DNA of 41,759 nucleotides from Bacteroidota bacterium (GTDB lineage: Bacteria > Bacteroidota > Ignavibacteria > SZUA-365): NCBI GenBank assembly GCA_003246455.1, contig QKAF01000141.1, positions 1-41,759 of the forward strand, read 5' to 3'. The position numbers and the translations under genes are program-made. The number at the start of each line of letters is the position of its first letter. Position 1 is the first letter of the stretch. The notes beneath the pieces were generated by a model that saw nothing but the letters and a program-made list of their open reading frames with translations, was not told the DNA's origin and searched no databases. This document shows positions 1 through 41,759 of the stretch, piece after piece.

Positions 1-1565
1 GAGTAGCGCGTGAATTCACCACCGGTCTTGATTTCATGCGTGCGGCCGATCTGGTGCACGAAGTTGATTTTTCCCTGGATGGAGTTGAAGCGCTCCTTGC
101 CGTAGCTGGAGCCGATCGGGTAACCGTACGGCACGAAACTCGCACCCATCACGGTCATCGGCTGCTCGGGAATGCCATCGCTCAGGAAGTGATAGCCGAA
201 GGCGGCGTTCGCGACCGAGTCACCGTATCCGAAGATGTTGTGCTGCAGATCGGGATCCATCGCGATACCGAAGGTGCCCATGAAACCGAGATACAGTTCA
301 TAGAACGTCGAGTTGCTGAGCAGATGCGTGAACTTGGCGTTGAGGCTGTAGTTCTCGCTCTGGTTCAGACCGGCGCGCTGTTCCGCGAGCTGGGTCGTGA
401 GGCCGGCGCCGTCATGGCTTTCGCTGGTTGCGTAGGAACCGTCGAGGCGTACGTTGATCGGGTTGAGGTCGAAGGTAAGGTTGCCGTTGAGCGTGTAGCT
501 CTGGCTGGCGGCGTTCAGGAAGTACCCGCCCGGGAAACGGTAGTCGACCACCTGGGCGGCGGAACCGAGCCGCGGGTCGAAGATACCCTGCTTCGCCTGC
601 TCTTCGGGAGCGAGGAGCTTCCAGGCGTCCGTCTCACGGAGCAGAGGATCGTATTTGGTCGTCAGGTCGTAATCCTCGCGCCATCCCGAACTCGGGGTGC
701 GGGAGAAGCTGTTCTGGCCTGCGACGAAGAATTTCACCGGGCCGAACAGCGGACCGCCTGCGGTAAGGATGTACGTGCTCGTACCGGTCTTGTAGGTCCC
801 GAGCGTCCGTTCGCCGTAATCCGCCCAGGGGTAGTTGTCCGTGTACGTTTCAAATTCGATGCGGTGCTTGCGGCCGCCGGTACGCGTGGTCGTCGCGATG
901 AGACCACCGTTGGCGCCGCCGAACTCCGCGGAGTAGCCGCCGGCCTGGAGGCTCTGTTCGGCGATGGCGTTGCTGATAACGGAAAGCGAACGACCGCCGT
1001 AGAGCGGGTTGTTCACGGGCATACCGTTGACGACGTATCCGGTGCCGTCAGCGCGGCTGCCGCGGACATAGATGCTGGAGCCGCTTGCAACGACGCCTGC
1101 CTGCAGGGCAGTGATGCCTTCAACACCGCGCACGGGAAGATTCTCGATGTCTTCCTGGGTGACGGTGCTCTTGCTGTTGGTGACATTCTTGTCGACGAGC
1201 GGTTTTTGAGCCACGATCACAACTTCCCCTTCGACCTGGTAGGAATCCGAGGGAAGCTGGATGTCCTTGTCAGTGGTTTCGTTGGAACGCACGAGGACGT
1301 TCTCGATCGTGATCTTTTTGTAGCCTATGTAGCTGGCCGTGATGGTCACCTTGCCGATAGGCACATTGAGTACAACGAAGCCGCCGTTGGCATCCGTTGC
1401 GGCGCCACGTGACGTGCCGCCCGAGTTCACAATCACGTTCGCTCCGATCAGCGGTTCTCCGTTTTCGAGATCCGTGACCTTGCCGGACACCTTACCGGTC
1501 TGCGCGAAGGCAATGGCCGGGAAGAGCAGCAATGGAAGCAGAACGAGCAGTAGCTTTTTTTGCAT
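1..1565 (-). CDS. TonB-dependent outer-membrane receptor (N-terminal 521 residues, truncated by window edge)
   Basis: The frame starts at ATG 1565, five bases after a GGAGG box, and stays open to base 1, so the C-terminus lies outside the window. The protein begins with a signal peptide ending AFAQ (about residue 22). Next comes a carboxypeptidase-regulatory-like beta-sandwich (about 24-105; motifs GKVSGKVTDLENGEPLIGANV and ASYIGYKK). A TonB plug follows (about 115-230; ENLPVRGVEGITALQ, YVRGSRADGTGYVVNGMPV). The remaining residues look like barrel strands (HEIKTGGEFTRYS near the window edge). Such receptors use TonB-ExbBD energy to import large substrates across the outer membrane. The regulatory-domain fusion is typical of Bacteroidota and relatives. 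The substrate cannot be told. No SusD partner is visible on the side that can be seen. Confidence 0.93.
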   Translation of the reverse strand, partial: MQKKLLLVLLPLLLFPAIAFAQTGKVSGKVTDLENGEPLIGANVIVNSGGTSRGAATDANGGFVVLNVPIGKVTITASYIGYKKITIENVLVRSNETTDKDIQLPSDSYQVEGEVVIVAQKPLVDKNVTNSKSTVTQEDIENLPVRGVEGITALQAGVVASGSSIYVRGSRADGTGYVVNGMPVNNPLYGGRSLSVISNAIAEQSLQAGGYSAEFGGANGGLIATTTRTGGRKHRIEFETYTDNYPWADYGERTLGTYKTGTSTYILTAGGPLFGPVKFFVAGQNSFSRTPSSGWREDYDLTTKYDPLLRETDAWKLLAPEEQAKQGIFDPRLGSAAQVVDYRFPGGYFLNAASQSYTLNGNLTFDLNPINVRLDGSYATSESHDGAGLTTQLAEQRAGLNQSENYSLNAKFTHLLSNSTFYELYLGFMGTFGIAMDPDLQHNIFGYGDSVANAAFGYHFLSDGIPEQPMTVMGASFVPYGYPIGSSYGKERFNSIQGKINFVHQIGRTHEIKTGGEFTRY

Positions 1566-2155
1566 ACGAGCCTCCAATGGGTTAAAAGCTATAGAAATTC
1601 GTAAAGCTCAGTTTCATCGAGAGTAGCGAGATCATGCGAAACAGCTGCATGAGGGGTAAAAAGACCGGACAGAACGGAGGTCGTTCTGCCACGGTAGACA
1701 CGAATTCATGGAAATCGTTACGTCCACCGGAGCATCTGGCCGAGCAGCGCGCAAGCCGCACCGCTGCGTCGACGTACAATTCAATGGGTAATGCTCGCGA
1801 GAGGGGGAAAAAACGCTCACAAATCCTGCATTCGTACCTGTGAATCAATGGTGGCAGTGACCGAGGGCGGGACGCGCAAACCTGCGAAAATCCCGCGAAA
1901 AAACACCGTAAATGACTCGTCGGGTCAGCGAGTCAGATTATCGTTATAATATCAGATTTTCCAATCTGTTTTCCAAGCCGTCAATTCGCCGTTGCGGGAA
2001 GTTTTTCACGAATTCTGAGAACCGGGGCCGGAAGGGACTATAACGTCAAAGTAATAAAGAATTTGATGTTATCATAGCAGAGAGCGCGACTGCAGATTTC
2101 ATGCGGATTTTGTATGTTCCGTTCTGGACGTCTGTACTCCGATAAAGGTCCTACG
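1566..2155. other. 590-bp divergent intergenic region between TonB receptor and cstA
   Basis: Neither strand holds a convincing gene: the short open frames are arginine-, serine- and cysteine-rich and have no family resemblance. The right half (about 1890-2110) is clearly more AT-rich than the flanking genes, as expected for a promoter region. It contains a hairpin at 1670-1688 (arms CAGAACG/CGTTCTG), an inverted repeat at 1953-1968 (CAGATT/AATCTG) and a long-armed inverted repeat at 2040-2072. Promoters for both divergent genes should lie here, but I cannot place them precisely. Confidence 0.6.
2040..2072. promoter_or_regulatory. Long-armed inverted repeat upstream of cstA (candidate operator)
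   Basis: The arms are ATAACGTCAAA (2040-2050) and TTTGATGTTAT (2062-2072). They match at 10 of 11 positions and are separated by 11 bases. The repeat lies about 84 bases before the cstA start codon and has no T-run, so it does not look like a terminator. Its symmetry fits a dimeric regulator binding site. The regulator is unknown. Confidence 0.4.
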
Positions 2156-3901
2156 ATGAATGCTCTCCTGATCATGCTGCTTTCGTTCTCGGGTTACCTC
2201 CTGATGTATCGTCTCTACGGCAGGTATATCGGCCGGCGGATTTTCGCCATCACCGACGAGAATATCGCCCCGTCGGTGGAACTGGAGGACGGCGTGGACT
2301 ATGTCCCCACCCGGAAAGAGATCATATTCGGACATCATTTCACGTCCATCGCGGGAACGGGCCCCATCGTCGGCCCGGCCATCGCCATCATCTGGGGCTG
2401 GATCCCGGCCCTCCTGTGGGTATTCGTCGGAAGCATCATGATGGGTGCGGTGCACGACCTCGGCGCGCTGATCATCTCCATGCGCAACAAGGGCAAGTCG
2501 ATCTCGGATTACACCGCCAAGTATATCAACGGGCGCTCGCGCATCTTCTTTTTCATCATCGTGTTTCTCGAACTCTGGATCGTCATCGCCATTTTCGGCA
2601 TGGTCATCGCCATCATTTTCAGCATGTTCCCCACCTCGGTCGTGCCGGTGTGGCTGCAGATTCCGATTGCCGTCGCTCTCGGGGTGCTTCTCTACAAGCG
2701 CGGCGGGAATTTCGGCCTCTGGTCGCTTGTCGCCGTACTCCTGATGTACGCCACGATCGTGCTTGGCGCGTTCCTGCCTCTTGAGATGCCCACGGTGCTC
2801 GGCGTCCCCGCGACGGGCGTATGGACGATCATTCTCCTCATCTACGCCTTCGTCGCTTCCGTTCTTCCGGTTACCGTCCTCCTCCAGCCGCGCGACTTCA
2901 TCAACGCCTATCAGCTCGTGATCGCCATGCTGCTGCTCACCGTCGGAGTCCTTTTCTCGGCGTTTTCCGGAAACCTGACGATCGTCGCACCGGCCTTCCA
3001 GGCTGCCCCCGCCGAGGCGCCCCCGCTCTGGCCCTTCCTCTTCATAACGATCGCGTGCGGCGCGATCTCGGGGTTCCATGCGCTGGTGTCATCCGGGACC
3101 TCGGCCAAACAGGTCCGCAGGGAAAGCGACTCCCTGTTCGTCGGTTATGGTTCCATGCTCGTCGAAGGCGCGCTCGCCACGCTGGTGATCCTCGCAGTCG
3201 CCGCGGGAATCGGCATGGGCTACACCAGCGCGAGCGGCGAGTACCTGACCGGCGTCGCGGCGTGGACACAGCAGTATTCATCCTGGGCTGCGGCCTCCGG
3301 AATGGGCTCGAAGATCACGGCCTTCGTCAACGGGGCGTCGAACATGATCGCCGCAACCGGCGTCCCGCGCGAAATCGCGGTCGTCATCATGGGCGTGTTC
3401 GTCGCGTCATTCGCCGGCACCACCCTCGACACCGCGACGCGCATTCAGCGGTACATCGTCACCGAGCTGTTCACGGAACTCCGCCTGAACGTCTTCCAGA
3501 ACCGCTACATCGCAACGGGGTTTGTGGTCGTCACCGCAGCGCTCCTGGCCTTCGCTTCCGGTGCGAACGGCGCAGGCGCGCTCAGTCTCTGGCCGCTCTT
3601 CGGGGCCGTGAATCAGACGCTTGCCGCGCTTGCGCTGATCATCGTCACGCTGTATCTCAGACGGGACGGCGGAATGAAGTGGGTGTATGCGGGCATTCCC
3701 GCGGCGTTCATGAGCGTCATGACCATCTGGGCGGCGGTGCTCAATCAGGTGGAGTACGGCGGCTCCCACAACATTCTCCTGCAGGTGATCAACGCGGCGA
3801 TCATCCTCATCGTCCTGTGGGTGACGGTGGAGGGACTTCTGCAGTTCTTTCGCCCGGTCCCTGAACGGGCGGTCGCCGCAGAGCATGGCGGGGACGCATG
3901 A
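2156..3901 (+). CDS. cstA: CstA-family carbon starvation transporter
   Basis: This 581-residue protein consists almost entirely of transmembrane helices. Family motifs visible include the GHHFTSIAGTGPIVGPA stretch near residue 65, WGWIPALLWVFVGSIMMGAVHD just after it, GFHALVSSGTSAKQV in the middle, and FAGTTLDTATRIQRY with SLWPLFGAVNQ toward the end. CstA/BtsT proteins are inner-membrane importers for peptides or pyruvate that are induced when carbon runs low. The length matches the short CstA subgroup rather than the roughly 700-residue Escherichia coli proteins. ATG 2156 was chosen because AAAGG sits seven bases upstream; an in-frame ATG at 2114 lacks this. The stop overlaps the next start by four bases, so the downstream genes are probably translationally coupled to it. 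Confidence 0.93.
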   Translation: MNALLIMLLSFSGYLLMYRLYGRYIGRRIFAITDENIAPSVELEDGVDYVPTRKEIIFGHHFTSIAGTGPIVGPAIAIIWGWIPALLWVFVGSIMMGAVHDLGALIISMRNKGKSISDYTAKYINGRSRIFFFIIVFLELWIVIAIFGMVIAIIFSMFPTSVVPVWLQIPIAVALGVLLYKRGGNFGLWSLVAVLLMYATIVLGAFLPLEMPTVLGVPATGVWTIILLIYAFVASVLPVTVLLQPRDFINAYQLVIAMLLLTVGVLFSAFSGNLTIVAPAFQAAPAEAPPLWPFLFITIACGAISGFHALVSSGTSAKQVRRESDSLFVGYGSMLVEGALATLVILAVAAGIGMGYTSASGEYLTGVAAWTQQYSSWAAASGMGSKITAFVNGASNMIAATGVPREIAVVIMGVFVASFAGTTLDTATRIQRYIVTELFTELRLNVFQNRYIATGFVVVTAALLAFASGANGAGALSLWPLFGAVNQTLAALALIIVTLYLRRDGGMKWVYAGIPAAFMSVMTIWAAVLNQVEYGGSHNILLQVINAAIILIVLWVTVEGLLQFFRPVPERAVAAEHGGDA

Positions 3902-4371
3902 GCGGCCCTGATCGTGACACCGCGCTGGAGCAGCTGCGGGTGCATCTTCGGAAGCGCTTTCTCATCCTGCTGCTTCCCCCGGGGCTCGTGCTCGGCGGAC
4001 TCGAAGCCGCGCGCGCCGGCGGCGCTTTCACCAGCCTGCCGTACGTCGATCATCCCACGTGGGATGTGGTGCTGTTCGTCCTGGCCGCCTTCTTTTCCGT
4101 CGCCCTCCCCCTGCTCTATCGCATGCTCTTCGCCAATGCCCATCGCGACAAGACCGCGGTCGCCTTTTCCGCGTTCTACCGCTTCGAAAACAACAGCATG
4201 GTCGCCGCGCTCTTCACGCTGTGGATCGCGGTCGGCGCGTCGCTCATCGCGGTATCGGAACTCCACATGGCGGGGATTTTCATTCTCTCGCTCTACGCCT
4301 GCTACGTGTTTTACCCCTCCCGCCGCCGGCTCAATGCCGACGCGCGGGTATTTCGCGCAGGCAGGACATGA
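3898..4371 (+). CDS. Four-helix membrane protein of the cstA operon, unknown function
   Basis: This 157-residue protein has four likely membrane helices at about residues 21-37, 55-76, 100-119 and 122-140. A charged segment containing AHRDKTAVAF and YRFENNS lies between helices 2 and 3, and the tail is basic (PSRRRLN). I do not recognise a named family. It overlaps cstA and the following gene by four bases each (ATGA), so all three are almost certainly made from one mRNA. By position it could be an accessory subunit of the CstA transporter or a membrane anchor for the downstream ATPase; both ideas are inference. Confidence 0.8.
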   Translation: MSGPDRDTALEQLRVHLRKRFLILLLPPGLVLGGLEAARAGGAFTSLPYVDHPTWDVVLFVLAAFFSVALPLLYRMLFANAHRDKTAVAFSAFYRFENNSMVAALFTLWIAVGASLIAVSELHMAGIFILSLYACYVFYPSRRRLNADARVFRAGRT

Positions 4372-4637
4372 GCGCCGGCTGGCGCGGATGGTTCGGACTG
4401 CTCTCGGAGGTGCATCGCGCCCGTGCGGTGGATACACTGGAATGGGAGCTGCAGGAACTGCGGCAGATTTTCGCGCTGCTGCTGCTCGGACATGGCGTCG
4501 GCCTTCCCGCACCGCCGGCGGATCTGACGCTGTCGCTGCTTCCCGACCTCGAGGAGGAACTCCGCATGCTCCTTACCCATCTCGACACGGCACAGTCGCC
4601 GCTCTCACGCCTGTTCTCGTCCCTGCCGGTGGACTGA
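4368..4637 (+). CDS. Small soluble protein between cstA and ArsA-type ATPase (cory-CC-star-like)
   Basis: This is an 89-residue, helix-rich, acidic protein. Its start ATG overlaps the preceding stop by four bases. The core (LRQIFALLLLGHGVGLPAPP, then LTLSLLPDLEEELRMLL and AQSPLSRLF) resembles, from memory, small proteins known as cory-CC-star that neighbour ArsA/Get3-like ATPases. Members I recall end in two cysteines followed by the stop, whereas this one ends in SSLPVD and has no cysteine at all. The family call is therefore tentative. Its constant company with the ATPase suggests a partner or substrate adaptor. Confidence 0.6.
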   Translation: MSAGWRGWFGLLSEVHRARAVDTLEWELQELRQIFALLLLGHGVGLPAPPADLTLSLLPDLEEELRMLLTHLDTAQSPLSRLFSSLPVD

Positions 4638-4671
4638 GGCAGATCAGTGCATCCCCGCTCCGCCATATCGC

Positions 4672-5580
4672 TTGACTGCTGAGTTGCCGCGTGCACTTTT
4701 CCATATCGGCAAGGGCGGCGTGGGGAAATCCACGCTCTCGGCCCTTACCGCCATGGCCCATGCACGCGACGGACGGCGCGTCCTGCTTCTCTCGCTCGAT
4801 CCCGCGCACAACCAGTCGGATATTTTCGGACAGCGTTTCGACGACCGTGCCCGCGAAGCACTGCCCGGTCTCCGCGTACGGGAACCGGATATCGACACAT
4901 GGATCGCCGGCTATCTCGAAGACGTGCAGAAGCGCATGCGGGAGAATTACTCCTACCTGACGGCACTGAACCTCGATCACTATTTCCGTGTGCTGCGGCA
5001 TTCTCCCGGACTCGAGGAATTCGCCCTGCGCGCCATCTATCTCGATGCGCTGCGATCGCATGCGGACTGCGACATCATGGTGGTGGATATGCCCCCGACG
5101 GCGCTGGCGCTCCGTTTCTTTGCATCCCCGACTGTCTCCGGCGTGTGGACCGACGAGCTGCTGCGCCTGCGGAATACCATAAAGGAGAAGCAGGAAATCA
5201 TCACGCGCATCCGCTTCGGGAAAAAGGAATTCGATCAGGATCGGGTTCTCCGCCGGCTCGAGGAAGAACGCGATGCGAATGCGATGCTTCGCGCGCATTT
5301 CGCCGATCCTGCCGCTGCGGGCGTCACCGTCGTGGTGAATCCCGACCGGCTCTCCTGGATGGAATCCGTCCGCATCCTCTCTTCCCTGTCCGCCCTCGCC
5401 ATCACACCCCGGCGTCTTGCGGTCAACAAATGCAGCGAGGAAACGGATCTCTCCGCAATGCCTGCGGAACTGCAGCGCCTGCCGCGGATTCTCCTCCCTG
5501 CAACGGATCAGCCGCTGCTCGGGACGGAAGCCCTCGCCCAATACCTCGAGCGGGAACGGCTCGATTACCTCTCCGAATAG
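4672..5580 (+). CDS. ArsA/Get3-family (TRC40-like) ATPase
   Basis: This 302-residue soluble ATPase carries the deviant Walker A motif GKGGVGKST (residues 13-21, signature Lys14). It also has the LSLDPAHNQSDIFG switch region (about 40-52) and a VVDMPPTALALRFF segment equivalent to the Get3/ArsA switch-II region. It has one ATPase domain, unlike the duplicated ArsA of arsenite pumps, and no arsenite genes are nearby. TTG 4672 is the only start placed suitably before the P-loop, and no Shine-Dalgarno match is visible. The gap from the upstream stop is 34 bases. By analogy it could load tail-anchored or other membrane proteins, or energise the adjacent transporter; the context favours a role tied to CstA. 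The 3' end overlaps the convergent lipoprotein gene by 16 bases. Confidence 0.88.
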   Translation: MTAELPRALFHIGKGGVGKSTLSALTAMAHARDGRRVLLLSLDPAHNQSDIFGQRFDDRAREALPGLRVREPDIDTWIAGYLEDVQKRMRENYSYLTALNLDHYFRVLRHSPGLEEFALRAIYLDALRSHADCDIMVVDMPPTALALRFFASPTVSGVWTDELLRLRNTIKEKQEIITRIRFGKKEFDQDRVLRRLEEERDANAMLRAHFADPAAAGVTVVVNPDRLSWMESVRILSSLSALAITPRRLAVNKCSEETDLSAMPAELQRLPRILLPATDQPLLGTEALAQYLERERLDYLSE

Positions 5581-6404
5581 AAGTACCGCGTAAGCGTCCC
5601 GTGCTTTTTCCCTTCATCGCTGATGAGCATGTCTCCGTTCGGAAGAAACGCCAGTCCTTCAGGCTGTGGGTGCAGCGCGGGATCCAGGCGGCGCGCGCCG
5701 CGGAAATTGCCGTTCGCATCGACCTCGACGAGGCTGCATCCCACCGACGCCAGGATGAAAAAGGTTTTCCGCAGCGGGTGCCATGCGATCGCGGAGGGCT
5801 TGAATGATCTGCCGTGGATGAACGGACGAAGCCGTTTCTCATCCAGCAGGAACCGGGGATGCATGTCCATACGCCCTGCGGCCGGATGAAACGCGTAGAC
5901 GGCCCGTTTGCCTGAATACCCGCGTCCCGGCGATCCCTTGCATGCCATGAGAAGATTTCCTGTGGCCGGATCGAGGCACAGCCCTTCGACGTCGTTGTTC
6001 CTGCCGAGAGGCGTGTTGAGGATGTTGTACTCGACTCGCCCGCCGTCCGCGCCCTCGCGGAAGACATAGAGCCGGCCGTCGCTGGTCAGGAGGTAAAGCA
6101 GGTCCCCGGCCGCGGCAATATCCTCGAAGTCCTCCGTGACCGTTGTACGCCCGAGTTTGAAGCGTGAAAGGATGCTGCCGGTCATCGCATCCAGGCGGTA
6201 GACGACGCCTTTTTCGTCATCATGCGCGAGGAGGTGGCCGCCCGGAGTGACCGTCAGCCCCGAGATTTCTCGCAGCAGTCGGTTGAGTTCCACCTGATGA
6301 TGCCCCTTTCTGCCGAAATCATACCCCGAAATATCGTTCTGCGCCGCACTGTCGCATGCGGGGAGCAGAAGAAACGCCAGCAGCATCGAAAGGGTGATCT
6401 TCAT
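5565..6404 (-). CDS. Lipoprotein with SdiA-regulated/phytase-like beta-propeller
   Basis: This 279-residue protein begins MKITLSML and has a lipobox LLPAC (Cys17), so it should be a lipidated envelope protein. The rest shows beta-propeller-like blades: ISGLTVTPGGHLLAHDDEKG, then EDFEDIAAAGDLLYLLTSDGR, NNDVEGLCLDPATGNLLMACKG and HPQPEGLAFLPNGDMLISDEG. The spacing of the D-E/EG motifs is that of the SdiA-regulated (YjiK) family, whose function is poorly known; some relatives are annotated as phytase-like esterases. ATG 6404 was chosen because a CGGAG box lies six bases upstream. A longer reading of the frame would run into the 9-bp tandem repeat and is rejected. It is divergent from mdh. Confidence 0.75.
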   Translation of the reverse strand: MKITLSMLLAFLLLPACDSAAQNDISGYDFGRKGHHQVELNRLLREISGLTVTPGGHLLAHDDEKGVVYRLDAMTGSILSRFKLGRTTVTEDFEDIAAAGDLLYLLTSDGRLYVFREGADGGRVEYNILNTPLGRNNDVEGLCLDPATGNLLMACKGSPGRGYSGKRAVYAFHPAAGRMDMHPRFLLDEKRLRPFIHGRSFKPSAIAWHPLRKTFFILASVGCSLVEVDANGNFRGARRLDPALHPQPEGLAFLPNGDMLISDEGKKHGTLTRYFYSER

Positions 6405-6460
6405 GGGCATCTCCGTTGGAAAATCATGGCACTCCTTCGAATGTAACATTTTCTCAACGC

Positions 6461-6590
6461 TTCCGCCCCTTCCGCCCCTTCCGCTCCTTCCGCCCCTTCC
6501 GCCCCTTCCGCTCCTTCCGCCCCTTCCGCCCCTTCCGCCCCTTCCGCCCCTTCCGCTCCTTCCGCCCCTTCCGCTCCTTCCGCTCCTTCC
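6461..6590. repeat. 9-bp tandem repeat (minisatellite), 14 full copies
   Basis: The unit is TTCCGCCCC or its variant TTCCGCTCC. Fourteen full units run head to tail without interruption from 6461 to 6586, followed by a partial TTCC. Writing C for the CCCC variant and T for the CTCC variant, the order is C C T C C T C C C C T C T T. One strand is pure pyrimidine apart from one G per unit. The array sits in the divergent intergenic region of the lipoprotein gene and mdh (6405-6702). Because the unit is a multiple of three, it keeps spurious frames open on both strands. Copy number may vary between strains by slippage. Confidence 0.95.
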
Positions 6591-6702
6591 AATTTCCGTC
6601 ATCGCGCTCTTGAATTTCAGAAAAAATCTCAGTAGCATGAAAATCAGTATTCCATAACTCATTGTCCACCCATCCACTGTCACGCGATAAGAGGAACACA
6701 CT

Positions 6703-7683
6703 ATGCCCAACACTGTTCATGTCGCAGTCACCGGAGCCGCAGGCGCCATTGGCTACGCCATCCTCCCCCGCATCGCTTCCGGCCAGATGTTTGGCCCCGA
6801 TACGAAAGTCGCACTTCACCTGCTGGAACTCCCGCAGGCAATCTCGGCGCTCGAAGGCGTCGTCATGGAACTCAACGACTGCGCATTCCCGCTGCTCGAG
6901 AGCATCAACGTTTCCGACTCGGCCGACGTCGCTTTTGAAGGCGTCAACTGGGCGCTGCTGATCGGTTCCAAACCCCGTACGAAGGGAATGGAACGCAACG
7001 ATCTGATCCGTGAAAACGGACCGATTTTCGTCGGCCAGGGTAAGGCCCTGCTCAAAGGCGCCTCGGACGTCCGCGCCGTCGTCGTGGGAAACCCGTGCAA
7101 CACCAACGCCCTCATCGCCATGTCGAATGCGAAGGATCTTCCGCGCAATCGTTTCTCGGCGATGACGCGTCTCGATCAGAACCGCGCCATGGCGCAGCTC
7201 GCAGGCAAGGCCGGCGTCGGCGTCAGCGCTGTCACGAACGTCACCATCTGGGGAAATCACTCCAATACGCAGTATCCTGACACGGAAAATGCGAAGATCA
7301 ACGGACAGCCGGTCTCCGCGGTCATCTCCGACAGCGAGTGGCTTCAGGGCGACATGATCAAGAAGGTGCAGAATCGCGGCGCCGAAATCATCGCGGCCCG
7401 CGGTTCCTCTTCTGCCTTCTCGGCAGCGAACGCCGCCATCGATCACGTGCGCAGCCTGATCGAGAAGACGCCCGACGGCAACTGGTACTCCGCCGCTGTC
7501 CCAAGCGACGGCAGCTACGGCGTCGAGGAAGGCCTGCTCTTCTCCTTCCCGCTCGTCAGTGACGGCGCGGGCGGCTACAGCATCATTCAGGGACTTCCCT
7601 TCAGCGATTTCGCCAAGGAGAAATTCGCAAAGACCCTCGCGGAACTTCAGATGGAACGCGACGTCGTCAAGGATCTTCTCTGA
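6703..7683 (+). CDS. mdh: Malate dehydrogenase (type 2, NAD-dependent)
   Basis: This 326-residue enzyme interconverts malate and oxaloacetate in the TCA cycle. The Rossmann motif is GAAGAIG (11-17). The active site is complete: Arg92 and Arg98 on the mobile loop ([10 protein letters not shown]), Asp158 and Arg161 (TRLDQNR), and His186 (GNHSNT). NAD contacts fall in [11 protein letters not shown] (127-136). These positions coincide with the cytosolic-type (MDH2 class) enzymes rather than the lactate-dehydrogenase-like malate dehydrogenases. AAGAGGAA precedes ATG 6703 by about six bases. It is monocistronic: divergent from the lipoprotein gene and followed by a strong terminator. Confidence 0.97.
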
Positions 7684-7708
7684 GCTTCAGCCCCGGCAGT
7701 ATATGCAG

Positions 7709-7740
7709 ACGGCGTCCTCCATGGGACGCCGTTTTTCTTT
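7709..7740 (+). terminator. Rho-independent terminator of mdh
   Basis: A perfect 9-bp stem (ACGGCGTCC at 7709-7717 with GGACGCCGT at 7724-7732) and a six-base loop run straight into TTTTTCTTTC. It starts 25 bases after the mdh stop and protects the convergent mnmA transcript. Confidence 0.93.
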
Positions 7741-7789
7741 CGCGCGAAATGCGAGAGACATCGACAGGCGGGATCTCGCTTCCCTCCGA

Positions 7790-8917
7790 TTACCGCGCTG
7801 CAGCGAATACCTCTTCGATAATCCCTCCACCGACGACGTCGCTGCCCTCGTACCAGACGGTGGACTGCCCGCGGGTGATCGCCCGCCGGGGCTCGTCGAA
7901 TACGAGTTCGATGCGTCCATCGGGGAGAGGCCGCAGTTCCGCGGGCGCGCCGGGATCCTTGTAGCGGATTTTCGCCAGGACACGAAGCGGTGCATCCGGA
8001 AAGGGGTACTTCTGCATGTTCACGTCCCGGACGATGCAGCCCCTCCGCTCGAGATCCTCCTTCCGCCCGACGGTGATGGTATTGTCGCCCGCATTGATCT
8101 CGGTAACGAACACCGGTTCGCCGATGGCCACGTTGAGACCGCGGCGCTGTCCGATGGTATAGAAAGGGTACCCGTCATGCTCGCCGATTTTCCTGCCGTC
8201 GAACAACACGTCTCCTCCTTTTACCCGGGTGTCGAGTCCGTCGACCGCTTCACGCAGAAACCGCGTGTAATCGTTGTCGGGGATAAAGCAGATCTCGTAG
8301 CTCTCCTGCTTCTGCGCCGTCCTCACACCGAGCCGTTCGGCGACGCGGCGCGCTTCTTCCTTGCTGATTTCCCCGAGGGGAAAAACCGTTCGCGCGAGGC
8401 TTTCCTGCGACACCGCCCACAGGGCGTACGACTGGTCCTTGCCGGCGTCCTCCCCGCGCGCAATCCAGTAGCGTCCGGTATCGGCGTCATGCCGCAGACG
8501 GGCATAATGTCCCATCGCGACGAAATCCGCACCCAGCCCGATTCCCTTGCGGATGAGTTCCTCCCACTTGATTTTCCGATTGCACACGACGCACGGATTC
8601 GGGGTGTTGCCGGCGAGATACTCCTCGACGAACATGTCGATGACATGCTCTTTGAAAGGGCGCGAAAAGTCGAGAACGAAATGCGGGATGCCGAGGTCCA
8701 GGCAGACGACGCGGGCGTCGTTGATGCCGTCGAGCGAACAGCAGCTGCTGTCATTCGCGGTGTTACCCCCGACCTCCTCATAGTTGTATGTCTTGATCGT
8801 GATGCCGATCACATCGTAACCCTGCTCGACGAGCAGCGCCGCGGCGACGCTCGAATCGACGCCGCCCGACATGCCGACAACCACGCGCGGCCTGTCAGCC
8901 GCGGGCATCTCTGCCAT
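7790..8917 (-). CDS. mnmA: tRNA-specific 2-thiouridylase MnmA
   Basis: This 375-residue enzyme installs the 2-thio group on U34 of Lys, Glu and Gln tRNAs. The PP-loop ATP site is SGGVDSS (17-23). The two catalytic cysteines are visible at Cys109 (NPCVVCNRKIKW) and Cys210 (ESYEICFIPDNDY), about 100 residues apart as in E. coli. The tRNA-binding stretch GKDQSYALW is at about 159-167, and the C-terminal beta-barrel follows GQRRGLNVA. ATG 8917 has AAGGAA six bases upstream; the frame stays open further but would run into hpnE. The gap to hpnE is 154 bases, so it may have its own promoter. Sulfur reaches MnmA from cysteine through a desulfurase, which fits the nearby cysE-cysK. Confidence 0.97.
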   Translation of the reverse strand: MAEMPAADRPRVVVGMSGGVDSSVAAALLVEQGYDVIGITIKTYNYEEVGGNTANDSSCCSLDGINDARVVCLDLGIPHFVLDFSRPFKEHVIDMFVEEYLAGNTPNPCVVCNRKIKWEELIRKGIGLGADFVAMGHYARLRHDADTGRYWIARGEDAGKDQSYALWAVSQESLARTVFPLGEISKEEARRVAERLGVRTAQKQESYEICFIPDNDYTRFLREAVDGLDTRVKGGDVLFDGRKIGEHDGYPFYTIGQRRGLNVAIGEPVFVTEINAGDNTITVGRKEDLERRGCIVRDVNMQKYPFPDAPLRVLAKIRYKDPGAPAELRPLPDGRIELVFDEPRRAITRGQSTVWYEGSDVVGGGIIEEVFAAAR

Positions 8918-9071
8918 GGGATTTCCTTTCTTCTGTGTTATCGCGCCCGCATCCGGCTTGCGGAGATATGCGGATCGTCTTCGGGCACAACATCTCTGTA
9001 AATAAGAAAAATTCCGCGCGTGATTCCAGCCGGAAAAATCCCTCCGTGTGAAACCGCGGGAAACGCCGTAT

Positions 9072-10439
9072 TCAGCCCGGATCTTCCAGCAGAAGATCCG
9101 CCGCCGTCTGCCCGCTCCGGATCGCCCCCTCGATCGTGGCGGGGAGTCCGGTCGCCGTCCAGTCTCCCGCCAGCAGGAGCCCGTTGATGCTGGTTCTCGG
9201 GCCGGGACGAAACGGATCCAGCCCCGGTGCGGGAGTGAATGTCGCACGTTTCTCGCGAATGGGCAGGATGCGCAGAATTTCCTCGTCCCGGAGACCGGCA
9301 TCGAGCAGGCGCAGTTCCTGAAGCAGCATCGTCCGCATCGCGGTTTCATCCGCGGTTTCGTCTCCCCGCGCCGCCGAAACCGTGCACGAATAGTGGAACT
9401 CTGACGAACCCGTTTTCCCCTTGAAAAACACCCATTGCAGCGTGGTCCCGAGCATTCCGGTCATCGGCGCGCCGCCGAGATCGCGTGCGCACCAGATATG
9501 GATGGAGAGGATCTCCGATGGCGCGAAGCGCTCCGCCGCGAACGGGACGATCGGAGCACCGCTGCCGGACACTTCGATCCGCTGCAGCGCCCACGGAGGC
9601 ACTGCGAGGATCACCGCGTCCGCGGGAACGGCCGTTTCGCCGCAGCGGACGCCGGAAACGCGCCGGGTGTCCGCTCCTTCAGCGGGCGCCTCCCCTGCAT
9701 CGACCACCGAAACTGCGGTGACTCCGGAACCGGTATGGATGCGAACGCCCCGTGCCTCGAGTGTTCGCCGGGCGGGATCGATCAGCAGCGGGGAAAGGCC
9801 CGTTTCAGGCAGCAGCATGTCCGCGGCATCGGCAGGTCCGAGGAAAATCTCCCGCAGCACCACGGCAAAGAGCCGGGCGGAAGTCTGCTCCGCCTCGGCA
9901 TTCATGGTCGCCAGTATGACCGGCCGCCAGAAGTGCCGGATTTCCTCCTGCCGCTGGCCGCATGCGCGCAGCCATTCACCGGCGCTGACCGCATCGAGCG
10001 CGGCAGGATCCGAAGCGTGAAGCCGGCGCAGGCACATCGAAACACGCAGAATGCGCAGGCGGCTCATGACCGGCAGGATGTCGTACCGAAGAAACGCCTG
10101 CACAAGCGAGAGCGGGTGCGGAAGACTGCCGGCCTGCAGCACGGCGCTGCGTCCGTCTCGATGGACAAACGGCAGTGCGAGTCCCTTCATGCGCCGCAGC
10201 GGCGGAACGGTCGTGCCGGCCTCCTCCAGGTACCGCAGCGTCGCCCGGTAACAGCCCATGAGCACATGCTGACCGTTGTCGATCTCGAGTCCCGACTGCC
10301 GGTCAGTGAATGACCGCGCGCGCCCGCCGAGCGCGGGGGCGGATTCACAGAGGGTGACGGTAAGACCGGGGGAAGCGGAGAGACGAAGGGCTGCCGCGAG
10401 TCCGGCAAGACCGCCGCCCGCGACGACGCAGTGTTTCAT
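9072..10439 (-). CDS. hpnE: Hydroxysqualene dehydroxylase HpnE (FAD-dependent)
   Basis: This 455-residue flavoprotein of the phytoene-desaturase/amine-oxidase type converts hydroxysqualene to squalene. The N-terminal dinucleotide-binding motif is GGGLAG (8-13), followed by CESAPALGGRARSF. The C-terminal FAD-contact motif is LLLAGDWTATGLPATIEGA. WVFFKGK and the DNGQH segment are also typical of squalene-associated desaturases. Its start overlaps the stop of hpnD by four bases. The hpnC-hpnD-hpnE order identifies it as HpnE rather than a carotenoid desaturase. No squalene-hopene cyclase is in the window, so the fate of the squalene is unknown. Confidence 0.93.
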   Translation of the reverse strand: MKHCVVAGGGLAGLAAALRLSASPGLTVTLCESAPALGGRARSFTDRQSGLEIDNGQHVLMGCYRATLRYLEEAGTTVPPLRRMKGLALPFVHRDGRSAVLQAGSLPHPLSLVQAFLRYDILPVMSRLRILRVSMCLRRLHASDPAALDAVSAGEWLRACGQRQEEIRHFWRPVILATMNAEAEQTSARLFAVVLREIFLGPADAADMLLPETGLSPLLIDPARRTLEARGVRIHTGSGVTAVSVVDAGEAPAEGADTRRVSGVRCGETAVPADAVILAVPPWALQRIEVSGSGAPIVPFAAERFAPSEILSIHIWCARDLGGAPMTGMLGTTLQWVFFKGKTGSSEFHYSCTVSAARGDETADETAMRTMLLQELRLLDAGLRDEEILRILPIREKRATFTPAPGLDPFRPGPRTSINGLLLAGDWTATGLPATIEGAIRSGQTAADLLLEDPG

Positions 10440-11296
10440 GTGAGCGTTGCGTACTGCAGCGGTGCGCGGCTGAAGTATTCGGCAGCGGCGAGACGCATCT
10501 TCGAGAAGGAGGAGATGGAAATCCGTTCGTCGAACAGGGCGAACTGCTTCTGCTCGATTTTCTGCAGGATGCGGTAGTAGATGCGATCCATGATCCGGGC
10601 GGCGAAGAACGCGGCGTGATCTTCATGCGCGAGTGAGGTCCGCGCGCGCTGATAGTATTCACGGGCGCGCGCGGTTTCGAAGCGCATCATCCGGACGAAA
10701 TTTTCGTTGTAGGTCGATCGAAGGAGTTCCTCGTACGAATATCCGAAACGCACGAAGTCCTCGTGCGGAAGGTAGATGCGCCCGATTTCCGCATCGCTTT
10801 TCACATCGCGGACGATGTTGGTGAGCTGCAGCGCGATACCGAGGTTGACGGCGTATTCGCGCGTCTTTTCGTTGGTATACCCGAAAATCTCCGAGCACAT
10901 GAGTCCGACGGTGGAAGCAACATTGTAGCAGTACTCGTACAGCTCATCGAAGCTTTCGTACCGTGTACGCTCGAGGTCCATCCGCATGCCGCGTATCAGA
11001 TCGAAGAAATGCACGGCGGGAATGTTGAAACGGGTCGCGATGACATTCAGCTTGTTCAGCAGCGCGTGGCTGCTTTCGTTGCGGAGTCCCTTTTCCAGTT
11101 CCTCGCCCCAGCGCTTGAGCATGGCCGTCTTGCTCGCATGATCCCCCGCCTCGTCGACGATGTCATCGGTGCAGCGGCAGAAAGCGTACACGGTATGGAT
11201 CGCGTCGCGCTTCTCTACCGGAAGCATGGCGAAAGAGACCATGAAATTGGTCTTGCTTCGTCGGGTGATATCTGCGGCGAGGTCAGCTTCCTGCAT
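10436..11296 (-). CDS. hpnD: Presqualene diphosphate synthase HpnD
   Basis: This 286-residue trans-isoprenyl diphosphate synthase head-to-head family member should make presqualene diphosphate from two farnesyl diphosphates. Both Mg-binding aspartate motifs are present: DDIVDEAGD (44-52) and NIVRDVKSDAEIGRIYLP in the second half. Residues SKTNFMVSFAMLP and YAFCRCTDD are characteristic of the squalene/phytoene synthase fold. It overlaps hpnC by 14 bases and hpnE by four. A phytoene synthase is the alternative, but the triplet context makes HpnD much more likely. Confidence 0.93.
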   Translation of the reverse strand: MQEADLAADITRRSKTNFMVSFAMLPVEKRDAIHTVYAFCRCTDDIVDEAGDHASKTAMLKRWGEELEKGLRNESSHALLNKLNVIATRFNIPAVHFFDLIRGMRMDLERTRYESFDELYEYCYNVASTVGLMCSEIFGYTNEKTREYAVNLGIALQLTNIVRDVKSDAEIGRIYLPHEDFVRFGYSYEELLRSTYNENFVRMMRFETARAREYYQRARTSLAHEDHAAFFAARIMDRIYYRILQKIEQKQFALFDERISISSFSKMRLAAAEYFSRAPLQYATLT

Positions 11297-12239
11297 GGGG
11301 CATTCCTTTGAGCACGGCAGCGGATAACATGGACAGCGTATCCGCTGCGGACAGCGCGGGTCGGGATTGTATGACAGTATACCGCTGATTTTCTATTTTT
11401 TCAAGCACGCGCATCCCTCCGCGCCAGATCGCATTCAGTTCCAGCCGAAGCCGGCGTGGCACGAGAGGAAACAGCGGCAGCGCGTCCCGGAAGTACGCGC
11501 GCGTGCGATCGACTTCGAAGGCGATGACCGTCCGCGTGGCATGCGTGTCACTGCCGTCGAGGATGTCGGCGGCTGAAAGCCCGAAGCGCGCCAGGTCTTC
11601 GAGCGGTACGTAGAGGCGCGGTTTTTGCCGATCGACGGAAACGTCCTGCCAGAAATTCACGAGCTGAAGCCCCGTGCACAGGGCGTCGGACGGAGGACCG
11701 GTTTCCTCGTTGAGACAGCCGAAGAGTGAAAGGATGATGCGGCCGACGGGATCCGCGGAGCGGCGGCAGTAACCGCGCAGTTCATCGAACGTCTCGTACT
11801 GCTGCTGCTCCGTGTCCTGAACGAATGCGTCGAGCAGGTCGTGGAACAGCTGCGGCGGGATGTCGAATCGGCGAATGGTATCGCCGAGGGCGATAAAGAG
11901 CGGATGCAGGACCTCCTGCGTCGCTTCCCGCGCGTGACCGGCTGCCACCGATGCCTCTCCCCCGCCGAATGCCGGGTCCGTTGCCACGCCCGCCTTTTCG
12001 ACGCGGCGAAGCTGGCTCCGCCATGCCTCGAGACCCCGGCGACGCTCCTCCGGCGAAGCAGTCCCCTCGTCGGCGATGTCATCGGCCAGCCGCGCAAAGG
12101 CGTAAACGGCCGCGATATGGGGACGAAGCCGTCGCGGCATCAGCATCGAGGCGACGGGAAAGTTCTCATAATGCGATCGTGCAAGCCGGAGACAGGACCG
12201 ATACGCATCCTCCAGCGATATTTCGACCGTTTTCTCCAT
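11283..12239 (-). CDS. hpnC: Hydroxysqualene synthase HpnC
   Basis: This 318-residue squalene/phytoene synthase homologue converts presqualene diphosphate to hydroxysqualene. The motifs are LARSHYENFPVASMLMPRRLRPH near the N-terminus (read as adjoining segments), DDIADEG (53-59) and LVNFWQDVSVD with PRLYVPLEDLARFG. The HYENFPVAS signature distinguishes HpnC from HpnD. ATG 12239 aligns with family starts; an in-frame ATG at 12317 would add 26 residues. Neither has a good ribosome-binding site. It follows cysK after about 100 bases and is the first gene of the squalene triplet. Confidence 0.92.
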   Translation of the reverse strand: MEKTVEISLEDAYRSCLRLARSHYENFPVASMLMPRRLRPHIAAVYAFARLADDIADEGTASPEERRRGLEAWRSQLRRVEKAGVATDPAFGGGEASVAAGHAREATQEVLHPLFIALGDTIRRFDIPPQLFHDLLDAFVQDTEQQQYETFDELRGYCRRSADPVGRIILSLFGCLNEETGPPSDALCTGLQLVNFWQDVSVDRQKPRLYVPLEDLARFGLSAADILDGSDTHATRTVIAFEVDRTRAYFRDALPLFPLVPRRLRLELNAIWRGGMRVLEKIENQRYTVIQSRPALSAADTLSMLSAAVLKGMPHAGS

Positions 12240-12339
12240 GGACAAAATTGCCGATTGCCGTCCCAAATTCAAAGTCCTGCCGATTTCAGGAACGCGCGGC
12301 GCTCTATCCGCCGCCATTTCTGTCCGGTGGACCTTGAGA

Positions 12340-13269
12340 TCAGGCGTCGGCGAACAGCGGCGTCGAGAGATAGCGTTCGCCCGTATCGGGGAGAACCGTG
12401 ACCACGTTCTGCCCGGACGGGAGCCGACGCGCGACTTCGATCGCGCAATGCGCCGCTGCCCCGCACGAGATTCCGACCAGCATCCCTTCCTCGCGCGCGA
12501 GTCGTCGCGCCATCGCGATCGCGTCGTCGTTGCTGACCGTCATGATTTCATCGATCACGGATCGATCCAGAATTTCCGGGACGAATCCCGCTCCGATGCC
12601 CTGGATTTTGTGCGGTCCCGGATCGCCGCCGCTCAGCACCGGTGAATCCGCGGGTTCGACTGCGACGATGCGGGGAGCGCTGCCGAGCCGTTCGCGCAGC
12701 ACCTGTCCCACCCCGGTAATGGTGCCGCCCGTCCCGACACCGGCGACAAAGGCGTCGATCGAGAGTCCCTGCATGTCGGCCAGGATCTCGACGGCTGTCG
12801 TTTCGCGATGCGATTTCACGTTAGCCTGGTTTCGGAACTGCTGGGGAATGAAAACGCCCTCGCGCTCGGCGGCGATCTGTTCCGCTTTTTCGATGGCGCC
12901 CTTCATGCCGCGCGCGCCTTCGGTGAGCACCAGTTCCGCCCCGAGATGCGCCAGGATCTTCCTGCGTTCGATGCTCATCGACTCCGGCATCGTCAGCACA
13001 AGCCGATACCCCTTCACCGCGCACACCATCGCGAGACCGATGCCGGTGTTCCCCGATGTCGGTTCCACGATCAGGCTCCGGTCGGGTGCGATCAGCCCGG
13101 CTTTCTCCGCCTCCTCGATCATGAAGAGCGCGGGACGCTCTTTTACGCAGCCGAGCGGATTGAAGGATTCGAGCTTGACCCACACCGTGGCACCGCCCTC
13201 GGGCGACAGCGTTGACAGGCGAACGAGCGGCGTGTTGCCGATCGCGGCGTTGATGTTGTTGACTCGCAT
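12340..13269 (-). CDS. cysK: Cysteine synthase A (O-acetylserine sulfhydrylase)
   Basis: This 309-residue PLP enzyme makes cysteine from O-acetylserine and sulfide. The PLP lysine is Lys43 in the motif NPLGCVKER, where most relatives have SVKDR, so the residues on both sides differ. The substrate loop is [12 protein letters not shown] and the phosphate-binding loop is [12 protein letters not shown]. The C-terminal [11 protein letters not shown] is also typical. GGAAAGGAG lies six bases before ATG 13269. It follows cysE by 108 bases on the same strand, giving a two-gene cysteine pathway. A cystathionine beta-synthase-like enzyme is unlikely because there is no CBS domain. Confidence 0.95.
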
Positions 13270-13377
13270 GAGAGACTCCTTTCCGGTCCTGCCGCTGCGG
13301 CGGACCCTGTTGAACAGTGTGATTGTTGGTCGTGGTCCAGTCCGGACTTCATCACGGCGATCGAACCGTCCGCCGAA

Positions 13378-14307
13378 TCAGATGACGTAATGCCAGTTGC
13401 TGCTGCGGTCATTTGCGTGCGTGACGTTGACCCGCGGTTCGCTCGTCACGAGGGAGTGCGGCGGCACGGATTTCACGAGCCACACGTTCCCGCCGACGAC
13501 CGCGTCGTGCCCGATCACGGTTTCGCCGCCCAGTATCGTGGCGCCCGCATAAATCGTCACCCGGTCCTCGATCGTCGGATGCCTGCGGACGCCGATCAAT
13601 TCCTTCGCCACGCTCAGCGCGCCGAGGGAAACCCCCTGGTATATTTTCACGTGCTCGCCGATCAGCGTCGTTTCTCCAATCACCACGCCGGTGCCGTGAT
13701 CGATATGGAAATACTGGCCGATGCGCGCTCCCGGATGAATGTCGATCCCGGTCCGCGAATGGATGTACTCGCTCATCATGCGGGCGATGAGCCGGACGTC
13801 GTGTGTCCAGAAGAAATGCGCCACGCGGTGAATGGCGATCGCGCGCAGACCCGGATACGAGAGGATGATTTCTTCCCGGGAGCGTGCCGCGGGGTCGCCG
13901 TCCAGCAGCGCATCCACATCGGTGGAAAGCACGCTGCGGATCGACGGAAGCGATTGAAAGAAGTAATCCACCGTCGAGCAGGCCTGGTCCCGGAAATGTG
14001 CTTCCGTATGGGCGGATCCGACGGAAGCGCCGGCATCCCGTGCCTCGGCATCGAAGAGGAGGTTCTTTTCCACCTCCCGGACCAGGCTTTCATAGACATG
14101 GACCAGTCTCGTCCCGGTGAGGTATCGGAGATTTCCCTGCCCGAGCTTCTCGTCGCGGAAAAACCCCGGAAACAGCAGGGCTTCTATGTCGCGCACGATG
14201 TCGATGATCCCGTCCCGGGACGGCAGCGTATGCCCCTCGAGATGATTGATCGCCCCTTCGCGGGCATACGATGCGAGCAGTCCTTCGGTCAGCTCATCCG
14301 TGTCCAT
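13378..14307 (-). CDS. cysE: Serine O-acetyltransferase (CysE/EpsC type)
   Basis: This 309-residue enzyme acetylates serine with acetyl-CoA, the first step of cysteine synthesis. The N-terminal half is helical (RDIEALLFPGFF and EKNLLFDAEARD regions). The C-terminal half is a left-handed hexapeptide-repeat helix with IDIHPGARIGQYFHIDHGTG, VIGETTLIGEHVKIYQGVSLGA (adjoining segments) and RRHPTIED. The catalytic His-Asp pair lies in HIDHGTGVVIGE. ATG 14307 is preceded by GGAAG at five bases; ATG 14349 lacks a site. The C-terminus ends HYVI; an isoleucine at the end is the usual docking residue for CysK in the cysteine synthase complex, so the pair may form that complex. Confidence 0.93.
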   Translation of the reverse strand: MDTDELTEGLLASYAREGAINHLEGHTLPSRDGIIDIVRDIEALLFPGFFRDEKLGQGNLRYLTGTRLVHVYESLVREVEKNLLFDAEARDAGASVGSAHTEAHFRDQACSTVDYFFQSLPSIRSVLSTDVDALLDGDPAARSREEIILSYPGLRAIAIHRVAHFFWTHDVRLIARMMSEYIHSRTGIDIHPGARIGQYFHIDHGTGVVIGETTLIGEHVKIYQGVSLGALSVAKELIGVRRHPTIEDRVTIYAGATILGGETVIGHDAVVGGNVWLVKSVPPHSLVTSEPRVNVTHANDRSSNWHYVI

Positions 14308-14694
14308 ATTTGCTTCCACAATGATGAATGGCGTGAAATCGCACTGCATGGCTGCGATACGCGAGCGTGAAGCGCGACAGGGACCTGGAGGCCGTCCTGT
14401 CCGCGCGAAACCGGAGTTGGAATGCGATCTACCCCCCACAACGCAGGAATGCGGAAGGAAATTCCTTCCGCAGGCCGTACATCCGCAGGAAAATGCGTCC
14501 AGAAGGCATCGCGACAGATTTGTACAAAGCCATTTTTTTTGTATGTTTTTCTCTCGACTCGACAGAAGTTCTTCCGGACCGTACACGGGATGTCGCACGT
14601 ACCGGACAGACGCCCGCCTGCGTCCCGTGCGGCGTGATGCAGCATTTGATGATTTCGCCCTGATAGTGATTTACCATAGTGCAGGAACTACACC
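14308..14694. other. 387-bp divergent intergenic region between cysE and histidine kinase
   Basis: No credible gene is visible. The region holds an 11-bp-arm inverted repeat (14450-14472), a 10-bp palindrome TTTGTACAAA (14519-14528) and a T-rich stretch with TATGTTT (14542-14548) that may be part of the kinase promoter. Confidence 0.6.
14450..14472. promoter_or_regulatory. Perfect 11-bp-arm inverted repeat (candidate operator)
   Basis: The arms TGCGGAAGGAA (14450-14460) and TTCCTTCCGCA (14462-14472) are exact reverse complements around a single central A. It lies 143 bases upstream of cysE and 222 bases upstream of the kinase. A stem with a one-base loop cannot fold as a hairpin without opening, and no T-run follows, so a protein-binding site is more likely than a terminator. 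Confidence 0.5.
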
Positions 14695-15864
14695 GTGCCT
14701 GAACAGGATGGGGATTCAACGCGCGTACAGGATGTTGGCGGCGTGAGCGATATGGCTCTCGCTGAAAGGGAATTCTACCGCGGGCTCTTCAACGCGGCAA
14801 CGGATATGATCATCGTTATCGATACGGTGAAGCGCACCGTGGTCGAAACCAATCAGGCAACCCGCGACGCACTCGGCTACGATGACACGGCTCTCCGGGG
14901 TCTCCTCTGCCTGAGCCTGTTTTCCACCGACGATACCGAAGAGGTCTGCGCGCACATCACGCATCCGGAAGAAAACGGGACACTCCTTCAGGCGACGCTC
15001 CGCGCGCAGGATGGGAAACAGCTGCCTGTGGAGATTTCCATCGTCCATTATACCCTGCACGAACAGCCGCTCTGCGTCGCAATCTGCCGCGACGTCGCCG
15101 AGCGCCGCGCGTTCGAACGCGACCTGATTGAAGCCCGGGAAGCCGCCGAGCGGTCAAACCACCTCAAATCCATCTTCCTTGCAAGCATGAGCCATGAGCT
15201 TCGGACGCCGATGAACGCCATCCTCGGCTTCAGCGAACTGCTGTGCGAGGAACTGATCGATGCTCCGCAGCATCGAATGGCGGAGATCATCAATACCAGC
15301 GGACATCGGCTGCTCGAAACCCTCAATTCCATTCTCGACCTCTCGCTCATCGAATCGGACCGCATGGAGGTGATCCCAGAACTGGTGAGTATCAACGCCC
15401 TGACCGAGGAAGTCTGCCTGCTGTTCAAACCGCTGGCGAAACGGAAAGGGCTGCGCATCGAATGCATGGCCGAGGAAACCGACCTGCAGCTCTGGACGGA
15501 TCCGCGGCTGCTGCGGCAGACCGTCAACAATCTGGTGAGCAACGCCATCAAGTTCACCACGCAGGGCTATGTCCATGTGCTGACCCGACTCGAAATCCTC
15601 GAAGACCGGCCGCATGTGCGCATCGAGGTCATCGATACCGGGATCGGCATCAACCAGGAAAATCTCTCCCTCATTTTTGAAGAATTCCGGCAGGTGAGCG
15701 AAGGTTACGGCCGCCGTTTCGACGGCAGCGGGCTGGGGCTCGCGATCACGCAGAAGTTCACCGAATTGCTCGGGGGCAGCATCCGGGTCGAAAGCACGCC
15801 GGGAAAAGGTTCACGCTTCACCATCCTCCTCCCCTACCTTCCCGCAGAAGGGAACGGCGAATGA
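14695..15864 (+). CDS. PAS-domain sensor histidine kinase (soluble)
   Basis: This 389-residue protein has one PAS domain (about 25-140; FNAATDMIIVIDTVKRTVVE at its start), a HisKA dimerisation domain with phospho-acceptor His167 (FLASMSHELRTPMNAILGF), and a HATPase domain with NNLVSNAIKF (N box), DTGIGI (G1) and GSGLGLAI (G2). It has no membrane helix and no receiver domain, so it should sense an internal signal. GTG 14695 is preceded by AGGAA at seven bases; ATG 14752 is a weaker alternative. It overlaps the DUF481 gene by four bases. No response regulator is encoded in the window. Confidence 0.93.
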   Translation: MPEQDGDSTRVQDVGGVSDMALAEREFYRGLFNAATDMIIVIDTVKRTVVETNQATRDALGYDDTALRGLLCLSLFSTDDTEEVCAHITHPEENGTLLQATLRAQDGKQLPVEISIVHYTLHEQPLCVAICRDVAERRAFERDLIEAREAAERSNHLKSIFLASMSHELRTPMNAILGFSELLCEELIDAPQHRMAEIINTSGHRLLETLNSILDLSLIESDRMEVIPELVSINALTEEVCLLFKPLAKRKGLRIECMAEETDLQLWTDPRLLRQTVNNLVSNAIKFTTQGYVHVLTRLEILEDRPHVRIEVIDTGIGINQENLSLIFEEFRQVSEGYGRRFDGSGLGLAITQKFTELLGGSIRVESTPGKGSRFTILLPYLPAEGNGE

Positions 15865-16637
15865 AGTTCTTCGCCGTCGTCGCCCTGGTGCTGCTCGTGC
15901 TCTCCTTTCCTGCACGGGCCCAGGTCAACACCGAGAAACTCCGCCGCGCCGACAGCACGACGGGAGCGTTCTACAGCGCGGGACTCTCGCTCGGACTCGA
16001 CCGCGGGAATTCGGAGTTCGTCGCCGCCGCGGGCGGACTGCGTTTCGACTACGCCCGGAAAGGCAACGACAATTTCATCGTCGCGCAATACGACTTCAAG
16101 GAAGCCCGCAAGGGCAAAATCACGAACAAGGGTTTTCTGCATGTCCGCTCCATGTGGGGTATGTCGGAATTGCTCACGCTGGAGGGATTCGCGCAGTCGG
16201 AATTCAACGAGTTCATTTCCCTGAAGAACCGCAATCTGATCGGCGGCGGCACTCGCTGGCATCCGCTGCGTCCCCGGGGCGAGCATGAAGGGTTCGGTGT
16301 GGAAATGTATATCGGGGTAGGCCTGATGTACGAGCATGAATTCTACGCGACCACGCCCGATGCCACCGTGCACGACCGGCTTCGGTCAACGAACTACCTG
16401 ACGCTGAACGCGGGTGGATTCGGGACGGCGTCGCTGCAGATTACGACCTATTTTCAGCCTGTGCTCGCTTCTCCCGAGGATTTCCGCCTGTCCAATGAAA
16501 CCGCGCTCGTGTTCAGCCTGTCGGAGTGGCTGACCTTTTCCGCAAGCCTGAACTACCGGTACAACAGCCGGCCGACGCTGAACGTCAAGCGCTACGATCT
16601 CCAGCTTCGCAACGGCATCGCGGTAACGCTGCACTGA
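15861..16637 (+). CDS. DUF481-family outer-membrane barrel protein
   Basis: This 258-residue protein has a signal peptide ending PARAQ (about residue 21). It is followed by alternating beta-strands with the DUF481 (YdiY-like) pattern: GLRFDYARKGNDNFIVAQYD, then GFLHVRSMWGMSELLTLEGF, and EFNEFISLKNRNLIGGGTRW. Members are predicted outer-membrane barrels sometimes linked to salt or alkali stress; their exact role is not established. It is translationally coupled to the histidine kinase by an ATGA overlap, an unusual pairing that suggests a common stress response. Its stop lies nine bases from the stop of the convergent methyltransferase gene. Confidence 0.82.
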   Translation: MKFFAVVALVLLVLSFPARAQVNTEKLRRADSTTGAFYSAGLSLGLDRGNSEFVAAAGGLRFDYARKGNDNFIVAQYDFKEARKGKITNKGFLHVRSMWGMSELLTLEGFAQSEFNEFISLKNRNLIGGGTRWHPLRPRGEHEGFGVEMYIGVGLMYEHEFYATTPDATVHDRLRSTNYLTLNAGGFGTASLQITTYFQPVLASPEDFRLSNETALVFSLSEWLTFSASLNYRYNSRPTLNVKRYDLQLRNGIAVTLH

Positions 16638-16646
16638 TGCCCGCGC

Positions 16647-17822
16647 TCACCTCGCACCGCCGGTACTGCCTTCGAACGCCCGTACCGCCGTCGCGGCGGA
16701 AATGCGGACGTCGTTCGCGCGAACATCTTCCCCTTCCAGCGTAATGGCATCATACCGCATCAGTCCATCGAACAGACCGTTCTCGTCCGTTCGATCGCGA
16801 TGGTTGCGCTGGTAGATGCGGCGGCCTTCTTCTCCGCAGCAGAAACACCAGGTCCGTCCTTTTTCCACGAACAGCTCGCTGACGACGCGCAGGGGCGCAT
16901 GATCCGCGCCTGCCGCTGTCGCCGGTTCCCTGCGGAGGACCATGCAGCTGAATTTCAGTGACTTTTTGATGTTTCCGATTTCCTCGTCGAGCCATTCGAT
17001 ATAGGCCGGACGCTCCCATGGAATATCGTGATGACACCAGTCTTTCTCGTTGACCAGGGCCGGGCAGTTCCCCTGCCGGAAACACGGGGAGACGACCGTC
17101 CACCCGTTTTCGACGGCGCTGTCTCGCAGCTGAAGCAGGATGCGCGAGGTGGTCCGCAGCGCGGGTTCGACCAGCAGCAGCGCACCCCGCGGCGCGAGGA
17201 GATCCGCGCTCCGGTCAAGGAAACGCGGCAACGCGTGATCAGGAAGTTCGTTCAGCACGTTCATCCCCATGATGAGGTCGACGCTGCCGGCCTCTCCGTC
17301 GAGGTGGCGGACATCGCCTGCAGCTGCGTCGCATTCGATCGGGTGGCCGGTCATTTCACGCAGCAGGCGTCCGGTCTCGCGATACAGGGCGGCATTCGCC
17401 TCGACGGCATCGATGCCGCGCACATGCATCGGCCGCGGATTCGGCTGGCGGTCCGCCCACGCATGCAGCCCGGCGACGCCGGTTCCCGGTCCGCACCCGA
17501 CATCGAGTATTCGCAAGGGACCGTCACCCTCCGGGGGACCGTCAGGCCAGAGTTCCCCAAGCGGCCAGAGCAGCTTGGGGAAATTGACGGTCGCGTAATA
17601 CAGGAGATAGGCCTCGCGCTGCCGCCGGTCGCGCATGTAGGTCATGGCCTTCCCCCGGCGTTCCTCGACATCGTTGAGATGCGCGGAAAGCTGTCGGAGG
17701 ACAGGCACGTACGGCCGCATGGCGGACGCGTCAAAATCCTTGATGCCCGTCATGCGCCCGAGTGACTTCAGCCACCATTCCGGCAGTGTCTGTACATGTG
17801 GTCTGGAATCCATTGTCAGCAT
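16647..17822 (-). CDS. Rsm22-family methyltransferase-like protein
   Basis: This 391-residue protein has a SAM-binding motif ILDVGCGPGTGVAGL (about 104-118) and a following GIDAVEAN acidic turn. NVLNELPDHALPRFL is the usual motif IV region. A cysteine cluster PCFRQGNCPALVNEKDWCHHD is of the kind found in Rsm22 proteins. Rsm22 homologues associate with the small ribosomal subunit in mitochondria and bacteria, where they act as assembly factors or putative rRNA methyltransferases. ATG 17822 is used; ATG 17813 is equally possible. It is 55 bases downstream of the small acidic gene on the same strand and probably shares its mRNA. Confidence 0.82.
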   Translation of the reverse strand: MLTMDSRPHVQTLPEWWLKSLGRMTGIKDFDASAMRPYVPVLRQLSAHLNDVEERRGKAMTYMRDRRQREAYLLYYATVNFPKLLWPLGELWPDGPPEGDGPLRILDVGCGPGTGVAGLHAWADRQPNPRPMHVRGIDAVEANAALYRETGRLLREMTGHPIECDAAAGDVRHLDGEAGSVDLIMGMNVLNELPDHALPRFLDRSADLLAPRGALLLVEPALRTTSRILLQLRDSAVENGWTVVSPCFRQGNCPALVNEKDWCHHDIPWERPAYIEWLDEEIGNIKKSLKFSCMVLRREPATAAGADHAPLRVVSELFVEKGRTWCFCCGEEGRRIYQRNHRDRTDENGLFDGLMRYDAITLEGEDVRANDVRISAATAVRAFEGSTGGAR

Positions 17823-17877
17823 CGCCCCGTATCGCGGACCGTCACGGCACGTCGATACGGCAGCCGCCTGCCTCCCT

Positions 17878-18126
17878 TCAGTCGTCTTCGTCCGCGTCGA
17901 ATTTGCCGCCGGCGAATTCGATCTCCTCGTTCGCGTCGATAATCACCTGCGCGAGATCGAGCACCATCGGCACTTTCTCCTTGGGCACGAAAGTGCCGAG
18001 CAGCGCGAGTCCCGCATCGAGGCGGACGGTCGGATCGTCGTCGTCGAACAGATCTCCGAGCAGTTTGTCCGCGTCGCTTTCTGAAATATTGAGAAATCCC
18101 TTCTGCATCGCTTCTTCGAAATTCAT
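17878..18126 (-). CDS. Small acidic protein, unknown function
   Basis: This 82-residue protein is very acidic (for example DLFDDDDP and the tail FDADEDD) and has no signal peptide or membrane helix. ATG 18126 has an excellent AAGGAGG box five bases upstream, which supports it as a real gene despite its size. The central part (DPTVRLDAGLALLGTFVPKE) resembles a single HEAT-like helical pair. I do not recognise a family. It precedes the Rsm22-like gene and may be linked to ribosome or RNA handling by position only. Confidence 0.75.
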   Translation of the reverse strand: MNFEEAMQKGFLNISESDADKLLGDLFDDDDPTVRLDAGLALLGTFVPKEKVPMVLDLAQVIIDANEEIEFAGGKFDADEDD

Positions 18127-18183
18127 GGTTCCTCCTTGGTGGCGAATGATTTTTGAATATACGCATTCCGCTTCTCCGGCACG

Positions 18184-18190
18184 CAACATA
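18184..18190 (-). promoter_or_regulatory. Candidate -7 promoter element TATGTTG for the small acidic gene
   Basis: Read on the minus strand, TATGTTG matches the TAnnTTG element seen upstream of other genes here. It lies about 57 bases before ATG 18126. No clear TTTG element at the usual distance was found, so the call is weak. Confidence 0.35.
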
Positions 18191-18202
18191 CACGGCTTTT
18201 TG

Positions 18203-18209
18203 TATATTG
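18203..18209 (+). promoter_or_regulatory. Candidate -7 promoter element TATATTG for the outer-membrane protein gene
   Basis: The string TTTTTG followed directly by TATATTG ends seven bases before ATG 18217. That distance leaves almost no 5' leader, and there is no Shine-Dalgarno box. It resembles the Bacteroidota TAnnTTTG element. Confidence 0.45.
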
Positions 18210-18216
18210 TTGCATC

Positions 18217-18753
18217 ATGAATTCAGCGAAAGCCATACCGTTTCTTCTCGCAGCAGTTCTGCTGCTCGGTGCCGTTCCTGGCTGGGGCCAGACCGCGCCC
18301 GAGACCGCTGGACGCGGAAGCATCGGACCGCATTTCGCGGCCGGGTCCGTCAACGGGCTGCGTGTCGGACTGCGCTGTTTCGTGCTCCGGCCCCTGTCGC
18401 TGGAGGCCTCTGCCGGATGGATGCAGATTACCCTGCTCAGGGAGAACGAACGGAAGGAATACACTCCCGGATACTCGGTCACTGTCGGCGGGAACTGGTA
18501 CACCCATCCCGATGCGTCCATCAGTCCGACGCTGTCCCTCCTCGGTGTCTACACGTCGAGCGGCACACTTCCTGACGGGTTCAAACAGACCCGCGTCGCG
18601 ATCGTCCCGGCCCTCGGCAGCGAGTATTACTTTCATGAGGGGTTTTCCGTATTTTTCCGTTTCGGACCCGCTTTTCAGTTTTCCACGGAGAGCGGGCAGA
18701 CGGAGTTCGAAACGGCTACGCAGTTTGACGGAGGCGTTTCCCTGCTCTTCTGA
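18217..18753 (+). CDS. Outer-membrane beta-barrel protein, small
   Basis: This 178-residue protein has a signal peptide (AVLLLGAVPGWGQ, cleavage near residue 25) and then strands alternating hydrophobic and polar residues. Examples are GLRVGLRCFVLRPLSLEASAGW, taken as two strands, and YFHEGFSVFFRFGPAFQF. It ends GGVSLLF with a terminal phenylalanine, the usual signal for barrel insertion by the BAM complex. The size fits an eight-strand barrel. No named family is recognised. It is the first gene of a plus-strand run. Confidence 0.78.
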   Translation: MNSAKAIPFLLAAVLLLGAVPGWGQTAPETAGRGSIGPHFAAGSVNGLRVGLRCFVLRPLSLEASAGWMQITLLRENERKEYTPGYSVTVGGNWYTHPDASISPTLSLLGVYTSSGTLPDGFKQTRVAIVPALGSEYYFHEGFSVFFRFGPAFQFSTESGQTEFETATQFDGGVSLLF

Positions 18754-18790
18754 TCTCGATTCACCAACCCTCCTCTCCCACCATTGCGCC

Positions 18791-19294
18791 ATGCAGTCAA
18801 AACCTGAGCTGAAACACATCGACATTCGACAGGCCCGTGAAGACGACGCGGATGATTTTCTCGCGCTGATCGATGCGCTCGCCGATTACGAAAAACTCGA
18901 CCGTCCCGATGCCGGCGCCCGCACGCGTCTCGTCCGGGACGGTTTCGGACCGCAGCCGCGCTTCGAAGCGTTTCTTGCGTTCATCGATGAACGTCCGGCG
19001 GGTTATGCCATCGTGTACGAAACCTATTCGAGCTTCCTGGCGCTGCCAACGCTGTACCTGGAAGATATCTTTGTCCTGCCCGCGTTCCGGAACAGGAAGG
19101 TGGGGCTCGGCCTTTTTCTCCACTGCGCCCGGCTGGCACGCGATCGCGGCTGCGGCCGCATGGACTGGACGGTACTCCACTGGAACGAACTGGCGATCGA
19201 TTTCTACCGGCGTCTCGGCGCAGACCATCTGAAGGAATGGCATCTCTACCGGCTCTCGCGCGACGGGATCGCGGCACTGCCGCTCGACGGCTGA
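18791..19294 (+). CDS. GNAT acetyltransferase, SSAT-like (diamine/thialysine type)
   Basis: This 167-residue protein has the GNAT fold. The motif A region is LYLEDIFVLPAFRNRKVGLGL (about 88-108), and motif B is WNELAIDFYRRLGA (about 136-149). The LEDIFV and WNE..IDFYRRLGA pattern matches spermidine/spermine- and thialysine-acetyltransferase-like enzymes, which acetylate an amino group with acetyl-CoA in the cytosol. The substrate here is not certain. ATG 18791 follows the previous gene by 37 bases, with no good ribosome-binding site. Confidence 0.85.
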   Translation: MQSKPELKHIDIRQAREDDADDFLALIDALADYEKLDRPDAGARTRLVRDGFGPQPRFEAFLAFIDERPAGYAIVYETYSSFLALPTLYLEDIFVLPAFRNRKVGLGLFLHCARLARDRGCGRMDWTVLHWNELAIDFYRRLGADHLKEWHLYRLSRDGIAALPLDG

Positions 19295-19360
19295 TCCGGG
19301 ATTCTCCGCTTTCCATTCTGCTTATCCGTTTGACTGTCCCATACACAAGGAACGCACCAT

Positions 19361-21571
19361 ATGCTACGCAAGGGTTCTCCGTCTCGCTTCCCGATCTTTC
19401 TGCTCCTGGCCGTTTTCGCTCTCACGGCGACGTCCTTCGCACAGAAGAAACCTGTGACGCTCCAGGATGTATTCATGAATCCGAAGTTTTTCGCTCCGCG
19501 TCTCGGCGCGCTCGCGTGGATGGCCGACGGCGAGCATTACACGTACATCAAAGCGGACAAAGGCGTGAAGAGCATCTGGAAGGTCGCGGCGAAATCCGGA
19601 GACGAAACGCTGCTGATCGACGGCAGCGACCTGAAATTCGCCGGAAGCGATGAACCGATCAGTTTCCAGGGCTACGAATGGTCGGAGGACCAGCGTTTCA
19701 TCGTCTTCACACTGGAGGAACATTCGATCTGGCGCCGCTCGTCTATCGGCACATACGCCGTCTACGACGTGCGCAGCAAAAAGCTGATCGCGCTTCCGGA
19801 ACATCCTGAAGGCGTGATGAACGTCAAGGTCGCTCCGGACGGCAGCAAGGCGGGATACGTGTACAAGGACAACATCTACGTGATGGACCTTGGGACGGGT
19901 GTCGAGACGCAGCTGACGAACGATGCCGCTACCGACGTGCACAACGGCCGGTTCGGCTGGGTGTACGAAGAGGAATTCAGTATCGTGGACGGTTGGCAGT
20001 GGTCACCCGACAGCCGGCACATCGCATTCTGGCAGGAAGACGAACGACAGGTCCCTGAGTTCACCATGACCGACTTCATGCCCCTGTACTATGATTTCGT
20101 CCGCATCCGCTATCCGAAGCCGGGCGAAAACAATCCTGTCGAAAAAATCGGGGTGATCGACCTCGCATCCGGCGACATCCGCTGGATGGACCTCGGCACC
20201 GATACCGACGTGTACATTCCGCGCATGCAGTGGACACGCGACCCGGGCACCCTGTGCATTTACCGGATGAATCGGCTGCAGAACCAGCTCGAACTGCTTT
20301 TCGCGGACATCGCGACAGGCAGCACCCGCGTCGTGCTGAATGAAAAGTCGGAAACCGGATGGATCGGCGTGGAAGACGGCGCATGGCTGCATTTCCTCGG
20401 CAAGAAGGACCAGTTCGTGTGGGCCTCCGAGCGTGACGGCTTCAACCACCTGTACCTGTACGACTATAAAGGACAGCTCATCCGGCAGATCACCACGGGA
20501 AAATGGGAAGTCGTCGACGTCCTCGGCATGACGCCCGACGAAAAGTCCCTGTACTACGTGTCCACGGAGATTTCCCCGCTCGAACGGCATCTCTACCGCA
20601 TCGGCATCGACGGCGACGACAAGGAGCAGCTTACCGAGGAGAACGGCTCGCATTCGTTCTCGATGAGTCCCACCTGCGAAATGTACATCGACTCCTGGTC
20701 GAGTGTGCAGCGCCCGATGCAGCGGAAACTTTTCGACGGCGACGGCGACAAACTCCGCGACATGGCCGAAATGGATGCCGCGGTGTATGACGAATATTAC
20801 TGGAGCGAAAAGGAACTGTTTACCGTCACGACGGAAGACGGCTGGTCGATCGACTGTTCGATGATGAAACCGGCGAATTTCGATCCCTCGAAGAAATACC
20901 CGGTGTTTTTCGACGTGTACGGCGGTCCGGGCACGCAGGCTGTCCGCAACAGCTGGCCGGGAACGATGCAGCAGTGGTACTGCAGCGAGGGGTTCATCGT
21001 GATCCAGGCCGACAACCGCGGCAGCGGCGCGAGAGGCACGGCGTTCAAGCATGCCGTGTACAAGCAGCTCGGCAAGTGGGAAGTGCATGACTATGTGGAA
21101 GTCGCAAAATATCTCGGCACGCTTCCGTACGTCGATGCAGGCCGTATCGGCATGTGGGGCTGGAGCTACGGCGGATACATGTCCGCGCTGACCATGCTGC
21201 TCGGTGCGGATTATTTCCATACCGCGGTCGCGATCGCGCCTGTCACGGAATGGACGTTCTACGACACCATTTACGCGGAGCGCTTCATGCAGCGCCCGGC
21301 AGACAATCCCGACGGCTACAAGGTCGGTTCCTGCCTCGAATTCGCCGACAGGCTCAAAGGCAATCTGCTCATCATCCATGGCGGACTCGACGACAACGTG
21401 CATGTGCAGAACACGATGAAATTCATCGACAATCTCGAAGAGGCCGGCAAGCAGTTCGACATGCGGATCTACCCCAACGGCAACCACGGGGTGGCTGGCG
21501 GATTCAAATCCCGTCTCGGCCTCTTCCAGTATTACATGGATTACATGAAGGAGCATCTGATCGGCGGATGA
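19361..21571 (+). CDS. Dipeptidyl peptidase IV-like S9B serine peptidase (secreted)
   Basis: This 736-residue protein has a signal peptide ending TATSFAQ (about residue 28), an eight-bladed propeller domain, and a C-terminal alpha/beta hydrolase. The catalytic triad is visible: Ser602 in GWSYGGYMS, Asp677 or Asp678 in HGGLDDNVHVQ, and His709 in NGNHGVAGG. The Glu-Glu motif that binds the substrate N-terminus is present in GWVYEEEFSIVDGWQWSPDS, which supports dipeptidyl peptidase specificity (X-Pro cleavage). AAGGAA precedes the ATG. It likely degrades peptides in the periplasm. Its stop overlaps the amidase start by four bases. Confidence 0.95.
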   Translation: MLRKGSPSRFPIFLLLAVFALTATSFAQKKPVTLQDVFMNPKFFAPRLGALAWMADGEHYTYIKADKGVKSIWKVAAKSGDETLLIDGSDLKFAGSDEPISFQGYEWSEDQRFIVFTLEEHSIWRRSSIGTYAVYDVRSKKLIALPEHPEGVMNVKVAPDGSKAGYVYKDNIYVMDLGTGVETQLTNDAATDVHNGRFGWVYEEEFSIVDGWQWSPDSRHIAFWQEDERQVPEFTMTDFMPLYYDFVRIRYPKPGENNPVEKIGVIDLASGDIRWMDLGTDTDVYIPRMQWTRDPGTLCIYRMNRLQNQLELLFADIATGSTRVVLNEKSETGWIGVEDGAWLHFLGKKDQFVWASERDGFNHLYLYDYKGQLIRQITTGKWEVVDVLGMTPDEKSLYYVSTEISPLERHLYRIGIDGDDKEQLTEENGSHSFSMSPTCEMYIDSWSSVQRPMQRKLFDGDGDKLRDMAEMDAAVYDEYYWSEKELFTVTTEDGWSIDCSMMKPANFDPSKKYPVFFDVYGGPGTQAVRNSWPGTMQQWYCSEGFIVIQADNRGSGARGTAFKHAVYKQLGKWEVHDYVEVAKYLGTLPYVDAGRIGMWGWSYGGYMSALTMLLGADYFHTAVAIAPVTEWTFYDTIYAERFMQRPADNPDGYKVGSCLEFADRLKGNLLIIHGGLDDNVHVQNTMKFIDNLEEAGKQFDMRIYPNGNHGVAGGFKSRLGLFQYYMDYMKEHLIGG

Positions 21572-22404
21572 GCGGTCTCCATCCACGTATCGTTTTCACC
21601 CTTCCGTTATTATTGCTCTGTTTCGGAGTCAGCGCCGCATCGCGTCCGGATGAACCCGGCACGGTGCGGCGCTACGCCATTTTCGGAAAGGGACAGGAGG
21701 AAGTCGTCCTTCGCGACAACAGGCTGCGCGACGCGGTGTTTTATATCGTCGGCGGTCACGGCGGCCCCGACAGCGGCGCGCGAGGCGAGCGCGACGGGAC
21801 AACGCTCTGCGAAGACGAGTACGCCTACGACGTCGGGCTGCGCCTCGCACGGAAGCTTCTGGAACACGATGCGAAAGTGTATGTCATCATTCGGGACCCG
21901 AACGACGGCATCCGTGAGGACAGCCTGCTTCTCTGCGACACCGACGAGGAGGCCTGGGGAGGAAGCGCCATCCCCGTCGGACAGCTCGACCGGCTCAAGC
22001 AGCGCACGAACATCGTCAACCGGCTTTCCCGGCACAACCGCAATATCAGGTATCAGCGCCTGATCGTCCTGCATGTCGACAGCCGACAGGAAGGCGACCG
22101 CGTGGATATCTTCTTCTATCACCATTCCTCCAGCGCCGCATCCCGGCGCACCGCCACCATTCTCCAGGAGACCATCGAGGAAAAATACCGCGCCCATCAG
22201 CCCTGGCGCGGCTACCAGGGCACTGTCGCCGCACGGGACGGTCTGTTCATGCTTCGCAGTACCCATCCCCGAACCGTCTACATCGAGCTCGGCAACATCC
22301 AGAATCCCCTCGATCAGCGTCGTTTCATCTCCGTCGATAATCGCCAGGCACTGGCAAACTGGCTGACGGAGGGCCTGCTCGAAGACTTCCGGCGCTCCCG
22401 CTGA
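21568..22404 (+). CDS. N-acetylmuramoyl-L-alanine amidase (Amidase_3-like), secreted
   Basis: This 278-residue protein has an N-terminal hydrophobic signal (TLPLLLLCFGVSAAS, cleavage near residue 25). The zinc ligands of the Amidase_3 family can be placed: His64 in GGHGGPDSGARG, Glu82 or Glu84 in CEDEYAYDVG, His169 in VLHVDSRQEG and the catalytic Glu240 in YIELGNIQNP. Such enzymes cut the bond between N-acetylmuramic acid and the stem peptide. A divergent insertion (VDIFFYHHSSSA) follows the second histidine. Overlap with the DPP-IV gene (ATGA) indicates co-translation. Confidence 0.85.
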   Translation: MSGLHPRIVFTLPLLLLCFGVSAASRPDEPGTVRRYAIFGKGQEEVVLRDNRLRDAVFYIVGGHGGPDSGARGERDGTTLCEDEYAYDVGLRLARKLLEHDAKVYVIIRDPNDGIREDSLLLCDTDEEAWGGSAIPVGQLDRLKQRTNIVNRLSRHNRNIRYQRLIVLHVDSRQEGDRVDIFFYHHSSSAASRRTATILQETIEEKYRAHQPWRGYQGTVAARDGLFMLRSTHPRTVYIELGNIQNPLDQRRFISVDNRQALANWLTEGLLEDFRRSR

Positions 22405-22451
22405 CCGTCCTCTCCCTCCCTTTCTCCCTTCCGTTCTCTCTGTCCCTTGAG

Positions 22452-22458
22452 TATCTTG
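22452..22458 (+). promoter_or_regulatory. Candidate -7 promoter element TATCTTG for the ECF sigma gene
   Basis: TATCTTG ends 19 bases before GTG 22478, in the 73-base gap after the amidase gene. It matches the TAnnTTG element seen elsewhere in the window. No convincing -33 element is visible. Confidence 0.4.
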
Positions 22459-22477
22459 CAACAAAGTACACACTCAC

Positions 22478-23128
22478 GTGTCTCTTTCGTATGCGGTCAC
22501 GGATTCGTTGAACCAAAGGACCCATGTATTGCGATTGCGCGGCAGCCATAAATCACCGGCTCGACTGACGGAATGCACCGATCTCGAACTCTATCTGAAG
22601 GTCCGGGAAGGCGGATCGGTCGGGGAGTCGGCCTTCAGGGAGCTTTACGGCCGACTCGCGGGAAATCTCTATGCGTATTGCCGCTGCCTGGCCTGGAGGC
22701 GTGAGGAGAGCGACGATCTGTTCCAGGAGGCGATCACTCGTCTCTACGAAGGAGCGCTGCAGGGCCGCGAGGTCAGTAACGTCGCGGGGTACGTCATAAA
22801 AATTGCCCGCAACCTCTATCTCAATATGCAGCGCGACCGCAAACCCGTCATCAGCATCGAGCACGACACCCTCGCGGTTGCCGTTCCTTCGCATGAAAAA
22901 ACGGAGATGCTCGAGCTGATTCACATGGCCATGGAACTGCTTCCGGAAGATTACCGGGAAGCGTTTTTCCTGCGTGAGTTCGCCGATATGCCGTATGAGG
23001 AAATCGCGAAAGTCATGAATCTGACGAATGTCAACGTGCGCATCCGCGTCACCCGCGCGCGTGAGAAGATCCGCAAGATCCTCGAACCCTACATTGCCGA
23101 ATACGAACACGAACAGAAGAAACAGTGA
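22478..23128 (+). CDS. ECF-type RNA polymerase sigma factor
   Basis: This protein of up to 216 residues has sigma region 2 (about 55-125; AFRELYGRLAGNLYAYCR, ESDDLFQEAITRLYEG, YVIKIARNLYLNMQRDRKP) and region 4 (about 150-205; LLPEDYREAFFLREFADMPY and EEIAKVMNLTNVNVRIRVTRARE). It has no region 1 or 3, as in ECF factors. The start is uncertain: GTG 22478 gives the longest form, and shorter TTG starts are possible after AAAGGA near 22517. It overlaps the next gene by four bases (GTGA), which is the normal arrangement for a sigma factor and its anti-sigma partner. Confidence 0.9.
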   Translation: MSLSYAVTDSLNQRTHVLRLRGSHKSPARLTECTDLELYLKVREGGSVGESAFRELYGRLAGNLYAYCRCLAWRREESDDLFQEAITRLYEGALQGREVSNVAGYVIKIARNLYLNMQRDRKPVISIEHDTLAVAVPSHEKTEMLELIHMAMELLPEDYREAFFLREFADMPYEEIAKVMNLTNVNVRIRVTRAREKIRKILEPYIAEYEHEQKKQ

Positions 23129-24570
23129 GTACTGTCATGTACACCGAACAAAGCACCCCAAACGAACTGCTGCATGCGTACATCGATGCTGAGCTTTCTC
23201 CGGAACTCGAGCAGCAGTTCTTTTCCATGCTGGCGTCGGACGGCGAATTACGGACGCGTCTGCGCCAGCTGCGCGGATTGCGTACCGAGGCGAGACGTTT
23301 CGGCGCCGTTGCCGCACCACCGCCGGAACTGACGGGCGCGGTGTTTTCGCAGCTCGGCTTTCAGACCGGTCCCGCGCTCCGTCCGTCGCACCTGGTCGGC
23401 GCCGCCCTCCTCCTGCGCAACGCCTGGGCTCCGCTGGCATCCGCGGCGGCCGCGGCTTTCCTCACGGCGACCATCATTTTCGGACTGCAGGGAACGCCAT
23501 CCGGGGACGGGATCCCCACCCTCGCGGATCGGCAGTCGAACACCCGGATCGAAGCTCAATCCGATACCCGGGCGTCGGATCGCTCCTCGACCCGCGACCG
23601 TCAGTCTGATGCCGGGGAGGCACGTGCGACTGCAACTTCGCAGTCTCCGGCAAACGTGACGGCTCCCGCACCCCGTATGCGTGCCGCCGCGGCCGTTGAT
23701 CCTTCTTTCGCAATGCAGGACGCAGCTGAAACACGCGTCGCACAGGCACCGCCTGTCACGGATGGCGCGAATTCCGCTGCATCGGGAACGGATTTCGCCG
23801 CGAGAACGGAGGAAGAGGCCTCTGGTCGCAATACTGACGAGACTCTTCCCACGACGCAGACCTCCGGAGAACTTCCCACCCTTGCCGCAAATGCGCAGCC
23901 CGATGCAGCCATCCCCTTCAGCGATGGCGTTTCCGTGTCCGGGAGCGGCGGTGTGACGCCTCCGTCCTCCGTCCGATCCGTCCCGGGCGAAGACGCCACC
24001 GTCCTCGCACAGCAGGGATTCCCCGGACAGGATGCCGTCGATACGCGCGGGTACTTCCCGGGTCTCAGCCGCGAACCCGTGCTGAGTTTCCTCTCCATCG
24101 AACTCCGTGGCGTCTCCGCGGCTTCCTTCCCTGCCGTGACGATCGGAACCCGATCGAATCCGTGGATGGAAAACATGGCGGCCGCCGTCTACTACACCGA
24201 CGAGCAGAACGACTTTGGACTGGAATACGGGCAGGAGCCCTTCTCACAGCATTATCACGGCGTCGAGTTCGGCAAGCAGGTCACGTACGAGCAGAACCTG
24301 CTTACCTCGTGGCTGCTGCTCGGATACCGCCACCGCTTCGCGCCCATGATTGCCTACGGATCCATCGAGCCGTACATCACCACGAGCTTCGGTGCGACAA
24401 TTCAGGCCTGGCCCCTTGCGCGCGCAGGGTTCGGACTGATGTACATGCCGGATCGACGCGTGCGTTTCCATCTCGGACTCGAAGGTTCCCTTCTCGCGTA
24501 TCCGTACCAGAATACCTGGTTCACCTCGAAACGCGCCGGCCTGACCTACGGCATTTCCCTTCTTCTCTGA
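23125..24570 (+). CDS. Anti-sigma-like transmembrane protein with barrel-like C-terminal domain
   Basis: This 481-residue protein starts with a helical region (1-60; ELLHAYIDAELSPELEQQFF) that resembles anti-sigma domains but lacks the zinc-binding His-Cys-Cys motif. One membrane helix lies at about 100-121 (WAPLASAAAAAFLTATIIFG). A long Ala/Ser/Thr/Asp-rich linker (about 125-320) follows. The C-terminal 155 residues look like outer-membrane beta-strands (SFLSIELRGVSAASFPAV, NLLTSWLLLGYRHRFAPM, VRFHLGLEGSLLAYPY, ending GISLLL). Overlap with the ECF sigma gene supports an anti-sigma role. The start may instead be ATG 23137. The barrel assignment is from strand pattern only. Confidence 0.78.
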   Translation: MSTVMYTEQSTPNELLHAYIDAELSPELEQQFFSMLASDGELRTRLRQLRGLRTEARRFGAVAAPPPELTGAVFSQLGFQTGPALRPSHLVGAALLLRNAWAPLASAAAAAFLTATIIFGLQGTPSGDGIPTLADRQSNTRIEAQSDTRASDRSSTRDRQSDAGEARATATSQSPANVTAPAPRMRAAAAVDPSFAMQDAAETRVAQAPPVTDGANSAASGTDFAARTEEEASGRNTDETLPTTQTSGELPTLAANAQPDAAIPFSDGVSVSGSGGVTPPSSVRSVPGEDATVLAQQGFPGQDAVDTRGYFPGLSREPVLSFLSIELRGVSAASFPAVTIGTRSNPWMENMAAAVYYTDEQNDFGLEYGQEPFSQHYHGVEFGKQVTYEQNLLTSWLLLGYRHRFAPMIAYGSIEPYITTSFGATIQAWPLARAGFGLMYMPDRRVRFHLGLEGSLLAYPYQNTWFTSKRAGLTYGISLLL

Positions 24571-24587
24571 CCGACTCGGAGCTGTCC

Positions 24588-25826
24588 ATGACGCTGAGTA
24601 AACAAGGCATCGTCCTCACTCTTCTCGCAGCCGCGTTCCTGGCCGCCTGCGTATCGCCGACCGACCCGGATACGCCGCGCCGCCGGATTTATGAGCGCAC
24701 CCCGTACTTTCTCCGTGCGGTGAATATGAGCGCACAGGACCAGGGCTTCGACGTGAAACAGCTCAGCGACAGCGGTTTTGTCATCGTCGGACATGCGTAC
24801 TCGCCGCACATGGGTTCGCTCGATGTGCTGCTGATCCGTACGGATCCGGACGGCAATACGCTCTGGACGAAAACCTTCGGCGGCATATACGCGGATGAGG
24901 GCTACTCCGTCGTGGAGGCCCCCGACGGGGGATTTCTCATTGCCGGGACCACCCTGTCGTTTACCAACGGGCATACCGACATCTGGCTCATCCGCACCGA
25001 GGCCAACGGCGCCCTGCGCTGGTATCGCAATTACGGCGGGACGGGCACCGATTATTTCGGCAAGGTGATCGCATGCAGTACCGGCGGGTTTCTCATGACC
25101 GGTTCGATCGAGGATCCCATCGCCGGGAACTCCATGACGCTCGTGACCCGCCTCGACGAGGTCGGCGGTATTACCTGGGATTTCACCCTCGGCGGCAGCC
25201 AGCGCGATCTCGGCTCCGCGGTGATTGAAAAGGAAGACGGCAGTTTCCTCGTCGGCTGCACCACCGAGTATCGCGGGTACGGAAAATCCCGGATCCGCCT
25301 GTTCACCCTCACCGCGCGCGGGGACCTCGACACGACCGGCTTCGGATGGGAGAGTGAAATGATGACCACGGAGAGCAAGGGCATAGCGGATTTCGCCGTG
25401 TCCCGCTTCGGCACCTACGGCATCATCGGCGATGTCAACCCGAAACTCAATGTCACCAACATGCTGTTTATCACGCTGGATCAGAACGGCGAGGGCTACC
25501 AGGAGCAGATCCTCGAGAGGAACGCGCTCGGCAAGGCGATCGAAGCGACTCCGGACGGAGGCTTCATCGTCTGCGGCTACACGGATCCCTATGGCGGTGA
25601 AGGCAGCGATATCATCCTCATCAAGCTGGACGCAAACGGGACGGAAGAATGGCGCAAAACCATCGGAGGCCCCCATCTCGACCGCGCCTTCGGTCTCGCC
25701 AATACGCTCGAAGGCGGGTTCATTCTCACCGGGGTTACCGGTTCCTATGGGGAACTGACCGAGGGATCGACCAACCTCCTGCTTTTGAAGACGGATGCGG
25801 ACGGACATTATGAGGACATCCTCTGA
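24588..25826 (+). CDS. Lipoprotein with repeated beta-propeller-like blades
   Basis: This 412-residue protein has a lipobox LAAC (Cys21). After it come at least six repeats of the pattern DGGF-V/I-I-GxT followed by D-I/V-x-LI-(R/K)-TDxxGxxxWxxxxGG. Examples are GFVIVGHAYS, DVLLIRTDPDGNTLWTKTFGG, GGFLIAGTTLS, DIWLIRTEANGALRWYRNYGG and GGFIVCGYTD. Such repeats are common in surface or periplasmic proteins of Bacteroidota, but the function is unknown. GGAG lies seven bases before ATG 24588 and the gap to the anti-sigma gene is 17 bases, so it is probably part of the sigma operon. Confidence 0.85.
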   Translation: MTLSKQGIVLTLLAAAFLAACVSPTDPDTPRRRIYERTPYFLRAVNMSAQDQGFDVKQLSDSGFVIVGHAYSPHMGSLDVLLIRTDPDGNTLWTKTFGGIYADEGYSVVEAPDGGFLIAGTTLSFTNGHTDIWLIRTEANGALRWYRNYGGTGTDYFGKVIACSTGGFLMTGSIEDPIAGNSMTLVTRLDEVGGITWDFTLGGSQRDLGSAVIEKEDGSFLVGCTTEYRGYGKSRIRLFTLTARGDLDTTGFGWESEMMTTESKGIADFAVSRFGTYGIIGDVNPKLNVTNMLFITLDQNGEGYQEQILERNALGKAIEATPDGGFIVCGYTDPYGGEGSDIILIKLDANGTEEWRKTIGGPHLDRAFGLANTLEGGFILTGVTGSYGELTEGSTNLLLLKTDADGHYEDIL

Positions 25827-25859
25827 TACGACGGCATGGTCCCTCGCCTGCATTTTTCG

Positions 25860-25866
25860 TAAATTG
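25860..25866 (+). promoter_or_regulatory. Candidate -7 promoter element TAAATTG for the glycosyltransferase pair
   Basis: TTTTTCG followed by TAAATTG ends five bases before ATG 25872. GGGAG overlaps this spacer but lies too close to the ATG to be an ordinary ribosome-binding site. If it is a promoter, the mRNA would be nearly leaderless. Confidence 0.4.
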
Positions 25867-25871
25867 GGAGA

Positions 25872-26705
25872 ATGAATTCATCTGCCGACAGCGCATTCTC
25901 TCAGCTCTCCGTCTCGATCATCGCGGGGAGCGAGGAACATAACATCCGCGACTGCCTCGCCTCGGTCTCGTTCGCCGGAGAAATCGTCGTTGTATGCTCC
26001 CAGCAGGACGACGCGACGATGGAGATCGCGCGCGAATTCACCGACCGCGTGCTGTACCGGCCGTTCGAAGGCTATGCTTCCCAGAAGGCCTTTGCGCTGG
26101 CGGAATGCACGGGCGCATGGGTGCTGAGCCTGGATGCCGACGAGCGCGTTTCGGAAGAACTTCGCAGGGAAATACGCGAAGTGCTCGGCGCCGACGGCCC
26201 CCTCGACGGATATTACGTTCCGCGTCGAAATCACTTTCACGGCCGCTGGATCCGGCACGGCGGATGGTATCCCGACCATCAGCTGCGCCTCTTCCGCCGC
26301 GAGCGGACGCGGGTGACCGAACGTCTCGTGCATGAAGGGTTTGACGTCGATGGCAGCCGCGGGCACCTCCGCGGCCACTTGCTGCATTACACCCTGCCGC
26401 GAGTCCGCCACATGCTGAAGAAGAATCTCGATTACGCGCTCTACGAAGCGCGGGAGAAGCGCGGCCGGCGGCGCATCACGGCTCTCGATTTCCTGCTCCG
26501 CCCCCCGCTGGAGTTCCTGAAAAAGTACGTTTTCCAGCGAGCGTTCCTCGACGGCTGGGAGGGATTCATCATCTCAGTCATCCACGCATCGAACAAACGG
26601 CAGATGCTGATCTACCTGTGGGAGCTGCAGTACCGCGGCGGCGATGGCGCGGGATCGGAAGAGGACCGCGGTTCGACGGAGAAACGGAGCGGAGACCGCG
26701 CGTGA
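25872..26705 (+). CDS. Family 2 glycosyltransferase (WaaE/KdtX-like)
   Basis: This 277-residue protein has the GT2 fold: SVSIIAGSEEHNIRDCLASV at the N-terminus, the metal-binding motif LSLDADERVSEELR (DAD at about 92-94), and HGGWYPDHQLRLFRR. The last is typical of lipopolysaccharide core glucosyltransferases related to WaaE. It has no signal peptide and is probably a peripheral inner-membrane enzyme, with the hydrophobic C-terminal segment AFLDGWEGFIISVIHA. It overlaps the GT9 gene by four bases (GTGA), so the two likely act on the same glycan. Confidence 0.9.
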   Translation: MNSSADSAFSQLSVSIIAGSEEHNIRDCLASVSFAGEIVVVCSQQDDATMEIAREFTDRVLYRPFEGYASQKAFALAECTGAWVLSLDADERVSEELRREIREVLGADGPLDGYYVPRRNHFHGRWIRHGGWYPDHQLRLFRRERTRVTERLVHEGFDVDGSRGHLRGHLLHYTLPRVRHMLKKNLDYALYEAREKRGRRRITALDFLLRPPLEFLKKYVFQRAFLDGWEGFIISVIHASNKRQMLIYLWELQYRGGDGAGSEEDRGSTEKRSGDRA

Positions 26706-27778
26706 AAGGGGCGAGTTCCGGACCTTCCGCCGCACAGCGCCGGCGCCACCGCCGCATCCTCGTCGTGCGCCCTGATCGCATCGGCGACGTCACGCTGGCG
26801 ACCCCGGTGATCCGCGCACTGCGTGAAGGCTTTCCCGATGCATACCTCGCGGCGCTCGTCCGCCCGGCGACCGAGCCGGTCCTCCGCGGCAGCCCGCATC
26901 TCGACGCCATCCTCGTCGACGACTGGGAACAGACCCATGCCGGACGTGCGGGTTTCTTCGACCGTCTGCGCATGCTGCGACGCCACCGTTTCGATACCGC
27001 GCTGATGCTCCTGCCCACTGAACGGCACGCATGGATGACCGCGCTTGCGGGCATTCGCACGCGCATCGGCGTGGGAACAAAACTCTATCAGATCCTCACT
27101 TTCGCACGCAGTGTGAGCCGCAGGAAGTACATTCCGCTGCGCCATGAAGCGGACTACTGCCTGGACCTCGCCCGGGCGATCGGGGTTCGTTCGGACGATC
27201 TCCGCACCGAAGCGTTCCTGACCGACGCCGAGCGCTCCGCCGCCCGCGAACGGCTGACGGCCGCGGGTCGCGTGATCGGCAGGCCGCTGATTTCCATTCA
27301 TCCCGAAAGCGGGCGCTCCGCGCCGAACTGGACGCTCGATATCTATGTCCGGTTCATCGAACGCCTGCTGGAAGTGATGCCCGATGTGCAGGTGCTCCTG
27401 AACATCACCCCCGGCAACCATGACGCCCGCGCGGCCTGCGCGCCGCTTCGGGAACGCGGGGTCATATTCCCCGATGCGTCGAACGACCTTCGCATGCTGA
27501 TGGGAATGATCGCGGAAGCCGATGTGGTCGTCTCCGCAAGTACGGGGCCGATGCATCTTGCCGCCGCGCTGGGGACCCCGACGGTGAGCCTCTTCTGTCC
27601 CCTCACCGCATGTTCCCCGAAACTCTGGGGACCGCAGGGGAACCGCGCCGTCACGCTGCTCCCCCCCGACGATTATTGCCAGACACGCTGTCCGGGGGAT
27701 CCGCATGTCTGTACGCTCGAGGGCGGCATTCTTCCCGAAGACCTCATCCCCGCCATTCGCGCGATGCTTCACCGATAA
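26702..27778 (+). CDS. Family 9 glycosyltransferase (heptosyltransferase-like)
   Basis: This 358-residue protein starts at GTG 26702 inside the stop of the GT2 gene. The N-terminal RPDRIGDVTLATPVIRALRE and C-terminal SASTGPMHLAAALGTPTVSLFCP are the signature ends of ADP-heptose:LPS heptosyltransferases. SIHPESGRSAPNWTLDIYVRF contributes to the donor site. A cysteine-bearing DYCQTRCPGDPHVCTLEGG segment near the end is often seen in this family. It should extend the lipopolysaccharide core. The acceptor and sugar cannot be determined. A terminator follows immediately. Confidence 0.92.
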   Translation: MKGASSGPSAAQRRRHRRILVVRPDRIGDVTLATPVIRALREGFPDAYLAALVRPATEPVLRGSPHLDAILVDDWEQTHAGRAGFFDRLRMLRRHRFDTALMLLPTERHAWMTALAGIRTRIGVGTKLYQILTFARSVSRRKYIPLRHEADYCLDLARAIGVRSDDLRTEAFLTDAERSAARERLTAAGRVIGRPLISIHPESGRSAPNWTLDIYVRFIERLLEVMPDVQVLLNITPGNHDARAACAPLRERGVIFPDASNDLRMLMGMIAEADVVVSASTGPMHLAAALGTPTVSLFCPLTACSPKLWGPQGNRAVTLLPPDDYCQTRCPGDPHVCTLEGGILPEDLIPAIRAMLHR

Positions 27779-27805
27779 AAAAATCCCCGGCTGCCCGGGG
27801 ATTTT
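27777..27805. terminator. Bidirectional rho-independent terminator
   Basis: The stem AAAATCCCCGG (27780-27790) pairs perfectly with CCGGGGATTTT (27795-27805) around a CTGC loop. There is an A-run on the left and T-run on the right, so it can end both the glycosyltransferase transcript (stop 27778) and the convergent Lon transcript (stop 27833). Confidence 0.9.
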
Positions 27806-27832
27806 CCTGTTTCAGGATATGCCTTCAGCTGC

Positions 27833-30241
27833 TCACTCGCCGCCGTTCTCCGCATTTTCGTACAGGCGCTCGAGACGCCGTTCGACCATGCCGAAAATGG
27901 TATCAGCGGGATAATGCCCGAACTGATCGCGCTCGCCTGCTGCCACCCCGGTCAGAAGTTCGATGCCCTCCTGCACGCGCGCGACGGACCAGATGTGGAA
28001 GCGTCCGCTGCGTACCGCTTCCACGATATGCGCCCGCAGCATCAGATCGTCGACGTTCTGCTTGGGAATGATAACCCCCTGGTCGCCGGTGAGTCCCCGC
28101 CGCTCGCACACCTCGAAAAATCCTTCGATCTTTTCATTCACGCCGCCAATCGGCTGAATGTCCCCTTTCTGATTGATCGACCCCGTCACCGCGATCGACT
28201 GCCGTATCGGGACATCCGAAAGGGCGGAAAGCAGCGCATACACCTCGGTGGAGGACGCGCTGTCGCCGTCGATCCCCGAGTAGGACTGTTCGAAGCTGAT
28301 GCTGGCGGTCAGCGACATCGGACGTTCCTGCGCGAACTGTTCCCGGATGAAGCCCGACAGGATGAGCATGCCCTTGTCGTGCGTGCTCCCGCTCATGTTC
28401 GCTTCGCGTTCGATGTTGATGATCCCGGATTTGCCGGCAGACACGGTGGCCGTGATGCGCGTCGGTTTGCCGAAGGAGAACCGTTCGCCGCCATAGACGG
28501 CGAGTCCGTTGATCTGTCCGATCCGCTCCCCGCTCACGTCGATGAGAATGACCTCGTTATCGATCATCTCCTGCAGTTTGTCCTCGTACAGGGCGTGGCG
28601 ATTGTACGTCTCCTCGATCGCCTTGTTGACATGCTCGTCGGTGACGTACTTGTTGCTGTTCTGTTCGCACCAGTAGTTGGCTTCCCGCACGATATCCGCG
28701 ATTTCGCTGAACTGCGTCGTCAGCTTTTTCTTGCTTTCCACGAGCCGCGCCCCGTACTCGACGATCCCCGCGATGGCGCGCTTGTCGAAGTGCTTCATTC
28801 CCTCATCCGAAATCAGTTTCCGGATGAGCGCGGTGTACTGCTTGACGGCGAGGTCGGTGTTCGGCATCTCGTAGTCGAAGTCGGCCTTCACCTTGAAAAT
28901 TTTCTTGAAGTCCCGTTCGTACGCGCTCAGTGCCGCGTAGATTTCGTTGTTTCCGATGAGAATCACTTTCACATTGATGTCGATGCCCTCGGGCTTCATC
29001 GCGCTGCCCGACTGCTGGGCGAACATCTCGAGGCTTTGGATCTCCAGTTTGCGGTACAGGAGGACGCGCTGCAGGTTCTTCCACACCCCCGGTTCGGTGA
29101 GCGCATCCGCGGCATTGAGCACCAGGAAGCCGCCGTCGGCCTGCAGCAGCGAGCCGCCCTTGATCATCGTGAAATCGGTGTAGTAGAATCCGTTCGCGTC
29201 CTGCTTGCGCTCGAGCGTTCCGAAGATGTTCCGGAACGTCGGCGCGGTTTCGATCACGACCGGGCAGCACGAGGTTGCACTGTTGTCGAGAAGCAGGTTC
29301 ACTTCATACTCGGTCGGAATCCCGACTTCTTCTTCCTGGCGCACCTTGAACTGGTCCAGGTTTTCAAGGATGCTCTCGATCAGTGCCCGGAGATAAGACT
29401 GGACGTTCTCGTCCGTGTAGTCGTTGAGCAGATCGGTGAAAATCGCGCCGACGTAGAACTCGCCCACCCGGCGTTCATGGTCGGCGATTTTTTTCTGATA
29501 CTCGCGTGAAAGCTTCATCCCCTGCCGGAAAACATCCTGCAGTTTGCGCTTGTACTCGCGGTACTTCTCGGTATACTTCTCGGCGTCCTCTTTTTTCAGA
29601 AGGTTCTGCATCACCGCGCCGGGGAGATCCGAAACCAGTACGGCCTTCTCGCCCAGCTTGATCAGAATTTCCGGGTGCAGTGTCTGTCCGTCCTGCACGC
29701 GGCCGAGGACCAGCCCCTCGGGCTCGAGCTCCTGTTCGAAGGCGGTGAACAGTTCGGCTTCCATCCGATTGTATTCGTCGACCAGTGCCTGCTTTTTCTT
29801 GAGAACTTCCTCTTCCTCGAACTGACCGGGGATGCGATCGAGAACCATCTGCATCGCCTCCGCGATGTCCGCCTGGAAGCGGCGTCCGCTTCCCCGTTCA
29901 AACACGAGGAGCTTCGGGCGATCCGGATCCTCGAAATTATGCACGTAGCAGTAGTCATGCGTCGTGACTTTCCGCGGCTGGATTTTCTCGAGGATCGTTT
30001 TAATCGTCGTGGCCTTGCCGGTGCCGGAGAGGCCGCATACGAAGACGTTGTACCCCGGACTGTAGAGTTCGACGCCGAGCTTCAGGGCTTTAAGTGCCCG
30101 GTCCTGGCCGATGATGCCTTCGATCGGTTCGATTCCTTCGGTCGTATCCGCGGGAATGCATTCCAGCGGACAGAACCAGCGGAGCTGTTCGAGGTCGAGT
30201 TGCTTGTGGGGTGCTGCGGGACGGAGAGGAGTGCTTTGCAT
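27833..30241 (-). CDS. LonB-like (Lon-related) ATP-dependent protease
   Basis: This 802-residue protein has an AAA+-type P-loop GLSGTGKAT (70-78), where the usual Ser/Thr after the lysine is Ala. It has a long coiled-coil-like insert (about 150-260) and a C-terminal Lon protease domain. The catalytic dyad is Ser661 (GDSASS) and Lys704 (GGVNEKIEGF); the 43-residue spacing matches E. coli Lon. It lacks the N-terminal substrate domain of Lon A and resembles the roughly 800-residue Lon-related proteases. ATG 30241 avoids overlap with the RND gene, although no Shine-Dalgarno match is seen. It degrades damaged or regulatory proteins in the cytosol; substrates are unknown. Confidence 0.92.
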   Translation of the reverse strand: MQSTPLRPAAPHKQLDLEQLRWFCPLECIPADTTEGIEPIEGIIGQDRALKALKLGVELYSPGYNVFVCGLSGTGKATTIKTILEKIQPRKVTTHDYCYVHNFEDPDRPKLLVFERGSGRRFQADIAEAMQMVLDRIPGQFEEEEVLKKKQALVDEYNRMEAELFTAFEQELEPEGLVLGRVQDGQTLHPEILIKLGEKAVLVSDLPGAVMQNLLKKEDAEKYTEKYREYKRKLQDVFRQGMKLSREYQKKIADHERRVGEFYVGAIFTDLLNDYTDENVQSYLRALIESILENLDQFKVRQEEEVGIPTEYEVNLLLDNSATSCCPVVIETAPTFRNIFGTLERKQDANGFYYTDFTMIKGGSLLQADGGFLVLNAADALTEPGVWKNLQRVLLYRKLEIQSLEMFAQQSGSAMKPEGIDINVKVILIGNNEIYAALSAYERDFKKIFKVKADFDYEMPNTDLAVKQYTALIRKLISDEGMKHFDKRAIAGIVEYGARLVESKKKLTTQFSEIADIVREANYWCEQNSNKYVTDEHVNKAIEETYNRHALYEDKLQEMIDNEVILIDVSGERIGQINGLAVYGGERFSFGKPTRITATVSAGKSGIINIEREANMSGSTHDKGMLILSGFIREQFAQERPMSLTASISFEQSYSGIDGDSASSTEVYALLSALSDVPIRQSIAVTGSINQKGDIQPIGGVNEKIEGFFEVCERRGLTGDQGVIIPKQNVDDLMLRAHIVEAVRSGRFHIWSVARVQEGIELLTGVAAGERDQFGHYPADTIFGMVERRLERLYENAENGGE

Positions 30242-30270
30242 GGCGAGGTGCGTGATCGTTATTGATGGGA

Positions 30271-30300
30271 CAAAGTAGAGAGTTTGCGGCAAACGACAAA
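30271..30300 (-). promoter_or_regulatory. Promoter of the Lon-related protease gene (TTTG-N19-TACTTTG)
   Basis: On the minus strand a TTTG element (30300-30297) and TACTTTG (30277-30271) are separated by 19 bases, the spacing of Bacteroidota -33/-7 promoters. The -7 element ends 29 bases before ATG 30241, directly after the terminator of the RND operon. Confidence 0.6.
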
Positions 30301-30325
30301 GCCGACGGATTGCTCCGCCGGCTTT
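30298..30325 (-). terminator. Rho-independent terminator of the RND operon
   Basis: A 12-bp stem (AAAGCCGACGGA at 30298-30309 with TCCGCCGGCTTT at 30314-30325, one G-U pair in RNA) and a four-base loop lie 16 bases after the pump stop codon. On the minus strand T residues follow. Confidence 0.85.
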
Positions 30326-30341
30326 ATCATTACGTCGTGCC

Positions 30342-33300
30342 TTATGCTTCAGGAAGCACGGCCGGTTCCTTTTTCGCTTTCCCCAGGCGCCGGCGCACGA
30401 ATCCGGAAATGGCATGCTGCCGGTCTTCCAGATAGGCATACAGCGTCGGGATTACGACGAGAGTAAGGAAGGTCGAAACGGAAAGGCCGGAAATGATCGC
30501 GATACCGAGACCGCGCCAGAAGTCGGAGCTTTCCGCGCCGATTACGAGCGTCAGCTGACGCCAGTCGATATCCACACCGGTCGCGAGAGGGACGACACCG
30601 AGAATGGTGGAGACGGCCGTGAGGACGACCGGACGCAGACGGGTGCGGCCGGCTTCCAGCAGCGCCTCTTCCAGCGGCATCCCTTCGTTCACTTTCTGCT
30701 TGGCGAAGTCCAGCAGAACGATGGCGTTCTTCACGACGATACCGGCGAGGGCGATGACCCCCACCCCCGTCATGATGACGCCGAACGGCTGGCCCGTGAT
30801 CAGCAGACCCAGAAGAACGCCGATCAGCGAAAGCACCACCGAGATCATGATCACGAACGGGACCTTCAGGGAATTGAATTCACTGACCATGAGCAGGAAG
30901 ATCAGGAAAATCGTGATCAGGAGCGCGCGGCCGAGAAACGCCGAGGCTTCGTCCTGCTCCTTCTGCTGCCCGGCGAAGCCGATGGTGTAGCCCTCTGGCA
31001 GAGGGAACGATGCAAGACGCACCTGCACATCCTTGAGCACGTCGCTTGCGAGACGCCCCTGCGCATCGGCCGTGATGCTGATCAGCCTCTTGTAATCCTT
31101 GCGGCGGATCGCGGACAGCCCTGTCGTTCTCACGACGCGGGCAACCGACGTCAGGGGTACCGAAAGCAGTTTCCCCTTCTTGTTCATGAACGTGATGTTC
31201 AGATTCTCGATGTCTTCCGGCGTCTGCCGCTGATCCTCACGCAGGCGGACCGTGATTTTATACTCGTCCTCACCCACGCGGAACTTGGCCGCCTCGCTGC
31301 CGTTGACCGCGGTACGCACCGCCGAACCGATCTGGGCGGTGCTCATCTCGAGCAGCGCCGCCTTTTCGCGATCGACGATCACCTGGATTTCCGGCTTGCC
31401 TGCGTTGTAGTCGTCGTCGAGATCCACGAGCCCCGGGATATCCCGAATCTCGTTCTGAATCGCGGCGGACAGCGTGCGCAGCTGGGAGAAATCCTCGCCG
31501 GAGAGTTCGACATTCACTGCCTCGCCGACGGGGGGACCCATTTTCTGCGCATCGACCTTGATTTCGGCACCGGGTATATCCGACGTCACTGCACGGATCT
31601 CATCGAGGGTCGTGAAGGAACTCTGATGGCGATCCTTTTTCGGATACATGCTGAGCGCGTAGTTCGCCTTGTTCGATATCGACGAACCGCCGAAATCGAA
31701 CGGGTTGTTCGAGGAACCGACGCTGGTGACGCGGAACTCGATGTCGTCGTATCCTTTGATGGATTTGAGACGTTTTTCCACCATGTGCGTCAGTTCGTTC
31801 GTGACCTCGAGCGGCGTGCCGGGCGGCATGGTGACCGTCACCGTAAGCTGCGCCGGCTGCGTATTCGGAAAGAACTCCACGCCAGGGTTGAACATGCCGA
31901 ACAGCACGAACGTGAAGATCAGCAGTCCGATGGTTCCGAAAATGGTCTTGCCCTTGTTCTGCAGCGTCCACCGGAGAACCTTGACGTAGCTGCCCTGCGC
32001 CCCGGGGAAGAAACGCTCGTCGACCCAGTGATACGCAAGGGTGAACGGGTTGTATTTTTTCCAGACCGAAGGATGCTCGAGATTCTGTCTCGCTTTTGCG
32101 ATCTCCTTCCGGTAATTGATGAACACGGAACCCTGCACCGGGCTGATGACGAAGGCGACGACCAGCGACGAGAGCATGGTCGCGATCAGGGTGATCGGGA
32201 GATAGCTCATGAAATCGCCGACCACGCCCGGCCAGAACAGCAGCGGGAGAAACGCGGCGATCGTGGTCAGGGTCGCGGTCGTCACGGGAACCGCGACTTC
32301 GCTGGTCGCCTTCTTGGCGGCCGTGATCAGGTTCTCTCCGTACTCCTGCTGATGCCGGTAGATATTCTCGATGACGACGATCGCGTCGTCGACGACAATC
32401 CCCAGCACCAGGACGAGCGCGAAGAGGACGACGAAGTTCAGCGTAATCCCCATGATGGAGAGCACGATGAATCCCATCAGCATCGAAAGCGGAATGGCCG
32501 TGCTGATCAGCATGGCGTTCTTCACGCCGAAGAACATGAACAGCACGAGCACGACGAGGAACATGCCTGTCATGATGCTGTTTTCAAGTTCGTAGACGCG
32601 ATCCTTGATCATGATGGACTGATCGTTGGTCACCTCGACGGTAACGCCTTTGGGAAGCTTGGATTCGTTCTTCTTGATGATATCCTTCACGTCGCCGGCG
32701 ATGCGTACGAGGTTTTCACCCGCGCGCTTCTTGACCGGAAGTGAAACGACCTGTTCGTCGTTGAGCCTGGCGTAGGTGCTCCGGTCTTCGAAAGAAAAGC
32801 GCACATCGGCGACGTCTCGGACGTAGATCGGCTGTCCGTTCCGCATCTTGACGATGATGTCCTCGATCGGTTTGGGATCCTTGTACTCACCCGGGACACG
32901 CACCGTGTAATCGGTGGTTCCATTGTCGATCGAACCGCCCGGGATGGTCACGTGCTCGGATTGAATCGCCCCGAGGACGTCGCCGAAGCTGATGTCATAT
33001 CCCTTGAGACGGTTGACATCGCAGTTGATCTGCACCTCGGGCTCGAGCGCGCCGGTGATATCGGCACTGAGCACGCCGGGAACGCCCTCAATCTCGTCCT
33101 GCAGGTTCTTTGCAATCTCCTTGAGGCGCGGAAGGCCCACATCGCCGCCGATGTTGACATACAGGATCGGAAATTCGCTGAAGTTGATTTCCGAAATCAC
33201 CGGCTCGAGGATGTCCGTCGGCAGATTGCTCCGCGCCGTGTTGGTCTTGTCACGCACGCGACGGAGCGCCTCGTCGATATCGATGCCGGCGTTGAATTCG

Positions 33301-33578
33301 ATGGAAATCGTCGCCAGGCCTTCCTTCGACGAGGAAGTCACCACCTTGATGTCTTTGAGCGTTTTGTATTCCTGCTCCAGCTGCTGGGTGACCAGGCCTT
33401 CCATGTCGGCAGGGCTCACGCCAGGGTACGGAACGGAAACGATGATGAGAGGAATCGTGATATCGGGCGCCGCTTCGCGCGGGAGTCCCATATAAGAGTC
33501 GAATCCAAACAGGACGATGATGAACACGAGGATGTACACCGCGACCCGGTTGTCGACTGCTAAATTCCAGAGTTTCAT
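30342..33578 (-). CDS. RND efflux pump inner-membrane transporter (HAE1/AcrB-like)
   Basis: This 1078-residue protein has the RND layout: one helix, a large periplasmic domain, six helices, then the same again. The N-terminus is NRVAVYILVFIIVLFGFDSY. The proton-relay motif GIVVDDAIVVIENIYRH is in TM4, the second-half equivalent is GIVVKNAIVLLDFAK, and VTTATLTTIAAFLPLLF follows. Hydrophobic or amphiphilic drug efflux (HAE1) fits better than metal export because TM4 carries the DDA motif and lacks the heavy-metal signature. AAAAAGGAA precedes ATG 33578. It is the last gene of the tetR-led operon and is followed by a terminator. The substrate is unknown. Confidence 0.95.
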   Translation of the reverse strand: MKLWNLAVDNRVAVYILVFIIVLFGFDSYMGLPREAAPDITIPLIIVSVPYPGVSPADMEGLVTQQLEQEYKTLKDIKVVTSSSKEGLATISIEFNAGIDIDEALRRVRDKTNTARSNLPTDILEPVISEINFSEFPILYVNIGGDVGLPRLKEIAKNLQDEIEGVPGVLSADITGALEPEVQINCDVNRLKGYDISFGDVLGAIQSEHVTIPGGSIDNGTTDYTVRVPGEYKDPKPIEDIIVKMRNGQPIYVRDVADVRFSFEDRSTYARLNDEQVVSLPVKKRAGENLVRIAGDVKDIIKKNESKLPKGVTVEVTNDQSIMIKDRVYELENSIMTGMFLVVLVLFMFFGVKNAMLISTAIPLSMLMGFIVLSIMGITLNFVVLFALVLVLGIVVDDAIVVIENIYRHQQEYGENLITAAKKATSEVAVPVTTATLTTIAAFLPLLFWPGVVGDFMSYLPITLIATMLSSLVVAFVISPVQGSVFINYRKEIAKARQNLEHPSVWKKYNPFTLAYHWVDERFFPGAQGSYVKVLRWTLQNKGKTIFGTIGLLIFTFVLFGMFNPGVEFFPNTQPAQLTVTVTMPPGTPLEVTNELTHMVEKRLKSIKGYDDIEFRVTSVGSSNNPFDFGGSSISNKANYALSMYPKKDRHQSSFTTLDEIRAVTSDIPGAEIKVDAQKMGPPVGEAVNVELSGEDFSQLRTLSAAIQNEIRDIPGLVDLDDDYNAGKPEIQVIVDREKAALLEMSTAQIGSAVRTAVNGSEAAKFRVGEDEYKITVRLREDQRQTPEDIENLNITFMNKKGKLLSVPLTSVARVVRTTGLSAIRRKDYKRLISITADAQGRLASDVLKDVQVRLASFPLPEGYTIGFAGQQKEQDEASAFLGRALLITIFLIFLLMVSEFNSLKVPFVIMISVVLSLIGVLLGLLITGQPFGVIMTGVGVIALAGIVVKNAIVLLDFAKQKVNEGMPLEEALLEAGRTRLRPVVLTAVSTILGVVPLATGVDIDWRQLTLVIGAESSDFWRGLGIAIISGLSVSTFLTLVVIPTLYAYLEDRQHAISGFVRRRLGKAKKEPAVLPEA

Positions 33579-33613
33579 AATATGATATTCCTTTTTTCCG
33601 GTCTCGTGCGTCG

Positions 33614-34672
33614 TCAGTTCTTTACGATCACGCGCTGACCTTCAGCCACGTTCTGATGTCCGAGAGTGATAAGACGGTCGCCCGTATTCAGCCCTGCGGT
33701 GATCAGAAGGCTTCCGCGGCTGGAGGCACCGATTTTCACCTGACGTTCGTGCGCCACACCGTCGATTTCGACATAGGCGACGAACTCGTTCTTCTCAGTT
33801 TTGGACACGAAGTCTTCGGGGATGACGATGGACTGCGCACGCCCGCCGAGACGGATTTTCATTTTCGCGATCATGTCCGGCTTCAGCTGACCGCCGCTGC
33901 CGGCGACGTCGACTTCGACGGGGATGCTGCGATTGTCCTTGTTGACTGCGGCGCCGACGAATCGGATGCTGCCCTTGTACGTCACGCCCGGATACGCGTC
34001 GACCGTGAACTCGACCTGGTCGCCCAGGCGGAAGCTGCTCGCATACCGCTCGGGGATGCCTGCTTCGATTTTCAGACGGTCGGTGTTCACGACATGCGCG
34101 ATCGGGAGACCCGGGGCGCTCATTTCACCTGCTTCGACCAGACGCGCGTTGAGGATTCCATTGATCGGGCTCTTGACGCGGGTGCGCTCGAGACGCGCGC
34201 GGCTCATGTTCATCTGGGCCCGGGCTGCGTCGCGCTGATACTGCAGGGTCTTGAGCTGCAGTTCGGAAATCCCCTGCTGCTCATAGACGTTCTTCTGTTT
34301 TTCGTAATTCGTCTGCGCAATGTTGTACTGTGCTTCGGCCGCATCAAAGGTGGATCGGACGATCGCACTGTCGAGCTGGACCAGCACCTGTCCCGCGCGC
34401 ACGCGCGCGCCGAGGGGGACCAGCCAGCTGAGAACGCGGCCGCCTTCGTCCGAAGGCACCATTACGTCCTCAGGCGAGGCAAGCGTTCCGGTCACATCGA
34501 TGATTTCATTGAACTCCGAGGGCTGCAGTTCCATAACGCTGACAGTCACCGCGGGGACCTCTTTGCCGCCGCCAGTCTGTGCGGAATTGGCATTATCCTT
34601 GGCGCAGCCCGCGAGGGCAAACATCGCCACCGTGGCGAGGAGCAGAGCGGAGAGAGTAGGGATGCGTTTCAT
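33614..34672 (-). CDS. RND periplasmic adaptor (membrane-fusion protein), lipoprotein
   Basis: This protein of about 352 residues has a lipobox LAGC (Cys23). It has the usual order of domains: barrel-sandwich/lipoyl (SWLVPLGARVRAGQVLVQLD), an alpha-hairpin (AQYNIAQTNYEKQKNVYEQQG), the second lipoyl half (RVKSPINGILNARLVEAGE), a beta-barrel, and a membrane-proximal domain (HERQVKIGASSRGSLLITAG). It bridges the inner-membrane pump and the outer-membrane channel. The start may be ATG 34672 or 34684; the first gives a standard lipoprotein signal. It lies between the channel and pump genes, 35 bases before the pump. Confidence 0.94.
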   Translation of the reverse strand: MKRIPTLSALLLATVAMFALAGCAKDNANSAQTGGGKEVPAVTVSVMELQPSEFNEIIDVTGTLASPEDVMVPSDEGGRVLSWLVPLGARVRAGQVLVQLDSAIVRSTFDAAEAQYNIAQTNYEKQKNVYEQQGISELQLKTLQYQRDAARAQMNMSRARLERTRVKSPINGILNARLVEAGEMSAPGLPIAHVVNTDRLKIEAGIPERYASSFRLGDQVEFTVDAYPGVTYKGSIRFVGAAVNKDNRSIPVEVDVAGSGGQLKPDMIAKMKIRLGGRAQSIVIPEDFVSKTEKNEFVAYVEIDGVAHERQVKIGASSRGSLLITAGLNTGDRLITLGHQNVAEGQRVIVKN

Positions 34673-34710
34673 TGCTGTTCTCATATTGATACGGTAATAA
34701 TATTCGTCGT

Positions 34711-36054
34711 TCAGGGGTGATGGACGCTGAGCAGCTGCTCGAGATCCGCTTTCGCCAGCGAGTAATCGTAAATCGCCTGCACGCGGTTGACGCGCGCCTG
34801 CAGCAGGGCAAGGTCGGCATCGTTCACTTCGAGCTGGGTGCCCGATCCTGTCTGGTAGCGTGTCGTCGCAATCTTGTACCCTTTCTCGGCCTGTTCGACC
34901 GTGCGGGTCTGCGACTCGATGCGGCGCTGTGCTTCATCGAGACGGTAGCGTATGTTCTGCGCGCTGGTGATCATGCCGTCGCGCGCGGCGCTGAACTGCT
35001 CCTGCGACTTGCGGTAGTCGATCTCGGCCTGGTTGACGCGGGCACTCGTCTGCAGACCGTTGAACAGGTTGAAACTCAGCGAGAGCCCGACCTGGGAGGT
35101 GGCGATGAAATCATTGGAGGAAATCTTGCTCAATGCATCGTTCTGTGCCTGCCACGAGTAGTTTCCGAACGCGGCGAGCGTCGGCAGCGACTCGGAGCGA
35201 TAGATGGTCGCGATTTTCTGATTCACGCGGCTCTGCTCTTCCAGCGCCTTGAGCGCCGCATTCTTCTCGACGACGAGCTGTTCCGCCTGGGCCATCATCA
35301 CGTCTTCCGCGGGGACGAACTCGAGCTTTCCCTTGATCTCGATTTCCTCTTCCGGCGGAAGGCTCAGCAGCAGCTTCAGACCGTTGGTCGCGAGCACCAC
35401 GTTGCGTTCCGCCTCGATCACGCGCGGACGGATATTGTCGGTCTGCACTTCCGCACGGATGTAGTCGTACTCGGAAACGATACCCTGCTTGAGCATGACG
35501 TCGACATTGTGCAGGTTGTCCTCGGCGTTCTTGAGGCTGGCCTTCATCAGGCTGTGCACTTCCCGCGCGAGCAGGACGCCCTGGAATGCCTTCTTGACAT
35601 CGGTGACGGTCTTGTTGTACCGGTCGTCGTAGAGATAGCGCGAGGCATCCTGGTATATCCGGGCTGTTCCCACACCAGTGAAAACCGCGGCGTTGAAGAG
35701 TATCTGCGTTGCCTCGAATCCGAAATTATAGCTGTTGTCCGAACCGACTTCGATGGGCACGACGCCGTCGCCGGCATCAGGGTCCACGAATCTTTTCGGA
35801 AGAAAGAAGACCGGCTTCTTGAGCATGCGCGAATAGGTACCGGTTGCCGAAATATTGGGCAGCGCGGTTCCGATTGCCTCACGCACCTGGTAATCGGCCT
35901 TGTCCATGTCGAGACGTGAAACCGCCAGATCCCGGTTGTTTTCCACCGCAATGCTGATGGCTTCATCGATTGTCAGTGTTCTGACCTGCGCGGACACAAA
36001 CGGCGAGCCCAGAAAACTCGTGAGCAGTGCCGCTAACACGAATAGTAAGCGCAT
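34711..36054 (-). CDS. TolC-like outer-membrane efflux protein
   Basis: This 447-residue protein has a signal peptide ending GSPFVSAQ. It then shows the tandem OEP repeats: LTIDEAISIAVENNRDLAVSRL, then DKADYQVREAIGTALPNISATG (adjacent), and the second copy near VNQAEIDYRKSQEQFSAARDG and VNDADLALLQARVNRVQA. It forms the trimeric channel for the RND pump. ATG 36054 (AGGA seven bases upstream) is preferred; ATG 36090 would add 12 residues and lies eight bases from the tetR stop. Confidence 0.94.
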   Translation of the reverse strand: MRLLFVLAALLTSFLGSPFVSAQVRTLTIDEAISIAVENNRDLAVSRLDMDKADYQVREAIGTALPNISATGTYSRMLKKPVFFLPKRFVDPDAGDGVVPIEVGSDNSYNFGFEATQILFNAAVFTGVGTARIYQDASRYLYDDRYNKTVTDVKKAFQGVLLAREVHSLMKASLKNAEDNLHNVDVMLKQGIVSEYDYIRAEVQTDNIRPRVIEAERNVVLATNGLKLLLSLPPEEEIEIKGKLEFVPAEDVMMAQAEQLVVEKNAALKALEEQSRVNQKIATIYRSESLPTLAAFGNYSWQAQNDALSKISSNDFIATSQVGLSLSFNLFNGLQTSARVNQAEIDYRKSQEQFSAARDGMITSAQNIRYRLDEAQRRIESQTRTVEQAEKGYKIATTRYQTGSGTQLEVNDADLALLQARVNRVQAIYDYSLAKADLEQLLSVHHP

Positions 36055-36098
36055 TGGGAGTCCTGTAATGAAAGTAGTGTGCTGATTCATGTGTATCT

Positions 36099-36779
36099 TC
36101 AATTCCCTTTTTTCGTCATCGAGAGTACGCCGTTGAAATACACCTGCTGCATCATCGTGAGATTCCGTTCGATCTGATTCTCGATCTCCTCCTTGGAGAG
36201 CACCAGGTTCGTTTTCTCGTCGTGGCAATGTGTGAGGCCGAGAATATGCAGACTCGACCGGAACAGCGACAGAATCATCGTGATGAGCATGAAGCCCAGC
36301 TGCTCCGCCGCGTTGTTCTCGAGGTACTCCTCCCGCAGATTCTGCTTGAGCGGCTCAGCAAGGAGCATCAGGAGATTCGGGAAGAGCGTGGCGAAATGCG
36401 ACTGCTGCTCCATCTTGTGAATCTCGCGCATGAGGAGGTAGTAAATGCCGTGATTCTCGAAGAGATGCCGCAGGAGCTTCGCGGCGAACGACGTGTAGCT
36501 CTCCTCCAGATCCTTGCCGGGATCAGAACAGGCCTCTGCCGCGATCGCAACGAATTCCTCGAAAATATCGGCAAGAACCGTTTCGAAGATCTCGTCCTTG
36601 CTCTGGAAATAGTTGTATAATGTGCCCTTCCCGAATTCCGCCCTCTCGGCGATTTCATCGAGCGTTGCCGCGTTGAAACCGCGAAGCGTGAACACCTGAC
36701 GCGCGGCCTGGATGATCTCCTGGCGCTTGAAAAGGCGTTCGCGTTCCTTTCTGCTGAGCTGCTGAATATTATTTTCCAT
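36099..36779 (-). CDS. TetR-family transcriptional repressor of the RND operon
   Basis: This 226-residue protein has the N-terminal TetR helix-turn-helix: RQEIIQAARQVFTLRGFNAA, then TLDEIAERAEFGKGTLYNYFQSKDEIF (about 19-65), with a ligand-binding C-terminal half. It is first in the operon with tolC-like, adaptor and pump genes, the standard arrangement for autoregulated efflux. AGGA lies directly before ATG 36779, unusually close for a ribosome-binding site. The inducer is unknown. Confidence 0.94.
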   Translation of the reverse strand: MENNIQQLSRKERERLFKRQEIIQAARQVFTLRGFNAATLDEIAERAEFGKGTLYNYFQSKDEIFETVLADIFEEFVAIAAEACSDPGKDLEESYTSFAAKLLRHLFENHGIYYLLMREIHKMEQQSHFATLFPNLLMLLAEPLKQNLREEYLENNAAEQLGFMLITMILSLFRSSLHILGLTHCHDEKTNLVLSKEEIENQIERNLTMMQQVYFNGVLSMTKKGN

Positions 36780-36802
36780 TCCTGCTGAACACTTGCGTAA
36801 TA

Positions 36803-36854
36803 CTGACCAGTTCCCGAAACGAACGCTCGGTCATTTTTTCGACTGGCTGGTCAG
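36803..36854. promoter_or_regulatory. Probable TetR operator region upstream of tetR
   Basis: CTGACCAG (36803-36810) and its exact reverse complement CTGGTCAG (36847-36854) flank 36 bases, and a further GGTCA lies at 36829-36833. The pair sits 24-75 bases upstream of tetR, where its own repressor would be expected to bind. Which bases form one dimer site is not clear. Confidence 0.5.
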
Positions 36855-37050
36855 ATTTTACGAACAACGTGCACAATTGTTGCGCAGGATGCAAGGTTTT
36901 TTTTCGGTAGTACTCCACCCGGCCCCGATTCGCCACCTGGACGGTGATCCGTGACGCTCCTCCATCTCATACCCGCGTGACCCCTGCGGTATGCAGGGTT
37001 TCTGCCGCACCCGCGCGGTGCGGATCCGACGACGCAGTTTAGCTGCTACG
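36855..37050. other. Intergenic region with two hairpins downstream of the 37051 gene
   Basis: No gene is visible. Two stem-loops lie at 37005-37023 (CCGCACC/GGTGCGG) and 36982-36998 (CCCTGC/GCAGGG). They come just after the stop of the minus-strand gene at 37051, but no clear T-run follows on that strand, so terminator function is uncertain. Confidence 0.4.
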
Positions 37051-37806
37051 TCACCAGGAGAATTGAAACTCCACGCCGTCCGCCTTGCCCGCCCATGTCG
37101 TGACGCGAGTCTGCATGGAGGGCATGGAAGTGAGCCGCTCGCCGAGCGAGGCGTTATACTGCCGAACGGACGATGCGGCCTGGATGGCGCTCCAGATACG
37201 GTTCGCAACCATGCCGAGAACGAAAAAGGTCACCGCGTTGTGCATTTCGTCCGAATGGATACGCTGATCCTTGTAGTCGTTGCGATTTTCCTCGCTGTCC
37301 CATGCCCAGCGCCACGCGGTCTCGTCGGGATACAGTTCGTCCGTTCGCCGCTCGTTCAGGCGCTGATTGTTGTAATCGTAGATATCGCTGTAGTTTTCAA
37401 TATTCACAAAGAAATCATCGTCTTTCCCGGTCGGATCGATGCCGGCATGCTGCCGCGCGAAAAGCCGCGCGTCATCCTGCACCCAGTTGCCGTAGGCATT
37501 TATCCCCAGGGCTCCTACCCAGAGGGCGATCTCCGTAACGAATGGGTATATGCCGCGGTCGAAACGGTCCGCGTACAATTCCCCCATACCGGGCAGGAGA
37601 AGCGAGTAGGCCACACCGACGAAACCGGATTTTCTTTCCCCTTCCGCTGCGGTGACGGCGGCCGGCGAAGGCTGCTGACTGCCTGCGGCATAAGTCTGCT
37701 CATACACCCGGGAAAAGGCCGGATCCTGCTGGGCCATGAGCGGCCGCTGCATCAGGAGGGGAAGGAGCAGCAGGGAAACGAACATGAAGCGGGAGACGGA
37801 GTGCAT
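37051..37806 (-). CDS. Envelope protein with signal peptide, DUF5683-like segment
   Basis: This 251-residue protein has a signal peptide (FMFVSLLLLPLLMQRPLMAQ). After a Ser/Ala/Pro-rich region it has two hydrophobic segments, AYSLLLPGMGELYADRFDRG with IYPFVTEIALWVGALG, and later AVTFFVLGMVANRIWSAIQA. The LLLPGxGxLYxxRxxRG motif is like that in DUF5683/TM2-type small membrane proteins, but the charged middle (DDDFFVNIENYSDIYDYNNQR) is unfamiliar. ATG 37806 was chosen because AAGGAAA lies six bases upstream. The function is unknown. Confidence 0.8.
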   Translation of the reverse strand: MHSVSRFMFVSLLLLPLLMQRPLMAQQDPAFSRVYEQTYAAGSQQPSPAAVTAAEGERKSGFVGVAYSLLLPGMGELYADRFDRGIYPFVTEIALWVGALGINAYGNWVQDDARLFARQHAGIDPTGKDDDFFVNIENYSDIYDYNNQRLNERRTDELYPDETAWRWAWDSEENRNDYKDQRIHSDEMHNAVTFFVLGMVANRIWSAIQAASSVRQYNASLGERLTSMPSMQTRVTTWAGKADGVEFQFSW

Positions 37807-37842
37807 TGATTTTCCTTGCGTTAGCATCATTTAAGTGTCCAG

Positions 37843-37872
37843 CAATCTAGGGCGCCCCGGCGTGCCGAACAA
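37843..37872 (-). promoter_or_regulatory. Promoter of the 37051 gene (TTG-N20-TAGATTG)
   Basis: On the minus strand TTG (37872-37870) and TAGATTG (37849-37843) are separated by 20 bases. The -7 element ends 36 bases before ATG 37806, leaving room for the AAGGAAA ribosome-binding site. Confidence 0.5.
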
Positions 37873-37952
37873 GGGCAATATCGGGTCCCACGCGGCATCG
37901 CGTTTACGGTCATCCGGGTCCGGGGGCAGCGCACCGACGACCCGCACGGCGG

Positions 37953-39062
37953 TTACTCGGCGCGGAATATCGCGGGCAGCGGAACGAAGTCCTGTCCGCG
38001 TTTGCGCAGGCGGCTCATTTCTTCTATCAGGAACGGGATGACGCCGTCACGCAGTTCGACGACACCGATCGCGATGTTTTCGCGCGTGGCAGTCGCGGCA
38101 AGATCATTCATGCGTGCGGTCATGACGTTTTCCTGCGCACTGCGATCGAGATACGAGAGCATGGAGCTCTCAAGCGCCCTGAACTGGAGCGAACCCATGA
38201 TTTCGTTCACACGGCGCATGTACGTCCCGAGGGCGCGCTCGGAGGTGACGTAGTAGTACCGGCTCCCGGGAAAGTTCTTGACGATGTAGCGCAGATGTGT
38301 CGAAAGGTCTTCGTCGCTCAGGTCCTCCGAAAGCTCGAAGCGGGATTCGTTCTCACCGAACGGGCGGAAATGCAGATGGAGCACCACCTCCTTGTCCGCC
38401 TTCCGCAGCCGCGTATTCATGGCGATATTGTCCTTGTTCGGCTCGAGAATGCATGCGATCGGCTCGCTGCGCGCAAGATATCGCTCGATTTCGCTGTCCG
38501 GCGCTTCGTCCACGCCGTCGACGAGCAGGACGATGTTTCCCGCCGCACGGTGCACTTCGCTCGTCGGCATGAAAAGCAGCGAATAGCGGATCTTCCCACG
38601 GAAAGTGATATGCAGCGCGATCTGTCCCAGTCGCGCATTTTCCACGGCGAAGGCCCGGCCTCCGTAATCCGCAACGACGGTCTTCAGATCGACGTTTACG
38701 GATGCGACCGGAAGATCATGCGGTACCTGAACGAGCCAGAGATCCCGCAGATGCCCCGCGCCTTCAAAATCGATCGATCGCTCCCGAATCCACTCCGCCT
38801 GGATGCCGTAGCTGTCGAGTACGTTGCGGACGTCTCCTTCCAGGCTCTGCACGGACTGAAGGTCACGCCGATCCTGCATCCGCGCGATGTTGGGCTGAAC
38901 CAGCGTCACATACCGGTCCGCGACAAACAGGATGACGATCAGAGCGACAAGAAAGCCGGCGATCCAGATGCGCCAGCGCACGCCTCGGTCGCTCTGCTCG
39001 TCCTCGGCGAGCATTGCATACAAGTGCTCGCGTTCTTCTTCGTCGAAATGCCGTTTTCTCAT
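37953..39062 (-). CDS. Divergent polysaccharide deacetylase (YibQ)-like protein, probably inactive, membrane-anchored
   Basis: This 369-residue protein has an acidic/basic cytosolic tail, one membrane helix (about 31-49) and a periplasmic domain. From about residue 174 the sequence follows the YibQ/divergent deacetylase (PF04748) pattern: NIVLLVDGVDEAP (176-188), IACILEPN, EVVLHLHFRP (225-234), YMRRVNEIMGS (281-291) and IAIGVVELRDGVIPFL near the end. Compared with the family as I remember it, the DD pair and the NNHMGS histidine are replaced, so catalysis is doubtful. Its start overlaps the crotonase stop by four bases. The family call comes from motif recall. Confidence 0.7.
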   Translation of the reverse strand: MRKRHFDEEEREHLYAMLAEDEQSDRGVRWRIWIAGFLVALIVILFVADRYVTLVQPNIARMQDRRDLQSVQSLEGDVRNVLDSYGIQAEWIRERSIDFEGAGHLRDLWLVQVPHDLPVASVNVDLKTVVADYGGRAFAVENARLGQIALHITFRGKIRYSLLFMPTSEVHRAAGNIVLLVDGVDEAPDSEIERYLARSEPIACILEPNKDNIAMNTRLRKADKEVVLHLHFRPFGENESRFELSEDLSDEDLSTHLRYIVKNFPGSRYYYVTSERALGTYMRRVNEIMGSLQFRALESSMLSYLDRSAQENVMTARMNDLAATATRENIAIGVVELRDGVIPFLIEEMSRLRKRGQDFVPLPAIFRAE

Positions 39063-39841
39063 TTTCCAGTGAACGCGGGCGCGCGTTTCTCGAGAAACGC
39101 CGCGGTTCCCTCCTTGAAATCGTCAGTGCCACAGGAAATGCCGAACAGCGCGGCTTCCGTCGCGAGTCCTTCACGCAGCCCCATCTGCGGCACACAGCGC
39201 AGCGCCTGCAGCGCGAGCCGGACGGCAGGCTGTCCTTTCGAGGCGATCTTCGCCGCCATCTCGCGCGCGGCCTGCAGCGCTTCGCCTCTCCCGACTACCT
39301 TGTTGGCCAGCCCGATGCGGTGCGCCTCGGCGGCATCCACCATATCCCCGGTGAGAATCATTTCCGCCGCGATTCCAGGTCCCGCGACGCGTGCGAGCCG
39401 CTGCGTGCCGCCGTAGCCCGGGATCACGCCGAGATTGACTTCCGGCTGTCCGAACTTGGCATTTTCAGCGGCGATACGGATATGGCAGGATAGGGCCAGT
39501 TCGCAGCCCCCGCCGAGCGCGAAGCCGTTCACGGCCGCGATCACCGGCTTCGACGACTGCTCGATGGTGCTGAACACATCCTGGCCGAAGAGCGCGAAAC
39601 GCTGTCCGGAGACCGCATCCTGAGCGGATAACTCCCTGATGTCCGCACCCGCCACGAAGGCTTTTTCGCCCGAACCGGTCACGACGATGACGTCGACATC
39701 GTCGCTGGCTTCGGCCTGCGTGAACGCGGCCTTGAGTTCGACCAGCGTATCGTAATTGAGCGCGTTGAGCTTGTCGGGACGGTTGAGGGTGATCACGGCG
39801 ATGCGATCCGCCGCTTCGAAAAGGATATTTGCGAATGACAT
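39059..39841 (-). CDS. Enoyl-CoA hydratase/crotonase
   Basis: This 260-residue protein has the usual crotonase length and motifs: the oxyanion-hole segments AFVAGADI and AVNGFALGGGCELALSC, and both catalytic glutamates, in GGGCELA and FGQPEVNLG. These indicate a true hydratase adding water to enoyl-CoA in fatty-acid or butyrate metabolism. AGGAGAGG precedes ATG 39841. Other crotonase-fold reactions cannot be excluded. It is co-transcribed with the YibQ-like gene. Confidence 0.92.
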   Translation of the reverse strand: MSFANILFEAADRIAVITLNRPDKLNALNYDTLVELKAAFTQAEASDDVDVIVVTGSGEKAFVAGADIRELSAQDAVSGQRFALFGQDVFSTIEQSSKPVIAAVNGFALGGGCELALSCHIRIAAENAKFGQPEVNLGVIPGYGGTQRLARVAGPGIAAEMILTGDMVDAAEAHRIGLANKVVGRGEALQAAREMAAKIASKGQPAVRLALQALRCVPQMGLREGLATEAALFGISCGTDDFKEGTAAFLEKRAPAFTGK

Positions 39842-39917
39842 GAAGCCTCTCCTTTGCACTTGGTGAGGAAGACGTAAACGGCGCTGCGGCGCTAGGGAAT
39901 TACTAAGATACGCGCCC

Positions 39918-40811
39918 TCACGGTTCAAATCCAATGCCGATCGTATGCGTCGCACCGAGCTCACTGTGAATGGCGACGGCATACGCCACGCGGAACGACG
40001 ATCTTCGTACGCCGAGCCCTGCCGTCCACTCCCCCGTCAGCGTCGCGGCGCCGCAGCGGACCTGGAAAAGTTTGAAAATGCGGTACTCCGCTCCCATCCG
40101 CAGACCGATATCCGCCCGTGCTTCCTTCTCCGCTTCCACCGCCAGGCAGAAATCGTCATCCTGCCAGGCGAGGCCCATGCTCAGTCCGGACGGGAGACGT
40201 TCATCACCGTCGATAGAAGGCATGTTGACGGCAAACGCCACGGCACCGGCGGACAATCCGTCCGCGATCCTGCAGCGCACGCCCGCATCGACGAGCGGCA
40301 GCATGGTGCTGCCGTAGCGCGCGATCTCGATGTGCAGCGCGGAAAGTCGCAGTCCCACGCTGAGATCTTCGGTCAGCGGGACGGAAGCAGCGCAGCCCAG
40401 GCGATGCTCCGCGTACAGCGCATATCCGAAACGCTGGAGCGACACCGCGACCGCCCCGCCGTCGAACGCCTGCACCCATACCCCCGCCGCGGATCCCAAT
40501 TCCGTCAGTCCGAAGCGCGCGGGGGTCCAGAATACGCTCCCCCCGGTTTTCACCGCCGAGAGCGCCGCCGGGTTGAAGAGCGCCGCAGCGGTACTTCCCT
40601 GCAGCGCCGCAGCGCAGCCGCCCATACCCGACGCGCGCGGTCCGCGTTCCCGCAAATCGCCGCCGTCACTCAGGCACAGGACCCGCGCTGCCGCAATTCG
40701 CAAGTCCGCCCGCCCTTCCGTGGTGCCCCGCCCGCAGCGGACGATCGCGGCCGACATGTCGCAGGGGTTCAGCAGCGGAAGAACGAGCAGGACGACGAAG
40801 GTCATCCGCAT
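39918..40811 (-). CDS. PorV/PorQ-like outer-membrane protein
   Basis: This protein of about 297 residues has a signal peptide (TFVVLLVLPLLNPCDMSAA). It then shows the motif GCAAALQGSTAAALFNPAALS, which is the A-x-FNPA(A/G)L signature of UPF0164/PorV/PorQ-type barrels, followed by amphipathic strands to the end. Such proteins are outer-membrane barrels, some of them type IX secretion parts. The start is ambiguous: ATG 40811 or 40805 gives a normal signal peptide. ATG 40868 has a better GGGAGAA site, but would overlap the divergent gene's start. Confidence 0.72.
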   Translation of the reverse strand: MRMTFVVLLVLPLLNPCDMSAAIVRCGRGTTEGRADLRIAAARVLCLSDGGDLRERGPRASGMGGCAAALQGSTAAALFNPAALSAVKTGGSVFWTPARFGLTELGSAAGVWVQAFDGGAVAVSLQRFGYALYAEHRLGCAASVPLTEDLSVGLRLSALHIEIARYGSTMLPLVDAGVRCRIADGLSAGAVAFAVNMPSIDGDERLPSGLSMGLAWQDDDFCLAVEAEKEARADIGLRMGAEYRIFKLFQVRCGAATLTGEWTAGLGVRRSSFRVAYAVAIHSELGATHTIGIGFEP

Positions 40812-40815
40812 TGCC

Positions 40816-40845
40816 TTGCCGCACCTGCACGTTTTTTCTATCTTG
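40816..40845 (+). promoter_or_regulatory. Promoter of the DUF4835 gene (TTG-N20-TATCTTG)
   Basis: TTG (40816-40818) and TATCTTG (40839-40845) are 20 bases apart. The -7 element ends 21 bases before ATG 40867 and 36 before ATG 40882. Confidence 0.5.
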
Positions 40846-40881
40846 TTCGGATAATGTCCGTACATCATGATTGTTCTCCCT

Positions 40882-41759
40882 ATGTTGAAATACGTTGCTG
40901 TCGTAATCCTACTTCTCCTTGCCGCCCCCGCGTTCGCCCAGGAAATCGAGCTGACGACGGAGGTAACGATGGACATTCTGACACCCGCGCAGAAAGACTA
41001 CATCGCGGACTTCGAGGAGAAACTGAAAAACTACGTCAATGATCACCGCTGGTGCGACATCGAGTTTTACGGAGACAAGATCCCCGTCCGCATGAGCGTC
41101 AATTTCCTGTCCGGATCCGATGCAGGAGAGTTCAGCGCGCAGGTCGTGGTCGACGCACAGCGCCGCAGGTGGAAAGACGGGCGGCCCACGCAGCTGACAT
41201 CCCTGATCTTCCGGGCGATGGATGCCAAGTGGTCGTTCAGCTACCTGAAAGGCACGCCCTTCGTGCATGACGAATACCAGTACAACGAGATCGCGAGTTT
41301 CATCGATTTCTACATGTACGTGATCATCGGCATGGATTTCGACAGCTACGAGCCCCTGATGGGAACCCCGTACTATTCGAAAGCGCTGACGATCGCCCAG
41401 CGCTCTCAGAGTTCGCGGCAGGCTTCGGAATGGCAGGGGCAGAGCAACCAGTACAGCAAGATGAACCTGATCTCCGAACTCCTCAACTCCCAGTATGAAA
41501 AGTACCGCGAGGCACTGTACTGGTATTTCTATGAGGGCATCGATTTCATCGATACGGAAAAGGAAATGGCGCAGACCGCGATTTCGAAGGCCATCGAAAA
41601 CATCGCCGATATTCTCGCACGCACGAACGCGCGGTCGCTGCTGCTCACGATGTGGCTCGAGTCGCATTCCAATGAGTACTGCAAGCTTCTGGAAGGCTAT
41701 GCGCAGCGTCCCCGCCTCATGAATCTCATGGCGCAGGTCGATCCCGCCCGCCAGCAGGT
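40882..41759 (+). CDS. DUF4835-family protein (type IX secretion-associated), truncated by window edge
   Basis: The frame stays open to the last base, so the C-terminus is missing; 292 residues are visible. A signal peptide (YVAVVILLLLAAPAFAQ) is followed by the DUF4835 pattern: DFEEKLKNYVNDHRWCDIEF, then ASFIDFYMYVIIGMDFDSYEPL (read as adjoining parts), GTPYYSKALTIAQ, and LNSQYEKYREALYWYFYEGID. Databases link this family with the type IX secretion system (PorD). An in-frame ATG at 40867 would add five residues. It is divergent from the PorQ-like gene, which strengthens the link. Confidence 0.88.
   Translation, partial: MLKYVAVVILLLLAAPAFAQEIELTTEVTMDILTPAQKDYIADFEEKLKNYVNDHRWCDIEFYGDKIPVRMSVNFLSGSDAGEFSAQVVVDAQRRRWKDGRPTQLTSLIFRAMDAKWSFSYLKGTPFVHDEYQYNEIASFIDFYMYVIIGMDFDSYEPLMGTPYYSKALTIAQRSQSSRQASEWQGQSNQYSKMNLISELLNSQYEKYREALYWYFYEGIDFIDTEKEMAQTAISKAIENIADILARTNARSLLLTMWLESHSNEYCKLLEGYAQRPRLMNLMAQVDPARQQ

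Follow-up and report, generated by a model that had tools for sequence, protein, structure and literature searches.

How might a change at the outer membrane reach an ECF sigma factor in the cytoplasm, and could a single polypeptide carry it there? This question is raised by a gene at 23125–24570 of the window, the term used here for the whole stretch of 41,759 nucleotides from an Ignavibacteria genome that was analyzed; all window features described below lie on its forward strand. The initial annotation of the gene proposed an anti-sigma-like protein that overlaps an ECF sigma gene, lacks a zinc motif, has one membrane helix and continues through a nearly 200-residue low-complexity linker into a possible C-terminal outer-membrane barrel. 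It also stated that no standard family with this layout was known. Every element of the described layout is borne out by the analyses below, while the statement on novelty is not. The reading favored here, with a probability of roughly 0.6 for the whole, is that the sigma factor, the barrel-tethered anti-sigma factor and a lipoprotein encoded next to them act together as a surface sensor.

The frame encodes 481 amino acids, is open throughout, and starts with GTG (an alternative ATG start lies at 23137). Its first codon overlaps the stop codon of the sigma factor ORF, listed at 22478–23128, the product of which matches Pfam Sigma70_r2 and Sigma70_r4_2. A full-length AlphaFold model of the anti-sigma protein consists of five N-terminal helices, an unstructured linker and eight C-terminal strands. 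Some 90 residues at the N-terminus make up a helical, anti-sigma-like domain, placed at residues 11–78 (23155–23358), in which four helices are modeled and pLDDT is about 85 across residues 11–50. When a profile of residues 1–100 was compared with the PDB, the best four matches included RsiW (E = 0.0056), DdvA (0.12) and RseA (0.5), and weak Pfam matches among 21 family members were to RseA_N (four) and zf-HC2 (eleven). Together, the model helices and the profile and Pfam matches point to a cytoplasmic, class I anti-sigma domain related to those of RsiW and RseA. The protein differs from the RsiW, RseA and DdvA type in two respects. First, the zinc-binding anti-sigma (ZAS) motif HxxxCxxC is absent from the N-terminal 90 residues of all 50 family members, and the whole 481-residue protein contains no cysteine. 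Second, the short periplasmic domain of that type is replaced by a linker and an outer-membrane-type barrel. Searches of the full protein against Pfam and NCBIfam returned nothing that reached cut-off.

Hydropathy analysis reveals only one hydrophobic helix, at residues 103–121 (23431–23487; maximum 1.81), which lies within a modeled helix of residues 91–122. It is followed by a predicted disordered periplasmic linker at residues 123–312 (23491–24060), about 190 residues of low-complexity sequence with pLDDT of 30–40, of which 86% are A, T, S, P, G, D, E, Q, N, R or K. Linkers of the 50 members range from 87 to 243 residues, a length that, when extended, is enough to span a periplasm. The C-terminal part, residues 322–481 (24088–24567), is assigned as an eight-stranded outer-membrane-type barrel based on AlphaFold, Foldseek and strand amphipathicity. 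When the last 169 residues were modeled together with 11 homologues (an alignment of 12 sequences), eight strands of 8–21 residues were predicted across about residues 322–480, with a pLDDT of 82 and a pTM of 0.74, and no small globular domain appeared. Amphipathicity of the strands exceeded that of shuffled sequences both for the window protein alone (P = 0.024) and for the family profile (P = 0.002), and the C-terminal residue is Phe in 32 of the 50 members. A search of PDB sequences with the barrel profile gave no match. The predicted structure and strand pattern are thus those of eight amphipathic transmembrane strands that close at the C-terminus.

A misread stop that hides a separate C-terminal gene is ruled out by the 50 homologues, all from a class of Ignavibacteria-like bacteria, in which the whole fusion occupies one uninterrupted frame. 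(NCBI places Ignavibacteria in the Ignavibacteriota.) With the single protein as a query, the fusion was found in 28 of 61 relatives, and in a sample of 395 genomes, N- and C-terminal matches share one frame in many families of that class. Every homologous locus whose sequence extends far enough has a sigma gene immediately upstream. Several paralogues of the barrel anti-sigma gene occur in the window's own genome and at least eight in one relative, and no plasmid-borne homologues were found. Among the ECF loci of the class to which genome G221 belongs, no barrel anti-sigma genes were seen. Comparison with the nearest orthologue yields dN/dS values of 0.13 (anti-sigma domain) and 0.11 (barrel); the linker retains 43% identity and its synonymous change is saturated. 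These values indicate purifying selection on both ends of the protein, with a linker that is free to change. Given the low dN/dS at both ends, and the recurrence of the fusion with an upstream sigma gene in dozens of genomes, the arrangement is more than chance.

Two loci in other classes, L224 (296–3189) and L227 (2107–4384), may represent unfused versions, with an anti-sigma gene followed immediately by a separate barrel gene that encodes a signal peptide of its own; the upstream sigma gene is confirmed for L224 only. Perhaps such an arrangement was the forerunner of the fusion.

The same data bear on how the sigma factor would be released. Proteolysis releases most membrane anti-sigma factors, and a fast-evolving, exposed linker would be easily cut. 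It is therefore conceivable that the barrel is an anchor only, and that signaling works by regulated cleavage within the linker or helix, the classical route of the RseA or FecR systems. Two observations make this the less probable account, although it is the strongest of the competitors. No conserved, cleavage-like motif was found in the linker, and no part of the protein is as conserved as the barrel, a degree of conservation beyond what an anchor would need.

The most informative new feature of the locus is a gene that the initial annotation missed. At 24588–25826, directly behind the anti-sigma gene, lies a lipoprotein gene with the lipobox LAAC and a beta-propeller-like body (DUF5122). 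A conserved tail, CVSPTDPDTPR (24648–24680), directly follows its signal peptide. Of 53 barrel anti-sigma genes, 50 have such a lipoprotein gene directly behind them, the signal peptide of which starts within about 170 bases. In this count, an earlier cysteine was scored for L070 and L054, with the tail a few residues further on, and L071 was scored in the wrong frame, the right frame being established separately. The residues behind the lipid cysteine follow the pattern C-x-S-P-[LT]-D-x-D-[TA]-P-R, while the bodies are unlike each other: a beta-propeller in the window, a VWA domain in a paralogous operon and Ig-like domains in others. Across 944 pairs, tails are 29% identical versus 8% for the stretches downstream of them.

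Specificity of the tail was assessed with a degenerate DNA pattern that ignores position. Twelve family genomes yielded 11 matches (control, 0), and 11 of 11 lie 70–190 bases behind a barrel anti-sigma gene. A looser pattern produced 32 matches in 395 genomes; 13 of these matches are free of stop codons and carry Ser as the third residue. A lipoprotein signal peptide is present in 12 of the 13, every one of which (12/12) is located behind a barrel anti-sigma gene, while the thirteenth lacks a signal peptide. Each of the remaining matches is without the serine or is interrupted by a stop, an assessment that for seven to nine of them comes from the listed sequence alone. Within this blind search of 395 genomes, no real lipoprotein with the tail was found away from barrel anti-sigma genes.

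These counts also weigh on a second alternative, in which the tail is an export or sorting signal and the lipoprotein a regulated surface product rather than part of a sensor. The lipoprotein export signal of Bacteroidetes is located directly behind the lipid cysteine, exactly where the tail sits, and the tail has acidic residues. A general signal, however, would be expected in many lipoproteins encoded by the same genomes, whereas all 11 family matches and every real lipoprotein matched in the larger sample stand behind barrel anti-sigma genes, and the tail stays the same while the bodies vary. Confinement of the tail to these operons speaks against a general role in sorting, and this alternative is considered unlikely.

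Other tails and operons show further diversity. For example, a paralogous operon seen in L072–L076 (e.g., L072, 202–3959) encodes a sigma factor, a barrel anti-sigma factor, a VWA lipoprotein with the tail CDSPLDVxTPRNR, and, last, another secreted protein, about 405 residues long. Family f17 and part of family f8 have other tails. In three f17 loci (L025, L047 and L063), the lipoprotein behind the barrel anti-sigma gene has a conserved tail of another kind, CADPxxxTxPxVENPKP, which may go with a different type of barrel.

The sigma gene itself is preceded by a conserved ECF-type promoter, TGCAACAA-N12-CGTGTCT, at 22457–22483. Since the listed GTG start of the sigma ORF falls within this promoter, and with orthologues also taken into account, the real start is probably at 22508–22535. 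Among ECF groups, the best NCBIfam matches of the sigma factor are NF058625 and TIGR02985, both below their cut-offs. The motif TG[AC]AACAA-N12-[CT]GTGTC precedes the sigma gene in every orthologue for which that stretch is available. The spacing from AACAA to GTGTC before the gene is exactly 13 bases at seven loci (the window and six orthologues), and a further search added an eighth locus, in genome G008. Eight of ten exact matches to the promoter in the 12 family genomes sit at the sigma operon. Both the conserved motif and this distribution fit autoregulation, and the operon is presumed to be autoregulated. Outside the sigma operon, matches to the promoter were rare and close to background, and a wide regulon is accordingly not claimed. 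In two genera (L113 and L115), orthologous secreted proteins are preceded, at a similar distance, by a promoter like that of the sigma operon, TGTAACAA-N12-[CT]GTGTCT; these proteins are a possible second target of the sigma factor.

Downstream of the lipoprotein gene lie a family 2 glycosyltransferase (25872–26705) and a family 9, heptosyltransferase-like glycosyltransferase (26618–27778), each conserved in place in the window's family. As far as the sequence reaches, the order sigma, anti-sigma, propeller lipoprotein, family 2 and family 9 glycosyltransferase is kept in five loci. From gene order and short gaps, both lipopolysaccharide-type glycosyltransferases are probably on the sigma operon transcript. 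Upstream of the sigma gene (19361–22404), a dipeptidyl-peptidase IV-like gene and an Amidase_3 gene are also conserved in place in relatives.

The claim that no standard family has this layout is refuted by two published accounts of the same layout. Evans et al. (PMC9308784, 2022) reported, for Bacteroides and Phocaeicola, an "unusual" anti-sigma factor that ends in an outer-membrane barrel; attack on the envelope induces the sigma/anti-sigma pair and lengthens the O-antigen. In both Phocaeicola vulgatus (M0N98_03761/03760) and the EcfO pair of B. fragilis, a sigma gene is followed by one for a large anti-sigma factor with a predicted periplasm-spanning layout and C-terminal outer-membrane barrel, and the envelope stress response changes lipopolysaccharide (PMC9308784). 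These pairs belong to another lineage and are likened to the window locus by their published description. Pardue et al. (PMC13088901, 2026), who cite a 2024 PNAS paper, named the Dma family and listed its four parts. Dma1/Das1 and Dma2/Das2 of Bacteroides thetaiotaomicron share with the window locus an anti-sigma domain, one helix, a long disordered tether and a C-terminal barrel, encoded directly beside an ECF sigma gene. Deletion of dma2 frees Das2 and raises its own operon, which is among the most induced targets of Dma2/Das2 (PMC13088901).

Is the window protein then simply a Dma of Bacteroidota, homologous to Dma1 and Dma2, with the lipoprotein an unrelated, co-regulated gene? The identical domain order and adjacent ECF sigma gene favor this possibility, and the Dma2 operon also has a downstream gene of unknown function, BT_1557 (PMC13088901). 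Sequence comparison points the other way. The comparison set comprised two loci of Dma layout that a search with barrel families turned up elsewhere in the phylum, rather than Bacteroides Dma1 and Dma2. One of these, L223, has a sigma gene at 1548–2096 and a 641-residue protein at 2096–4018; the other, L225, has a 600-residue frame. Both have short N-termini of the "PPPELW" type. No BLAST similarity to the window family was found (E = 0.28), and profile comparison with these two loci gave probabilities of 1.3% (N-terminal ends) and 0.5% (barrels), the Dma-layout profiles containing only three and two sequences. In a sigma factor tree, the window family and the L223/L225 factors form two separate, supported clades on long branches. 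Moreover, a conserved lipoprotein partner with a specific tail sets the window locus apart from Dma, and the tail is too specific for a chance neighbor. A Dma protein with an unrelated lipoprotein gene beside it is less probable than either of the alternatives considered above. The window protein would work like Dma, and its membership in the family is no better than a candidate one. An independent origin is suggested, not proven, since the comparison covered few sequences, from two loci other than those of Bacteroides. If the apparent lack of homology is true, the same layout arose twice. What is new here is, then, probably a different sequence family with its own matching outer-membrane lipoprotein.

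Least probable by far is a soluble periplasmic beta domain, rather than a membrane barrel, at the C-terminus. The moderate Foldseek TM-scores (0.59 to the best match, NspA) speak for it. Against it stand the listed Foldseek matches, all of them natural or designed transmembrane barrels, the length and amphipathicity of the eight modeled strands and the C-terminal Phe of most members, as described above.

Comparison with other signaling systems helps to place the proposed sensor. In FecA/FecR/FecI, as proposed for the window locus, the signal passes from an outer-membrane barrel by way of an anti-sigma factor to an ECF sigma factor. FecA, however, is a separate TonB-dependent transporter, whereas the window barrel and anti-sigma domain form one polypeptide, with no gene for a TonB receptor next to theirs. 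RcsF/OMP complexes are lipoprotein–barrel sensors of lipopolysaccharide integrity (PMC4942254). They offer a precedent: by analogy, the proposed window system would likewise relay a lipopolysaccharide signal through the outer membrane by means of a lipoprotein and a beta-barrel. The barrels joined by RcsF are ordinary porins or OmpA and the output is a phosphorelay, whereas the window barrel is fused to an anti-sigma factor and its contact with the lipoprotein is inferred.

In the surface sensor proposed here, the cytoplasmic domain would hold the ECF sigma factor, the helix would cross the inner membrane, and the disordered linker would cross the periplasm to an eight-stranded barrel in the outer membrane, which would fix the anti-sigma factor there. 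Next to its lipid anchor, the conserved tail of the lipoprotein most likely binds or threads the barrel, while the exchangeable outer domain, a beta-propeller in this case, would meet the signal. A change at the outer membrane, such as binding or loss of the lipoprotein, failure of the barrel to fold, or altered lipopolysaccharide, could then alter the anti-sigma factor and free the sigma factor. Once freed, it would transcribe its own operon, to which, in the window's family, the two lipopolysaccharide-type glycosyltransferases probably belong.

A more specific version of the favored reading can be put forward tentatively, with somewhat less than even odds. These proteins may be a second, independently evolved lineage in which each barrel has a dedicated lipoprotein, the constant tail plugging or clamping the barrel and interchangeable domains setting what is sensed. 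If so, the result would be a modular, one-step signaling line from the cell surface to a sigma factor. For cells of this class, the sensor reading would mean several such sensors in parallel, up to at least eight per genome, in each of which a single unbroken polypeptide would carry a signal from the surface to RNA polymerase. The lipoprotein tail would also offer a concrete, testable answer to the question posed by Dma, namely what an outer-membrane barrel of this kind senses.
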